This document shows positions 1 through 57,216 of a DNA stretch of 57,216 bases, piece after piece. The stretch is from Piscinibacter sp. Its GTDB lineage: Bacteria; Pseudomonadota; Gammaproteobacteria; Burkholderiales; Burkholderiaceae_C. The stretch spans positions 1-57,216 of the forward strand of contig JAHBZL010000034.1 of NCBI GenBank assembly GCA_019635485.1, given 5' to 3'. The stretch's first letter is position 1. Every line of letters starts with the position of its first letter. The position numbers and the translations under genes are program-made. Under the pieces are notes generated by a model. The model did not search any database and was not told where the DNA came from. It saw nothing but the letters and a program-made list of their open reading frames with translations.

Positions 1-434
1 GCGGGCAGGGCCTCGCCCGCGACCAGCGCGCGGATGTTGAACAGCAGCTCCGTCGTGTCGACCGCGTCGCCGCCGGCGCCCTGGTGGCGGGCGAGCTGGG
101 CGCGCAGCGCGTCGCCGGAGGCGAGCAGCACGTCGACCATCGCGGCGGTCGGCGCCAGTTCGTGGCGGCGCAGCTTGTCCAGCAGCGTCTCCATCTGGTG
201 CGTCAGTTCGGCCACGTCGGCGAAGCCGAAGGTGGCGGCACCGCCCTTGACCGAGTGCGCGCAGCGGAAGATCGAGTTCAGTTCCTCGTCGTCGGCCGAC
301 TCGATGTCGATCTCGAGCAGCTGCTGCTCCATGCGGTCCAGGTTCTCCCCGGCTTCCTCGAAGAAGACCTGGTAGAACTGGCTCAGGTCGATGCCGGCGC
401 CTGCGCTGGCACTGTCGGCGCTCATGTCGGCCAT
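1..434 (-). CDS. cheA: Chemotaxis histidine kinase CheA, N-terminal part (gene runs off the window)
   Basis: Partial gene: the first 144 codons are present and the rest lies beyond base 1. The protein begins MADMSADSASAG and continues into a histidine phosphotransfer domain with the motif FRCAHSVKGGAATFGF, whose His is the phosphorylated residue of CheA proteins. CheA passes phosphate from receptor-coupled signalling complexes to CheY. The ATG at 434 is preceded by an AGGAGA ribosome site. It is the third gene of a minus-strand cheZ-like, cheY, cheA run. The P1 domain identity is seen directly; the kinase core is inferred, since it is outside the window. Confidence 0.9.
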   Translation of the reverse strand, partial: MADMSADSASAGAGIDLSQFYQVFFEEAGENLDRMEQQLLEIDIESADDEELNSIFRCAHSVKGGAATFGFADVAELTHQMETLLDKLRRHELAPTAAMVDVLLASGDALRAQLARHQGAGGDAVDTTELLFNIRALVAGEALP

Positions 435-468
435 GGCTTGGATCTCCTCTGCTCGGCGGCGCCGCGTC

Positions 469-831
469 TTACTTGATGACCTTCTTGATGACCTCGAGCA
501 GCTTGCTCGGGTCGAATGGCTTGACCAGCCAGCCGGTGGCGCCGGCGCTGCGGCCCGCCTGCTTCATCTGGTCGCTCGACTCGGTGGTCAGGATCAGGAT
601 CGGCGTGGCCTTGAACTTCGGGTTGTCGCGCAGCTTCTTGGTCAGGCCGATGCCGTCCAGGCGCGGCATGTTCTGGTCCGTCAGCACCAGGTCGAAGTCG
701 CGGTTGCCCGCCTTCTCCCATGCGTCCTGTCCGTCGACCGCCTCGACCACGTTGTAGCCCGCGCTCTTGAGCGTGAAGGAGACCATCTGGCGCATCGAGG
801 CCGAGTCGTCCACAGCGAGGATTGAATGCAT
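469..831 (-). CDS. cheY: Chemotaxis response regulator CheY
   Basis: A single receiver domain of 120 residues, the normal CheY size. The acidic pair D8/D9, phospho-acceptor D52 in LVLTDQNMP, the switch Thr in ILILTTESS and the Lys of LVKPFDP are all present. Phosphorylated CheY binds the flagellar motor switch. The start at 831 gives the canonical MHSILAVDDSASMRQ N-terminus; an upstream in-frame extension is not protein-like. It lies between the cheZ-like gene and cheA on the same strand. Confidence 0.95.
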   Translation of the reverse strand: MHSILAVDDSASMRQMVSFTLKSAGYNVVEAVDGQDAWEKAGNRDFDLVLTDQNMPRLDGIGLTKKLRDNPKFKATPILILTTESSDQMKQAGRSAGATGWLVKPFDPSKLLEVIKKVIK

Positions 832-889
832 GTCTGGCTCCGGTAGCGAAGTGATATCGGGTGAGGTCGGGGTTTCTTGAGCGGGAGGG

Positions 890-1351
890 TCAGAACAGCT
901 CGATCGAGCCGGCGTCCATCTCGTCCTGGGTGACGGGGTTCGGCCGCAGCGGCGGGCGCTCGACGACGGTGGCACCGTCCTCGTCGTCGCCCATCGTCTC
1001 GGCGGCCAGCCGGTCGGCGCAGCTGCGCAGGCGCAGGCTGGTGTGGTTGATCAGCTGCGAGGCCATGTCCTGGAACTGCATCGCGGTGATCGCGCCGGCC
1101 AGGTGCTGCAGCGCGTCGTGCAGCTCGCGGGTGTTCAGTTCGGGATGGCCGGCCATCACCTGCGCCAGGTGGTTCAACTGGCCGGAGGCGCCGTAGAAGT
1201 GCCCGAGCAACGCATCGCTGGCGTCGCCCAGCAGGCGCTGCAGGCGTTCCAGATCGTTGGTGGCCGTCATCAGGTCGTCCTGCAGGTCCGCGGCGGCCAG
1301 CAGCGGCAGCGGGCTGCCGGCGGGCGTCTCGGTCAGGTGGGTGTCGGTCAT
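890..1351 (-). CDS. Short CheZ-like CheY-P phosphatase (putative)
   Basis: 153 residues, mostly helical. Residues 91-100 read MQFQDMASQL, which keeps the Asp and Gln spaced four apart (D95, Q99) as in the CheZ catalytic signature. The last 13 residues (TQDEMDAGSIELF) resemble the C-terminal CheY-binding peptide of CheZ. It is clearly shorter than enterobacterial CheZ (about 214 residues). The start at 1351 has GGAG about eight bases upstream. It is first in the minus-strand chemotaxis run, directly upstream of cheY. CheZ membership is inferred from these motifs and context; a different chemotaxis helper is possible. Confidence 0.65.
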   Translation of the reverse strand: MTDTHLTETPAGSPLPLLAAADLQDDLMTATNDLERLQRLLGDASDALLGHFYGASGQLNHLAQVMAGHPELNTRELHDALQHLAGAITAMQFQDMASQLINHTSLRLRSCADRLAAETMGDDEDGATVVERPPLRPNPVTQDEMDAGSIELF

Positions 1352-1409
1352 CGTGGCTCCGGCAGATTCGGCGGTCGGCAGCCCTGACGGCAGCCGGCGA
1401 TCCAGCGGA

Positions 1410-1436
1410 TTTTCGGCAGCCCCCGCGAATTCATTA
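1410..1436 (-). promoter_or_regulatory. Sigma-28 (FliA)-type promoter for the cheZ-like/cheY/cheA genes
   Basis: On the minus strand, TAATGAAT (1436-1429), an 11-base spacer, then GCCGAAAA (1417-1410). The -10 half matches the flagellar consensus GCCGATAA in seven of eight positions and the spacer length is exact; the -35 half is weaker. Transcription would begin about 50 bases before the ATG at 1351. Confidence 0.55.
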
Positions 1437-1518
1437 GGGCGATGTCGGTGCCAATTCCCGGCCAGATTCCATGCCCGCCCCGGCCGGGACGCGCGTCCCG
1501 GCGCGGCATACTTCACGG

Positions 1519-2667
1519 ATGGCGCTCCCGTTCCTGGCCCAATCGCTGCGCGTGCTGCACCTGGAGGACTCGGCGCTCGACCACGAACTGGCGCTGGCCC
1601 ACCTGCGCCGCGGCGGGCTCGAGGTGCACTCGCTGCGGGTGGACTCCGAAGCGGGCTACCTGGCGGCACTCGAGCAGGACTGGGACGTGGTGCTGTCGGA
1701 CTTCAACCTGCCGGGCTTCTCGGGCCTGGTCGCGCTGGACCTGCTGAAGGCGAGCGGGCGCGACATCCCGTTCATCCTGATCTCCGGCGAGATCGGCGAG
1801 GACACGGCCGTCGAGGCGATGCGCAACGGCGCTTCCGACTACCTGCTGAAGAACAACCTGACGCGCCTGGTGCCGGCGCTGCTGCACGCGGTCGAGGCGC
1901 ACGAGACGCGCCAGGCACGCGAGCGGGCGGACCGCGAGCTGAACAAGTCCAAGCAGCGGCTGCGCGAGCTGGCGCAGCACCTGCAGACCAGCATCGAGTA
2001 CGAACGCCAGGCGATCGCGCGCGAGATCCACGACGACGTCGGCGGTTCGCTCACCGCGATCAAGTTCGACCTCGCCTGGATCGCCCGCCACACGCAGGAC
2101 GAGGGCGTGCGGCTGCGCGTGCAGTCGGCGCAGGAGACGGTGTCGCTGGCGATCGAGTCGAGCCAGCGCATCATGCACAACCTGCGCCCGGCGATCCTCG
2201 AGCAGGGGCTGGTCGCGGCGCTGCAGTGGATCGCCTCGCGCTTCGAGAAGCGCACCGGCATCCCGTGCGAGGTGCGCCTGCCGTCGCAGACGCCCGAGTG
2301 GCCGGCCGGCGTGCCGCTGGTCGCCTACCGCACCGCGCAGGAGGCGCTGACCAACATCACCAAGCATGCGCATGCGACGCGCGTCCAGATCGACCTCTCG
2401 CTGGCCGGAGGCGTGATGTCGCTGGAGATCGCCGACAACGGCCGCGGACTGTCGCAGCAGGACCTGGCGAAGGCGCGCTCGTTCGGCATCCGCGGCCTGC
2501 ACGAGCGTGCCGGCACCGTGGGCGGCTGGATCGACCTGTCCAGCGGTCCGGCTGGAACCACGCTGATTCTTTCGATACCCTTGACCCCGGGCGTGGAGCC
2601 GCCCACCACCTCGTCGCCGGCGCCGCTGCACGAGCCCGACGACCCTTCGCAGTGGGGGAGCCTGTGA
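1519..2667 (+). CDS. REC-HisKA_3 histidine kinase (NarX/UhpB type)
   Basis: 382 residues from the ATG at 1519. Residues 10-125 form a receiver domain (E16, D17, phospho-acceptor D61, K111 in YLLKN). A coiled-coil and HisKA_3 dimerisation domain follow with H171 in AREIHDDVGG, then an ATPase domain with N-box TAQEALTNITKHA and G-box IADNGRGL. No transmembrane segment or sensor domain is present, so input probably arrives by phosphorylation of its own receiver. It overlaps the following LuxR-type regulator by four bases, marking a cognate pair. An upstream ATG (1471) would add 16 non-conserved-looking residues. Confidence 0.85.
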   Translation: MALPFLAQSLRVLHLEDSALDHELALAHLRRGGLEVHSLRVDSEAGYLAALEQDWDVVLSDFNLPGFSGLVALDLLKASGRDIPFILISGEIGEDTAVEAMRNGASDYLLKNNLTRLVPALLHAVEAHETRQARERADRELNKSKQRLRELAQHLQTSIEYERQAIAREIHDDVGGSLTAIKFDLAWIARHTQDEGVRLRVQSAQETVSLAIESSQRIMHNLRPAILEQGLVAALQWIASRFEKRTGIPCEVRLPSQTPEWPAGVPLVAYRTAQEALTNITKHAHATRVQIDLSLAGGVMSLEIADNGRGLSQQDLAKARSFGIRGLHERAGTVGGWIDLSSGPAGTTLILSIPLTPGVEPPTTSSPAPLHEPDDPSQWGSL

Positions 2668-3302
2668 TCAAAGTCATGCTCTGCGACGACCACGCGCTGA
2701 TCCGGCGCGGCATCCGCGACACGCTGTCGGACGCGCCGGACATCCAGGTCATCGGCGAGGCGGGCGACTACGGCGAACTGCGCGAACTGCTGCGCAAGCA
2801 TGCCGCCGACGTGCTGGTGCTGGACATCAACCTGCCTGGCGGGCGCAGCGGGCTGGACGTGCTGCACGTGCTGAAGGACGAGGGCCTGCCGATGCGCGTG
2901 CTGGTGGTCTCGATGTACCCGGAGGACCAGTACGCGATCCGCGCGCTGCGCGCCGGCGCGTTCGGCTATGTCAACAAGGGCGGGGATCCCGCGCTGCTGG
3001 TCAATGCGGTGCGCACGGTCGCGCAGGGCCGCAAGTACGTGACCCCGGAGATCGCGCAGATGCTGGTCGAGAGCCTGACCGCGCCGGTGGTCGAGAACTC
3101 GCACGAGAAGCTGTCCGACCGCGAACTGCAGACGCTGGTGCTGATCGCCTCCGGCAAGCGGCTGTCGGATATCGCCGAGGAGCTCAAGCTCAGCCCGAAG
3201 ACCGTCAGCGTCTACCGGGCGCGCGTGCTGGAGAAGCTGTCGCTCGCCAACAACTCCGAGATGACCGTCTACGCGATCCGGCACGGGCTGGTCGGCCAGT
3301 AG
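2664..3302 (+). CDS. LuxR/NarL-family response regulator
   Basis: 212 residues: receiver domain with D8/D9 and phospho-acceptor D54 (LVLDINLPGG), then a LuxR-type helix-turn-helix at about 145-205 (LSDRELQTLVLIASGKRLSD, followed by LSPKTVSVYRARVLEKL). The GTG start at 2664 overlaps the kinase stop (GTGA) and has GGGGGAG just upstream, so it is translationally coupled to the kinase. It is the output partner of the preceding REC-HisKA_3 kinase; target genes are unknown. Confidence 0.88.
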   Translation: MIKVMLCDDHALIRRGIRDTLSDAPDIQVIGEAGDYGELRELLRKHAADVLVLDINLPGGRSGLDVLHVLKDEGLPMRVLVVSMYPEDQYAIRALRAGAFGYVNKGGDPALLVNAVRTVAQGRKYVTPEIAQMLVESLTAPVVENSHEKLSDRELQTLVLIASGKRLSDIAEELKLSPKTVSVYRARVLEKLSLANNSEMTVYAIRHGLVGQ

Positions 3303-3362
3303 GCGCCCCGCGGCCGCGCGGCACCTGCGGCGTGCGTCACGCCCGCCCCGACTTCCGCGGCC

Positions 3363-3389
3363 TCAAGTTGTGCCCGGCGCGGCCGAAAG
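3363..3389 (+). promoter_or_regulatory. Sigma-28 (FliA)-type promoter upstream of the GGDEF-EAL gene
   Basis: TCAAGTTG (3363-3370), an 11-base spacer, then GCCGAAAG (3382-3389). Each half matches TAAAGTTT / GCCGATAA in six of eight positions with the exact spacer. The predicted start is about 60 bases before the ATG at 3456. Confidence 0.6.
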
Positions 3390-3455
3390 CGCTGAAGATC
3401 TCGACCGGCGGGCCCGCGTGCGCCCGTCCCCAATGAACAAGAACCTCCCGGGCCG

Positions 3456-5492
3456 ATGTTGATCGCCGCCTGCTTCCTGGTGACGGCTTGCCTGCTCTGG
3501 CTGGCGGGCGAGGTGTCCGTGGCCGCCGCGGCGCGCCCGCGTGGGGTTGCGCTGGCCGGACTCGGCGCCGCCGTGGTGCTGGCCAGCTGCGGGCTGTGGT
3601 GGCCGGCGCATGCGCTGCCGCCGGACGGCACGCTGGCCGCGGCCGGCGGTCCGGCCGCGCTGCTCGCCTGGCTGCCCAGCCTCGGCCTGGCCGCACTGGC
3701 GGCCGTCACGGCGCTGGCGGTCTCGAAGCGCGCCTGGCTGCCGGCCCTCGGTGCCGGTGCTGCAGCACTGGCGGCGGCCTACACGCTGGTGATGCTGGGC
3801 CTGCCCGGCATGTTCCGCCTGACCGGCGGCGCCTTCGGCGTCGGCCTCGCGGTGGCGGTGCTCGCCTCCGCCATGGTCGGCCTGCACCTGCGCCTGGAAC
3901 ACGCCGGCACGGCCCGTGTGGTGCGCGCGGCCGGTGCGCTGGCGGTGGCCGGCGTGCTGGCGCTCGGCTCGGCGATCACCGCGCCGGCCGACGCCGGCGC
4001 CCGGCTCTCCACCTCCGACCTGGCGGTGCCGGTGGTGCTCGCTGCGCTGGCCGCCGTCGCGGCGGTGCTGCTGGCGGTGCTGCGCAGCGCGGCCCAGGCG
4101 GCGCCCGAGGCACCGGTGCGCCAGACCCGCCTGGCGGCGATCGATGGCCTGACCGGCCTGCCGACCCGCCTGTTCTTCGAGGAACGCCTGGCCCAGGCTG
4201 CGAAGCGGTGCGACACCCGGCGCGGCAAGCTGGCGGTGCTGTTCGTCGACCTGGACGGTTTCAAGCCAGTCAACGATTCGTTCGGCCACAGCTGCGGCGA
4301 CCGCGTGCTCGAGCAGGTGGGCGCGCGGCTGAAGGCGGTCGGCCGCAGTGCCGATGTCGTCGCGCGTGTCGGCGGCGACGAATTCCTGCTGCTGCTGCCG
4401 GGCTACTCGTCGCAGGAGCAGCTGGCGCAGACGGCCACCGGCCTGATCGAGGCGCTCAGCAAGCCCTACAAGATCGACGAGCGCGAGGTCGGCATCTCCT
4501 GCTCGGTGGGGATCGCGCTGTATCCGGACGGCTGCGACGCCGCCAAGCTGATCGCGCGCGCCGACGTCGCGATGTACGCCGCCAAGCGGGCCGGCGGTTC
4601 GCGCCATGCCTTCTACACCGCGGCGATGGACAGCGACGCGCAGCAGAACTTCGACATGATGCGCGACCTGCGTCAGGCGATGGCGAAGAACGAGCTGGAG
4701 CTGTACTTCCAGCCCAAGATCGATGCCAAGAGCGGCAAGGTCACCGCCGCCGAGGCGTTGATCCGCTGGCAGCACCCGACCCGCGGCATGGTGATGCCGG
4801 GCCAGTTCATTCCGCTGGCGGAACGCTCGGGGCTGATCGGCCCGCTCGGCAACTGGGTCATCGAGGCGGCCTGCAAGCAGGCGCGCGCCTGGCGCGACAA
4901 GGGCCTGCGCATGCGCGTCGCGATCAACGTCTCGGCCTACCAGATGCGCCAGGAAGACCTGGTCGACCGCATCGCCGACGCGCTGCAGCGGCATCGCATC
5001 CGGCCGTCGCTGCTGACGCTGGAGATCACCGAGACGGCGGCGATGGAGGACACGCGCGCCACGCAGGAGACCTTCCGCCGGCTCGGCGAGCTCGGCGTGC
5101 ACCTGTCGATCGACGACTTCGGCACCGGCTATTCGAGCCTCGCGTACCTGCGCAAGCTGCCGGCCGAGGAGCTGAAGATCGACCGCGTGTTCGTGCAGGA
5201 CGTCGAGCACAGCGCCGACGCGCGGGCGGTGGTCGACGCGGTGCTGAAGCTGTCGCACGCGCTCGGCCTGAAGGTGGTCGCCGAAGGCGTGGAGAACCCG
5301 CGCCAGCAGCAGATCCTGGTCGAACTCGGCTGCGACGAGTTGCAGGGTTTCCTGTTCGCCAAGCCGATGACGGCCCGCGCACTGCTGCTGTGGGCGATCG
5401 GCGACCGGTCCGAGGCGGCGGTCTTCCGCAACTCGCTGTTCGGCGAGACCCGCCAGGGCTCGCGCCACGCGGCGCGCTCGGTGGTGGCCTGA
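3456..5492 (+). CDS. Membrane GGDEF-EAL protein with degenerate MHYT-like sensor
   Basis: 678 residues. Residues 1-215 hold about seven hydrophobic segments laid out like an MHYT domain, but the signature residues are lost (WWPAH and VMLGLPGM where MH[YF]xGM is expected). The GGDEF motif is intact at G306-F310, with inhibitory I-site RSAD at 297-300. The EAL motif is at 433-435, followed by DDFGTGYSS. Both diguanylate cyclase and c-di-GMP phosphodiesterase sites therefore look complete. The I-site suggests product inhibition of the cyclase. A sigma-28-type promoter just upstream suggests flagellar co-regulation. The MHYT link is inference. Confidence 0.9.
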   Translation: MLIAACFLVTACLLWLAGEVSVAAAARPRGVALAGLGAAVVLASCGLWWPAHALPPDGTLAAAGGPAALLAWLPSLGLAALAAVTALAVSKRAWLPALGAGAAALAAAYTLVMLGLPGMFRLTGGAFGVGLAVAVLASAMVGLHLRLEHAGTARVVRAAGALAVAGVLALGSAITAPADAGARLSTSDLAVPVVLAALAAVAAVLLAVLRSAAQAAPEAPVRQTRLAAIDGLTGLPTRLFFEERLAQAAKRCDTRRGKLAVLFVDLDGFKPVNDSFGHSCGDRVLEQVGARLKAVGRSADVVARVGGDEFLLLLPGYSSQEQLAQTATGLIEALSKPYKIDEREVGISCSVGIALYPDGCDAAKLIARADVAMYAAKRAGGSRHAFYTAAMDSDAQQNFDMMRDLRQAMAKNELELYFQPKIDAKSGKVTAAEALIRWQHPTRGMVMPGQFIPLAERSGLIGPLGNWVIEAACKQARAWRDKGLRMRVAINVSAYQMRQEDLVDRIADALQRHRIRPSLLTLEITETAAMEDTRATQETFRRLGELGVHLSIDDFGTGYSSLAYLRKLPAEELKIDRVFVQDVEHSADARAVVDAVLKLSHALGLKVVAEGVENPRQQQILVELGCDELQGFLFAKPMTARALLLWAIGDRSEAAVFRNSLFGETRQGSRHAARSVVA

Positions 5493-5498
5493 CGCCGC

Positions 5499-5933
5499 TC
5501 AGCCGCGCGTCGCGCGCCGCCGCACGCATTCCAGATAGCGCTGCCCGTCCGGCGGCTGGCCGCTGCGCTGCGAGGCCCAGACCATCTCGCCGAGGCACTC
5601 CATCACCTCGTGGTGCGCGTCGTGCGCCGAGCCGCGCGTGGCGGCCAGCAGCTCGAACGCCTGCTTGATGCCGCGCGGCTGGTCGATCGCGATCTGCTCG
5701 CTGATCGTCAGGTGCATGGACAGGTGCAGGAACGGGTTGGTGCGCCCGCCCTCGACCTCGTAGACGGCGGCCAGCGCGGCCTCCAGGTCGGCGAGTTCGG
5801 CGTGGTATTCGGGGTGCTGCGCGATCCAGTCGCCGGCCAGCGCCTCCATCGGCGTCAGCGGCAGGGCCGAGCGCTGCTTGCGGTGCGTCTCGCAGAAGAA
5901 GCGGCGCACGTCGTTCTGGGAAGGGGCGAACAT
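5499..5933 (-). CDS. DUF1841 family protein
   Basis: 144 residues, soluble, starting MFAPSQNDVRRFFCETHRKQ and carrying the conserved NPFLHLSMHLTISEQIAIDQP block of DUF1841. The family occurs widely in beta- and gammaproteobacteria and has no established function. The ATG at 5933 lies only one base from a 12-bp palindrome (5935-5946) that contains a -10-like GACAAT, so its transcript may be leaderless. The gene converges on the GGDEF-EAL gene with a six-base gap. Confidence 0.85.
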   Translation of the reverse strand: MFAPSQNDVRRFFCETHRKQRSALPLTPMEALAGDWIAQHPEYHAELADLEAALAAVYEVEGGRTNPFLHLSMHLTISEQIAIDQPRGIKQAFELLAATRGSAHDAHHEVMECLGEMVWASQRSGQPPDGQRYLECVRRRATRG

Positions 5934-5934
5934 C

Positions 5935-5946
5935 GGACAATTGTCC
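5935..5946. promoter_or_regulatory. Palindrome GGACAATTGTCC, possible back-to-back -10 elements
   Basis: A perfect 12-bp palindrome. Read on the minus strand, GACAAT (5945-5940) lies seven bases from the A of the DUF1841 ATG. Read on the plus strand, GACAAT (5936-5941) would start transcription near 5948, ahead of the leader ORF and the permease gene. It could equally be an operator for a dimeric regulator. Confidence 0.4.
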
Positions 5947-5967
5947 CTCGTGCTTCGAAGGACCGAC

Positions 5968-6045
5968 ATGACCTCCCCACGCCCGCACCCGCCCGCGGCC
6001 CCCCGGCCGCGGGTCCGGCGCCGCCTGCCGGCCGGACGCCGTTGA
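5968..6045 (+). CDS. Possible 25-residue leader peptide ahead of the TauE/SafE permease
   Basis: ATG at 5968 preceded by GAAGGA at good spacing. It encodes 25 residues rich in Pro and Arg, starting MTSPRPHPPAAPRPRV, and ends at a TGA whose A is the first base of the permease ATG (TGATG). The permease itself has no convincing ribosome site, so re-initiation after this ORF is a reasonable model. The Pro/Arg-rich stretch could slow ribosomes. It may instead be chance in GC-rich DNA; nothing shows that the peptide itself is conserved. Confidence 0.4.
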   Translation: MTSPRPHPPAAPRPRVRRRLPAGRR

Positions 6046-6812
6046 TGCCGGCCTGGGGCGATCTGCCGATCATCACCGACACGGCGTTCTACGCCGTGGC
6101 CGTGCCGGCGGTGCTGATGATGGGGCTGTCCAAGAGCGGCTTCCTGGGCGGCTTCGGCTCGCTGGCTGTGCCGCTGATGGCGCTGGCCGTGCCGGTGCCG
6201 CAGGCGGCGGCGATCATGCTGCCGCTGCTGGCCGTGATGGACGCCACCGGGCTGCAGCAGCTGTGGCGCTCGTGCGACCGCGCGCTGCTGCGCCTGCTGC
6301 TGCCGGCCGGGCTGCTCGGCACGCTCGTGGGCACGCTGCTGTTCGGCGTGCTCAGCACGCGCACCGTGGCCGCGGTGGTGGGCGGCCTCACGCTGCTGTT
6401 CCTGGCCCAGCGGCTGCTCTTTCCGCCGCGCGCGGACCAGCCGCCGCCGTCGCGCCGCACGGGCTTCGTGCTCGGCATCGCGGCCGGCTTCACGAGCTTC
6501 GTTGCCCACGCCGGCAGCCCGCCCGTCAACGCCTACGTGCTGCCGCTGCGCCTGCCGCCGCTGGTCTACGCGGCGACGCTGGCGGTCTTCTTCGCCGCGG
6601 TCAACCTGTCGAAGTGGATCCCGTACGCCTTCCTCGGCCTGATCGACCTGCGCAACATGGCTACCTCGGCGCTCCTGATGCCGCTCGCGCCGCTGGGGGT
6701 CTGGCTGGGCGTGTGGGCGACCCGGCGGATCCCGTCGGCCTGGTTCTACCGCCTGGCCTACGCGGGCATGGCGCTGACCGGCCTGAAGTTGCTGTACGAC
6801 GGGCTGCGCTGA
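6045..6812 (+). CDS. TauE/SafE family membrane permease
   Basis: 255 residues with about eight hydrophobic segments and the family's opening pattern of a short hydrophobic lead followed by GLSKSGFLGGFGSLAVPLMA. A second half-repeat carries GFTSFVAHAGSPPVNAYVLP. TauE/SafE proteins are putative exporters or importers of sulfonates, sulfoacetate or other organic anions; the substrate here is not evident. The ATG at 6045 overlaps the stop of a 25-codon upstream ORF. No sulfur-metabolism genes are adjacent, so the role stays general. Confidence 0.85.
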   Translation: MPAWGDLPIITDTAFYAVAVPAVLMMGLSKSGFLGGFGSLAVPLMALAVPVPQAAAIMLPLLAVMDATGLQQLWRSCDRALLRLLLPAGLLGTLVGTLLFGVLSTRTVAAVVGGLTLLFLAQRLLFPPRADQPPPSRRTGFVLGIAAGFTSFVAHAGSPPVNAYVLPLRLPPLVYAATLAVFFAAVNLSKWIPYAFLGLIDLRNMATSALLMPLAPLGVWLGVWATRRIPSAWFYRLAYAGMALTGLKLLYDGLR

Positions 6813-6825
6813 GCCCCGGGCCGCT

Positions 6826-7353
6826 TCAACCCTTCTCGGCCAGCGCCTTCAGGTTCGCGAGGCCCGCCTCGAAGTCGGGCCCGACCATCTTCTCGAAGCT
6901 GAAGAAGACCGTCATCAGCTTCGACAGGTAGGGCATCGGGCCGCTCATGGCCCAGGTCACGCGGGTGGCCGGCCCGTCCGGCACGAGCGTGAACTCGACC
7001 CGGTTGGTGGCCTGCATCGGCTTCTCGAACGACAGGCGCAGCACGACCAGCCGCGGCGGCACGGCCTCGACGATCTCGGAGCGGCCGACTCCCAGCGTAT
7101 CGCTGGCCCAGGCGTAGGCCGCGCCGGGTCCGCTGGCGGGGCCCTCGTACTGCATCTTCGCGGCCGGGTCCTTCTGCGCCCAGGGGTTCCAGGTGTTGAA
7201 GGCGTGCACGTCGTTGATCAGCGCGAACAGCCGCTCGGGCGGCGCGCCGATGGTCGCGCTGCGCTGCAGGCTGAAGTGGTCCGGGCGGGTGGCGGCGTAC
7301 AGCAGCACGCCGGCAACGGCGAGCAGCAGCACGATCAGCAGCTTCTTGAACAT
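6826..7353 (-). CDS. SRPBCC (START-like) family protein with N-terminal membrane anchor
   Basis: 175 residues. Residues 3-21 (KKLLIVLLLAVAGVLLYAA) form an uncleaved-looking signal anchor. The rest is an SRPBCC fold recognisable from ATIGAPPERLFALINDVHAF, NTWNPWAQKD and the C-terminal helix block ending FEAGLANLKALAEKG. These folds bind hydrophobic ligands in a deep pocket; the ligand is unknown. It follows the RibD-like gene on the same strand with a 39-base gap, so the two may be co-transcribed. Confidence 0.8.
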   Translation of the reverse strand: MFKKLLIVLLLAVAGVLLYAATRPDHFSLQRSATIGAPPERLFALINDVHAFNTWNPWAQKDPAAKMQYEGPASGPGAAYAWASDTLGVGRSEIVEAVPPRLVVLRLSFEKPMQATNRVEFTLVPDGPATRVTWAMSGPMPYLSKLMTVFFSFEKMVGPDFEAGLANLKALAEKG

Positions 7354-7392
7354 CGAGGTCTCCGTTCGGGGCGGGGCGGGGCGGTGGGCGCT

Positions 7393-8037
7393 TCAACCGC
7401 GCGCCAGCACGACGTGGGTGGCGAGCGGCGTCGGCACGTGGCGCGTGCAGCGGAAGCCCAGCGCGGGCAGGTCGATGCCGTGCAGCAGGTGCTCGCCCTG
7501 GCCGAGCAGCACCGGGGACACGGCCAGGTGCATCTCGTCGATCAGGCCGGCCCGCAGGCCCTCGCGGATCGTCGCGACGCCGCCACCCATCCGCACGTCG
7601 CGCCCGCCGGCCGCCGCGCGGGCGCGCTCCAGCGCAGCGGGCAGGCCGTCGGTGACGAAATGGAAGGTCGTGCCACCGGCCATCGCCAGCGGCGGCCGCG
7701 CATGGTGCGTGAGCACGAACACCGGCACGTGGTAGGGCGGCTCCTCGCCCCACCAGCCGCGCCACGATTCGTCCGGCCAGGGGCCGCGCACCGGCCCGAA
7801 CATGTTGCGGCCGAGGATCCAGGCGCCGACGTTGTCGAAGCCGCGCTGCGCCAGCTCGTCGTCGACGCCGGTGGAGCCGCCCTCCATGCCGAACAGGCGG
7901 CGGAAGGTGCGGGTTGCGAATGCCCATTCGTGCAGCGCCTTGCCGCCGATGCCGAGCGGGTTGTCGAGGTCCTGCGCGGGACCGGCGCCGTAGCCGTCCA
8001 GCGAGATCGAGAAGGATTCGACCCGCAGCCGGCTCAT
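7393..8037 (-). CDS. RibD C-terminal/dihydrofolate-reductase-like protein
   Basis: 214 residues, starting MSRLRVESFSISLDGYGAGP, with AWILGRNMFGP, the strand-loop TTFHFVTDG, the glycine-rich RDVRMGGGVATIREGLRAGL and IDEMHLAVSPVLLGQGEHLL. This is the pattern of the stand-alone dihydrofolate reductase family (RibD C-terminal domain), NADPH-binding reductases of mostly unknown substrate. It is full length for the group. No riboflavin genes are nearby, so a riboflavin role is unlikely. Confidence 0.82.
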   Translation of the reverse strand: MSRLRVESFSISLDGYGAGPAQDLDNPLGIGGKALHEWAFATRTFRRLFGMEGGSTGVDDELAQRGFDNVGAWILGRNMFGPVRGPWPDESWRGWWGEEPPYHVPVFVLTHHARPPLAMAGGTTFHFVTDGLPAALERARAAAGGRDVRMGGGVATIREGLRAGLIDEMHLAVSPVLLGQGEHLLHGIDLPALGFRCTRHVPTPLATHVVLARG

Positions 8038-8187
8038 GACTGGCCCTCCGCCAACCCGGGGCGGTGGAGGGTCTTGCGCGCTGGTTTCATCGGGCGGTCC
8101 TTTCGATTCGGGGCGAGTGGTCCCGGCACGACGATCGGCAAGCCCGGAAATCGACAGGCCCGTGGGCCCGTGACACCCGGGCCGCCG

Positions 8188-9606
8188 TCACCAGCGCTTC
8201 ATCAGCCGCAGCAGGCCCCGCATCAGCGGGCGGTACGGCGGCAGGAACAGCGCCATGCCGTTCAGGCGCGCCTGGCGGAACACCGGGGTCAGCTTGCTGA
8301 ACGTGTCGAAGCCCCAGCGCCCATGGTAGTGCCCCATGCCGGAGGCGCCGACGCCGCCGAACGGCAGGCCGTCCTGCGCGATGTGCAGCAGCGTGTCGTT
8401 CACCGTCACGCCGCCGGCGGGGAGCGCACGCAGGGCCGCGTCGGTGCGCCGGCGGTCGCGATCGAACCAGTACAGCGCGAGCGGGCGTGGCCGGGCCTGC
8501 AGCGCGGCAATCACGTCCTCCAGCCGGTCGTACGGCAGCAGCGGCAGCAGCGGGCCGAAGATCTCCTGCTGCTGCACGCCGCAATCCGCCGGCGGCTCGA
8601 CCAGCAGCACCGGTGCGAGCCGGTGGCGCGCGTCGTCGCGTGGCGGGCCGTCGAACAGCGCCTCGACCGCGGTGCCGCGGGCGACGGCTTCGTCGACCAG
8701 CCCCGTCAGGCGCGTGTACTGGCGTTTATTGACGATGCTGCAGTAGTCCGGGTCCGCCAGGCCCTGTGGATGGCTGCGGCGCGCCAGGCGGCGCGCGGCC
8801 TCGACGAAGGCCGGCAGGCAGGCGCGCGGCAGCCAGACATGATCCGGCGCGATGCAGGTCTGGCCGGCGTTGAGCAGCTTGCCGGCCAGGATGCGCTGCA
8901 CCGCGTGCTCGAGCGGATAGCCCGGCGCGATCATCGCGGGCGACTTGCCGCCGAGCTCGAGCGTGACCGGGGTCAGGTGGGCGGCGGCCGCCGCCATCAC
9001 CTGCCGGCCCACGGCCGTGGAGCCGGTGAACAGCAGGTGGTCGAAGGGCAGGCTGCTGAACTGCGCTGCGACGTCCGGGCCGCCGGTCACGAGGCACAGT
9101 TCGTCCGGCGCGAAGACCTCGGCGACGAGCCGCTGCAGCAGCGCCGAGAACTGCGGCGTCGCCTCCGGCAGCTTGACCATGGCCCGGTTGCCGGCCGCCA
9201 GCGCGGCGGCCAGCGGACCCATGGCCAGGTACAGCGGGTAGTTCCACGGCACGATGATGCCGACCACGCCGAGCGGCCGCGGCAGCACCTGCGCGCGGGC
9301 CGGCAGGAACCACTTGCCGACCGCGGCGCGGCGCGGCGCCATCCAGCGGCGCCCGTGGCGCAGCGCCGACTTGAGCTCCTCGAGGCTGGGCCAGACCTCG
9401 GCCAGTTCGGTCTCGACCGCCGGGCGGCCGCCGAAGTCCGCATCGATGGCGGCCGCGATCACGGCTTCGTGCGTGCGCAGCAGATCCACCAGGCGGCGCA
9501 GCCGGTCGGCCCGCACCGCCCACGCCGGGCAGGGATCGGCCGCCCAGGCGGCGCGCTGAGCCTCGAAGGCGGGCGCCAGGCCCAGCGGCGCGTCCTGCGA
9601 TTTCAT
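8188..9606 (-). CDS. Aldehyde dehydrogenase, coniferyl-aldehyde dehydrogenase type
   Basis: 472 residues, full length for class-3-like aldehyde dehydrogenases. Motifs seen: VPWNYPLYLAMGPLAAALAA, TGSTAVGRQVM (NAD(P) site), VTLELGGKSP (general-base Glu), NAGQTCIAPDHV (catalytic Cys) and EIFGPLLPLLPY. The C-terminal RLNGMALFLPPYRPLMRGLLRL tail is typical of the CalB/coniferyl-aldehyde subgroup, which oxidises aromatic or medium-chain aldehydes to acids. It is a lone gene on the minus strand, so the physiological substrate is inferred only from the family. Confidence 0.85.
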   Translation of the reverse strand: MKSQDAPLGLAPAFEAQRAAWAADPCPAWAVRADRLRRLVDLLRTHEAVIAAAIDADFGGRPAVETELAEVWPSLEELKSALRHGRRWMAPRRAAVGKWFLPARAQVLPRPLGVVGIIVPWNYPLYLAMGPLAAALAAGNRAMVKLPEATPQFSALLQRLVAEVFAPDELCLVTGGPDVAAQFSSLPFDHLLFTGSTAVGRQVMAAAAAHLTPVTLELGGKSPAMIAPGYPLEHAVQRILAGKLLNAGQTCIAPDHVWLPRACLPAFVEAARRLARRSHPQGLADPDYCSIVNKRQYTRLTGLVDEAVARGTAVEALFDGPPRDDARHRLAPVLLVEPPADCGVQQQEIFGPLLPLLPYDRLEDVIAALQARPRPLALYWFDRDRRRTDAALRALPAGGVTVNDTLLHIAQDGLPFGGVGASGMGHYHGRWGFDTFSKLTPVFRQARLNGMALFLPPYRPLMRGLLRLMKRW

Positions 9607-9676
9607 GGGGTGATGCTAGGCCGGAAGGATTGCACGCGGTGGAGTGGCCGCCCCAATCACGGCGTGTAGGGAGTTC

Positions 9677-9703
9677 TCAAGTCCGGCGGCGCCGCTCCGA
9701 AAC
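9677..9703 (+). promoter_or_regulatory. Possible sigma-28-type promoter for the chemoreceptor gene
   Basis: TCAAGTCC (9677-9684), an 11-base spacer, then TCCGAAAC (9696-9703). Each half matches the flagellar consensus in five of eight positions, so it is weaker than the sites at 1410 and 3363, but the spacing is identical. It would start transcription about 50 bases before the ATG at 9763. Confidence 0.4.
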
Positions 9704-9762
9704 CACGGACAAGGTGCCGGCCGGGCTTCCGGTCGGCTTGGACATTCCATTTCCGATCCCTC

Positions 9763-11331
9763 ATGAACCTCAGTTTCAAACGCAAGATCAGTCTCATCGT
9801 CGGGTCGGCCGTCGTCGCCGTGCTGCTGCTGGCCGTCGTGGCCAGCCAGCAGGTGCGCACGCAGCTCGTCGACGGTCGCCGCGCGATGCTGGTGACCGCC
9901 GTGCAGTCGGCCGCGAACATCGCGGTGGCCTACCAGCAGCAGGCTGCCGCCGGCAAGCTGCCGGTCGAGGCCGCCCAGCAGGCTGCCCGCGAGGCGATCA
10001 AGGCCGCCCGCTATGGCGGCGCCGAAGGCAAGTCGGACTACTTCTACGTCTGGCGCATGGACGGTTACGGCGTGATGCACCCGCACAAGCCGGAGTGGGA
10101 CGGCCAGCCGATGCTCGGCAAGGTCAAGGACGGCAACGGCATCGACATCATCCAGGCACTGATCTCCGGCATCCGCGGTTCGTCCGACGGGCGCGCCTTC
10201 GTGCCGACCCTGTTCCCGCGTCCGGGCGAGAAGACGCCGGTGCCCAAGCTGCAGTACGTCGTCAAGATCGAGGGCTGGGACTGGATCGTCGGCTCCGGCC
10301 TGTACACCGACGACGTCGACGTGGCCGTGCGTTCGGCGATGTTCACCTTCGGCGCGCTGGCGCTGGGCGTGCTGCTGGCGATCGGCGGCATCGGCTTCGT
10401 CGTCGGCCGCAGCGTGCTGCGCCAGATCGGCGGCGACCCGGCCGAGGCCGTGCGGGCGACCAACGAAGTCGCGCAGGGCAACCTCGCGCTGCAACTGCCG
10501 CGCGCCGCGCCGGGCAGCGTGATGGACGGCATCGCGCGCATGGTCGAATCGCTGCGTACCGCGGTCTCGCAGGTGCGCGAGTCGACCGAGAGCATCACCA
10601 CCGCGTCCAGCGAGATCGCGGCCGGCAATGCCGACCTGTCGCAGCGTACCGAGCAGGCCGCCTCCAACCTGCAGCAGACCGCCAGCTCGATGGAACAGCT
10701 CAACGGCACGGTGCGCCAGACCGCGGAATCGGCCGGCACCGCGAACCAGCTGGCCGACACCGCCAAGAGCGTCGCCGCACGCGGCGGCCAGGTCGTCTCG
10801 CAAGTGGTCGCGACGATGGACGAGATCAACGCCGCGTCGAAGAAGATCGCCGACATCATCGGCGTGATCGACGGCATCGCGTTCCAGACCAACATCCTGG
10901 CGCTGAACGCCGCGGTCGAAGCGGCCCGCGCCGGCGAGCAGGGCCGCGGCTTCGCGGTGGTGGCCGGCGAGGTGCGCAGCCTCGCGCAGCGCAGCGCCAC
11001 GGCCGCCAAGGAGATCAAGGGCCTGATCGGCACCTCGGTCGACAAGGTCGACGCCGGCTCCAAGCTGGTCGTGCAGGCCGGCGCGTCGATGGACGAGATC
11101 GTCGCCAGCGTGCAACGCGTGTCCGGCATCATCGCCGAGATCACCGCCGCGACGCGCGAGCAGAGCCAGGGCATCGGCGAAGTCGGCAGCGCCGTCACGC
11201 AGCTCGACCAGGCCACGCAGCAGAACGCCGCGCTGGTCGAGGAATCGGCGGCGGCGGCCGAAAGCCTGAAGGGCCAGGCACTGCAACTCGCCGAGGCGAT
11301 GCGCCGCTTCCGCCTCGAGCCGACGGCCTGA
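9763..11331 (+). CDS. Methyl-accepting chemotaxis protein with single-Cache sensor
   Basis: 522 residues. First membrane helix at about 11-29; periplasmic single-Cache domain at about 40-185 with [20 protein letters not shown] and the closing [16 protein letters not shown]; second helix at about 190-212; HAMP; then the signalling hairpin with tip [20 protein letters not shown]. The methylation helices have the expected Gln/Glu-rich heptads ([15 protein letters not shown]). There is no C-terminal NWETF-type pentapeptide for CheR/CheB. Such Cache receptors often sense small carboxylates; the ligand here is unknown. Its promoter may be sigma-28 dependent. Confidence 0.93.
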
Positions 11332-11352
11332 GGCCCGTTCCTTCCCGGGGCA

Positions 11353-11374
11353 CCGGCGGCGGCTGCGCCGCCGG
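11353..11374. terminator. Stem-loop between convergent genes
   Basis: CCGGCGGCG, loop GCTG, CGCCGCCGG: a perfect 9-bp stem between the ends of the chemoreceptor (+) and DUF3299 (-) genes. There is no T-run on either side, so it is at best a weak or Rho-assisted terminator. Confidence 0.4.
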
Positions 11375-11377
11375 GCC

Positions 11378-11935
11378 TCAGCGGGCCTTCTGCGCGGGCT
11401 TCTCGACGTAGGGCGTCACGGCCTCGGCCTCCATGCGGTAGCCGCTGACGCCCATGTAGCTGTCGCCGCGCTGCGCCTTCAGCGTGCCGTCGACCCAGAC
11501 CACGTCCATCGAGCGCAGCTTCACGCCGGCCTTCGGCAGCACGTGCACGATCTGGTTCGCCGGCGGCGGCGGCGTGTGGATGCAGGCGCCGAAGTACGGC
11601 ACCAGCAGGAACTCGGACAGGCCGGCCTGGCCTTCCTCCAGCGGCACGACATAGCCGGGCAGGCGCACCTTGCGCCCTTCGAGCGCGCCGTTCACCGGCG
11701 CGTTGTCCCAGACCTCGCGCATCTTCTTCAGCATCTGCTGCGCGCGCGGATCGGCATCGCCGAGCACGCCGAAGTTCATGCCCTTGAACTGCTTCAGCGG
11801 GTCCCAGTCGGCCGGCACCAGGTCGTCCCAGGTGAGCTCGGCATAGCCGGGGCGCGGCGCCGGCTTGTTGTCGGCCTGCGCGAAGCCGGTGGTGGCGGCC
11901 AGGGCCAGCAGCAGCGCGGCGATCAGTGTCTTCAT
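11378..11935 (-). CDS. DUF3299 periplasmic protein
   Basis: 185 residues: signal peptide 1-20 (cleavage after FAQA), then a DUF3299 domain with LTWDDLVPADW, VRLPGYVVPLE and the CIHTPPPPANQIVHV block in which Cys and His could bind metal. The family is a frequent partner of DUF2796 and ABC genes. It is the last gene of the minus-strand DUF2796-ATPase-permease-DUF3299 operon and starts three bases after the permease stop. From memory, the same set of families occurs in Vibrio zinc-regulated (Zrg) uptake loci, which suggests a part in metal handling; that is inference. Confidence 0.82.
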   Translation of the reverse strand: MKTLIAALLLALAATTGFAQADNKPAPRPGYAELTWDDLVPADWDPLKQFKGMNFGVLGDADPRAQQMLKKMREVWDNAPVNGALEGRKVRLPGYVVPLEEGQAGLSEFLLVPYFGACIHTPPPPANQIVHVLPKAGVKLRSMDVVWVDGTLKAQRGDSYMGVSGYRMEAEAVTPYVEKPAQKAR

Positions 11936-11938
11936 TCG

Positions 11939-13213
11939 TCAGGTCCTCGGTGACAGGCCGTCGGCCAGCGACAGCCGGTAGGCGCGCCAGCCCGGCACCA
12001 GGCTGGCCAGCACGCCGGCGGCGAGCACCGCGCCGAGCAGGCCGGCCTGGGTGGCCGTCGGCGCCGCGACCCGCAGCGCCACCCCGTACTGTGCCTGCAC
12101 CCAGGGTCCGAGCGCGGCGCTCAGGATCCAGCTGGCCAGCAGTCCCAGCGCCAGCCCGGCCAGCGTGACCAGCGTGCCCTCGGCAGCCAGCAGCAGCAGC
12201 ACGTGGCGCGGACCGGCGCCGACGGCGCGCAGCAATGCCAGCTCGCGGCGCCGCTCGTTGAGCCCGGCCAGCACCGTCGCCACCAGCCCGGCCAGGCTGA
12301 CGAGGGCCACCAGAGCGGCCAGCAGCAGCAGCGCGCGCTCGCCGGCGCCGACGACGGTCCACAGCTCGTCGAGCGCCACGCCGGGCAGCACCGCCATCAG
12401 CGGCTCGCCTTCGTACTCGTTGACGAAGCGCTGCACCGCGAACACCGCCGCGCGGCCCTTCAGGCCGACCAGCGCGGCGGTGACCTGGCGCGGCTGCAGG
12501 TCGAACTTGCGCGCCTGTTCGGCGGGAATCGCCAGCCCCTTGATCGGGGCGCCGCCCGACCAGTCGAGGTGGATCGCCTCCAGCGCCTTCAGGTCGATGT
12601 GCACGGTGCGGTCGACCGGCGTGCCGGTCGGCGCGAGGATGCCGACCACCGTGAAGGGCTTGTCGCCGTGTTCGGCGCCGAGCACGCCCCCGGCGCCGTG
12701 GCTGAGCACGAGGCGGCTGCCGAGCCGGTGGTCCAGGCGCCGCGCGACCTCGGCGCCGAGCACCGCACCGTACAGGCCGTCGAGATCGCCGGCGAAGGCC
12801 GCGCCCTGGGCCAGCCGCAGCGGCTGGCGCTCGCCGTAGCGGAAGCGCTCGAAGAACGCCGGCGTGGTGCCCAGCACCGGAAAGCCGCGGTGCGAATCGC
12901 CCAGCGACAGCGGCACGACCCAGGCGACGGCGCGATGCTGCGCGATCGCCTCCAGGCTGGCGGTGCGGATGTTGTTGCTGGCGCCGCCGAGGTGGAACAC
13001 CGCGTACAGCATCAGCTGCACGGCGCCGGTGCGCGCACCGACCACCAGGTCGGTGCCGCTGACGGCGCGCGAGAAGTTCTCGCGCACGTCGGTGCGCACG
13101 CGCTCGACCGACAGCAGCAGCAGCGTCGCCAGCGCGATCGACGCGACGACGAGCGCGAGCGTGCCGCGCCGGTTCCAGGCGCTCGCGCGCGCCAGCGCGA
13201 GCAGCCCGGTCAC
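11939..13213 (-). CDS. ABC transporter permease, FtsX/MacB type
   Basis: 424 residues from the GTG at 13213, which overlaps the ATPase stop (GTGA). One N-terminal membrane helix (residues 17-35), a large periplasmic domain (about 40-290) containing VVGARTGAVQLMLYAVFHLGG, then three C-terminal helices with the FtsX-family block LNERRRELALLRAVGAGPRH. Proteins of this type act mechanically or in lipoprotein/substrate handling rather than as classic importers. With the ATPase, DUF2796 and DUF3299 partners it most resembles the Zrg-type system. Confidence 0.85.
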   Translation of the reverse strand: MTGLLALARASAWNRRGTLALVVASIALATLLLLSVERVRTDVRENFSRAVSGTDLVVGARTGAVQLMLYAVFHLGGASNNIRTASLEAIAQHRAVAWVVPLSLGDSHRGFPVLGTTPAFFERFRYGERQPLRLAQGAAFAGDLDGLYGAVLGAEVARRLDHRLGSRLVLSHGAGGVLGAEHGDKPFTVVGILAPTGTPVDRTVHIDLKALEAIHLDWSGGAPIKGLAIPAEQARKFDLQPRQVTAALVGLKGRAAVFAVQRFVNEYEGEPLMAVLPGVALDELWTVVGAGERALLLLAALVALVSLAGLVATVLAGLNERRRELALLRAVGAGPRHVLLLLAAEGTLVTLAGLALGLLASWILSAALGPWVQAQYGVALRVAAPTATQAGLLGAVLAAGVLASLVPGWRAYRLSLADGLSPRT

Positions 13214-13908
13214 GACGGCGCCCCGTTCAGCGCCGGCAGCGCGAGCACGCGGTCGAAGTGCGCCGCGAGCCGCTCGTCGTGGCTGACGAACACCAGCGTG
13301 CTGCCGGCGGCATGGCACTCGGCGCGCAGCAGGTCCATGAAGCCGTCGCGCAGCGCAGCGTCCAGCGCGGAGGTCGGCTCGTCGGCGATCAGCACGCCGG
13401 GGCGGCCGATCAGCGCTCGCGCTGCGGCGACGCGCTGCTGCTGCCCGACCGACAGCTCGCGCGCGGCGCGCGGCCAGAGCGCCGCGTCGATGCCGACGCG
13501 CTCGAGCAGCGCACGCGCCTGCCCGGCCGGCGTGCCGCCCGCGTGCGCGGCCTGCGCAGCGCGGGCGCGCGAGAAGCGGCAGCCGAGCAGCACGTTGTCG
13601 AGCACCGACAGCCACGGCAGCAGGTTGAACTGCTGGAACAGCACGCCGAGCTGCTCGGCGCGGAACGCGTCGCGCCGCGCCGCCGACAGCGACGCCCAGT
13701 CGGTGCCGAGCACCGCGAGCCGGCCCGCGCGCGGCAGCAGCACGCCGGCCAGCAGCGCGAGCAGCGTGCTCTTGCCGCAGCCGCTCGGGCCGTGCAGGAA
13801 CAGCCGTTCGCCGCGCGCCACCACGAGGCGCTCGATCGCCAGGCTGTCGGCGCCCGCGCGCGGCCAGCGGAAGCGCAGCCCGTCGAGCTCGATCGCGGCG
13901 TCGCTCAC
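13210..13908 (-). CDS. ABC transporter ATP-binding protein (LolD/MacB-like)
   Basis: 232 residues with Walker A GPSGCGKST, Q-loop VLFQQFNLLPWLSV, signature LSVGQQQRVAAARAL, Walker B VLIADEPTSALD and the switch His in VFVSHDERL. The sequence groups with the LolD/MacB ATPases that pair with FtsX-like permeases. It overlaps DUF2796 upstream (ATG of this gene inside the DUF2796 stop region) and the permease downstream by four bases each, so the three are translationally coupled. Confidence 0.9.
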   Translation of the reverse strand: MSDAAIELDGLRFRWPRAGADSLAIERLVVARGERLFLHGPSGCGKSTLLALLAGVLLPRAGRLAVLGTDWASLSAARRDAFRAEQLGVLFQQFNLLPWLSVLDNVLLGCRFSRARAAQAAHAGGTPAGQARALLERVGIDAALWPRAARELSVGQQQRVAAARALIGRPGVLIADEPTSALDAALRDGFMDLLRAECHAAGSTLVFVSHDERLAAHFDRVLALPALNGAPS

Positions 13909-14456
13909 AGCGGAAGGCGCGTGGCGGGACGCTTCAGCGCCAGCCCCGACTGGCGTGCCGCCGTGGCGGCCTGCACGTCCAGCCGCTGCAGGCGCGGGAA
14001 GGCGGCGAACAGCCCGTGCTCCAGCTGCGCCGGGGCGCGCTCGCAGGTGAACTCGTAGCTCGCGTCGAGGTCGGCATGGTCGCCGGCCGCGGCCGCCGCG
14101 GCGCCGAGCTTCAGGGCCGCGCTCTCGATCGCCACGGCCGTGCTGCGGCAGGCGGCCGCGGCGTCGAAGCGGAACAGCGTGGCGGCGTCGCGCAGCCGCG
14201 CCAGGGCCGCCTCGGCGGTGCGCTGTTCGGCCGCACTGCGCGGGGCGCGCTCGAAGCCGAGCAGGTTGTCCAGCGGGGTTTCCAGCGCGATGCTGACCTG
14301 CCGCCCGTCGACCGCCACGTCGAGCCGCGCAACGCCGTGCTCGTGCGCGTGGCCGGCCGCGGCCGCCCAGGCCGGCAGCGCGGCCAGCAGCAGACCTGCG
14401 AGCGTGTGTGCCAGGTCGCGCCGGGGCGGGGCAGAACGAAGCGCCTCAGGAAGCAT
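13905..14456 (-). CDS. DUF2796 periplasmic metal-binding protein (ZrgA-like)
   Basis: 183 residues. A signal peptide (about 15-34, RDLAHTLAGLLLAALPAWA) is followed by GHAHEHG, a His-rich N-terminus, then the DUF2796 core VARLDVAVDGRQVSIALETP, LDNLLGFERAP and ASYEFTCERAPAQLEHGLF. The family includes ZrgA, a zinc-uptake accessory. It heads an operon with ABC ATPase, FtsX-type permease and DUF3299. The start at 14456 lies inside the end of the upstream KefB/C-like gene (11-base overlap), so the operon may be reached by read-through from it. No clear Zur box was seen. Confidence 0.82.
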   Translation of the reverse strand: MLPEALRSAPPRRDLAHTLAGLLLAALPAWAAAAGHAHEHGVARLDVAVDGRQVSIALETPLDNLLGFERAPRSAAEQRTAEAALARLRDAATLFRFDAAAACRSTAVAIESAALKLGAAAAAAGDHADLDASYEFTCERAPAQLEHGLFAAFPRLQRLDVQAATAARQSGLALKRPATRLPL

Positions 14457-16311
14457 CGGCTTCCGATCCGGGGGCGTCGGCTTCGTTCCCCGCCGGGACT
14501 GCCCAGCCGGCGCGGCCGGTGCGGCGGCGCGCCGCCTCGCGCTCGCGCGCGAACTGCTCCTCCAGCTGCTGGCGGCCCTGCTTGGCGATCGCGATCAGCT
14601 TGGCCTCGTCGCCGTGGTGCGGGCGCATCGCCTCCACGAGCTCGAGGTTGTGGCGGCGGAAGCGCCAGGCCATCGTGCGCGCCTGGTGCGGCTGGAAGCC
14701 GAGCCGCTCGAGCACGCTGCGCGCACTCATCAGCGCCGAATCGAGCGTCTCGCGCTCGACCCACTCGATGCCGAGGTTGCGCAGCTCGTAATAGTGCGTG
14801 ACGTTGCGGGCGCGGGCGACGATGGCGAGCTGCGGAAAATGCTCGCGCGCCAGCCGCGCGACCTCGATGCTCTGGTCGACGTCGTCGATCGCCAGCACCA
14901 GCACCCGGGCGCGCGCCGCCCCGGCCGTGCGCAGCAGGTCCAGCCGCGTCGCGTCGCCGTAGAACACCGGCCAGCCGAAGCGCCGCACGCCCTCGACCTG
15001 CTCGGCGTCGTGCTCCAGCACGGTGGCGGCGATGCCGTTCGCGTACAGCAGGCGGCCGACGATCTGCCCGTAGCGGCCGAAGCCGGCGATGATCACCGGC
15101 GCCTCCTGCGGCTCGTTCAGCTCCTCCAGCGCCGGGCCGTGCGGCCGGCCGGCCAGGCGGCGGGCCCAGTAGCGGTCCGACAGCAGCAGCACCAGCGGCG
15201 TCAGCAGCATCGAGATCGCCACCGCGGCGGTCAGTCGCGAGGAGGTCGGCGCGTCGATCGCACCGGCGCCGGCCGCGGCCTGGAACACGACGAAGCCGAA
15301 CTCGCCGCCCTGCATCAGCAGGATCAGGAACGCCGGCCGCTCGGCGGCGGGCACCGGCATGGCACGGCCCATCGCCCACAGCACGACCGCCTTCAGCAGC
15401 AGGAAGCCGGCGACGAGGCCGGCGATCGCCAGCGGCTGTGCCAGCACGACGGCGAAGTCGATGCCCATGCCGACGGCGATGAAGAACAGGCCCAGCAGCA
15501 GGCCCTTGAAGGGTTCGATGTCCGTCTCGAGCTGGCGCCGGTACTCGCTCTCGGCGAGCAGCACGCCGGCCAGGAAGGCGCCCAGCGCCATCGACAGGCC
15601 GACCCACTGCATCAGCGCGGCGGTGGCCACCACCAGCAGCAGCGAGGCGGCCGTGAAGATCTCCGGCGTGTCGCTGCGGGCGATCCAGCGCAGCGCCGGG
15701 CGCAGCAGCAGCCGCCCGCCGAGCACGATGGACGCCACCACCGCGGCCGCCTTGGCCGCGCCCCACCAGCCGTCGCCGCCGCCATGCGGGGCCGCAGCTG
15801 CCAGCAGCGGCACGAAGGCGAGGATGGGGATCGCCGCCACGTCCTGCAGCAGCATCACGCCGAGCACGCTCTGGCCCGAGCTGGTCGCCATCAGGTTGCG
15901 CTCGGCCAGCACGTTCAGGCCGATCGCGGTGGACGACATCGCGAGCCCGAGCGCCGCGACCAGCGCGACGCGCCAGTCGATGCCGAGCAGCACCGCCACG
16001 CCGGTCATCGCAGCCGCCGAGCCCACCAGCTGCACGCTGCCCCAGCCGAACACCGCGTAGCGCATGGCCCACAGCCGGCGCGGTTCCAGCTCGAGGCCGA
16101 CCAGGAACAGCATCAGCACGACACCGAACTCGGCGAAGTGCAGCATGGCCTGCGCGTCGGTCACCAGGCCGAGCCCCCAGGGGCCGATCAGGATGCCGGC
16201 GCCGAGGTAGCCGATGATCGAGCCGAGCCCGAGCGCCTTGGCCAGCGGCACCGCCAGCACCGCGGCGGCGAGGTACACGAGCCCGGAAGTAAGCCAGGAA
16301 CCGTGGTCCAT
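14446..16311 (-). CDS. Glutathione-regulated potassium/proton antiporter, KefB/KefC family
   Basis: 621 residues. About 12 membrane segments (residues 6-385) of the CPA2 monovalent cation:proton antiporter type (SIIGYLGAGILIGPWGLGLV, LFLVGLELEPRRLW, IGLNVLAERNLMATSSGQSV), then a RCK/TrkA-N domain with the Rossmann motif GFGRYGQIVGRLL at about 405. Kef systems release potassium and acidify the cytoplasm under electrophile stress, gated by glutathione adducts. The ATG overlaps the stop of the KefF-like gene (ATGA). KefB and KefC cannot be told apart here. Confidence 0.88.
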   Translation of the reverse strand: MDHGSWLTSGLVYLAAAVLAVPLAKALGLGSIIGYLGAGILIGPWGLGLVTDAQAMLHFAEFGVVLMLFLVGLELEPRRLWAMRYAVFGWGSVQLVGSAAAMTGVAVLLGIDWRVALVAALGLAMSSTAIGLNVLAERNLMATSSGQSVLGVMLLQDVAAIPILAFVPLLAAAAPHGGGDGWWGAAKAAAVVASIVLGGRLLLRPALRWIARSDTPEIFTAASLLLVVATAALMQWVGLSMALGAFLAGVLLAESEYRRQLETDIEPFKGLLLGLFFIAVGMGIDFAVVLAQPLAIAGLVAGFLLLKAVVLWAMGRAMPVPAAERPAFLILLMQGGEFGFVVFQAAAGAGAIDAPTSSRLTAAVAISMLLTPLVLLLSDRYWARRLAGRPHGPALEELNEPQEAPVIIAGFGRYGQIVGRLLYANGIAATVLEHDAEQVEGVRRFGWPVFYGDATRLDLLRTAGAARARVLVLAIDDVDQSIEVARLAREHFPQLAIVARARNVTHYYELRNLGIEWVERETLDSALMSARSVLERLGFQPHQARTMAWRFRRHNLELVEAMRPHHGDEAKLIAIAKQGRQQLEEQFAREREAARRRTGRAGWAVPAGNEADAPGSEADAS

Positions 16312-16970
16312 CAGGCGCGCTCCGAGCGGTCCAGCGAGGGGCGCGCCGAGGCCGGCACCTCGCCCGGCACGCACTCGGGCAGCATGTCGAGCTCCGGCCA
16401 GTCGGGGTAGCTCGCGAGGCGCTGTGCGTACAGCTGCGCGTGCGCGGCAATGGCCGCGTCGTCGGCGCGGTGCGCGCCGTGCAGCAGCAGCGGCGGCACG
16501 AAGCGCAGGCCGCAGACCGTCGCGGTCTGCTCGTAGGGGGGCAGGAAGGCGTCGAAGAAGTAGCGGTTGTAGCTGGTCGGTCCGTACGAGGCCGCCGGGC
16601 CGCCGGTGCTGGCGGCGAGCCACAGGTCCCGGCCGCGCAGCGCCGTGCCGCCGGGACCGTAGGCCCAGCCGAAGGACAGCACCTCGTCGACCCAGAGCTT
16701 CATCAGCGGCGGCATGTGGTACCACTGGATCGGATGCTGCCAGACCACCAGGCGCGCGCCGGCCAGGGCGGCCTGCTCGGCGGCGACGTCGATCACGTAG
16801 TCCGGATAGAGCGCGTACAGGTCGCGCACCGCGATGCGCGCGCCGGCAGCCGCCGCGGCACGCGCCGCCTCGGCCATCGCCCGGTTGGCACGCGAGTGCT
16901 CGAGCTGCGGGTGGGCCAGCAGCACCAGCACCTCGGCGCTGGCCGGGAGAGGGTCGACGGGCTCCGGCAT
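16311..16970 (-). CDS. KefF-like NAD(P)H oxidoreductase, ancillary to the Kef antiporter
   Basis: 219 residues of the flavodoxin-like quinone oxidoreductase family: VLVLLAHPQLEHSRANRAMA (FMN binding), VWQHPIQWYHMPPLMKLWVD and the glycine-rich WLAASTGGPAASYGP. KefF/KefG proteins bind the Kef antiporter and are needed for full activity; they also reduce quinones. Direct four-base coupling to the antiporter gene supports that role. Start at 16970 chosen because the family N-terminus begins a few residues before AEVLVLLAHP; a longer in-frame ORF upstream overlaps the promoter region. Confidence 0.85.
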   Translation of the reverse strand: MPEPVDPLPASAEVLVLLAHPQLEHSRANRAMAEAARAAAAAGARIAVRDLYALYPDYVIDVAAEQAALAGARLVVWQHPIQWYHMPPLMKLWVDEVLSFGWAYGPGGTALRGRDLWLAASTGGPAASYGPTSYNRYFFDAFLPPYEQTATVCGLRFVPPLLLHGAHRADDAAIAAHAQLYAQRLASYPDWPELDMLPECVPGEVPASARPSLDRSERA

Positions 16971-17014
16971 ACGGTTGGGGGTTGCCCGCGATGGGCGCTG
17001 TGCGGCAGGCCCGC

Positions 17015-17020
17015 TACCAT
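17015..17020 (+). promoter_or_regulatory. -10-like element for the ParA gene
   Basis: TACCAT, 41 bases before the ATG at 17062. The overlapping bases read TATGGT on the other strand, which could serve the KefF-like gene. No good -35 is visible on either side. Confidence 0.3.
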
Positions 17021-17061
17021 AACCGCAAACCAACCAGCGCTCGACGAGGACGGAGGACCGG

Positions 17062-17679
17062 ATGCCGGTGATCGTGGTGGCCAATCCGAAGGGGGGCGTC
17101 GGCAAGAGCACCCTGTCGACCAACCTGGCCGGCTACCTGGCCTCGCGCGGCCACGCCGTGATGCTCGGCGACGTGGATCGCCAGCAGTCGGCACGCACCT
17201 GGCTCGCGCTGCGCCCGGCCCACCTGCCGCCGATCGCCAGCTGGGATGCGCTCGGCGAGGACGTCGTGCGCCCGCCCAAGGGCACCACGCATGTCGTGCT
17301 CGATACGCCGGCCGGCCTGCACGGCAAGCGGCTCGACGAGGTGATGAAGATCGCCGACAAGGTGCTGGTGCCGCTGTCGCCCAGCATCTTCGACATCCAC
17401 GCGACGCACGAGTTCGTGCGCCAGCTGCAGGCGCACCGGCGCAGCGACAAGGTGCAGGTGGCGATCGTCGGCATGCGCACGCGCGAGGGCACGATCTCGA
17501 CCGACCAGCTGCGCCACTTCCTCGAGGGCCTGAAGATCCCGCTGCTGGGCTTCCTGCGCGACACCCAGAACTACGTGCACCTGGCCGCCCACGGCCTGAC
17601 GCTGTGGGACGTGGCGCCCGGCCGCTTCGAGCGCGACCTGGCGCAGTGGGAGCCGGTGCTGAAGTGGGTGGAGGCGTGA
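17062..17679 (+). CDS. ParA/MinD-like P-loop ATPase (orphan)
   Basis: 205 residues. Deviant Walker A NPKGGVGKST at residues 8-17, switch I GDVDRQQSARTW, Walker B VVLDTPAGLHG. It is shorter than chromosomal Soj/ParA (about 260) and no parB or parS-like gene lies next to it. Orphan ParA-like ATPases of this size position cellular cargo such as chemotaxis clusters or act in plasmid-type partition; the cargo here is unknown. GGAGG precedes the ATG at good spacing. Confidence 0.85.
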   Translation: MPVIVVANPKGGVGKSTLSTNLAGYLASRGHAVMLGDVDRQQSARTWLALRPAHLPPIASWDALGEDVVRPPKGTTHVVLDTPAGLHGKRLDEVMKIADKVLVPLSPSIFDIHATHEFVRQLQAHRRSDKVQVAIVGMRTREGTISTDQLRHFLEGLKIPLLGFLRDTQNYVHLAAHGLTLWDVAPGRFERDLAQWEPVLKWVEA

Positions 17680-17764
17680 GGCGGGCCGGGCGCCGGGCCG
17701 CTCCCAAGCCGGCCGGCATCCCCGCGGGGGATCGACCGATGTGCCCATCGGGCGAGGGGCGGTC

Positions 17765-18217
17765 ATGACCGTCTTCGCCTCGCTGGACGAGCTGGCGCTG
17801 CGCGTCGGCGACGAGATCGGGACGAGCGACTGGATCACGGTCGACCAGGCGCGCATCGACGAGTTCGCGCGCGCCACCGGCGACCACCAGTGGATCCACG
17901 TGGACCCGGTGCGCGCCGCCGAGGGGCCGTTCGGCACCACCATCGCGCACGGCTTCCTGACGCTGTCGCTGCTGCCGGAGATGTCGGCCTCGGCGTTCGC
18001 GATCGACGACGTGCGCATGGGCGTCAACTACGGGCTGAACAAGGTGCGCTTCACCGCGCCGGTGCCCTGCGGCAGCCGCGTGCGCGGCGTGTTCCGGCTG
18101 CAGAGCTTCGAGCGCATCGAGGGCGGCGCGCAGGTCACGGTGGAGGTGACGATGCTGCGCGAGGGCTCCGACAAACCGGTCTGCGTCGCGGAGTCGATCT
18201 CGCGGCGCTACGTCTAG
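17765..18217 (+). CDS. MaoC-like dehydratase
   Basis: 150 residues, a single hot-dog domain. The R-specific hydratase signature is clear: FARATGDHQWIHVDP followed by GTTIAHGFLTLSLLPE, with catalytic Asp and His in ATGDHQWIH. These enzymes hydrate trans-2-enoyl-CoA to (R)-3-hydroxyacyl-CoA, which can feed polyhydroxyalkanoate synthesis or beta-oxidation. The ATG at 17765 has GAGGGGCGG upstream. It stands alone between the ParA gene and a two-component pair. Confidence 0.9.
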   Translation: MTVFASLDELALRVGDEIGTSDWITVDQARIDEFARATGDHQWIHVDPVRAAEGPFGTTIAHGFLTLSLLPEMSASAFAIDDVRMGVNYGLNKVRFTAPVPCGSRVRGVFRLQSFERIEGGAQVTVEVTMLREGSDKPVCVAESISRRYV

Positions 18218-18235
18218 GCCGCGCGGCGTCTGGGC

Positions 18236-18241
18236 TACGAT
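18236..18241 (+). promoter_or_regulatory. -10-like element for the regulator/hybrid-kinase operon
   Basis: TACGAT within GGGCTACGATGCGG, 33 bases before the ATG at 18275. It resembles other -10 elements in this window. No -35 match is evident. Confidence 0.3.
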
Positions 18242-18274
18242 GCGGCCCGGAACCACCCGCCGGGAGCCGACGCC

Positions 18275-19006
18275 ATGAAGGTCCTGCTGATCGACGACCA
18301 TCCGCTGATCCTGTCGGCGCTGCAGAGCGTGATCCAGGGCCTGGGCGACGACGTCACGGTGATCGGCGCCAACAGCGCCGCGGCAGCGCGCGAGACGCTG
18401 CAGCGCGACAACGACTTCGACCTCGTGCTGCTGGACCTCGCGCTCGGCGACGCGAGCGGCTTCGACGTGCTGTCCGAGTTCCGCCACCAGTACCCGGCGC
18501 TGCCGGTGGTCGTCGTCTCGGCCTCCGACCGCAGCAGCGACGTGATCCGTGCGATCGACCTCGGCGCGATGGGCTTCGTGCCCAAGCGGGCCAGCAACGA
18601 GGCGCTGTTCGAGGCGCTGCGCATGGTGATGTCCGGCGGCATCTACGTGCCGCCGATGGCGATGCGCACGTTCGAGACGGCGCCTGCCGAGACCGAGAGC
18701 GACACCGTGCCCAGCGTGCTGCGCGTGGTGCGCGAGAACGCCGACAGCACGCCGTTCCAGGCGCATCCGCCGCTCGAGTCGCTCGGGCTCACGCCGCGCC
18801 AGACCGACGTGCTGGCGCTGCTGCTGCAGGGCAAGCCGAACAAGCTGATCGCGCGCGACCTGAACCTGTCGGTCGAGACCGTCAAGGACCACGTCGCGGC
18901 CGTGCTGCGCACGCTGAACGTCAGCTCGCGCACCCAGGCGGTGCTGGCGGTCAGCCAGATGTCGCAGAAGGGCGGCGTCAACGCCTGGCGCAATCCGCCG
19001 CGGTGA
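18275..19006 (+). CDS. LuxR-family response regulator
   Basis: 243 residues: receiver domain (D7/D8, phospho-acceptor D54 in LVLLDLALGD, switch Lys in GFVPKRAS), a linker of about 50 residues, and a LuxR helix-turn-helix at about 170-230 (LTPRQTDVLALLLQGKPNKL, then LSVETVKDHVAAVLRTLNV). CGGGAG precedes the ATG. Its TGA overlaps the GTG of the following hybrid kinase, so regulator and kinase are coupled. Targets are unknown. Confidence 0.9.
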   Translation: MKVLLIDDHPLILSALQSVIQGLGDDVTVIGANSAAAARETLQRDNDFDLVLLDLALGDASGFDVLSEFRHQYPALPVVVVSASDRSSDVIRAIDLGAMGFVPKRASNEALFEALRMVMSGGIYVPPMAMRTFETAPAETESDTVPSVLRVVRENADSTPFQAHPPLESLGLTPRQTDVLALLLQGKPNKLIARDLNLSVETVKDHVAAVLRTLNVSSRTQAVLAVSQMSQKGGVNAWRNPPR

Positions 19007-20841
19007 GCGCCGTCGCCGCCGCCCCCGCCGAGTCCGCCGCGCCTGCGCAGGAGCCGGCGCGCCACTCGGCGCTCGGCGAGCAGGTGCTCGCCGTCTACGC
19101 GTACACGACGGCCACGCTGCTCGGGCTGGCGGCCGGCTTCGGCATGCTCGTCATGCTGTTCTGGGCCAGCACGCCGTGGGCCGTGATGCTGCCGTGGGCG
19201 CTGCTGTTCGTCGGCCTGTGGGCCGCGCGCGTGGTGCTGGCGCAGGCCTTCCGGCGCGTCGTGCGGCGCGGCGCCGGCAGCGTCGACTGGGAACGCTGGC
19301 ACCTGTACTGGAAGGCGCTGACGCTGGCGTCCGGCGCGACCTGGGGGCTGTCCGGCTGGATCTTCTACCAGCACGGCCAGGGCATCCAGCAGACCGGGCT
19401 GATCGTCGTCATCTACACCTTCTGCATCGCGGTGGTGCCGGTGCTGTCGAACCAGCCGCGCCTGTTCCTCGCCTACGTGATGCTGGGCTTCGCGCCGCTG
19501 ATCGTGCGCATCGCCACCGGCGGCGATGCGTTCAGCTACCAGCTGGCGGGCATGCTGCTGATCATCATCACGCTGACCACCGTGCTGGCGCGCAACTACC
19601 GCCAGGCGCTGCAGCGCGTGATCGACCTGAAGCTGCAGGCCGACGGGCTGCTCGACCAGCTGCGCATCGAGAAGCAGGCCGCCGAGGAGGCGCGCCGCGA
19701 GGCCGAGGTGGCGAACCGCGCCAAGACCCAGTTCTTCACCGCCGCCAGCCACGACCTGCGCCAGCCGCTGCACGCGATGGGCCTGTTCGCCGAGGCGCTG
19801 CGCCAGCGCACGCACGAGCCCGAGGTGGCCAACCTCGTGAACAGCATCAATGCGTCGGTCGATGCGCTGGAAGGCCTGTTCTCCGAGCTGCTGGACATCA
19901 CGCGCATCGACAGCGGCGGCGTGCAGGTCGACCCGCAGCCGGTGCAGATCGGCGACATCCTGCGCAAGCTGCGCCTGCACTTCGAGCCGACGGCGTTCGA
20001 GAAGGGCCTCGCGCTGCGGCTGCGCGGTGGCCAGCACGTGGTGCATGCGGACCCGCTGCTGGTCGAACGCATCCTGCGCAACCTGGTCAGCAACGCGATC
20101 CGCTACACCAACGACGGCACCGTGCTCGTCAGCGCGCGCCGGCGCGGCGGCCGCGTGCTGCTGCAGGTGTGGGACACCGGCCTGGGCATCCGCCCCGAGG
20201 AGCAGGCGCGGATCTTCGAGGAGTTCTACCAGGTGCCCAACACGCCGGCCGTCGCGGCGCACCAGCGCAAGGGCCTCGGTCTCGGCCTGGCGATCGTCAA
20301 GCGCCTGGCCGACCTGATGAACGCGCCGCTGACGCTGCGCTCGACGCCCGGCGAGGGCACGGTGTTCACGCTCGAGCTGCCGCCCGGCGAGAAGCCGCGC
20401 GCCGCGCCGGCCGCCGTGCCGGGCAAGGGGCCGCTCGGGCTGACGCTGCACGGCCGGCTGATCGTCGTGGTCGAGGACGAGCCCGCGGTGCGCAGCGGCA
20501 TCGAGGTGCTGCTGCAGGGCTGGGGCGCGGACGTCGCGGCGTTCGACAGCGTCGCCGAGGCGACCGACTGGGCCGGTCGCAGCGACCCGTCCCAGGTCCG
20601 CCCCAGCCTGCTGATCGCCGACTACCGTCTCGAGAGCGGGCGCAGCGGCATCGACGCGATCGTCGCGCTGCGCGAGCGCTTCGGCGCCGCGCTGCCGGCC
20701 ATCGTCGTCACTGGCAGCACGATGAGCACGCTGGACCGCGAGGCGCAGGAGAAGGACTTCCACCTGCTGATCAAGCCGGTGGTGCCGAACAAGCTGCGCG
20801 CGATGATCGCGTTCAAGCTGGGAGTCAAGGCCGGCGCGTGA
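19003..20841 (+). CDS. Membrane hybrid histidine kinase with C-terminal receiver
   Basis: 612 residues from the GTG at 19003 (GTGA overlap with the regulator). About six membrane segments occupy residues 25-200, with no periplasmic domain. A coiled coil is followed by HisKA with H250 in AASHDLRQPLHAMGLF, HATPase with NLVSNAIRYT, WDTGLGI and GLGLGLAIVKRL, and a C-terminal receiver with phospho-acceptor D540 (LLIADYRLESG). The layout, membrane bundle without loop domain plus terminal receiver, fits a sensor of membrane state or a hydrophobic signal. The C-terminal receiver may relay to, or compete with, the partner regulator. Confidence 0.88.
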   Translation: MSAVAAAPAESAAPAQEPARHSALGEQVLAVYAYTTATLLGLAAGFGMLVMLFWASTPWAVMLPWALLFVGLWAARVVLAQAFRRVVRRGAGSVDWERWHLYWKALTLASGATWGLSGWIFYQHGQGIQQTGLIVVIYTFCIAVVPVLSNQPRLFLAYVMLGFAPLIVRIATGGDAFSYQLAGMLLIIITLTTVLARNYRQALQRVIDLKLQADGLLDQLRIEKQAAEEARREAEVANRAKTQFFTAASHDLRQPLHAMGLFAEALRQRTHEPEVANLVNSINASVDALEGLFSELLDITRIDSGGVQVDPQPVQIGDILRKLRLHFEPTAFEKGLALRLRGGQHVVHADPLLVERILRNLVSNAIRYTNDGTVLVSARRRGGRVLLQVWDTGLGIRPEEQARIFEEFYQVPNTPAVAAHQRKGLGLGLAIVKRLADLMNAPLTLRSTPGEGTVFTLELPPGEKPRAAPAAVPGKGPLGLTLHGRLIVVVEDEPAVRSGIEVLLQGWGADVAAFDSVAEATDWAGRSDPSQVRPSLLIADYRLESGRSGIDAIVALRERFGAALPAIVVTGSTMSTLDREAQEKDFHLLIKPVVPNKLRAMIAFKLGVKAGA

Positions 20842-20894
20842 ACCCCGGACGCCGGGCCGTCCGTTCAACCGGGGACCTACTGGAGGGAATGCCC

Positions 20895-21254
20895 ATGAAC
20901 TGGTTCATCGACGTGGTCAAGAAGTACGCGGTCTTCAACGGGCGCGCGCGCCGCAAGGAATACTGGATGTACGTGCTGTTCTACATCCTGATCTACGTCG
21001 GCCTGTTCATCATCGAGTCGCTGGTCGGCAGCCCGGGCATCCTGGTGCTGATCCTCGGCCTCGGCCTGCTCGTGCCCAGCATCGCGGTGACGATCCGGCG
21101 CCTGCACGACACCGACCGCAGCGGCTGGTGGATCCTGATCGGCTTCGTGCCGCTGGTCGGCGGCATCGTGCTGCTGGTCTTCATGTGCCTGGACGGGACC
21201 AGCGGCGCGAACCAGTACGGGCCCGATCCGAAGGGCGCGGCCGCGCCGGCCTGA
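20895..21254 (+). CDS. DUF805 membrane protein
   Basis: 119 residues. It begins MNWFIDVVKKYAVFNGRARR, the usual DUF805 opening with FxGRARRxEYW, followed by three hydrophobic segments, TIRRLHDTDRSGWW and the tail GANQYGPDP. The function of the family is not established. GGAGGG at 20882-20887 favours the ATG at 20895 over the ATG two codons upstream at 20889, which would sit almost on the ribosome site. Confidence 0.88.
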   Translation: MNWFIDVVKKYAVFNGRARRKEYWMYVLFYILIYVGLFIIESLVGSPGILVLILGLGLLVPSIAVTIRRLHDTDRSGWWILIGFVPLVGGIVLLVFMCLDGTSGANQYGPDPKGAAAPA

Positions 21255-21277
21255 GAGCGACCGGCCGGCGCGTGGCC

Positions 21278-23959
21278 TCAGCGGCGCGCCGGCCGCTTCG
21301 GCGGGCTCCCGAACGGCTGCACCACGCCGTCGACCTCGATCTTCAGCACGCCGTCGGTGTCGATGAACAGGCGGCCGATCGGCACGCCGCCGGTGCTGAG
21401 GATGACCTCGCCCGACACCACCAGCCCGCCGGCGGTCACCGACAGCTGGTACGCCCCGCTGCCGACGTAGCCCACGCCGGCGACCGTGAACGCCAGGTTG
21501 TTGTACGTCACGTTCAGCCCGACGGGCTGCCCGCTGGCCGTGACCTCCGTGTCGGTCGTCACCACCGATCCGCCGCTGAAGCTCGCGCTCAGGCCGCTGC
21601 CTTCGTTGCGCAGCGTCGCGCCCGCCCCGGGCGTGAAGCTCTCGACGAAGACGGTGTTGGCGCCCGAGATGGACTCGTTCACCGCGGCGCTGGCGGACCC
21701 GTTCGCCGTGATGTCGAACAGCACCGTGCTGCCGAAGCGGTCGGTGACCCGCATGTTGCTCACGTTCATCGTGGCCGACGCGATGTCCGGATTGAGCGAC
21801 GTGATGCTGAAGTTCACCGAGGTCTGGCCGTTGTAGGTCGTGTCGTTGTCGTCGCAGGCGATCGCGACGGCGCCGGTCGTCCCGGTCGTCGGCACCAACT
21901 GGCCCGGCGTGACCGCCGCACCGTTCAGCGTCACCGAGAGCGTGCCGCTGCTGCACACGGTGGCCGGATCGATGAACGCCGTGCCCTCGTCCGTCGTCGC
22001 CTCGAACGGCAGCAGGCCGGCCTGGCTGAACAGCGGCGCCATCCCGAGCAGGCGGACCAGCTCGATGCGGCTCGCGACGCTGCCGGTGGTCACGGTCAGC
22101 GTCGCGTTGGCGCTGGTGACGCTGCCCTGGCTGTTGCTGACGACGACGCTGAACACCGCGCCGTTGTCGGCCTGTGTCGCCGGCGGCGTGGTGTAGCTGG
22201 AGGCGGTCGCGCCGGCGATCGGCACGCCGTTACGGCGCCACTGGAAGTCCGGCGCCGGCGATCCGGTCACCGAGACGCTGAACTGCGCGGTCTGGCCGAG
22301 GCCGACCGTCCGGTTCTGCGGCTGCGCCGTGATGGTCGGGGCCGAGAGCACCGGGCCGGTGACGCTCAGCGTCGCCTCGGCGCTGAGCACGCTGCCGCCG
22401 GCGTTGCTGACGCGCACGCGGAACACCGCACCGTGGTCCGCCAGTGCGGTCACCGGGATGGTGTACGCCGCGCCGTTGGCACCGGCGATGTCGGTACCGT
22501 CTCGCTGCCACTGGTAGGCCAGCGGCGCCGTGCCCGTGGCCGTGACGCCGAAGGTCGCGGCGGCACCTGCAGGAACGGCAAGCGAGGCCGGCTGCATCGT
22601 GATCGTCGGCGGCACCGGTGCCGCCACCGTCAGCGTCGCGCCGTCACTGGTCACCGAACCCGCGGCGTTGTCGACGACGACGTCGAACACGGCGCCGTCG
22701 TCGTCCTGCGCGACGGCGGCGATGAAGTGCACGTCGCCGCGCGCCCCCGCGATCGGCACGCCGTTGCGCCGCCACTGGTAGGCCAGCGGCCGCGTGCCGC
22801 TGGCGACGACGGCGAAGTAGGCGCTGCCGCCGGTGAGCGCCGCAAACGCCTGCGGCTGCTGCACGATCGTCGGCGGCTGGGCGGCAGCGGAGATCACCAG
22901 GCAGACCGGCAGCGTGATGTCGGACTCGGCGGGCCCGGCGACGACGCTGTTGGAGGTGTTCGCACCCTCCACGTGAATCGTCGCCTGGCCGCCGCGCAGC
23001 AGCGCGAGTCGGAAGTGGCCCTGTGCATCCAGACCCGTGGTCGCGCTGCCCGCGTAGTCGAGGCCGACGCTGATCGCCAGGCCCTGGGTCACCGGCGCAC
23101 CGGTGTCGGTGACGGCGCAGCCGTCGACGAAGATCGTCGCGGCGACCTGGTCGGCATTCCAGGTCGTGAAGTGCGTGACGCTGCCCTCGTACCAGCGCTC
23201 GCTGCCGCTGCCGGCCAGCACGGCGTCGCCTTCCTGCACCCAGCGCCCGGTGCTCTCGTCGAGGTAGAAGAGCGGGATCGTGGAAGGCACATCGGCCGAG
23301 CGCGAGGCGAGCGGGATGCGGATCGTTGCGCTGCTGCCGGCCTTCAGCTGCAAGGCCGCGCCGTTGCTATCCGTCAGCGTGACGTTGAGTGCGCCGAAGC
23401 TCTCGAGGGTCTCGCCTGCGCTGGTGGTGAAGTCGCCCGGCATGCTCTGCGGGTCGGTCCCCGGGTCGATCGGCGTCACCCGCACCGTGACGGCACCGGC
23501 GGGTGCGGCGCCACCGGCGGCCGTCACCAGCGCGTCGGCCGGCAGGGCCACCTGTGCCGACGAGCCGGCGGCGCCGGCAACGCTGGCTTGCGCCGGATCG
23601 ATGACGGTGTCGGTGCCGGCACGCACCAGGCGTGCCGATGCCACCGCAGTCTGGTTGGCCACCACGGGCAGCGCGACCAGGCCGTCGAGGAAGTCTGCCG
23701 CCTGGATCTTCAGCAGCACGCGCGAGCCGGCTGCCACGTCCGTGAGCGTGAAGCGGCCGTCGGCATCGGTCGTGGCCGACTGCGCGCCGGCCGAGACCTG
23801 TGCGCCGGCCACCGGGCTTGCATCCGAACTCGCCACCACCGTGCCGGACACCGACCCCAGGGCCGGAGGAGGCGGCGCGTCGTCGCCTCCGCCGCAGGCG
23901 GCGACGCCGAGGCACAGCACGAGGGGTGCGAAAAGGCGGCGCAGGTGGTGCGTGGACAT
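21278..23959 (-). CDS. Large surface lipoprotein with carboxypeptidase-regulatory-like and three Ig-like domains
   Basis: 893 residues. Lipobox GVAAC with C22 lipidated, then a low-complexity Gly/Asp/Pro stretch. Residues about 35-110 look like a carboxypeptidase-regulatory-like fold (GSVSGTVVASSDASPVAGAQ). Residues 130-350 are beta-rich. Three Ig-like repeats follow at about 361-447, 448-540 and 541-622, each with P.I..QP, YQW or FQW, and a closing ATLTV. The C-terminal 270 residues are unassigned. Likely an outer-membrane or surface protein involved in binding. It is divergent from the unknown-protein/CHAT operon and shares its upstream region. Confidence 0.75.
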   Translation of the reverse strand: MSTHHLRRLFAPLVLCLGVAACGGGDDAPPPPALGSVSGTVVASSDASPVAGAQVSAGAQSATTDADGRFTLTDVAAGSRVLLKIQAADFLDGLVALPVVANQTAVASARLVRAGTDTVIDPAQASVAGAAGSSAQVALPADALVTAAGGAAPAGAVTVRVTPIDPGTDPQSMPGDFTTSAGETLESFGALNVTLTDSNGAALQLKAGSSATIRIPLASRSADVPSTIPLFYLDESTGRWVQEGDAVLAGSGSERWYEGSVTHFTTWNADQVAATIFVDGCAVTDTGAPVTQGLAISVGLDYAGSATTGLDAQGHFRLALLRGGQATIHVEGANTSNSVVAGPAESDITLPVCLVISAAAQPPTIVQQPQAFAALTGGSAYFAVVASGTRPLAYQWRRNGVPIAGARGDVHFIAAVAQDDDGAVFDVVVDNAAGSVTSDGATLTVAAPVPPTITMQPASLAVPAGAAATFGVTATGTAPLAYQWQRDGTDIAGANGAAYTIPVTALADHGAVFRVRVSNAGGSVLSAEATLSVTGPVLSAPTITAQPQNRTVGLGQTAQFSVSVTGSPAPDFQWRRNGVPIAGATASSYTTPPATQADNGAVFSVVVSNSQGSVTSANATLTVTTGSVASRIELVRLLGMAPLFSQAGLLPFEATTDEGTAFIDPATVCSSGTLSVTLNGAAVTPGQLVPTTGTTGAVAIACDDNDTTYNGQTSVNFSITSLNPDIASATMNVSNMRVTDRFGSTVLFDITANGSASAAVNESISGANTVFVESFTPGAGATLRNEGSGLSASFSGGSVVTTDTEVTASGQPVGLNVTYNNLAFTVAGVGYVGSGAYQLSVTAGGLVVSGEVILSTGGVPIGRLFIDTDGVLKIEVDGVVQPFGSPPKRPARR

Positions 23960-24020
23960 GGCTCCTCCGGGCGGGGTCGTTCGCGCCGATTCGACCCGAG
24001 GGGCGGCTGGCCGTGAACGG

Positions 24021-24047
24021 CGGGACTAGCGCGCGGCGCTAGTCCCG
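24021..24047. promoter_or_regulatory. 27-bp perfect inverted repeat in a divergent intergenic region
   Basis: CGGGACTAGCGC, spacer GCG, then the exact reverse complement GCGCTAGTCCCG: a 12-bp arm with a 3-base centre. It contains two copies of CTAG, a rare tetramer in proteobacteria. It lies 62 bases upstream of the Ig-lipoprotein start and about 50 bases upstream of a CAGAAT -10-like element (24074-24079) facing the CHAT operon. It could be an operator for a dimeric regulator or a strong RNA hairpin. Confidence 0.55.
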
Positions 24048-24179
24048 GCGCGCCGCAGGCGTTGGCCGCGATCCAGAATGACGGTCGTCTGCGCCACCGG
24101 AAGTCGACCATGGCCCTCAGTGCCGATTGCGCGGCACCGCATGCCCCTGCACACTGTCCGCCCCGGAATGGGGCAGGGC

Positions 24180-25787
24180 ATGGTTCAAGGGGCCGGTACG
24201 TCCGAGGTCGAGCAGGGGCTGGCAGCCGCGCGGTCGGCGCTGGACCCGTGGCTGACTGCGCTCGCCGACCTGAAGACCTGGTTCGACGCGCAGCGCGAGC
24301 CGATCGGGCCCGGCGCCGCCGCGCCGGCCGAGCAGCCGCTGACTCTGCTGCGTGCGACGCTCGAGGCGCTGGCGCGCGGCCAGGATGCGATCCCGTCGCG
24401 TGTGCGCGCGGCGGGGCGCGAAGCGCCGCGCATCGACACGCTGCTGGCCGGGCGACCGGCCGTGGCGCCAGCCGAACGGGCCGAGCGCCGCCGCAAGGTG
24501 TTGTTCGACCTGGCCCTGTGGCGGGCACTGCAGGGGTTGCCGCAGGCACCCGGGGGTGGTGCGGCCGGGCCGGTGCTGGGGCGTCTGCACGGCGCGCTGG
24601 ACTTTGCCCTGGTCCCGGCGCCCGGCTTGTCGCCGTCGCTCGACTTTGCGTGCAGCGCGTCCGCCCGCGGCTTCTTCGAGCAGGCCGTGCGGCAGGTGCT
24701 GCAGGCGTTGGCCAGGAAGGCCGGCGACGGCGCCGAAACCTACCTGCGCGTCGTGCCCGCGCAGCCCTTCGAGGCCGGCGTACCGTCGCTGGTGGCCTGG
24801 AGCCAGGCCTGGAGCGTCGCGGTGGCCGGGGTCTTTCTCGACTACCTGCGGCGCCATGCGGGCGACGACCCGGATCAGGCGTTGCGCGCTCTGTGGGCCG
24901 GGCGCTTCGACGCGGTGCGGTTCCGTCCCGGCCCCGGGCTGACCGCGCTGCCGACGCACGCCGGGGCGCTGCATCTCGACCTGTGGACCTGCGTGGTGAA
25001 GGCACAGGTGCTCGCCTTCGAGTCGGAGCGCTGGCCGCGGCAGGCGGGCGGCATGTGCTGGCACGGCGTGCGCATCGACATGCACGAACTCTCCGCGCCG
25101 GCCGGCGGCATGGGTGTCGAGTCGCTCTACCGGGTGGTCTTCATCGATCGCCTGCAGGCGGCGCTGGCCGCCGGCGCGTGGCCTGACGGCGAGCCGAGCG
25201 CGGCCGCAACACCGTCCGGCGAGCACACCATCGCGATCGAGATGGACCGTCCGCACCCCGGCCACCTGCCCAACCTGAGGCTGCTGCTGCGCTGGCGCGA
25301 CCCTTCGGGCGGGCCGCTGCGCTTTGCCGGCGACCTGGCGGGCGACCCTTCCGGCGAGGCGCTGCGGCGCTGGCTGGCGCGCCACGACGAGGCCGGTCCC
25401 GCGCAGCGGCTGCCGAACGCCATGATCGACTGGCGGGCTCCGCCCCAAGGAGCCACCGGGCAGGGCCCCGAGGCGCTCGGCCACGCGGCGCTCTGGCAGG
25501 CGCTGCCGGCCGACGTGTTGTGGGTCGATCCGGCGCTGGTGGTCTGCGTCGACGAGGCCTGGTACGAGTTGCCGGTCGAACTGCACGACGATCCGGCCGC
25601 AGGGCGCACCTGGTGGACGCTGCCGCCCGGCGCCGACCCGTTGCCCGGCGCGCTCGACCGGGCCACGTTGTGCCGGGCGGCCGGCAGCGCCGGCGCGCTG
25701 CAGTGGCTGGCCACCGAATCCGGCCTTGGTGCCTTCGTGATGGCGGCTCTCGATGTCGACGCCTGGCGCAACGGGCGGTCCGTCTGA
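24180..25787 (+). CDS. Unknown protein paired with a CHAT peptidase
   Basis: About 535 residues; I recognise no domain. No signal peptide or membrane segment is evident. Residues 1-130 look helical with a basic patch (AERAERRRKVLFDLALWRAL). The middle holds beta-like strands with TLRCH-free but Trp-rich stretches such as GGMCWHGVRIDMHEL. The end reads ESGLGAFVMAALDVDAWRN. Its last 35 bases overlap the start of the TPR-CHAT gene. Start choice is uncertain: in-frame ATGs lie at 24078, 24141, 24168 and 24180, and the residues before 24180 do not look protein-like. Candidate partner, regulator or substrate of the peptidase; that is inference. Confidence 0.6.
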   Translation: MVQGAGTSEVEQGLAAARSALDPWLTALADLKTWFDAQREPIGPGAAAPAEQPLTLLRATLEALARGQDAIPSRVRAAGREAPRIDTLLAGRPAVAPAERAERRRKVLFDLALWRALQGLPQAPGGGAAGPVLGRLHGALDFALVPAPGLSPSLDFACSASARGFFEQAVRQVLQALARKAGDGAETYLRVVPAQPFEAGVPSLVAWSQAWSVAVAGVFLDYLRRHAGDDPDQALRALWAGRFDAVRFRPGPGLTALPTHAGALHLDLWTCVVKAQVLAFESERWPRQAGGMCWHGVRIDMHELSAPAGGMGVESLYRVVFIDRLQAALAAGAWPDGEPSAAATPSGEHTIAIEMDRPHPGHLPNLRLLLRWRDPSGGPLRFAGDLAGDPSGEALRRWLARHDEAGPAQRLPNAMIDWRAPPQGATGQGPEALGHAALWQALPADVLWVDPALVVCVDEAWYELPVELHDDPAAGRTWWTLPPGADPLPGALDRATLCRAAGSAGALQWLATESGLGAFVMAALDVDAWRNGRSV

Positions 25788-28700
25788 GGCCGCCGTCCGG
25801 GCGCATCGGCTGCGGCGCGCCGGCCGGCTGGAGGCGGCGCGCGCCTGTGCCGGCGCGAGCCTGCAGCAGCTGCGGGCGGCCGTCGACGCGGGTGGACTGC
25901 CGGCGTTGCCGGCGTGGGCGGAAATGGTCGCGCTCGACGCCGGGATCGCGATCGACAGCGGCCGCTTCGAGGGCTTGGCAGAGCGTCTCGAGGAGGCCCG
26001 GCGCGAGCTGCTCGCCGCTGCCGGCACCGATGGCGCGGCGGTGCAGCTCGCGATGGCACGCCTGCAACTGGAGGCCGGGCGGCTGCACGCCGCGCAACAG
26101 CATCTGGCACCGGCGTGCGAGCACTTGGCCGGCGCGCTCGCGGTGCCGCCGCGCCGCACGCTCGAAGGCGAGGCCGGGGCCTGTGTGCGCATCCGCGCGC
26201 TGGCCGGGCTGGGCGCGGTGCTGTGCATGCACGCCCGCCACGCCGAGGGCCTGCCGAGACTCGAGCAGGCGCTGGCGGAAAGCGAGGCGCTGCCGGTCGA
26301 GTCGGTGCGCTACGAGCGCGCCCGCATCCTGATCGGCCTGTCCGCCGCGCACTTCGAGCAGCACCGGCTGGACGAGGCGCAGCGCCGCATCGAGCAGGCG
26401 CGAAGCACGCTGCTGCCGCTGGTGCACGCGCGGCGTGCCGGCGCGCGGGCCGACCTCGGGCGCGTCGGCATCAACCTGGGCAGCATCCATTCGCGTGCCG
26501 GCCGGCTGGAGGCCGCCGTGCAGGCCTACCGCGGCGCCATCGACGAGCTCGACCGCGCGGCGCGCACCGTCGCGCACGGCGGCGACGCGCTGCGCCTGCG
26601 GGCCACCCGCGCGAAGGCGTCGATGAACCTGGGCTACACGCTGTTCAAGGCCGGCGACTTCGACGCCGCACAGCGCCACCTGGCGATCGCGCTGCGCCGC
26701 TACGGCCCGCTGCTGCAGAGCCGGCCGGAACTGCGCGCCGACCTCGCGCGCACCCGTGTCAACGCCGCCCATCTGGCGGCGCGGCGCGGTGCCGCCGGGC
26801 GTGCCGCGGCGCTGTATGCCCGCGGCCTGCGCGACTTCGAGACGATCATGCGCGAGGCCGGCACGGCGCATCTCGCCGCGGATGCCGCCAACGCTCGCCT
26901 CGGCCTGGCGCGCGCAGCGCTGCTGCGGGGCCAGGCGCGACGGTCGGCGCGCCTGTTCACGGCGGCCCTGGCCACCTTGCGCGACCTGACCCGCGAGGGG
27001 GCCCTGCACCACGCGCATGCCTGGCTGCGGGCCTGGGTCGAGCAGGCTTCGCTGCTGCTCGGGACGACCCTGGCCCCGGCACAGGTCGAGGTCGTGCTGG
27101 CGGCGCTGCTGCAGGCCCTGCGGCAGCCGCCGCCACGCGCACTCGGCCGCCACGAGGAGCCGCTGCGCGGGCTGGCGGCGGCACTCGACGCCGTGCAGGC
27201 CTGGAGCACCGCCGCGCCGCCGGACGCCGCCCGGGGCGCCGCGGCGCAGGCGCTGGCGACGGCGGGCCTGCGGTACCTGCTGGACGCCACGGCCCAGGTG
27301 CTGTCCGACTCCGCGCCCGACTGGCTGGCCGGTCACCAGGCGACCGTGCAGGCCTGGGTGCGGCGCCTCGGCGAGGCCGCCGCGGCGGTGCCCGGTGCGC
27401 CGCGGCTGCTGGCGCAGTGGTTCCTCTGCACCCGCGGCCTGCGGGCGCAGCGGGTGGCCCTGGCCGACGGTACGGATCCGCGCGTGGGCGCGCTGCGCGC
27501 CGCGCTCGACGAGCTGAACCGGCTCGAGAGCGATCTGCTCGGCGGCACCTGCCCAGGCGATGCGGACGACCTGCTCGGGCTCACCGACGCGGCGCCGGCG
27601 CAGGCAGAGTCGGCGGGGCCGGCCGTGCGCTGGCAGGCGCTGCGCGACGAGGTCGGCCGGCGCGTCGACGCCGCCGTGCGGCAGGGCCTGCTGCCGCCGG
27701 TACTGCATCTGGCCGCATCGGAAGTCGCGCGCGCCCTGGCGCCGCATCAGGCGGTCCTGTTCCTGGCCCGGCTCGACCGGACTCGCGTGCTCGCCGTGGC
27801 CCTGTGCGGCACACCCGGCAATGCCACGGCGCGCCACCGCCTGGTGCGCCTGCCGGATTCGGCCGACGCGCCCTGCGACCTGCTCAATGCGGCCGCACGG
27901 CAGGCGCTGCGCCACGACTTCGGTGCGCAGCCGTCGCGTGACCCGCGGTCGCACGAGCCGCGCCGCATCGACCTCGAGGCGGCGCGCGCGCCGGCGCCGG
28001 GCGACCGGCTCGCGCTGGCGGCGCTGCGCGCACTCGCCGAAGACGCCGTCGCCCCGACGCTGCGCGAACTGCAGGCGGCCGGCAGCAGCGAGATCGCGAT
28101 CGTGCCGGCCGACGACCTGCACCTGCTGCCCTGGGGCGTACTGCTGCGGGGCTGGACGGCGCCGGCGCTGTCGGTTGCCGTCTATCCGAACGCCGGGGCC
28201 TGGTGGCGCTGCCGCACGCTCGGCCCGGACGCCGCCGGCGCGCTGCCGCGCTGGGGCCAGGTCTGCGCGCCGCGTGCGGCCGGGGCGGCGCCGCTGCGCT
28301 GGGCCGAGATCGAGCAGCGCCAGTCGCAGCGACTGTGGGGCGCACCCGCCGAGGGGCCGCCCGACGCGCTGCTCGTGGTGGGGCACGGCGAACTGCCGCG
28401 CGGCAACCCCGCGCTGGCCGGGCTGCGGCTGGACGACGGCCGCGTGCTCGGGGCACACGAGGTGGCCTCCGGCGGCGCGGTCCGGCGTGTGCTGCTGTCC
28501 TGCTGCATGCTGGGGCGGACCGACGAGGCCTTCGGCGAGCCGCTGGGGTTCCTGTCCACCTGCTTCGCCTACCGGGCGCACTTCGGCATCGGCTGGCTCA
28601 CCGAGGTCCCGGACGAAGCGGCCTGTCTGTTCAGCCTGGCACTGCAGTTCGCGCTGCGCGCGGAACTCCGGTCGGGCCGCGCCACGCCCTCCTGGCACCG

Positions 28701-28863
28701 CGTGTTCCACGCCACCTGTGCCAGCATCGAGCGAGGCGTGTGGCCGGAAGGATTCGTGGACTGGCTGGGCGACGCCGCCGGCGAGCCGGGCCGGCCGGGC
28801 CCGGCCGTGCCGCCGGAGCCGCTGCGCCGCGTGCTCCCCTGGGTCGTCGCGCTGGGGGCCTGA
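25753..28863 (+). CDS. TPR-CHAT caspase-like peptidase
   Basis: 1036 residues. Residues about 60-400 are TPR-like helical repeats (GRLEAAVQAYRGAIDELDRA, NLGYTLFKAGDFDAAQRHLA). A helical middle follows. The CHAT domain spans about 680-1010: IVPADDLHLLPWGVLLRG, then catalytic His H878 in VVGHGEL and nucleophile C918 in LLSCCMLG, so the Cys-His dyad is intact. CHAT proteins are caspase-related peptidases that cleave partner proteins, often in immunity or cell-death pathways. It begins inside the 3' end of the preceding unknown gene and converges with zero gap on scpA. No Cas genes are nearby. Confidence 0.85.
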   Translation: MSTPGATGGPSEAAVRAHRLRRAGRLEAARACAGASLQQLRAAVDAGGLPALPAWAEMVALDAGIAIDSGRFEGLAERLEEARRELLAAAGTDGAAVQLAMARLQLEAGRLHAAQQHLAPACEHLAGALAVPPRRTLEGEAGACVRIRALAGLGAVLCMHARHAEGLPRLEQALAESEALPVESVRYERARILIGLSAAHFEQHRLDEAQRRIEQARSTLLPLVHARRAGARADLGRVGINLGSIHSRAGRLEAAVQAYRGAIDELDRAARTVAHGGDALRLRATRAKASMNLGYTLFKAGDFDAAQRHLAIALRRYGPLLQSRPELRADLARTRVNAAHLAARRGAAGRAAALYARGLRDFETIMREAGTAHLAADAANARLGLARAALLRGQARRSARLFTAALATLRDLTREGALHHAHAWLRAWVEQASLLLGTTLAPAQVEVVLAALLQALRQPPPRALGRHEEPLRGLAAALDAVQAWSTAAPPDAARGAAAQALATAGLRYLLDATAQVLSDSAPDWLAGHQATVQAWVRRLGEAAAAVPGAPRLLAQWFLCTRGLRAQRVALADGTDPRVGALRAALDELNRLESDLLGGTCPGDADDLLGLTDAAPAQAESAGPAVRWQALRDEVGRRVDAAVRQGLLPPVLHLAASEVARALAPHQAVLFLARLDRTRVLAVALCGTPGNATARHRLVRLPDSADAPCDLLNAAARQALRHDFGAQPSRDPRSHEPRRIDLEAARAPAPGDRLALAALRALAEDAVAPTLRELQAAGSSEIAIVPADDLHLLPWGVLLRGWTAPALSVAVYPNAGAWWRCRTLGPDAAGALPRWGQVCAPRAAGAAPLRWAEIEQRQSQRLWGAPAEGPPDALLVVGHGELPRGNPALAGLRLDDGRVLGAHEVASGGAVRRVLLSCCMLGRTDEAFGEPLGFLSTCFAYRAHFGIGWLTEVPDEAACLFSLALQFALRAELRSGRATPSWHRVFHATCASIERGVWPEGFVDWLGDAAGEPGRPGPAVPPEPLRRVLPWVVALGA

Positions 28864-29730
28864 TCAGCTCGGCTCGTAGGCCAGCCGCACGTAGATCGGC
28901 GCGAAGGCCTCGGCCTGGGTCACCTCGAGCAGGCGCTCGCGCGCCAGTTCGAGCATCGCGATGAAGGTCACCACCAGCACCTGCGGGCCGCGGGTGGTGT
29001 CGAACAGGTCCTCGAACAGCGCGAAGCGCCGGCCCTGCAGCCGGCGCAGCACGATGCTCATGTGCTCGCGCACCGAGAGCTGCTCACGCGTGATGGTGTG
29101 GTGCTGGTTCAGCTTCGCGCGGCGCAGCACGTCGGCCCAGGCGGCGCGCAGGTCGTCGGCGTCGACGTCGGGGAAACGCGGCGCGAGCGACTGCTCGATC
29201 GTCACCTGCGCGCGCAGGAAGTCGCGACCGAGCAGCGGCAGCGCGTCCAGCCGCGCGGCGGCGAGCTTGATCTGCTCGTACTCGATCAGGCGCCGCACGA
29301 GCTCGGCGCGCGGATCCTCGACCTCCTGGCCGTCGGCGCTCTTCTTCGGCGGCAGCAGCATGCGCGACTTGATCTCGATCAGCATCGCCGCCATCAGCAG
29401 GTACTCGCTGGCCAGCTCGAGGTTGGTCTTGCGGATCTGCTCGATGTAGGCGAGGTACTGGCGCGTCACGTCGGCCAGCGGGATGTCGAGGATGTTGAAG
29501 TTCTGCTTGCGGATCAGGTACAGCAGCAGGTCCAGCGGGCCCTCGAAGGCCTCGAGGAAGACCTCCAGCGCGTCCGGCGGGATGTACAGGTCCTGCGGCA
29601 GCGCGAACAGCGGCTCGCCGTACAGGCGGGCCACGGCCACCGCGTCGATCGACGCCGGCGGCAGCGCCTCGACGTCCGGCGTCGGCGCAGGGATCTCGGG
29701 CAGGTCGGGGCCCAGCGCCGCGTCGCTCAC
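28864..29730 (-). CDS. scpA: Segregation and condensation protein A
   Basis: 288 residues, usual ScpA size. The kleisin N-terminal block is clear (VFLEAFEGPLDLLLYLIRKQ, then NILDIPLADVTRQYLAYIE) together with SEYLLMAAMLIEIKSRMLLP and a C-terminal winged-helix region. ScpA bridges the SMC dimer with ScpB and is needed for chromosome compaction. GTG start at 29730 overlaps the DUF3460 stop (GTGA). The N-terminus carries an acidic, Pro-rich extension of about 55 residues before the core. scpB is not in the window. Confidence 0.93.
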   Translation of the reverse strand: MSDAALGPDLPEIPAPTPDVEALPPASIDAVAVARLYGEPLFALPQDLYIPPDALEVFLEAFEGPLDLLLYLIRKQNFNILDIPLADVTRQYLAYIEQIRKTNLELASEYLLMAAMLIEIKSRMLLPPKKSADGQEVEDPRAELVRRLIEYEQIKLAAARLDALPLLGRDFLRAQVTIEQSLAPRFPDVDADDLRAAWADVLRRAKLNQHHTITREQLSVREHMSIVLRRLQGRRFALFEDLFDTTRGPQVLVVTFIAMLELARERLLEVTQAEAFAPIYVRLAYEPS

Positions 29731-29930
29731 TTCGTCTTCGACTGGTACACGTAGGGCTGCTGCGGCACGCGGGCGGCGCGGTAGTCGGCCTGCGCCTGGC
29801 GGTCGATGGCGCGGTCCCACAGCAGCGCGCGGCCGGAGCGCTGCTCCTCCTCGAGCGTCGGCCGGGCGGCCTTGAGCTGCTCGATGAACTGGGTGACGTC
29901 GGACTTGTAGGGCTTCCAGAAGAGCGGCAT
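29727..29930 (-). CDS. DUF3460 family protein
   Basis: 67 residues, MPLFWKPYKSDVTQFIEQLK at the start and PYVYQSKTK at the end, matching the small DUF3460 family found next to scpA in Burkholderiales. Function unknown. It is the first gene of the DUF3460-scpA operon. A TAAAAT -10 element lies 27-32 bases upstream on the minus strand. Confidence 0.88.
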   Translation of the reverse strand: MPLFWKPYKSDVTQFIEQLKAARPTLEEEQRSGRALLWDRAIDRQAQADYRAARVPQQPYVYQSKTK

Positions 29931-29956
29931 GGCGGCGCGGCGGAGTCGGACCGGCG

Positions 29957-29962
29957 ATTTTA
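29957..29962 (-). promoter_or_regulatory. -10 element TAAAAT for DUF3460-scpA
   Basis: TAAAAT reads from 29962 to 29957 on the minus strand, predicting a start near 29950 and a leader of about 20 bases before the ATG at 29930. No clear -35 hexamer is visible. Confidence 0.5.
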
Positions 29963-30087
29963 CCGGGCGCGGGCGACGCCCCGGTGTCACCGCAGACGGC
30001 CGCTCGGGCGCCTGCCGGCGCCGGCGCCTCGGCCGGCCCTGTCGGTCAGAATCGGCTGCCGCGGCCCGGCCGCCTGCTCCCGTCCCG

Positions 30088-31608
30088 ATGACCGAAACCG
30101 AACTGAAGTTCCAGGTGCCGAGCGCACGGCGTCGCGGCGTGGCCGAGGCGGTGGCCGGGCGCAGCGGCGGCACTCGGCAGCGGCTGCAGGCGGTCTACCT
30201 CGACACGGAAGACCGCGCGCTCGCGCGCTGCGGTGTCGCGCTGCGGCTGCGCCGTGAGGGCCGCCGCTGGGTGCAGACGCTGAAGGCGGCCGGCAGCGAC
30301 CGCATGCAGCGCCTCGAGCACAACGTGCCGCGCACCGGCACCACCGCGGCGCCGCCGCCGGTGGATCCGGCGCTGCACGACGGCACGCCCGCCGGCGAGC
30401 GCCTGGCGGCCGCGCTGCGCGAGGCGCCGGACGCCGTGCTGCGGCCGCTGTACCGCACCGACGTGCATCGGCTCGCCCGCACGCTGCGGACGCGCGGCGG
30501 GACGCTGGAGATCGCCTTCGACGAGGGTCACCTCCTCGCCGGCGAACGCCGTCTGCCGGTCTGCGAACTGGAGATCGAACTGCTGCGCGGTGCGCCCCAG
30601 GCCGTGCTGGCCCAGGCGCGCCGCTGGGTCGCGCGCCATGGCCTGTGGCTGGACGTGCGCAGCAAGGCCGAGCGGGGCGACCTGCTGGCGCGCGGCGAGG
30701 AGGTCACACCGGCGGCCGGCGCCACACCGCCGCGCCTCGCGACTGCGATGCCGGCACGCGAAGGCCGGCGCGGCGTGATCGCGGCCTGTGCCGAACAGGT
30801 GCTCGCGAACGCCAGCCAGGTCGCCAGCGGCGGCTTCCGCGACGAGCATGTGCACCAGTTGCGGGTCGGGCTGCGGCGGCTGCGCACCGCGCTGCGCCTG
30901 TTCGACGGCACGACGCCGGACCCGCTGGCCGACGGTGCGGCGGCGCTGTTCCGCCTGCTCGGAGCGGCGCGCGACCAGGCGGCGATCGCCGCGCCGCTGC
31001 AGGCCGAGCTGGCCCGCGCGATGGCGGCCGCGGGTTTGCCGCTGGCGGCGCCGATGCTGCCCGCGGACGCGTCGGCGGTCGACCCGGCGGCGTGTGTGCG
31101 CGCCGCGCCGGCCCAGGACTTCCTGCTCGCGCTGATCGAGGCCGTGCTGCCGGCGCCGGACGTCCCCGCCGACGTTGTCGGCACGGAGGGTTCGGCCGCC
31201 GAGCTGCCCACCACGTCGCTGCGCGATCTGCTCGCGCAGCGGCTGCAGCGCTGGCACAAGCAGGTGGCGGCCGATGCGGGCCGCTTCGCCACGCTGGAGG
31301 ACGAGGCGCGCCACCGCCTGCGCAAGCGGGTCAAGCGGCTGCGCTACGCGGTCGAGTTCGCGGCCACGCTGTTCGACGCGCGCCGCGTGCGCCGCTACCT
31401 GAAGCCGCTGCGCGCGCTGCAGGACCGGCTCGGCGTGCTCAACGACTTGGCCGTCGGCCTGCAGGGCTACCGGGGCGCGGCGGCCGGCGGCGATGCGGCG
31501 GCGGCCTTCGCGACCGGGTGGCTCGCCGCCCGGCGCGAACGGCTGCTCGCCGAAGCCGGGCCGGCGCTGCAGGACCTCGCGAAAGCGAAGCGCTTCTGGC
31601 GGCGCTGA
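30088..31608 (+). CDS. CYTH-CHAD inorganic triphosphatase
   Basis: 506 residues. Residues 1-200 form a CYTH tunnel domain with the diagnostic ExExK (ETELKF at residues 3-8) and many Arg/Lys facing residues (LRLRREGRRWVQTLKAAG). Residues about 215-500 are a CHAD domain with conserved His-rich helices (DEHVHQLRVGLRRLRTALRL, and EARHRLRKRVKRLRYAVEF). CYTH enzymes hydrolyse inorganic triphosphate; CHAD binds polyphosphate. Size and order match the E. coli YgiF architecture. The ATG at 30088 gives the ExExK at the correct distance from the N-terminus. Confidence 0.9.
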   Translation: MTETELKFQVPSARRRGVAEAVAGRSGGTRQRLQAVYLDTEDRALARCGVALRLRREGRRWVQTLKAAGSDRMQRLEHNVPRTGTTAAPPPVDPALHDGTPAGERLAAALREAPDAVLRPLYRTDVHRLARTLRTRGGTLEIAFDEGHLLAGERRLPVCELEIELLRGAPQAVLAQARRWVARHGLWLDVRSKAERGDLLARGEEVTPAAGATPPRLATAMPAREGRRGVIAACAEQVLANASQVASGGFRDEHVHQLRVGLRRLRTALRLFDGTTPDPLADGAAALFRLLGAARDQAAIAAPLQAELARAMAAAGLPLAAPMLPADASAVDPAACVRAAPAQDFLLALIEAVLPAPDVPADVVGTEGSAAELPTTSLRDLLAQRLQRWHKQVAADAGRFATLEDEARHRLRKRVKRLRYAVEFAATLFDARRVRRYLKPLRALQDRLGVLNDLAVGLQGYRGAAAGGDAAAAFATGWLAARRERLLAEAGPALQDLAKAKRFWRR

Positions 31609-31642
31609 CGGCGCAACCCGTTCCGCGCCGTCGTCCAGGCTC

Positions 31643-33289
31643 TCAGAAGCTGGTGCGGGTCTTGACCTGCAGCTGGACCTTGCGCACGTCCGCGTCGGCA
31701 TCGACCGGGAACGCGAGGTCCACGTGCAGCACGTTGCTGAAGGCCGTGCGCGTGTTGACGATGCGCAGTCCGACGCCGGCATCGCTGAGCCAGCCCGGGT
31801 TGCGCAGATTGCCGGTGCCGCCGCCCCAGGCGCGGCCGACGTCGGCGAACACGGCGCCGCCGACGCGGAACAGGCGCCACACGTACAGGTCGGTGTAGAA
31901 GCGCTCCTCGACCGTGAAGAGGGCCCGGTGCGTGCCGTTCTGGTAGCGCAGCGGGTAGCCGCGCAGTCCGTTGTCGCCGCCGAGCTGCAGCGTCTCCGCC
32001 GGGGCCGGCCGGGTCAGCAGGTCGGCCGCGCCGGCCGCGTAGAACAGCCAGCGTCCGCCCTGCGGCACGTAGTACTGGGTCTGCAGGCCGAACTGCTGCC
32101 GGCGCACCTGCCCGGACGAGTACTGCCCCGACAGGCGGGCGGCGGCGATCAGCGTCTGCTCGCCGGCCGGTCGGAAGCCGCGCGCGATCGAGGCGGCATA
32201 GACCCAGGCGTCCGTGCTCGAACCCAGGCTGCGGCTCGCGCGGCCCAGCTGCAGCGTCGACGCGAGGCCGAGCGAGAAAAATTCGGGCCGGCCGATCAGG
32301 TTGCGGTTGAGTTCCTTCTCGAAACGGTCCTCCAGCAGCTCGTAGCGCGCGAACGGCGTCACGAGGCGCTGGTCCGGCGGCAGCTCGGCCGGCGCCGTCA
32401 GCCCGGGCTCGGGCGCATAGGCGTCGTCCTGCAGCGCGACGCCGAGGCTGAAACGATGCGTCCAGCCGTCGACCAGACCGGGCGACCAGCCGCCGAACAC
32501 CTCCGCCTGCGTCTGCCGGTGGCGGTACTGCGCGATCATCTCCCCGCCGTCGTAGACCGAGTCGAGCCGGTCGTCCTTCGATGCGCTGGCGCCGGCGGCC
32601 CAGCGGGCATCGAGCGCGTAGAAGGGCCGCACCACCGAGGCGGCGTCGCGCTGGCCGTCGCTGTTGCTCGCGTGGCTGAGGTTGATCGAGGCCCAGGTGC
32701 CGAACACCCGGTCGGCGGAGAGCTGGAACTCGTTGCTCGAGCGGTCGATGCCCTTCGAGTGGCCGATGCCGAGCGAGACCCCGGTGCCGAGCAGGTTGTA
32801 TTCGCGGATGTGCAACCCGCCGGTGTTGGCGCCGCCCGAGCGGCCCGCGCTGAAGCCGGGGTCGAGCGACCAGGCGTCGCGCGTGGCCACCTCGAGGTCG
32901 ACCACGCCGTCGTGCCAGGCGACGGGGCGGATCTGCACGTCGTACAGCGTGTGATTGCTGCGCAGCAGCCGCTCGGTCTCGTCGATCACGCGCACCGACA
33001 GCGGCTCGCCGCTGTGGAACAGCAGGGCGCGCTCGATCACGCCCGGCCGCGTGCGGATGTGCAGCCGGTCGGCGAGGCGGAACAACCAGCGGTCTTCCTT
33101 CGGATCCGTGGTGTCGAAGACGTCCTGCGCGTCGATGCGGATCTCGCCGATGCGCGCCCCCATCGCCTCGAGCTCGGCGAGCGACGGCAGGGCGGCGGCG
33201 TCCGCCGGCGCCGCCGGTGTGCCGGCATGCACCAGGGCCAGCAGCAGGACGAGCAGTGCGCGGCAGGTCGCCAGGGGCCGCCGCTTCAA
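31643..33289 (-). CDS. Omp85/BamA-family outer membrane protein with one POTRA-like domain
   Basis: 548 residues. Signal peptide 1-26 (RALLVLLLALVHAG then TPAAP). Residues about 45-130 resemble one POTRA domain (IGEIRIDAQDVFDT, LYDVQIRPVAWHDGVVDLEV). The rest is a beta barrel with alternating strands ending in aromatic residues (KTRTSF C-terminus) and the Omp85 loop motif GGDNGLRGYPLRY near residue 440. Single-POTRA members of this kind are unassigned; possible roles include protein or lipid export to the surface. Two-partner secretion is unlikely because no TpsA-like exoprotein is adjacent. Confidence 0.85.
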   Translation of the reverse strand: MKRRPLATCRALLVLLLALVHAGTPAAPADAAALPSLAELEAMGARIGEIRIDAQDVFDTTDPKEDRWLFRLADRLHIRTRPGVIERALLFHSGEPLSVRVIDETERLLRSNHTLYDVQIRPVAWHDGVVDLEVATRDAWSLDPGFSAGRSGGANTGGLHIREYNLLGTGVSLGIGHSKGIDRSSNEFQLSADRVFGTWASINLSHASNSDGQRDAASVVRPFYALDARWAAGASASKDDRLDSVYDGGEMIAQYRHRQTQAEVFGGWSPGLVDGWTHRFSLGVALQDDAYAPEPGLTAPAELPPDQRLVTPFARYELLEDRFEKELNRNLIGRPEFFSLGLASTLQLGRASRSLGSSTDAWVYAASIARGFRPAGEQTLIAAARLSGQYSSGQVRRQQFGLQTQYYVPQGGRWLFYAAGAADLLTRPAPAETLQLGGDNGLRGYPLRYQNGTHRALFTVEERFYTDLYVWRLFRVGGAVFADVGRAWGGGTGNLRNPGWLSDAGVGLRIVNTRTAFSNVLHVDLAFPVDADADVRKVQLQVKTRTSF

Positions 33290-33339
33290 ACGCCGGCTCG
33301 TCGGGTGGTGATCATCGGCGCTACTCTGGCGCCCGCTCT

Positions 33340-33354
33340 TTAAGACACCCTTAA
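33340..33354. promoter_or_regulatory. AT-rich dyad TTAAG-N5-CTTAA upstream of the Omp85 gene
   Basis: TTAAG (33340-33344), five bases, CTTAA (33350-33354), about 50 bases upstream of the Omp85-type start on the minus strand. It is conspicuous in otherwise GC-rich DNA and could be a -35/operator element. Confidence 0.35.
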
Positions 33355-33385
33355 CCGCGCCGCAGGTCGTCGGCGGGGTGTGAAA

Positions 33386-35053
33386 TCAGTCCTGCGCCTC
33401 GCGTTCGAACGCCGCCGCGACCGTCGGCACGATCGCATCCTCGCCGAGCACCGCGTCGAATCCGGCGCGCCGCATCAGCGACAAGGGCTGCTCGTTGACA
33501 TGGGCCAGCACGAGCGCGACGCCGCGCTTCTTCAGCATGCGGTGCAGCTGCTCGAGCGCGTCGAGGCCCGAGGTGTCCAGCGAGATCAGCCGGTGCATTT
33601 CCAGCACCACCGCGCGCGTGCCGTCGTGCACCTGGGCCGGCAGCGACTCGATCTTGCCGACCGCGCCGAAGAACAGCGCGCCGAACAGCTCGAACACCTG
33701 CACGCCGGGTGGCAGCTCCGCGGGATCGTGCGCCTGCACGCGGAACAGCGTGCTCATGCGGTAGATGAAGAACACGCAGGCCAGCACCAGCCCGATCTGC
33801 ACCGCCACGGTCAGGTCGAACACGACGGTCAGGAAGAAGGTGCCCAGCAGGATGGTTCGGTAGGGCACGCTGAATCGGCGCAGGCGCACGAACTCGCGCC
33901 ATTCGCCCATGTTCCAGGCCACGAAGAGCAGGATGCCGGCCAGCGCCGCGAGCGGCACGTGCTGCGCGAGCGGCGCCGCGGCGAGCACGATGACCAGCAG
34001 CGTCGCCGCGTGCACGATGCCCGCGACCGGGCTGGCCGCGCCGGAGCGCACGTTGGTGACCGTGCGCGCGATCGTGCCGGTGGCCGGGATCCCGCCGAAC
34101 GCCGGCGCGACCATGTTCGCGACGCCCTGCGCCATCAGTTCCTGGTTCGGGTCGTGCCGCGGTAGCTCGGTCAGGTTGTCGGCGACGCGCGCGCACAGCA
34201 GCGATTCGATTGCGCCGAGCAACGCGATCGTCAGCGTCGGGATCAGCAGCTGCTTCGCGCTCTCCCAGCTGAACGGCGGCAGCGCCAGCTGCGGCAGGCT
34301 CTGCGGGATGCCGCCGAAGCGGCTGCCGATGGTTTCCACCGGCAGATGCAGCAGCACGGTGGCGAGCGTCGCAAGCACCAGCGCAACGATCGTGCCCGGC
34401 ACGTGCGCGGCGATGCGGTACAGCCGGTGGCGCCAGCCGACGTTGTCCAGCGGCATGGTGTAGGACTTGGGCCAGACGACCACCAGCGCCAGGCAGGCCA
34501 GCCCGATCGCCAGCGCGATCGGGTTGAAGGTGCCGGCGTGCGCCGCCAGCACGCCGATCTGCGTGAAGAAGTCGGCCGGCAGCTTGGCGATCTGCAGGCC
34601 GAGCAGGTCCTTGACCTGCGAGAGCCCGATCAGCACTGCGATGCCGTTGGTGAAGCCGATGATGATCGTCACCGGGATGTAACGCACCAGCGCGCCGAGC
34701 TTCAGCGCACCCATCGCGAACAGCAGCAGCCCGGCCAGCGCGGTCGAGATCAGCAGGTTGGTCAGGCCGTAGCGCTCGACGATGCCGTAGACGATCACGA
34801 TGAACGCGCCGGCGGGGCCGCCGATCTGCACGCTCGAGCCGCCCAGCGCCGAGATCAGGAAGCCGGCGACGATGGCCGTGAAGATGCCCTGTTCGGGCTT
34901 GACGCCCGAGGCGATCGCGAAGGCCATCGCGAGCGGCAGCGCGACGATGCCGACGGTGATGCCGGCGCTCAGGTCGGCCGTGAACTGCGCGCGGTCGTAG
35001 CCCTTCAGGGCGTCGAGCAGGCGCGGGCGGAACGGGTGGAACTGCAGGGCCAT
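33386..35053 (-). CDS. SulP family anion transporter with STAS domain
   Basis: 555 residues. About 11-12 membrane segments (residues 25-425), the SulP opening DLSAGITVGIVALPLAMAFA and GGPAGAFIVIVYGI, then a cytoplasmic STAS domain (about 440-545) with VVLEMHRLISLDTSGLDALEQL. SulP proteins carry sulfate, bicarbonate or dicarboxylates. The substrate is not evident: no carbonic anhydrase gene is fused or adjacent, as would be expected for a clear bicarbonate system. CGGAGG precedes the ATG at good spacing. Confidence 0.9.
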   Translation of the reverse strand: MALQFHPFRPRLLDALKGYDRAQFTADLSAGITVGIVALPLAMAFAIASGVKPEQGIFTAIVAGFLISALGGSSVQIGGPAGAFIVIVYGIVERYGLTNLLISTALAGLLLFAMGALKLGALVRYIPVTIIIGFTNGIAVLIGLSQVKDLLGLQIAKLPADFFTQIGVLAAHAGTFNPIALAIGLACLALVVVWPKSYTMPLDNVGWRHRLYRIAAHVPGTIVALVLATLATVLLHLPVETIGSRFGGIPQSLPQLALPPFSWESAKQLLIPTLTIALLGAIESLLCARVADNLTELPRHDPNQELMAQGVANMVAPAFGGIPATGTIARTVTNVRSGAASPVAGIVHAATLLVIVLAAAPLAQHVPLAALAGILLFVAWNMGEWREFVRLRRFSVPYRTILLGTFFLTVVFDLTVAVQIGLVLACVFFIYRMSTLFRVQAHDPAELPPGVQVFELFGALFFGAVGKIESLPAQVHDGTRAVVLEMHRLISLDTSGLDALEQLHRMLKKRGVALVLAHVNEQPLSLMRRAGFDAVLGEDAIVPTVAAAFEREAQD

Positions 35054-35189
35054 GGAACCTCCGGGAACGTGGACAGGCGGCACACGAGGTGCGCCTGCGG
35101 CGGTCCGCAGTGGTGGGCCCGGGCCATGAAGCGGCGCCGGCGGGTCGGGCCCAGGAGGCTGTGCAGTCGGGCCGGCATGGCGGGCGGTC

Positions 35190-36068
35190 TCAGCAGGGTT
35201 CGCAGCAGTCGGCGCGCGCCGGCAGCACTTCGGTGCTGCCGGCGTCGTGCTGGGCCAGCACCGCGTCGACGCCATGGTGGGCCACCCAGCCCAGTTCGCG
35301 CGCGGCGCGCGACGGGTCGTAGACGCGGTCGATCGTCGCCGGCAAGGGCCAGCCGCGCCGCGCGAACTCGGCGACCAGCCCGGGCGCGCGCCGGCGCAGC
35401 ACGGCCGGTGCGTCGGCCTGCAACAGGGCGAGGTCCGTGCGCCGGAACGGCGTCGGCGCGGAGATGACCCAGGTCGTGCAGCGCGGGCCGCGATCGGTCA
35501 GCGCCAGCGCGTGGGCCCGGGCGACGTCGCGTGCGTCGATGCCGCGGTGCAGCCGGTAGGCCGCCATCAGCGGCGCCGCCTCGGGGAAGCAGCGCGACAT
35601 GCGCAGGATGCGCACCGCCGGGCCGCCCGGCGCCGCGGCGGCGCGTTCGAGCAGCGCCTCGGCGGCGAGCTTGGTGCGGTGGTACACGGTGTGCGGTCGC
35701 GGCAGCGTGGCCTCGTCGATCCAGCCCGCGCCGCCGTACAGCGCCGTCGTGCTGGTGAACACGAGGCGCCGTACGCCGTGCCGCGCGGCCGCGTCCAGCA
35801 GCGCCTGCGTGCCCTGCACGTTGACCCGCTCGAAGGCCGCGTCGGGAAGGGTGCCGACCTGCGGCGCGTGCAGCGCGGCGACGTGAACGACCGCGTCCGC
35901 CCCGGCGCACAGACGATCCAGCAGCGCCGCGTCGCCGAGGTCGCCGACCAGTTCGGTGTGCGGGCCGGCGACCCGGTCCAGCCCGACGACCGCGTGGCCG
36001 TGCACTGCCAGGTGGGCGCGGATCGCGCGTCCGATCCGCCCCGCGCTCCCGGTCAGCGCGATGCGCAT
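35190..36068 (-). CDS. NAD-dependent epimerase/dehydratase with Cys-rich C-terminus
   Basis: 292 residues of the extended short-chain dehydrogenase family. NAD motif TGSAGRIG at residues 6-13, GDLGDAALLDRL, and an active-site region FTSTTALYGG followed by YHRTK (Tyr-x3-Lys). Its substrate (probably a nucleotide sugar or similar) is unknown. The last residues are DCCEPC, three cysteines in six, unusual for the family and possibly metal-binding. It overlaps the metG stop by four bases, an odd pairing of functions. A strong hairpin (35218-35243) lies within the end of the coding region. Confidence 0.85.
   Translation of the reverse strand: MRIALTGSAGRIGRAIRAHLAVHGHAVVGLDRVAGPHTELVGDLGDAALLDRLCAGADAVVHVAALHAPQVGTLPDAAFERVNVQGTQALLDAAARHGVRRLVFTSTTALYGGAGWIDEATLPRPHTVYHRTKLAAEALLERAAAAPGGPAVRILRMSRCFPEAAPLMAAYRLHRGIDARDVARAHALALTDRGPRCTTWVISAPTPFRRTDLALLQADAPAVLRRRAPGLVAEFARRGWPLPATIDRVYDPSRAARELGWVAHHGVDAVLAQHDAGSTEVLPARADCCEPC
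35218..35243. terminator. Strong hairpin inside the 3' end of the epimerase gene
   Basis: GCCGGCAGCAC, loop TTCG (plus strand; CGAA on the transcribed strand), GTGCTGCCGGC: a perfect 11-bp stem. It lies 28-53 bases before the minus-strand gene end, with no T-run after it. A role in transcript end formation or stability is possible. Confidence 0.4.
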
Positions 36069-38131
36069 CAGCGCACCCGCAGCCCGGGCACGGCGCCCGG
36101 CCAGGGCTCGAGGATGTACAGCCCCGGGTGGGCCTTCTCGTCGGCGTGGCTGGCGGCCAGCACCATGCCTTCGCTGAGGCCGAACTTCATCTTGCGCGGC
36201 GCGAGGTTGGCGACCATCACCGTGAACTTGCCGACCAGCTGCTCCGGCCGGTAGGCGGACTTGATGCCGGAGAACACGTTGCGCGTGCGACCCTCGCCGA
36301 CGTCCAGCGTCAGGCGCAGCAGCTTGTCGCTGCCCTCGACGGCCTCGCAGTTCACGATCTTCGCGATGCGCAGATCCACCTTCGCAAAGTCGTCGATCGA
36401 GATCGTGCCGGCCAGCGCCTCGCCGCCCGGGGCCGGCGCCTCGACGACGGGCGGCTCGAACAGCTTGTCCAGCAGCGCCGGATCGACCCGCTGCATCAGG
36501 TGCTGGTAGGTGCCGATGGTGTGCGCGCCGAGCGCGCGCGAGGCGTCGGCGAAGGCCAGCGGGCCCACGCGCAGGAAGGCCTCGACCTGCGCCGCCAACG
36601 CCGGCAGGACCGGCTTGAGGTAGATCGTCAGCACGCGGAAGGCCTCGATGCAGACGCTGCAGACGTCGTGCAGCACGGCGGCGTTCTCGGGCTTCTTCGC
36701 GAGCTCCCAGGGCTTGTGCTGGTCGACGTATTCGTTGACGCGGTCGGCGAGCAGCATGATCTCGCGCAGCGCCTTGCCGAACTCGCGTTCCTCGTACAGC
36801 CGCTCGACCTCCTCGCGGTGCCCGCGCAGCCCGTCCAGCAGCGTGCGGCCCTCGACGCCGATGTCGGCCGAGAGCCGGCCATCGAAGCGCTTGGCGAGAA
36901 AGCCGGCGGCGCGGCTCGCGATGTTGACGTACTTGCCGACCAGGTCGGCGTTGACCCGGGCGACGAAGTCGTCCGGGTTGAAGTCCACGTCCTCGACGCG
37001 CGCGTTCAGCTTGGCGGCGATGTAGTAGCGCAGCCACTCGGCGTTCATGCCCAGCTCGAGATACTTCAGCGGCGAGATGCCGGTGCCGCGGCTCTTGCTC
37101 ATCTTCTCGCCGCTGACGGTGATGAAGCCGTGCACGAACACCTTGTCGGGCGTCTTGCGGCCCGAGAAGTGCAGCATCGCCGGCCAGAACAGCGTGTGGA
37201 AGTAGGTGATGTCCTTGCCGATGAAGTGAACCTGCTCCAGCGCCGGGTCGGCCATCAGCGCGTCGAACGACACGGGTTCGCCGCCGGCCCGGGCCCGGCC
37301 GCTGTCGCAGTAGTTCTTCAGCGAGGCGAGGTAGCCCACCGGCGCGTCCAGCCAGACGTAGAAGTACTTGTCCTCGGTGTCCGGGATGCGGATGCCGAAG
37401 TAAGGCGCGTCGCGGCTGATGTCCCAGTCCGCCAGGCCGACATGCCCGTGCTCATCGGTCGCGAACCACTCGCGGATCTTGTTCAGCACTTCCGGCTGCA
37501 GCCGGCCCGGCTCCTGCGTCCACTGCTGCAGGAAGTCCAGGCAGCGTTGCGCGGAGAGCTGGAAGAAGTGGTGCTCGCTGCTGCGCAGCACCGGCGTGGC
37601 GCCGGTCAGCGTCGAGTACGGGTTCTTCAGCTCCGTCGGGGCGTACACCGAGCCGCACACCTCGCACGAATCGCCGTACTGGTCCTTCGCGCCGCATTTC
37701 GGGCACTCGCCCTTGATGTAGCGGTCCGGCAGGAACATGCCCTTGACCGGGTCGTAGAACTGCTCGATCGCGCGCACCGAGATCAATCCGGCCCGGCGCA
37801 GCGCGAGGTAGATCTCCTGCGCGAGGCGATGGTTCTCCGGCCCGTCGGTCGAATGCCAGTTGTCGAAGCCGATGTGGAAGCCGTCCAGGTACTGCCTGCG
37901 CCCGGCGGCGATCTTGGCGACGAAGGCCTGCGGCGACAGCCCGGCCTTCTCGGCGGCGATCATGATCGGTGCGCCGTGCGCATCGTCGGCGCAGACGAAG
38001 TGCACCTCGTGGCCCATCATCCGCTGGAAGCGCACCCAGATGTCGGCCTGGATGTACTCCATCATGTGCCCGACGTGGAACGGCGCGTTCGCGTAGGGCA
38101 GGGCGGTGGTGACGAAGAGCTTGCGGGTCAT
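36068..38131 (-). CDS. metG: Methionine-tRNA ligase
   Basis: 687 residues, full length. Class I signature PFHVGHM (HIGH-type, residues 17-23), complete zinc knuckle [23 protein letters not shown] near residue 342 ([11 protein letters not shown]), and a C-terminal tRNA-binding domain (about 580-687) with [19 protein letters not shown] and [19 protein letters not shown]. It charges tRNA-Met for initiation and elongation. The gene is divergent from mrp and a TAAAAT element lies about 31 bases upstream. No leader RNA such as a T-box or SAM riboswitch is apparent. Confidence 0.97.
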
Positions 38132-38161
38132 GGGGGCGGCGCCGGGCGGCGGAAAGCGGGC

Positions 38162-38167
38162 ATTTTA
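38162..38167 (-). promoter_or_regulatory. -10 element TAAAAT for metG
   Basis: Reads TAAAAT from 38167 to 38162 on the minus strand, giving a leader of about 24 bases before the ATG at 38131. Confidence 0.5.
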
Positions 38168-38221
38168 GGCGCCCGCGTCGGCGCCTCCCCAGTGCCGGGC
38201 ATGGGGGCATGCCCTTCGCGC

Positions 38222-38227
38222 TAGACT
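38222..38227 (+). promoter_or_regulatory. -10 element TAGACT for mrp
   Basis: TAGACT in CGCTAGACTGCG, 36 bases upstream of the ATG at 38263. The same CGCTAGACT sequence occurs before the DUF3305 operon (42343-42348). Confidence 0.45.
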
Positions 38228-38262
38228 GCGCGCCGGCATTTCCACCCTCTTCCCCCCGCTCC

Positions 38263-39354
38263 ATGGCCGTCACCGAATCCGCCCTGCTCGAAGCCCTCAA
38301 GGGCGTGGTCGACCCGAACACGGGCAAGGACTTCGTCTCGACCAAGGCGCTGAAGAACCTCAAGGTCGACGGCGGCGACGTGTCCTTCGACGTCGAACTC
38401 GGCTACCCGGCAAAGAGCCAGATCGCCGGGCTGCGCAAGGGCCTGATCGCGGCCGCGCGCAGCGTGCCCGGGGTCGAGAACGTCAGCGCGAACCTGGCCA
38501 CGAAGATCATCGCGCACGCGGTGCAGCGCGGCGTGCAGCTGCTGCCGAACGTGAAGAACATCGTCGCAGTGGCCTCCGGCAAGGGCGGCGTCGGCAAGAG
38601 CACGACCGCGGTGAACCTGGCGCTCGCGCTGGCCGCGGAGGGCGCCAACGTCGGCATCCTGGACGCCGACATCTACGGCCCCAGCCAGCCGATGATGATG
38701 GGCATCGACGCGCGGCCCGAGAGCGCCGACGGCAAGACCATGGAGCCGCTGTCCAACTACGGCGTGCAGGTGATCTCGATCGGCTTCCTGATCGAGCCCG
38801 ACAACCCGATGATCTGGCGCGGCCCGATGGCCACCCAGGCGCTGGAGCAGCTGCTGCGCCAGACCAACTGGACGGATCTGGACTACCTGATCGTCGACAT
38901 GCCGCCGGGCACCGGCGACATCCAGCTCACGCTCAGCCAGCGCGTGCCGCTGACCGGCGCGGTGATCGTCACGACGCCGCAGGATATCGCGCTGCTCGAC
39001 GCGAAGAAGGGCATCAAGATGTTCGAGAAGGTCGGCGTGCCGATCCTCGGCGTGGTCGAGAACATGGCGGTGCACGTGTGCTCGAACTGCGGCCACGTGG
39101 AGCACATCTTCGGCGCCGACGGCGGCAAGACCATGGCCGCCGAGTACGGCATCGACTACCTCGGCGCGCTGCCGCTGAACCTGTCGATCCGCGTCGACGC
39201 GGACAGCGGCCGGCCCAGCGTCGTCAACGACCCGGACGGCGAGATCGCCGGGCTCTACAAGGGCGTGGCGCGCCAGGTGGCGGTGAAGATCGCGCAGCGG
39301 GCCAAGGACTTCAGCGCGAAGTTCCCGACCATCACGATCTCGAAGAACACCTGA
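38263..39354 (+). CDS. apbC: Iron-sulfur cluster carrier protein Mrp/ApbC
   Basis: 363 residues. N-terminal DUF59/MIP18-like domain (residues 1-90; ALKGVVDPNTGKDFVSTKAL), then a P-loop ATPase with deviant Walker A ASGKGGVGKSTT, switch LDADIYGPSQPMMMG, and the cluster-binding CxxC in CSNCGHVEHIFG. Mrp/ApbC proteins carry [4Fe-4S] clusters to apo-proteins. The ATG at 38263 is favoured; an upstream ATG (38209) adds residues that overlap the promoter. It is divergent from metG and its stop abuts the dctM stop. Confidence 0.95.
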   Translation: MAVTESALLEALKGVVDPNTGKDFVSTKALKNLKVDGGDVSFDVELGYPAKSQIAGLRKGLIAAARSVPGVENVSANLATKIIAHAVQRGVQLLPNVKNIVAVASGKGGVGKSTTAVNLALALAAEGANVGILDADIYGPSQPMMMGIDARPESADGKTMEPLSNYGVQVISIGFLIEPDNPMIWRGPMATQALEQLLRQTNWTDLDYLIVDMPPGTGDIQLTLSQRVPLTGAVIVTTPQDIALLDAKKGIKMFEKVGVPILGVVENMAVHVCSNCGHVEHIFGADGGKTMAAEYGIDYLGALPLNLSIRVDADSGRPSVVNDPDGEIAGLYKGVARQVAVKIAQRAKDFSAKFPTITISKNT

Positions 39355-40635
39355 TCAGTCGAACAGCAGCTGCGGCAGCAGCAGGCTGATCTGCGGCACG
39401 TAGGTCACGATCAGAAGGAACACCAGCAGGATCGCCAGCCAGGGCAGCGCCGCGCGTGTCACCTGCACCAGGTTCATGCCGGTGATGCCGCTGGTAACGA
39501 ACAGGTTCAGGCCGACCGGCGGCGTGATCATGCCGATCTCCATGTTCACCACCATGATGATGCCGAGGTGGATCGGGTCGATGCCGAGCTGGGTCGCGAT
39601 CGGGAAGAAGATCGGAGCCAGGATCAGGATGATCCCGGTCGGCTCCATGAAGTTGCCCGCCACCAGCAGGATGATGTTGACCACCAGCAGGAAGGCCCAG
39701 GCCGGCATGCCGGCGGCGAGGATCGCCTCGGCGATGGTCTGCGGGATGCGCTCGGTGGTCAGCACGTGGGCGAACAGCAGCGCGTTGGCGATGATGAACA
39801 TCAGCATCACCGTCGTCTTGCCGGCCTCGAGGAACACCTCGGGCAGGTCGCGCAGGCCGATGTCGCGGTACACCACCACCGCGACGAACACCGCGTAGAC
39901 CGCCGACACGGCGGCCGCCTCGGTGGGCGTGAAGATGCCGCCGTAGATGCCGCCCATGATGATCACGAGCAGCAGCAGGCCCCAGATCGAGTCCTTGAAG
40001 CGCCGCAGCAGTTCGGCGGTGCTGGCGCGTTCGCTGCGCGTCAGCGTCAGCTTGCCGGCGCGCCACCAGACCGCGCCGGCCAGCATCAGCGCGAGCAACA
40101 GGCCCGGCACCACGCCGGCCATGAACATGCGGCCGACCGAGACCTCGGTGACCGCCGCGTAGACCACCATCACGATCGAGGGCGGGATCAGGATGCCCAG
40201 GGTGCCGGCGTTGCAGATCACCCCGGCGGCGAACTCCTTCGGGTAGCCGCTGCGCACCATGCCGGCGATGACGATCGAGCCCACCGCGACGACCGTGGCC
40301 GGGCTGGAGCCCGACACCGCGGCGAACAGCGTGCAGGCCAGCACGCTGGCGATCGCCAGCCCGCCGCGCAGATGCCCGACCGCGGCGATCGCGAACGCGA
40401 CCATGCGCCGTGCCACGCCGCCGGTGCTCATCAGCGCGCCGGCGAGCACGAAGAACGGGATCGACAGCAGCGTGTAGTGCTCGCTGGTCTCGAAGATCTT
40501 GATCGTCATGCTGGCCAGCGAGTCCTGGCCGACCAGCAGGATGGTCAGCAGGCTCGACAGGCCGAGCGCGATCGCCACCGGCGTGCCGAGCGCCATCAGC
40601 ACGAACAGCGTGATGAACAGGATGGCGGTGTTCAT
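39355..40635 (-). CDS. dctM: TRAP transporter large permease DctM
   Basis: 426 residues with about 12 membrane segments and the DctM hallmarks FFVLAGALMSTGGVARRMV, SGSSPATVVAVGSIVIAGM and GILIPPSIVMVVYAAVTEVS. It is the conducting subunit of a sodium-driven TRAP transporter for organic acids. It starts in a four-base overlap (ATGA) with the small permease and ends directly against the mrp stop codon (TGATCA). Confidence 0.95.
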   Translation of the reverse strand: MNTAILFITLFVLMALGTPVAIALGLSSLLTILLVGQDSLASMTIKIFETSEHYTLLSIPFFVLAGALMSTGGVARRMVAFAIAAVGHLRGGLAIASVLACTLFAAVSGSSPATVVAVGSIVIAGMVRSGYPKEFAAGVICNAGTLGILIPPSIVMVVYAAVTEVSVGRMFMAGVVPGLLLALMLAGAVWWRAGKLTLTRSERASTAELLRRFKDSIWGLLLLVIIMGGIYGGIFTPTEAAAVSAVYAVFVAVVVYRDIGLRDLPEVFLEAGKTTVMLMFIIANALLFAHVLTTERIPQTIAEAILAAGMPAWAFLLVVNIILLVAGNFMEPTGIILILAPIFFPIATQLGIDPIHLGIIMVVNMEIGMITPPVGLNLFVTSGITGMNLVQVTRAALPWLAILLVFLLIVTYVPQISLLLPQLLFD

Positions 40636-41159
40636 GCGTCGCCCTCACCGGCCTTCAGCTTCAGCGCGTCGGCCGCTTCGTCGGCGAGGTGCAGGCTGTC
40701 GGAGCGGCCGGTGACGAGTTGCCACAGCACCTGGCCGAAGCGCAGCACCATCAGCGCATAGCCCAGCGGCAGCACCGCGCGCACGACCCAGACCGGGATC
40801 GGCAGGTCCTCCAGCTCGACGCCGACCGTGCGCATCTTGTCGACGTAGTCCCAGGCGCCGGTGATGACGATGCCGGCGTAGGCCAGGCACAGCAGCACGA
40901 CGAGGATCGACACGCCGCGCCGCAGCGGCGGCGGCAGCAGCTTGACCAGCGCGTCGACGCCGATGTGCGCGCCGATGCGCACGCCGTACGAGATGCCGAC
41001 GAAGATCATCACCGCGAAGAACACGGTGGTGAGCTCGAGCGCCCAGGTGAAGCCGGTGTTGAACACGTAGCGCAGCACCACCTGCACGAAGGTCAGCCCG
41101 GTCATGACCGCCAGCATCAGCATGACGATCCATTCCTCGAGACGGTCGAGCCAGCGCAT
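40632..41159 (-). CDS. dctQ: TRAP transporter small permease DctQ
   Basis: 175 residues with four membrane segments and the DctQ pattern TFVQVVLRYVFNTGFTWALE followed by ELTTVFFAVMIFVGISYGVR. It partners DctM in the membrane complex. The ATG at 41159 has a GAGGAGAG ribosome site; an upstream in-frame ATG at 41186 lies before that site and is less likely. Confidence 0.93.
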   Translation of the reverse strand: MRWLDRLEEWIVMLMLAVMTGLTFVQVVLRYVFNTGFTWALELTTVFFAVMIFVGISYGVRIGAHIGVDALVKLLPPPLRRGVSILVVLLCLAYAGIVITGAWDYVDKMRTVGVELEDLPIPVWVVRAVLPLGYALMVLRFGQVLWQLVTGRSDSLHLADEAADALKLKAGEGDA

Positions 41160-41217
41160 CGTTGCTCTCCTCCCGGGCGGCGTCACCGCGGCGCGGCCGC
41201 GGTGACGGGCCGGCGGC

Positions 41218-42888
<1,671 letters not shown>

Positions 42889-42892
<4 letters not shown>

Positions 42893-43506
42893 ACGAGGAC
42901 GACGGTTTCCTGTCGCGCTGGTCCCGGCGCAAGGCGCTGGTGCGCGAGGGGCGTGAACTGCCGGCGGACCCACCGGCCGCCGCGCCGGCGCCGCTCGCCG
43001 AAGTCGCCCCGGTAGTGCCGAAGGTGGTGGCGCCGGTCCCATCGGACCCCGTCGATCCGGTCGCCGAGCACGCCCCGGTCGCCGCGCCGCCGCCGCCGAC
43101 GTTGGAGGACACAGCCGTGCTGACGCCGGCGTCGGACTTCACGCGCTTCGTGGCGCGCGACGTCGACCCGGGCGTCAGGAACGCGGCGCTGAAGAAGCTG
43201 TTCACCGATCCGCAGTTCAACGTGATGGACGGGCTGGACGTCTACATCGACGACTACAACAAGCCCGATCCGCTGCCGGCGGGCATGCTGCGCCAGATGG
43301 TGCAATCACAATTCCTCGGGTTGTTCCGCGACGAGGAGAAGACGGCCGAGGCCGCTGCGCCGCCGGCGCAGGCCGTGGCCGTCGCACGGGAAGAGACGCC
43401 TGATGAAGACCCTGATCTGCGATTGCAACCGGACGATGCCGCTGGACCCGCCGCTGCGGGAGCGCCTGAGCCAGGCGCTGGCGAAGACGCCGGGCGCCCA
43501 GGCTGA
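42889..43506 (+). CDS. DUF3306 protein, formate dehydrogenase accessory block
   Basis: 205 residues. It starts with the family's FLSRWSRRKALVREG, has a long Ala/Pro/Val linker (about 25-75), then the conserved ASDFTRFVARDVDPGVRNAA and FNVMDGLDVYIDDYNKPDP core. The last 35 codons are acidic and Ala/Pro-rich and lie in another frame over the start of the following iron-sulfur gene (104-base overlap). Function unknown; always seen beside DUF3305. Confidence 0.82.
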
Positions 43507-45568
43507 CGGCGTCACCGAGCCGCACACGCTGCTGTGCCGGCGCGAGGCCGGGGCGTTCCAGCGCGCCGCCAAGTCGGGCGACGACCTGGTGGTCGCGTGC
43601 ACGCAGGAGGCGCGCCTGTTCCTCGAACTGAACGAGCAGACCGACGGCGCGCCGGGCATCGCGGAACGGCCGATCCGCTTCGTCGACATCCGCGAGACCG
43701 GCGGCTGGTCCAAGGATGCGCGCGACGCCGCGCCGAAGATCGCCGCGCTGATCGCCGCCGCGCAACTGCCCGACCCGGACCCGGTGCCCACGGTCAGCTA
43801 CCGGTCGCAAGGGCGCTGCCTGGTCGTCGGCGGTGCCGAGGCGGCCGAGCGGGCGGCCGCGATGCTGGACGACCGCCTCGAGCCCACGCTGCTGGTCGAG
43901 CACGGCGCGCTGCCGCAGCGCCGCGAGCGCGCGGTGATGGCCGGCCGCCTGACCCGCCTGACGGGCTGGCTCGGCGCCTTCGCCGCGGAATGGGAGAGCG
44001 GCAACCCGATCGACCTCGACCTGTGCACGCGCTGCAATGCCTGCGTGGACGCCTGTCCCGAAGGGGCGATCGACTTCGGCTACCAGGTCGACCTGTCGCG
44101 TTGCAAGAGCCACCGTGACTGCGTGAAGGTGTGCGACGCGGCCGGCGCGATCGACTTCCAGCGGGCGCCCCAATCGGTCGGCGAGACCTTCGACCTGGTG
44201 CTCGACCTGCGCGACGCGCCGGCCTTCTCGATGCACCAGAAGCCGCAGGGCTACTTCCATCCCGGCCGCGACGAGCGGGCGCTGGTCGACGCCGTGCTGA
44301 AGCTGCGCGAACTGGCCGGCGAGTTCGAGAAGCCGAAGTTCTTCCAGTACAAGCCCAAGCTCTGCGCGCACAGCCGCAACGAGCGCATCGGCTGCACGGC
44401 CTGCATCGACGTCTGCTCGGCCAGTGCGATCCGCAGTGATGCGTCGCGCAAGGGCAAGCCCAAGGGCGAGCCGGCCGGCGGCATCGTCGTCGAGCCGCAC
44501 CTGTGCGTGGGCTGCGGCGCCTGCAGCACGGTCTGCCCGAGCGGCGCGCTGGCGTTCGCCTATCCCGGCACGGCCGACCAGGGCCGGCGTCTGCGCACGG
44601 TGCTGACCGCCTACCGGCAGGCCGGCGGACGCGATGCCGCGCTGCTGCTGCACAGCGAGGGCGCGGGCGCTCGGCTGGTCGGCGAGCTCGGCCGCGCCGC
44701 GCGCGTCGACCGGGCGGTGCACGGCGTGCCTGCGCGCGTGATCCCCTTGCCGCTGTGGCACACCGCCAGCGCCGGCATCGACCTGTGGCTGGCCGCGATC
44801 GCCTACGGCGCCAGCCAGGTCTGGGTGCTGCTGACCGACGAGGAGGCGCCCGAGTACCGCGCTGCGCTGACCGACCAGATGGCCGTGGCGAAGGCGATCC
44901 TGAGCGGCCTGGGCTACGCCGGCGAGCACCTGCGGCTGGTCGAGGCGCGTGATGCGCGCGACCTGGCCGCGCTCGACACCGCCCTGCGCGCCGCGCCGGC
45001 GCAGGGCGTCGCACAGCCGGCCACGCTGGCGGTACAGGCCGACAAGCGCGCCACGCTCGACCTCGTGCTCGATCACCTGCTGACGCAGGCGCCGCAGGCG
45101 GCCGAATCGATCGCGCTGCCGGCGGCGGGGGCGCCGTTCGGCAGCCTGGCCATCGACACCGACAAGTGCACGCTGTGCCTGAGCTGCGTTGGCGCCTGCC
45201 CGGAAGGCGCGCTGGCGGACAACCCGGAGCGGCCGCAGCTGCGCTTCATCGAACGCCACTGCGTGCAGTGCGGCCTGTGCGCGACGACCTGCCCGGAACA
45301 GGCCATCACGCTGCAGCCGCGGCTCTGGCTCGCCGACGGCGGCCGCGCCCGCAAGGCGGCGCGGGTGCTGCACGAGGTCGAACCCTACCGCTGCATCAAG
45401 TGCGGCAAGCCCTTCGGCACGCTGAAGGCGATCGAGGCGATGCTCTCGAAGCTGTCCGGGCACGCGGCGTTCCAGGGCGCCGCCGCGGACCGGCTGAAGA
45501 TGTGCGGCGACTGCCGCGTCGTCGACCTGTACAGCAACCCGAACGAACTGAAGATCACCGACCTATGA
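43403..45568 (+). CDS. Large multi-cluster 4Fe-4S protein of the formate dehydrogenase locus
   Basis: 721 residues. It begins MKTLICDCNRTMPLD, the usual family opening. Cluster-type motifs: CTRCNACVDACP (C208-C218), CKSHRDCVKVC, CTACIDVC, CVGCGACSTVCP, CTLCLSCVGACP and CVQCGLCATTCP. Two more Cys pairs sit near the C-terminus (CIKCGKPF and CGDCRV) and look zinc-like. Soluble and cytoplasmic by appearance, it could move electrons or aid cluster/cofactor loading for the formate dehydrogenase. Its first 104 bases overlap DUF3306 in another frame, and its stop overlaps the TorD start. Confidence 0.87.
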   Translation: MKTLICDCNRTMPLDPPLRERLSQALAKTPGAQADGVTEPHTLLCRREAGAFQRAAKSGDDLVVACTQEARLFLELNEQTDGAPGIAERPIRFVDIRETGGWSKDARDAAPKIAALIAAAQLPDPDPVPTVSYRSQGRCLVVGGAEAAERAAAMLDDRLEPTLLVEHGALPQRRERAVMAGRLTRLTGWLGAFAAEWESGNPIDLDLCTRCNACVDACPEGAIDFGYQVDLSRCKSHRDCVKVCDAAGAIDFQRAPQSVGETFDLVLDLRDAPAFSMHQKPQGYFHPGRDERALVDAVLKLRELAGEFEKPKFFQYKPKLCAHSRNERIGCTACIDVCSASAIRSDASRKGKPKGEPAGGIVVEPHLCVGCGACSTVCPSGALAFAYPGTADQGRRLRTVLTAYRQAGGRDAALLLHSEGAGARLVGELGRAARVDRAVHGVPARVIPLPLWHTASAGIDLWLAAIAYGASQVWVLLTDEEAPEYRAALTDQMAVAKAILSGLGYAGEHLRLVEARDARDLAALDTALRAAPAQGVAQPATLAVQADKRATLDLVLDHLLTQAPQAAESIALPAAGAPFGSLAIDTDKCTLCLSCVGACPEGALADNPERPQLRFIERHCVQCGLCATTCPEQAITLQPRLWLADGGRARKAARVLHEVEPYRCIKCGKPFGTLKAIEAMLSKLSGHAAFQGAAADRLKMCGDCRVVDLYSNPNELKITDL

Positions 45569-46221
45569 ACGATTCCGCGAGCCGGGCCGCGCGGGCCGAC
45601 CTTGCCGCGCTGAGCTTCGCGACCGCCGACGACAGCGAGGAGCTGGCGCGGGCCGAGCTGTACGGCCTGCTGGCCCGGTTGTGGATCGCGCCGCCGGACG
45701 AGGCGCTGCTGCAGCAGTTCGCGGTCGCGGTTACCGAGGCGCCGCAGCCGGGCGGCTTCCTGGAGGCGCCCTGGCAGGCGCTGGTCGCCGCGATGCGCGA
45801 CACCACGCCCGCGGCGGCGGCGGCCGAATACGACGCGCTGTTCGGTGGGGTCGGCAAGCCGGAAGTGTTCCTGTACGGCTCGTTCTACCTGAGCGGCTTC
45901 TTGAACGAGAAGCCGCTCGCGCAGCTGCGCGACGACCTGGCCCGGATCGGGCTGGCGCGCGACGAGCAGCGCGGCGAGACCGAGGACCATGTCGCGGGCG
46001 TGTTCGAGGTGATGCGTTTCCTGATCGCCGGCGACGACGTCGCGGTGTGCAACCTCGAGCAGCAGCGCCGCTTCTTCCGGGCCCATGTGCAGTCGTGGGT
46101 CGAGAAGCTGTGCGACGCGGTCGACGCGCAGCCGGCGGCCGCGCTGTACCGCGCGCTCGCCGGGCTGACGCGGGCCTTCGTGCAGGTGGAGACGCAGGGT
46201 TTCGACCTGCTCGAGCTGTAG
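45565..46221 (+). CDS. TorD-family molybdoenzyme chaperone
   Basis: 218 residues, all-helical. The TorD/DmsD family blocks are present: RAELYGLLARLWIAPPDEAL, AEYDALFGGVGKPEVFLYGS, FYLSGFLNEKPLAQLRDDLA and EDHVAGVFEVMRFLIAG. These chaperones bind the twin-arginine leader of molybdoenzymes and hold them for cofactor insertion. The client is probably the formate dehydrogenase alpha subunit encoded at 50130. It overlaps the 4Fe-4S gene by four bases and closes the first block. Confidence 0.88.
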   Translation: MNDSASRAARADLAALSFATADDSEELARAELYGLLARLWIAPPDEALLQQFAVAVTEAPQPGGFLEAPWQALVAAMRDTTPAAAAAEYDALFGGVGKPEVFLYGSFYLSGFLNEKPLAQLRDDLARIGLARDEQRGETEDHVAGVFEVMRFLIAGDDVAVCNLEQQRRFFRAHVQSWVEKLCDAVDAQPAAALYRALAGLTRAFVQVETQGFDLLEL

Positions 46222-46233
46222 GCGCCGCGGCGA

Positions 46234-48234
46234 TCAGGCGGCGGTGCGGCGCAGCACCACGGTGAACTGCGCGCCGCTGCGACCGTCGTCGCGGTTCGCG
46301 GCGCGGATGTCGCCGCCGTAGCGCTCGACGATGCCGCGGCTGATCCACAGGCCCAGGCCGGTGCCTTCCTTCTTGCGCGTCACGAACGGCTTGAACAGAT
46401 CCGCGAGCAGCGCGGCGTCCAGCCCGCTGCCGGTGTCGGCGACGACGATGTCGATGCCGCCTTCCGCGTTGTCGTGCGAGGCGAGTGTCAGCGTGCCGCC
46501 GTCGGGCATCGCGTGGATGGCGTTGACGAGCAGGTTCACCAGCACCTGCTGCAGCTCGTTGCGGTTGATCGCCGGCCGGCGCGTGGCGTGCAGCTGCCGG
46601 ACCAGCTCGATGCGCGTGCGCGACAGCAGGTGCGCCACCAGCACCAGGCAATCCTGCAGCACCTGCGTCGTGTCCACCTCGGCGATGTAGCCGGCGAATT
46701 CCGACGGGCGGGCGAACTGCAGCAGCTGCGTGACGATCAGGCGCATGCGCTCGATCTGCTCGTCGACCAGCTTCAGCTCCGCGCCGACCCGTGCCGCGGC
46801 GTCCGGGCCGAGCAGCTCGCGCGCGAGGTCGAGGTTGCCCTGGATTACCGCGATCGGGTTGTTGACCTCGTGCGCGATGCTCGCGGTCAGCTGGCCCACC
46901 GCGGCCAGCTTCTCGCTGCGCACCAGCTGCTGCTGCGCCTCCTGCAGCTCGCGCGTGCGCTCGGCGACCTTGGCGTCCAGCGCGGCGTTCCAGCGCTGCA
47001 GCGCGAGCGTCTGCTCGGCGATCGCGTCCAGCAGCCGGTCCAGGTGGCCCGCCAGCGCGCCCACTTCGTCGCGGCTCGCAACCGGACCGACGCGCGCCTC
47101 GAGCGAGCCGGTCTGCACGCTGCGCATCGTCAGCGCCATGCGCTCGATCGGCCCGAAGATCGTGCGCGCGGCGCGCAGCGAGACCAGCGCCGCCCCGATC
47201 GTCACCGCGAAGAAGATCAGCCCGATCGCGGCCAGGACGCCGTACTTCAGCAGCATGAATGGCCGTTCCAGGTAGCCGACGTACAGCATGCCGACGCGGC
47301 GGCCGGCACCGTCGCGCAGCGGCAGGTAGCCCGACACGTACCAGTCGGAGACGACGAACGCCCGGTCCAGCCAGGTGCTGCCGCGCCCGAGCACCGCGTC
47401 GCGCACGGTGCGCGACACGCGCGTGCCGATCGCGCGGTTGCCCGCGCCTTCGCCGAACAGGCGGACGTTGGTGCTGATGCGCACGTCATCCAGGAACAGC
47501 GTGGCCGTGCCGTGGCTGCCGAACGGCAGCGAACCCTCGGGGTAGACGATGCCGTTGATGTGGTCGATGAACGGCAGGTTGCGGTTCAGCAGCACGCCGG
47601 CCTGCACATGCGCCAGCACGCGGCCGCCCGGCGCCGTGACCGGCGCACTGGCCAGCACGACCATTGCCCGGTCCTCCAGCGTGCGTTCGGTCGGCGCGGC
47701 ATTGCGCGTCGGGACCAGCGGCACCGCGACGCGCGCCAGCAGTGGCGGTGAGAGCACGGCCAGCTCGTCCGGCTGCAGCACCTCGATGCTGGCCCCCGGG
47801 CGGCCGTCCGCTGCCGGCAGCGGGGGCGGGGCGCTGGCCGGGTCGCCGGGCGACACGGCACTGTGGTCGGTGGCCAGCAAGGAGCCGTCGGGGCGGCGCA
47901 GGTTGATGAAGTCCAGGTTCTCGCGGGCCTTGTAGCGGCGCAGCAGCGGCACCAGGCCGGCCGCGTCGCCCCGGTCCAGCGCGAGGTACGTGGCGTGCGC
48001 GTCGGCGACCGCTGCGGCACTCGTCCCGACCTCGCCCAGCACCCGGTCGAAGTAGCCCTGTGCGACGGCGAGGTCGGCGCGCACCTTGGTGATCAGCAGG
48101 TTGTCGAAGGCGAGGTTGGCCCAGACCAGCAGGATCACGCCCAGCAGCGGCAGCACCACCGCCAGCGGCAGCAGCACCAGCGCGAGCAGCTTGCCGCGGA
48201 TCGGCAGGCGCTCGAAGCGGTCGAACAGGGTCAC
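46234..48234 (-). CDS. Membrane sensor histidine kinase of the formate dehydrogenase locus
   Basis: 666 residues from the GTG at 48234, four bases after the regulator stop. Membrane helix at about 15-37, periplasmic Cache-like sensor (40-305) with YLALDRGDAAGLVPLLRRYK and GYLPLRDGAGRRVGMLYVGY, second helix (313-337), HAMP, coiled coil, HisKA with SIAHEVNNPIAVIQG and HATPase with NLLVNAIHAM, VADTGSGL and GTGLGLWISRGIV. The layout resembles NtrB/ZraS-like kinases that phosphorylate NtrC-type regulators. Location between the two fdh blocks suggests it controls them. Confidence 0.85.
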   Translation of the reverse strand: MTLFDRFERLPIRGKLLALVLLPLAVVLPLLGVILLVWANLAFDNLLITKVRADLAVAQGYFDRVLGEVGTSAAAVADAHATYLALDRGDAAGLVPLLRRYKARENLDFINLRRPDGSLLATDHSAVSPGDPASAPPPLPAADGRPGASIEVLQPDELAVLSPPLLARVAVPLVPTRNAAPTERTLEDRAMVVLASAPVTAPGGRVLAHVQAGVLLNRNLPFIDHINGIVYPEGSLPFGSHGTATLFLDDVRISTNVRLFGEGAGNRAIGTRVSRTVRDAVLGRGSTWLDRAFVVSDWYVSGYLPLRDGAGRRVGMLYVGYLERPFMLLKYGVLAAIGLIFFAVTIGAALVSLRAARTIFGPIERMALTMRSVQTGSLEARVGPVASRDEVGALAGHLDRLLDAIAEQTLALQRWNAALDAKVAERTRELQEAQQQLVRSEKLAAVGQLTASIAHEVNNPIAVIQGNLDLARELLGPDAAARVGAELKLVDEQIERMRLIVTQLLQFARPSEFAGYIAEVDTTQVLQDCLVLVAHLLSRTRIELVRQLHATRRPAINRNELQQVLVNLLVNAIHAMPDGGTLTLASHDNAEGGIDIVVADTGSGLDAALLADLFKPFVTRKKEGTGLGLWISRGIVERYGGDIRAANRDDGRSGAQFTVVLRRTAA

Positions 48235-48238
48235 ACGC

Positions 48239-49618
<1,380 letters not shown>

Positions 49619-49692
49619 GCGGCCGCTACTGTGGCACAGCGTCGAGCGCCGGCGGCGCCTCAGGAAATACCCGCAGCGCATCGGCCCGTGGC

Positions 49693-49753
49693 GCGACAAA
49701 CTGTCGCACCGATGTCGGCCTTCCCTCCGTGAGCCGGCCCGACAGCTTGTCGC
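49693..49753. promoter_or_regulatory. Array of TGTCG(C/G) half-sites before the fdh operon
   Basis: Two dyads: GCGACA-AAC-TGTCGC (49693-49707) and CCGACA-GCT-TGTCGC (49739-49753), with an extra half-site TGTCGG at 49713-49718. That is five half-sites in 61 bases, centred about 46 bases apart (four to five helix turns). The position between the regulator gene and fdh genes fits a binding site for the Fis-type regulator encoded at 48239. Confidence 0.6.
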
Positions 49754-49812
49754 GCCAATGAGGGACGGGACGCGCCGGGATCGCCCGCATGAAAAACGGC
49801 CCGGGTCGTCGT

Positions 49813-49818
49813 TAAGAT
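49813..49818 (+). promoter_or_regulatory. -10-like element for the fdh operon
   Basis: TAAGAT in GTTAAGATATG, 48 bases upstream of the ATG at 49866 and about 80 bases downstream of the first dyad array site. No -35 match is visible, fitting activator dependence. Confidence 0.3.
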
Positions 49819-49865
49819 ATGAACACGACTGCACATGTTGGGTGAGCAGCGTTCTGGAGATCGCG

Positions 49866-50072
49866 ATGGATCAGCCTCGCTCGAAGCTCTCCCGCCGGCA
49901 CGTGTTCGCCGGCGCCGGCACCGCAGGTGCCCTTGCCGCGGTGGCCGCCGTGCTGCCCCGCCCGGCCGAGTCGCCGCAGGCGAAGTCCGAGCCGCAACCC
50001 GCGCCCGAACGCGGCGGCGGCTACCAGGCGACCCAGCACGTGCTGCACTACTACCAGACCGCCCGGGTCTGA
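49866..50072 (+). CDS. Formate dehydrogenase region TAT-target small protein
   Basis: 68 residues starting MDQPRSKLSRRHVFAGAGTA, a twin-arginine-like leader with a hydrophobic stretch (AGALAAVAAVLP), and a short mature part ending QATQHVLHYYQTARV. This matches the small 'formate_TAT' family that precedes fdh alpha subunits. Its role is unknown; a periplasmic assembly or maturation factor is plausible. GGAG lies six bases before the ATG. It is the first gene of the second fdh block. Confidence 0.85.
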   Translation: MDQPRSKLSRRHVFAGAGTAGALAAVAAVLPRPAESPQAKSEPQPAPERGGGYQATQHVLHYYQTARV

Positions 50073-50129
50073 CCTGACCAGTACCGGCGGGGCCCTGCGG
50101 CCCCGCTGCCGCTCATTCGAGGAGTTCTC

Positions 50130-53105
50130 ATGCTGCTCACGCGCAAGTCCACGACCTCATCCGCCGCTGCGCCGTCCGGGCTGGTGGCCAGCCTGGCGCG
50201 CGGCGTCGCTCGGGCCGTCCCGACGATGGACCGGCGGGCGTTCCTGCGCCGCTCCGGCATCGGCGTCGGCGCCGGCATCGCTGCCTCGCAGCTGACGCTG
50301 GTAAAGAAGGCGCAGGCCGCCGATGCGCCCAAGGCCGGCGGCGAACGCAAGGTCGAGGTCAAGCGCACGGTCTGCGGCCACTGCTCGGTGGGCTGCGCGA
50401 TCGACGCGGTGGTCGAGAACGGCGTCTGGGTGCGTCAGGAGCCGGTGTTCGACTCGCCGATCAACCTCGGGGCGCATTGCGCCAAGGGTGCCGCGGTGCG
50501 CGAGCACGGCCACGGCGAGTACCGGCTGAAGACGCCGATGAAGCTCGTCAACGGCAAGTACGAGCGCATCAGCTGGGACCAGGCGCTGGACGAGATCAGC
50601 GCCAAGATGCTCGAGCTGCGCAAGCAGAGCGGGCCCGATTCGATCTTCGTGGTCGGCTCGTCCAAGCACAACAACGAGCAGTCGTACCTGCTGCGCAAGT
50701 GGATGTCGCTGTGGGGCAGCAACAACTGCGACCACCAGGCGCGCATCTGCCACAGCACCACGGTCGCGGGCGTCGCGAACACCTGGGGCTACGGCGCGAT
50801 GACCAACTCCTACAACGACATGCAGAACAGCAAGGCTGCGCTGTACATCGGGAGCAACGCCGCCGAGGCGCACCCGGTGTCCATGCTGCACATGCTGCAT
50901 TCGAAGGAGAACGGCTGCAAGATGATCGTGGTCGACCCGCGCTTCACGCGCACGGCGGCCAAGGCGGACGAGTACGTGCGCATCCGCTCGGGCACGGACA
51001 TCCCGTTCCTGTTCGGTGTGCTGTACCACATCTTCAAGAACGGCTGGGAAGACAAGAAGTACATCGAGGACCGTGTCTACGGCATGGACAAGGTCCGCGA
51101 GGACGTGCTCGCCAAGTGGACGCCCGACAAGGTCCAGGAGGTCGCCGGCGTCGACGAGGCGACCTGCGCCAAGGTGGCCGAGATCATGGCCAAGAACCGG
51201 CCGGGCACGATCGTCTGGTGCATGGGCCAGACCCAGCACACGATCGGCAACGCGATGGTGCGCGCCTCGTGCATCCTGCAGCTCGCGCTCGGCAACATCG
51301 GCGTGTCAGGCGGCGGAGCGAACATCTTCCGCGGCCACGACAACGTGCAGGGCGCGACCGACGTGGGCCCGAACCCGGACTCGCTGCCCGGCTACTACGG
51401 CCTGGCCGAAGGCTCGTTCAAGCACTTCGCGGCCACCTGGGGCGTGGACTTCGAGTGGATCAAGAAGCAGTACGCGCCGGGCATGATGAGCAAGCCGGGC
51501 ATGACGGTTTCGCGCTGGATCGACGGCGTGCTCGAGAAGAACGAGCTGATCGACCAGGACAGCAACCTGCGCGGCCTGTTCTTCTGGGGCCACGCGCCGA
51601 ACTCGCAGAGCCGCGGCCTCGAGATGAAGAAGGCGATGGACAAGCTCGACCTGCTGGTCGTGGTCGATCCGTTCCCTTCCGCGACGGCGGCGATGGCGGC
51701 AATGCCCGGCAAGGCCGAGGACCAGAACCCGAACCGCAGCGTCTACCTGCTGCCCGCGTGCACGCAGTTCGAGACCAGCGGCTCGTGCACGGCGTCGAAC
51801 CGCTCGATCCAGTGGCGCGAGAAGGTGATCGAGCCGCTGTGGGAGAGCCGCACCGACCACATGATCATGTACCAGCTGGCGCAGAAGCTGGGCTTCGACA
51901 AGGAGCTGGTCAAGAACTACAAGATGGTCCCCGGCCGCGGCGGCATGGAAGAGCCGGAGGTCGAGTCGATCCTGCGCGAGGTCAACAAGTGCGTCTGGAC
52001 CATCGGCTACACGGGCCAGAGCCCGGAGCGTCTGAAGGCCCACATGCGCAACATGAACGTCTTCGACGTCAAGACGCTCAGGGCCAAGGGCGGCGTCGAC
52101 AAGGAAACCGGCTATTCGCTGGACGGCGACTACTTCGGCCTGCCTTGGCCCTGCTGGGGCACGCCCGAGTTGAAGCATCCGGGGTCGCCCAACCTCTACG
52201 ACACGTCCAAGCACTTGATGGACGGCGGCGGCAACTTCCGCGCCAACTTCGGTGTCGAGCGTGACGGCGTGTCGCTGCTGGCGGCCGACGGCTCGCACAG
52301 CAAGGGCGCCGACCTGACCACCGGCTACCCCGAGTTCGACCACCTGCTGCTGAAGAAGCTCGGCTGGTGGGACGAGCTCAGCGACGACGAGAAGAAGAAG
52401 GCCGAGGGCAAGAACTGGAAGACCGATTCGAGCGGCGGCATCATCCGCGTGACGGTGAAGAACCACGGCTGCCATCCGTTCGGCAACGCGAAGGCGCGCG
52501 CCCTGGTGTGGAACTTCCCGGATCCGATCCCGCAGCACCGCGAGCCGCTGTACAGCAACCGGCCGGACCTGGTCGCCAAGTACCCGACGCACGACGACAA
52601 GAAGGCCTTCTGGCGCCTGCCGACGCTCTTCAAGACGGTGCAGGAGAAGAACAAGGACATCGCCAAGGACTACCCGCTGATCATGACCTCCGGCCGTCTC
52701 GTCGAGTACGAAGGCGGTGGCGAGGAGACGCGGGCCAATCCGTGGCTGGCCGAGCTGCAGCAGGAGATGTTCGTCGAGATCAACCCGAAGGCGGCCAACG
52801 ACCGCGGCATCCGCAACGGCGAGTTCGTCTGGGTCAAGACGCCGCCGATGCAGGCGGTGCCGGACTTCAAGGGGATTCGCGTCAAGGCGCTGGTGACCGA
52901 GCGGGTCAACGCCGAGACGGTGTTCCTGCCGTTCCACTTCTCGGGCCGCTGGGGCGGCGTCGACCTCGCGCCGTACTACCCGACCGGCGCGATGCCGGTG
53001 ATCCGCGGCGAGGCGGTCAACACGGCGACCACCTACGGCTACGACAGCGTGACGATGATGCAGGAGACGAAGACGACTCTCTGCCAGATCGAGCGTGCGG
53101 CTTAA
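50130..53105 (+). CDS. Formate dehydrogenase alpha (catalytic, molybdopterin) subunit
   Basis: 991 residues. A 33-residue leader precedes the TAT motif DRRAFLRRSG (34-43). [4Fe-4S] ligands are C82, C85, C89 and C117. The metal-binding residue is Cys, not selenocysteine (C207 in HQARICHST), followed by the catalytic His. Bis-MGD-binding blocks (KMIVVDPRFTRTAAKADEYV, IGVSGGGANIFRGHDNVQGA) are present. It oxidises formate to CO2 at the periplasmic face. The start at 50130 has a GAGGAG site and matches the MLLTRKS opening typical of the group; an internal ATG at 50226 is less likely. Mo versus W cannot be told. Confidence 0.95.
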   Translation: MLLTRKSTTSSAAAPSGLVASLARGVARAVPTMDRRAFLRRSGIGVGAGIAASQLTLVKKAQAADAPKAGGERKVEVKRTVCGHCSVGCAIDAVVENGVWVRQEPVFDSPINLGAHCAKGAAVREHGHGEYRLKTPMKLVNGKYERISWDQALDEISAKMLELRKQSGPDSIFVVGSSKHNNEQSYLLRKWMSLWGSNNCDHQARICHSTTVAGVANTWGYGAMTNSYNDMQNSKAALYIGSNAAEAHPVSMLHMLHSKENGCKMIVVDPRFTRTAAKADEYVRIRSGTDIPFLFGVLYHIFKNGWEDKKYIEDRVYGMDKVREDVLAKWTPDKVQEVAGVDEATCAKVAEIMAKNRPGTIVWCMGQTQHTIGNAMVRASCILQLALGNIGVSGGGANIFRGHDNVQGATDVGPNPDSLPGYYGLAEGSFKHFAATWGVDFEWIKKQYAPGMMSKPGMTVSRWIDGVLEKNELIDQDSNLRGLFFWGHAPNSQSRGLEMKKAMDKLDLLVVVDPFPSATAAMAAMPGKAEDQNPNRSVYLLPACTQFETSGSCTASNRSIQWREKVIEPLWESRTDHMIMYQLAQKLGFDKELVKNYKMVPGRGGMEEPEVESILREVNKCVWTIGYTGQSPERLKAHMRNMNVFDVKTLRAKGGVDKETGYSLDGDYFGLPWPCWGTPELKHPGSPNLYDTSKHLMDGGGNFRANFGVERDGVSLLAADGSHSKGADLTTGYPEFDHLLLKKLGWWDELSDDEKKKAEGKNWKTDSSGGIIRVTVKNHGCHPFGNAKARALVWNFPDPIPQHREPLYSNRPDLVAKYPTHDDKKAFWRLPTLFKTVQEKNKDIAKDYPLIMTSGRLVEYEGGGEETRANPWLAELQQEMFVEINPKAANDRGIRNGEFVWVKTPPMQAVPDFKGIRVKALVTERVNAETVFLPFHFSGRWGGVDLAPYYPTGAMPVIRGEAVNTATTYGYDSVTMMQETKTTLCQIERAA

Positions 53106-53117
53106 GGAGACCACCAC

Positions 53118-53720
53118 ATGGCCCGAATGAAGTTCATCTGCGACGCCGAGCGCTGCATCGAATGCAACGGCTGCGTCACGGCCTGCAAGGCGGAGCATGA
53201 CGTGCCCTGGGGCGTGAACCGGCGCCGCGTCGTGACGCTCAGCGACGGTCTGCCCGGCGAGAAGTCGATCTCGGTGGCCTGCATGCACTGCTCGGACGCG
53301 CCCTGCATGGCCGTCTGCCCGGTCGACTGCTTCTACCGCACCGACGAGGGCGTGGTGCTGCACGACAAGGACGTCTGCATCGGCTGCGGCTACTGCTCGT
53401 ACGCCTGCCCGTTCGGTGCGCCGCAGTTCCCGACCAACGGCACCTTCGGCCTGCGCGGCAAGATGGACAAGTGCACCTTCTGCGCCGGCGGCCCGGAGGC
53501 CAACGGCACCGAGGCCGAGTTCGAGAAGTACGGCCGCAACCGCCTTTCCGAGGGCAAGCTGCCGGCCTGCGCGGAGATGTGTTCGACCAAGGCGCTGCTG
53601 GGCGGCGACGGCGACATCGTCGCCGACATCTTCCGCAACCGCGTGCTGGTGCGCGGCAAGGGCAGCGAGGTGTGGGGCTGGGGCACCGCCTACGGCAAGC
53701 CGACGGGGACCAAGTCATGA
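53118..53720 (+). CDS. Formate dehydrogenase beta (4Fe-4S) subunit
   Basis: 200 residues with four 4Fe-4S binding clusters of Cys: CIECNGCVTAC (13-23), CMHCSDAPCMAVCP, CIGCGYCSYACP, and a C-terminal set including CTFC and CAEMC. It carries electrons from the alpha subunit to the cytochrome b subunit. It has no twin-arginine leader and, by analogy, is exported with alpha. AAGGAG precedes the ATG. Confidence 0.94.
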   Translation: MARMKFICDAERCIECNGCVTACKAEHDVPWGVNRRRVVTLSDGLPGEKSISVACMHCSDAPCMAVCPVDCFYRTDEGVVLHDKDVCIGCGYCSYACPFGAPQFPTNGTFGLRGKMDKCTFCAGGPEANGTEAEFEKYGRNRLSEGKLPACAEMCSTKALLGGDGDIVADIFRNRVLVRGKGSEVWGWGTAYGKPTGTKS

Positions 53721-53956
53721 TCAGGACGCTGCTGACCCTCATCGTGGCCGGCGTCGCGCTGGCCGCCTGCGGCGACAAGGCCCAGACGGCGGGCGGCCCG
53801 AGCGCGAAGAAGAGCGACGCCAAGCCCTGGGAAGGGGCGCAGAACGAGTTCGTCGTGCAGGGCTGGAAGACCGGTGACCAGGCCAGCTGGGAGGCGCAGA
53901 TGCGCGCCCGTGCGCAGTCGCAGAACGAGTACACGCGCGCCCCCGCGCAGCGCTGA
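53717..53956 (+). CDS. Small lipoprotein between fdh beta and gamma genes
   Basis: 79 residues with a lipobox (LALAAC-type, VALAACGDK; lipidated C18) and a mature part ending with Gln/Arg-rich AQMRARAQSQNEYTRAPAQR. No known domain. It overlaps the beta gene by four bases (ATGA) and the region of the gamma start. A structural or assembly role with the periplasmic formate dehydrogenase is inferred from position only. Confidence 0.75.
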   Translation: MIRTLLTLIVAGVALAACGDKAQTAGGPSAKKSDAKPWEGAQNEFVVQGWKTGDQASWEAQMRARAQSQNEYTRAPAQR

Positions 53957-53979
53957 TGTCCAGGTTCCGAGGAGAGGCC

Positions 53980-55110
53980 ATGAACGCCACGCTGCGACCG
54001 CTGCTCGTGCTGCTGATGCTGCTGTTGTTGCTGGCGCTGCTGCCGGCCGCGCGTGCCCAGCAGGCGGCCGCCCCGCAATTGCCGCCGGCCGACTTCGTGG
54101 CGCCGGCGCTGCCCAAGCCCGAAGAGAGCAACGCCGAGCGCGGCAAGACCCAGCCCGGCAACAACGCGCCGTTCTGGCGCGCGGTGCGCGAGTCCGGCAA
54201 CAGCGAGGGCTTCACCACGCTGCCGGGGGTGGAGAAGGGCGTGCTGATCCAGCCCTTCGTGCAGTACCCCGGCTCGCGCCTGACCACCGCCGGCGAGGCC
54301 TGGCGCGAGGTGCGCAACCGCTGGATCCTGCCGTACGGCGGCGCGCTGCTGCTGATCGTGGTCGGCGCGATCGCCCTGTTCTACTGGCGCAAGGGCGTCC
54401 TGGGCGGGCACGTGCCGGACACGGGGCGCCGCGTCGAGCGCTTCACGCCGTTCGAGCGCAGCGCGCACTGGGCCAACGCGATCGCCTTCGTCATCCTCGG
54501 GGTGTCGGGGGTCGTGATGGCGTTCGGCAAGTTCTTCCTGCTGCCGGTGATCGGCGGCACGCTGTTCGGTTGGCTGACCTATGCGCTGAAGACCGCGCAC
54601 AACTTCGCCGGGCCGGTGTTCGCGGTCTCGCTGATCGTCGTGTTCCTGACCTTCGTGCGCGACAACCTGCCGCGCAAGGGCGACATGCAGTGGCTGGCGC
54701 GGTTCGGTGGCCTGCTCGGTGAGCGCGAAGTCCCGTCGCACCGTTTCAACGCGGCGGAGAAGCTGCTGTTCTGGGGCGGCGTGTTCGTGCTCGGCGCAAT
54801 CGTCGTCGCCTCCGGGCTGGTGCTGGACAAACTGATCCCCGGCCTCGAGTACACCCGCGGCGACATGCAGCTCGCCCACATCGTGCATGCGCTGGCGACG
54901 ATCCTGATGCTGACGGCGTTCATCGGCCACATCTACATCGGCACGATCGGCATGAAGGGTGCCTACGGGGCGATGCGTACCGGCTACGTCGACGAGGCCT
55001 GGGCCCAGGAACACCACGAGTGGTGGTACGACGACATCAAGGCCGGCAAGATCCCGGCCCAGCGCAGCCGGACGGGCGAGAACGCGCCGCAGGCCGCCAC
55101 GCAGACCTGA
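53980..55110 (+). CDS. Formate dehydrogenase gamma subunit, cytochrome b556
   Basis: 376 residues. Signal-like helix at the N-terminus (LLVLLMLLLLLALLPAARA), a periplasmic segment of about 90 residues, then four to five membrane helices with heme-ligand His residues (SAHWANAIAF, TAHNFAGPVF, LAHIVHALAT, GHIYIGT). It anchors the complex and passes electrons to quinone. Start at 53980 has a GAGGAG site; an upstream ATG at 53956 forms TGATG with the lipoprotein stop and would add eight residues. Confidence 0.92.
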   Translation: MNATLRPLLVLLMLLLLLALLPAARAQQAAAPQLPPADFVAPALPKPEESNAERGKTQPGNNAPFWRAVRESGNSEGFTTLPGVEKGVLIQPFVQYPGSRLTTAGEAWREVRNRWILPYGGALLLIVVGAIALFYWRKGVLGGHVPDTGRRVERFTPFERSAHWANAIAFVILGVSGVVMAFGKFFLLPVIGGTLFGWLTYALKTAHNFAGPVFAVSLIVVFLTFVRDNLPRKGDMQWLARFGGLLGEREVPSHRFNAAEKLLFWGGVFVLGAIVVASGLVLDKLIPGLEYTRGDMQLAHIVHALATILMLTAFIGHIYIGTIGMKGAYGAMRTGYVDEAWAQEHHEWWYDDIKAGKIPAQRSRTGENAPQAATQT

Positions 55111-55127
55111 ACCGAGTGAGGATGCCG

Positions 55128-55433
55128 ATGCGAAACCTGCTGCTCGCGATGCTCGCCGCCGTGTCCCTCGGGGCGCTGGCCAAGCTGCCCCCTCCGTCGG
55201 ACGAGGCCAAGGCCAAGGCCGCCGAAGCTGCCGCCAAGACGGCGCACAGCGGCAAGGTGGCCGCGTTTCAGCTGTGCAAGTCGATGGAGAAGGTCGCGGC
55301 GCGTTATGCGGCCGATGCGGCCAAGGCCGGCAAGCCGGTCAAGCCCACCGAGACGCCGGCCTGCGTCGACCCCGGCCCGTTCGGCGCCGCTCCGGCCGCG
55401 CCCGCCCCCGCGGCGCCGGCAAAGAAATCCTGA
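55128..55433 (+). CDS. Small secreted protein of the fdh operon
   Basis: 101 residues: signal peptide (about 1-20, NLLLAMLAAVSLGALA), an Ala/Lys-rich helix (EAKAKAAEAAAKTAHSGKVA), a Cys pair (QLCKSMEKV and TPACVDPG) and an Ala/Pro-rich tail. No known domain; such small ORFs recur between fdh gamma and fdhD in related loci. GAGG lies six bases before the ATG at 55128, favouring it over the ATG at 55122. Confidence 0.75.
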   Translation: MRNLLLAMLAAVSLGALAKLPPPSDEAKAKAAEAAAKTAHSGKVAAFQLCKSMEKVAARYAADAAKAGKPVKPTETPACVDPGPFGAAPAAPAPAAPAKKS

Positions 55434-55435
55434 CG

Positions 55436-55450
55436 CGCCGGCGCCCGGCG
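55436..55450 (+). terminator. Short stem-loop after the small secreted protein gene
   Basis: CGCCGG, loop CGC, CCGGCG between the small-protein stop and fdhD. There is no T-run, so any termination is probably partial. Confidence 0.3.
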
Positions 55451-55459
55451 GCGCTCGCG

Positions 55460-55465
55460 TAGAGT
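55460..55465 (+). promoter_or_regulatory. -10-like element giving a possible leaderless fdhD transcript
   Basis: TAGAGT at 55460-55465; the usual start distance falls on the A of the fdhD ATG at 55472. No Shine-Dalgarno precedes that ATG, which fits a leaderless mRNA. Read-through from the fdh operon is also possible. Confidence 0.35.
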
Positions 55466-55471
55466 CGCCGC

Positions 55472-56296
55472 ATGTCTCCCCGTCTGACGGCGGCCAGCGC
55501 GCCGCTGGTGCAGCCCATCCGCGTCCGTGACGAGTTCGGCGCCGAACGCGAGATCGCGATCCCGGCCGAGCGCGCGTTGACGGTGTTCGTCGACAAGCGC
55601 GAGCTCGTCACGCTGATGACGCTCGGCGCCGCGCCGGAACTGCTCGTGCTCGGCTACCTGCGCAACCAGCGCCTCGTCGAGCGCTGCGAGGACATCGAAT
55701 CGGTGACGGTGGACTGGGACGTGGAGGCGGCCGCGGTCGCGACCCGGGCCGGCATCGAACACTTCGAGCAGAAGACGGCCAAGCGCGTCGTCACCACCGG
55801 TTGCGGCCAGGGAACGGTGTTCGGCGACCTGATGGAGGACCTGGACACGGTCCGCCTGCCGGCGCCGGCCGAGGCGCGGCTCAGCCAGTCGACGCTGTAC
55901 GGCCTGCTGGAGGCGATGCGCCGCCAGGAGAGCACCTACAAGTCGGCCGGCTCGGTGCACGGCTGTGCGCTGTTCCAGGGAGAGCAACTGCTTACCTTCG
56001 TCGAGGACGTGGGGCGCCACAACGCGATCGACACGATCGCCGGCTGGATGTGGCTGCACGGCGTGCCCGGCGGCGACAAGATCTTCTACACGACCGGGCG
56101 GCTGACCAGCGAGATGGTCATCAAGTCGGCGCAGATGGGCGTGCCGATCATCGTCTCGCGCAGCGGCATCACGCAGATGGGTCACGCGCTGGCGCAGCGG
56201 CTGGGCATGACGCTGTTCGGCCGGGCGACCAACCGGCACTTCATCTGCTACGGGGGATTCGACCGGTTCGACGCCGAACCGGAACCGGCGCGGTAG
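55472..56296 (+). CDS. fdhD: Formate dehydrogenase accessory sulfurtransferase FdhD
   Basis: 274 residues, family size. Motifs LGAAPELLVLGYLRNQRLVE, SVHGCALF, FVEDVGRHNAIDTIAGWMW, FYTTGRLTSEMVIKSAQMG and GVPIIVSRSG are conserved. FdhD passes sulfur from the cysteine desulfurase to the Mo/W-bis-MGD of formate dehydrogenase. Only one Cys is present in the active loop: C111 in TTGCGQGTVF, where the E. coli-type protein has CxxC. It ends the second block and serves the alpha subunit encoded upstream. Confidence 0.93.
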   Translation: MSPRLTAASAPLVQPIRVRDEFGAEREIAIPAERALTVFVDKRELVTLMTLGAAPELLVLGYLRNQRLVERCEDIESVTVDWDVEAAAVATRAGIEHFEQKTAKRVVTTGCGQGTVFGDLMEDLDTVRLPAPAEARLSQSTLYGLLEAMRRQESTYKSAGSVHGCALFQGEQLLTFVEDVGRHNAIDTIAGWMWLHGVPGGDKIFYTTGRLTSEMVIKSAQMGVPIIVSRSGITQMGHALAQRLGMTLFGRATNRHFICYGGFDRFDAEPEPAR

Positions 56297-56310
56297 CTCG
56301 GGGGATCGCC

Positions 56311-56838
56311 TCAGGCGATGCGCGCCAGGTCGCGCAGGTGCGTCGGGCCGGCGCGCCGCTCGATCTCGGCCAGCAGCGGCTTGCCCCAGCCGAGGGCGAA
56401 CAGGCCCTCGGCGGTGACGAACATCGGGCCCACCAGCAGGCCGATGACGTCGTCGACGAAGGCGGGCTTGCGGCCTTCGTACCAGTGGCCGACGAACTGG
56501 ATCGCCCAGCCGACCGCAAAGAAACCCAGGCCCCAGGCCAGCCAGGCGCCGGTGCCGCTGCCACCGACCTGGTGCGCGGCCAGGATCAGCACGCCGACGG
56601 CCAGCGTGGTGGCCAGCCCGAGCACCAGGATGCCGCGGGTCAGGTACCAGACGGCGACGCCAGCGAACACCAGCCAGGCCGGGGACAGCACCAGCGAACC
56701 GACCTCGAAACCGGGCTTGGCGAGCAGGACGCCGACGGCAAAGACGATCATCGGGATGCCGACGAAGTGACTGGCGATGTTGCGCCGGTCTCGGTGGTAT
56801 TCGGCATACTGGCTCAGCAGGTCGATCGCGGGGCGCAT
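56311..56838 (-). CDS. DUF962/Mpo1-like membrane protein
   Basis: 175 residues with four membrane segments. Conserved family His residues appear in YAEYHRDRRNIASHFVGIP and HWYEGRKPAF. Yeast Mpo1 is an iron-dependent dioxygenase that shortens 2-hydroxy fatty acids; bacterial relatives are untested, so the same chemistry is inferred only. The ATG at 56838 has GGGAGA upstream; an in-frame ATG at 56859 lies before it and is less likely. It converges on fdhD. Confidence 0.82.
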   Translation of the reverse strand: MRPAIDLLSQYAEYHRDRRNIASHFVGIPMIVFAVGVLLAKPGFEVGSLVLSPAWLVFAGVAVWYLTRGILVLGLATTLAVGVLILAAHQVGGSGTGAWLAWGLGFFAVGWAIQFVGHWYEGRKPAFVDDVIGLLVGPMFVTAEGLFALGWGKPLLAEIERRAGPTHLRDLARIA

Positions 56839-56906
56839 GCTTGTCTCCCGGGGGCTCACCCCCTAACTGTCGCACAGCCGGCCGGGGGTGTGCGCGGGCG
56901 GCTCCC

Positions 56907-56912
56907 TAAAAT
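56907..56912 (+). promoter_or_regulatory. -10 element TAAAAT for dcd
   Basis: TAAAAT, 25 bases before the ATG at 56938. The intergenic region also carries a lone AACTGTCGCAC (56866-56876) that matches 11 bases of the fdh half-site array. Confidence 0.5.
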
Positions 56913-56937
56913 GCTCACGAAACGTTCGGATTAGCAC

Positions 56938-57216
56938 ATGACCATCAAGAGCGACCGCTGGATCCGGCGCATGGCCGAGCAGCACGGCATGATCGAGCCG
57001 TTCGAGCCCGGCCAGGTACGCCACGCGGCCGACGGCCACAAGATCGTCAGCTACGGCACCAGCAGCTATGGGTACGACATCCGCTGCGCGCCGGAGTTCA
57101 AGGTCTTCACGAACATCCACAGCACCGTCGTGGACCCGAAGAACTTCGACGAGAAGAGCTTCGTCGACATCGAGGCCGATGTCTGCATCATCCCGCCGAA
57201 CAGCTTCGCGCTGGCC
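56938..57216 (+). CDS. dcd: dCTP deaminase, N-terminal part (gene runs off the window)
   Basis: 93 codons are present. The start [20 protein letters not shown], the motif [20 protein letters not shown] and [12 protein letters not shown] match Dcd, which converts dCTP to dUTP for thymidylate synthesis. The remaining part, including the catalytic Glu, lies beyond base 57216. It is read divergently from the DUF962 gene. Confidence 0.93.

Follow-up and report, generated by a model that had tools for sequence, protein, structure and literature searches.

A divergent TPR-CHAT peptidase gene overlaps an orphan gene at a variable site in a Piscinibacter genome

Two overlapping genes, P1 and P2, lie on the same strand of the window, by which we mean the whole 57,216-nt stretch of Piscinibacter sp. 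DNA analyzed (Table 1). P2 belongs to a known family, whereas its putative partner P1 is new. A first-pass annotation of this DNA had given the coordinates, lengths and strand of both genes and placed the start of P2 inside the end of P1, all correctly. The overlap of 35 bp suggests that the two genes are translationally coupled.

Table 1. Coordinates of the gene pair, its domains and predicted catalytic residues, its genomic site, and the sigma/CHAT/S8 loci
Feature	Position	Strand	Description
P1	24180..25787	+	535 aa; no family recognized (profile, PDB and PHROGs searches)
P2	25753..28863	+	1036 aa; divergent predicted TPR-CHAT peptidase
Overlap of P1 end and P2 start	25753..25787	+	35 bp
TPR-type helical array of P2	26020..26997	+	residues about 90-415; 16-sequence profile and model
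CHAT peptidase core of P2	28081..28860	+	residues 777-1036
H878, predicted catalytic histidine	28384..28386	+	H in 49/49 aligned CHAT cores, P2 included
C918, predicted catalytic cysteine	28504..28506	+	C in 48/49 aligned CHAT cores, P2 included
Ig-domain lipoprotein-like gene	window 21278-23959	-	divergent from P1; carboxypeptidase-regulatory-like domain
Variable site, sensor kinase gene to scpA	window 20860-28863; L047 4470-11256; L048 1984-8505; L051 10843-12148		
Sigma/CHAT/S8 module loci	L113 3813-9411; L114 4607-10182; L115 4815-10247; L116 4321-9910; L117 4570-7330; L118 3449-8783		

Because long false frames are common in DNA of 74-78% GC, the coding status of both genes was tested; on the opposite strand, the stretch of P1 and P2 has frames 703 and 1189 codons long. 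In a codon model trained on 15 other genes of the window and applied to all six frames, the P1 frame scored +0.18 and its best competitor -0.20; for P2 the corresponding values were +0.35 and -0.09. When P1 was scanned in 12 steps of 300 bases, its frame was the best of six in 11 (starts 24080 to 25580); the steps at the two edges (24080 and 25580) scored slightly below zero, and the last step (from 25730) lies mostly inside P2. Both genes look coding. Three genes outside the training set scored 0.58, 0.66 and 0.85, and the neighboring Ig-type gene 0.49; the codon usage of P1 and P2 is thus less typical for the genome, as is often seen when genes are foreign or young. Upstream of P1, the frame as far as 24078 has a non-coding look (score -0.77), which places the start of P1 at or near 24180; another in-frame ATG lies at 24168. 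Tryptophan is abundant (3.7%) and lysine scarce (0.7%) in the P1 protein. A scan of positions 23850-24300 found neither a promoter nor a terminator.

The annotation had read P2 as a TPR-CHAT protein with an intact His-Cys dyad at H878 and C918, and our searches support both parts of this reading. The Pfam CHAT model (PF12770) did not match P2; applied to the whole genome, it found two other CHAT genes and missed P2. These two genes lie on contigs 67 and 20 (L001 and L002), and their frames are 1104 and 2002 codons long, respectively. A profile of 15 CHAT proteins built without P2, all of which match the Pfam model, recovered P2 at 50.6 bits (E 1e-14 for 1000 sequences) over residues 778-974. 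When P2 alone was compared with PDB sequences, TPR proteins were found but no CHAT chain; a 16-sequence profile, P2 plus 15 relatives, reached a CHAT protein (8rot_B, 4.9e-9) and Csx29 (7y9x_B, 7.2e-7), as well as TPR chains.

In the alignment, both residues of the predicted dyad fall in the columns of the His and Cys that CHAT relatives conserve; matches below 25 bits or 150 aa were left out of the set of cores. Part of the alignment rows are stop-to-stop frames, some of them with non-coding N-terminal residues. The sole exception in the C918 column is a Streptomyces plasmid row, which has a serine. A second cysteine, C917, directly precedes C918, and the alignment favors C918. Close homologs of P2 were not found; the conservation of the two residues is that seen in CHAT relatives. 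We conclude that P2 is, convincingly, a very divergent CHAT relative with a conserved dyad, and a predicted protease; no signal peptide was apparent by eye.

The CHAT part of P2 matched a TPR-CHAT protein of Nonomuraea (tblastn E 4e-5; phmmer 4.8e-12 in a small set). From 219 candidate stretches in the genome collection, a three-row profile of P2, this protein and a Streptomyces sequence then retrieved 14 relatives, all with actinobacterial titles. The nearest sequence relatives of the P2 core that we found are thus actinobacterial TPR-CHAT proteins (L075-L088), which combine TPR and CHAT regions and share the invariant residues with P2. In a tree of the 49 cores, from which both L063 rows were also omitted, P2 grouped with the actinobacterial rows (99/100, with a bootstrap that had not settled); its placement is unsure because its branch is 2.69 and the actinobacterial rows had been fetched by their likeness to P2.

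Upstream of the core, Pfam TPR models gave weak matches below the cut-off (residues 148-217, 241-264 and 287-310). The structure of P2 was modeled from 15 sequences (mean pLDDT 57, pTM 0.45), and the helical array was the best part of this model: means over 10 residues ran from 58 to 92 between residues 91 and 410, except for 43 at 231-240, and residues 809-913, which contain H878, fell below a pLDDT of 50. The top six PDB matches of the model were all human separase (best 9hn5_A, E 6.1e-9), and Csx29 of the Craspase complex followed lower in the ranking (8eey_B, E 4.9e-4); the alignment behind the model is rich in CHAT relatives. The superpositions were loose, with rmsd 22-30 Å, TM-scores of 0.14-0.28 and 13-14% identity for separase, and rmsd 20-30 Å with the same range of TM-scores for separase and Csx29 together. 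Plain TPR proteins superposed better (LGN, TM 0.67 over the target), and we therefore read the separase and Csx29 matches as a likeness of layout that comes largely from the helical array.

The first gene was described in the annotation as having no recognizable domain, and this proved correct. Searches of Pfam, NCBIfam and PADLOC left P1 unmatched at E up to 5, and those of PDB sequences (best E 0.085, a portal protein) and PHROGs (best E 0.12) gave nothing convincing. A model of the lone sequence was uninformative (pLDDT 40); it gives a low-confidence hint of a helical N-terminal half and an alpha/beta C-terminal part. Sequence support for P1 as a Csx30 or a gasdermin was absent. Weak genome matches to residues about 425-528 (L005, L006, L008, L089 and L091) fell in what by eye are isoleucyl-tRNA synthetase genes, and were set aside as chance.

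We compared the locus with the corresponding stretches of seven congeners. Neither P1 nor P2 is present in any of them (0/7), and the pair is strain-specific within the genus. Around the pair, the order of parA, a MaoC-like gene, a two-component pair (by eye) and scpA (by Pfam) is kept in all seven, and the interval from the sensor kinase gene to scpA varies. The aligned flanks lie about 100 bases or less apart in 4/7; one congener carries a small membrane protein, a toxin-antitoxin-like pair and one further gene (by eye), and two carry the same small membrane protein with 6.5-6.8 kb of other genes. In the window, the cargo consists of the small membrane protein, the opposite-strand Ig-domain lipoprotein-like gene (Pfam), P1 and P2, and the stop codon of P2 directly abuts that of scpA (28863/28864). 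Since the pair is missing in congeners and the cargo varies, we regard P1-P2 as accessory and the site as general-purpose. A search for mobile-element ends yielded only matches of 11-12 bases between the two edges of the stretch. At the site in two congeners, a 1170-aa protein with an HEVGH motif (no Pfam match for the one tested) stands beside a CpXC-type protein.

Searches for a second instance of whole P1, whole P2 or the pair returned none, with few candidates scored per genome. Among 149 genomes of relatives, each protein was found in its own genome only (1/149). For P1, five of 399 genomes of the order had a match (its own, three isoleucyl-tRNA synthetases by eye and one short match, L007), as did five of 329 genomes of the family (its own, two isoleucyl-tRNA synthetases by eye and two short matches, L090 and L092). 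For P2, nine of 399 genomes of the order matched, namely its own and eight with short matches (seven in the TPR part and one, with internal stops, at residues 646-724), and the CHAT part matched in eight of 329 genomes of the family, its own and seven weakly. Three of these weak matches (L094, L096 and L098) are homogentisate dioxygenase by eye and were dismissed as chance. The three genome samples per protein overlap. Among the matches listed, the number of candidates scored per genome did not exceed 9, 3 and 4 for P1, 5 and 2 for P2, and 5 for its CHAT part; a three-row profile, scoring up to 97 candidates, found CHAT proteins in genomes that were blank in the P2 search. The single-protein searches may thus have missed a divergent relative of P1.

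Beyond these genomes, P1 had no relative among plasmids, phages and viral contigs. P2 matched one record of the plasmid collection, from Nonomuraea and in the CHAT part only, and had no match in phages (CHAT part) or viral contigs. Patterns of P2's own found no relative in 72 stretches of the genome collection, and a DNA search of E. coli genomes found nothing. Beside other CHAT genes, P1-like frames stayed at noise level (best E 0.32 in 14 loci, 0.12 in 9 loci and 0.079 in 14 loci), and a further 10 CHAT loci had none up to E 0.1. Among the open-access papers listed in literature searches, none concerned the P1-P2 pair.

Other CHAT genes of these bacteria have a recurrent neighborhood. When a profile was run with many candidates scored, CHAT cores emerged in 9 of 34 near genomes, counting the own one. 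Ten stretches were fetched, among them the six strongest matches from genomes other than the own; these six all come from the same family and three from the same genus. Their loci encode an ECF-type sigma factor, a protein of ~190 aa, a TPR-CHAT protein and an S8 subtilase. The sigma gene is present in 5/6 (L117 is cut by the contig end) and an S8 frame in 6/6, with Pfam support for Sigma70 regions in 3 tested, CHAT in 2 tested and S8 in 3 tested. Profiles of the sigma factor, small protein and S8 subtilase, from five sequences each, were then run on other loci. Beside the actinobacterial relatives of P2 (L075-L088), they found a sigma relative in 14/14, an S8 subtilase in 12/14 and the small protein in 8/14, in gene orders that differ from those of the same family. 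Congeners G003 and G005 have the full or part module. The sigma-CHAT-S8 linkage spans two phyla, and as a pattern it is firmer than the P1-P2 pair; none of the open-access papers listed in literature searches concerned it. On contig 4 of G003 (L120, 3042-10322), tandem CHAT-bearing frames of 977 and 1060 aa stand behind a weak sigma-factor relative (E 7e-5). Behind the sigma/CHAT/S8 genes of L115 lies a 546-aa frame (3102-4742), the start of which, by eye, we take to be TIR-like.

We considered whether P2 belongs to the sigma-CHAT-S8 group of its own family, and rejected this assignment: the profile of that group misses P2, a profile of other CHAT proteins finds it at E 0.0018 and the actinobacterial one at 1e-14. 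Pairwise, one CHAT protein of the own-family module (L113) matches the CHAT part of P2 at E 6e-7. The six frames of the window gave only noise with the sigma, small-protein and S8 profiles (best E 0.28, 0.078 and 0.62), and P1 matched no profile of this set, its best stretch reaching 1.5 bits.

The absence of Cas genes reported in the first-pass annotation holds for Cas1 (PF01867) and RAMP (PF03787), neither of which had a match in the own genome (84% complete), and a Craspase in the strict sense is therefore unlikely. PADLOC defense models matched neither P1 nor P2 (0 families at E up to 5), and we found no link of the pair to defense, immunity or cell death. An accessory location suits defense, but it suits any accessory gene equally.

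Known systems offer precedents for a CHAT peptidase acting on a neighbor. Csx29 is described as cutting Csx30, encoded in the same locus, via H615/C658, and Csx30 as a 565-aa protein that restrains a sigma factor (PMC10028731). TPR-CHAT is portrayed as separase-like and self-inhibited until triggered (PMC9729208). Gasdermins are reported to be cut by adjacently encoded proteases (PMC9612521), and partners encoded side by side with the proteases that activate them are presented as recurrent in defense (PMC12799240, PMC9612521).

P1-P2 resembles the Csx29/Csx30 pair of type III-E in its TPR array, its CHAT core with a His-Cys dyad and its nearby protein of partner size, about 550 aa. It differs in that P2 is longer than Csx29 (1036 versus 751 aa), that its genome gave no RAMP or Cas1 match, and that P1 has no PDB likeness by sequence, the level at which it was compared, although a Csx30 entry (8eey) is in the database; a distant relation is possible. 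With eukaryotic separase (Peptidase C50), P2 shares its layout of a long helical array with a caspase-like peptidase behind it, as the top matches of its model reflect; the superpositions are poor and no cohesin-type substrate is known. The neighboring scpA belongs to the conserved flank of the site. The actinobacterial TPR-CHAT genes differ from P2 in their surroundings, since their sigma, S8 and small-protein neighbors are missing at the locus of the window and no P1-like gene stands beside them. Bacterial gasdermin operons likewise place a protease gene beside its presumed partner; P1 has no Pfam family match. Gasdermins are much smaller than P1.

It is a plausible guess, made from the gene overlap, that P1 and P2 form a protease-partner unit. 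Our preferred reading, at a probability of roughly 0.35, is that they are an accessory stress or defense pair in which a triggered P2 cuts P1. P2 would be a cytoplasmic peptidase resembling separase and Csx29, and its TPR array, by analogy with those two proteins, would hold the CHAT domain inactive until a trigger is sensed. Once activated, H878 and C918 would cleave a partner, with the co-translated P1 the likeliest candidate, and this cleavage would release or destroy an activity of P1, leading to a stress or anti-phage response. The activity of P2, its autoinhibition, P1 as its substrate and any role in defense are inferred. We favor this reading because of the overlapping coding genes, the CHAT core with its dyad, the fold matches, the strain-variable site, and the Csx29/Csx30 and gasdermin precedents. 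It is weakened by the surroundings of the nearest relatives of P2, where an ECF sigma factor and an S8 subtilase occur and a P1-like gene does not. It is further weakened by the failure to find either gene, singly or paired, a second time, and by the lack of a fold assignment for P1, as it is by the failure of P2 alone to find a CHAT chain in the PDB, the poor superposition on separase, and the pLDDT below 50 in the part of the model around H878.

P1 might instead regulate P2, as an inhibitor or sensor resembling securin or an adaptor, with the substrate of P2 encoded elsewhere. Securin is described as restraining separase, and an RNA-guided partner as switching the TPR-CHAT of Craspase (PMC9729208). 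The position of P1, encoded first and overlapping P2, would suit a partner made before its protease; no sequence or fold link ties P1 to any inhibitor or sensor, and we consider this reading somewhat unlikely.

Lesser weight falls on the reading that the two genes have no functional link and are accessory neighbors by chance, P2 acting alone or with distant partners and P1 being an unrelated orphan. Unrelated genes do collect at this site in congeners, P1 has no relative, and no second pair was found; on the other side are the shared strand, the 35-bp overlap and the codon usage of both genes, less typical than that of the other genes tested. We think this rather unlikely, but from a single instance partner and passenger cannot be told apart for P1. 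Least probable is that P1-P2 is a cut-down sigma/TPR-CHAT/S8 module regulating a stress response, and not immunity, with P1 in place of lost partners: the neighborhoods of the actinobacterial relatives and the modules of G003 and G005 speak for it, but the own-family CHAT profile does not find P2, the window holds no relatives of the other module genes above noise, P1 matches none of them, and the tree, which places P2 with the actinobacterial rows, does so on a branch of 2.69 and with rows fetched by likeness to P2.

A bolder version of the preferred reading, that triggered P2 cuts P1, would make the pair a CRISPR-free counterpart of Csx30-Csx29, so far in one genome, in which the trigger is sensed directly through the TPR array and a dedicated, fast-evolving partner is cut; we hold this to be a long shot. 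If P2 does cut P1, separase-like TPR-CHAT proteases would form guide-free protease-substrate pairs outside CRISPR, which would bear on how Csx29 became tied to Cas7-11. The type III-E locus is described as also containing an ECF-like sigma factor, CASP-sigma (PMC10028731), and the sigma-linked CHAT module therefore makes the origin of the Csx29/Cas7-11 association approachable.
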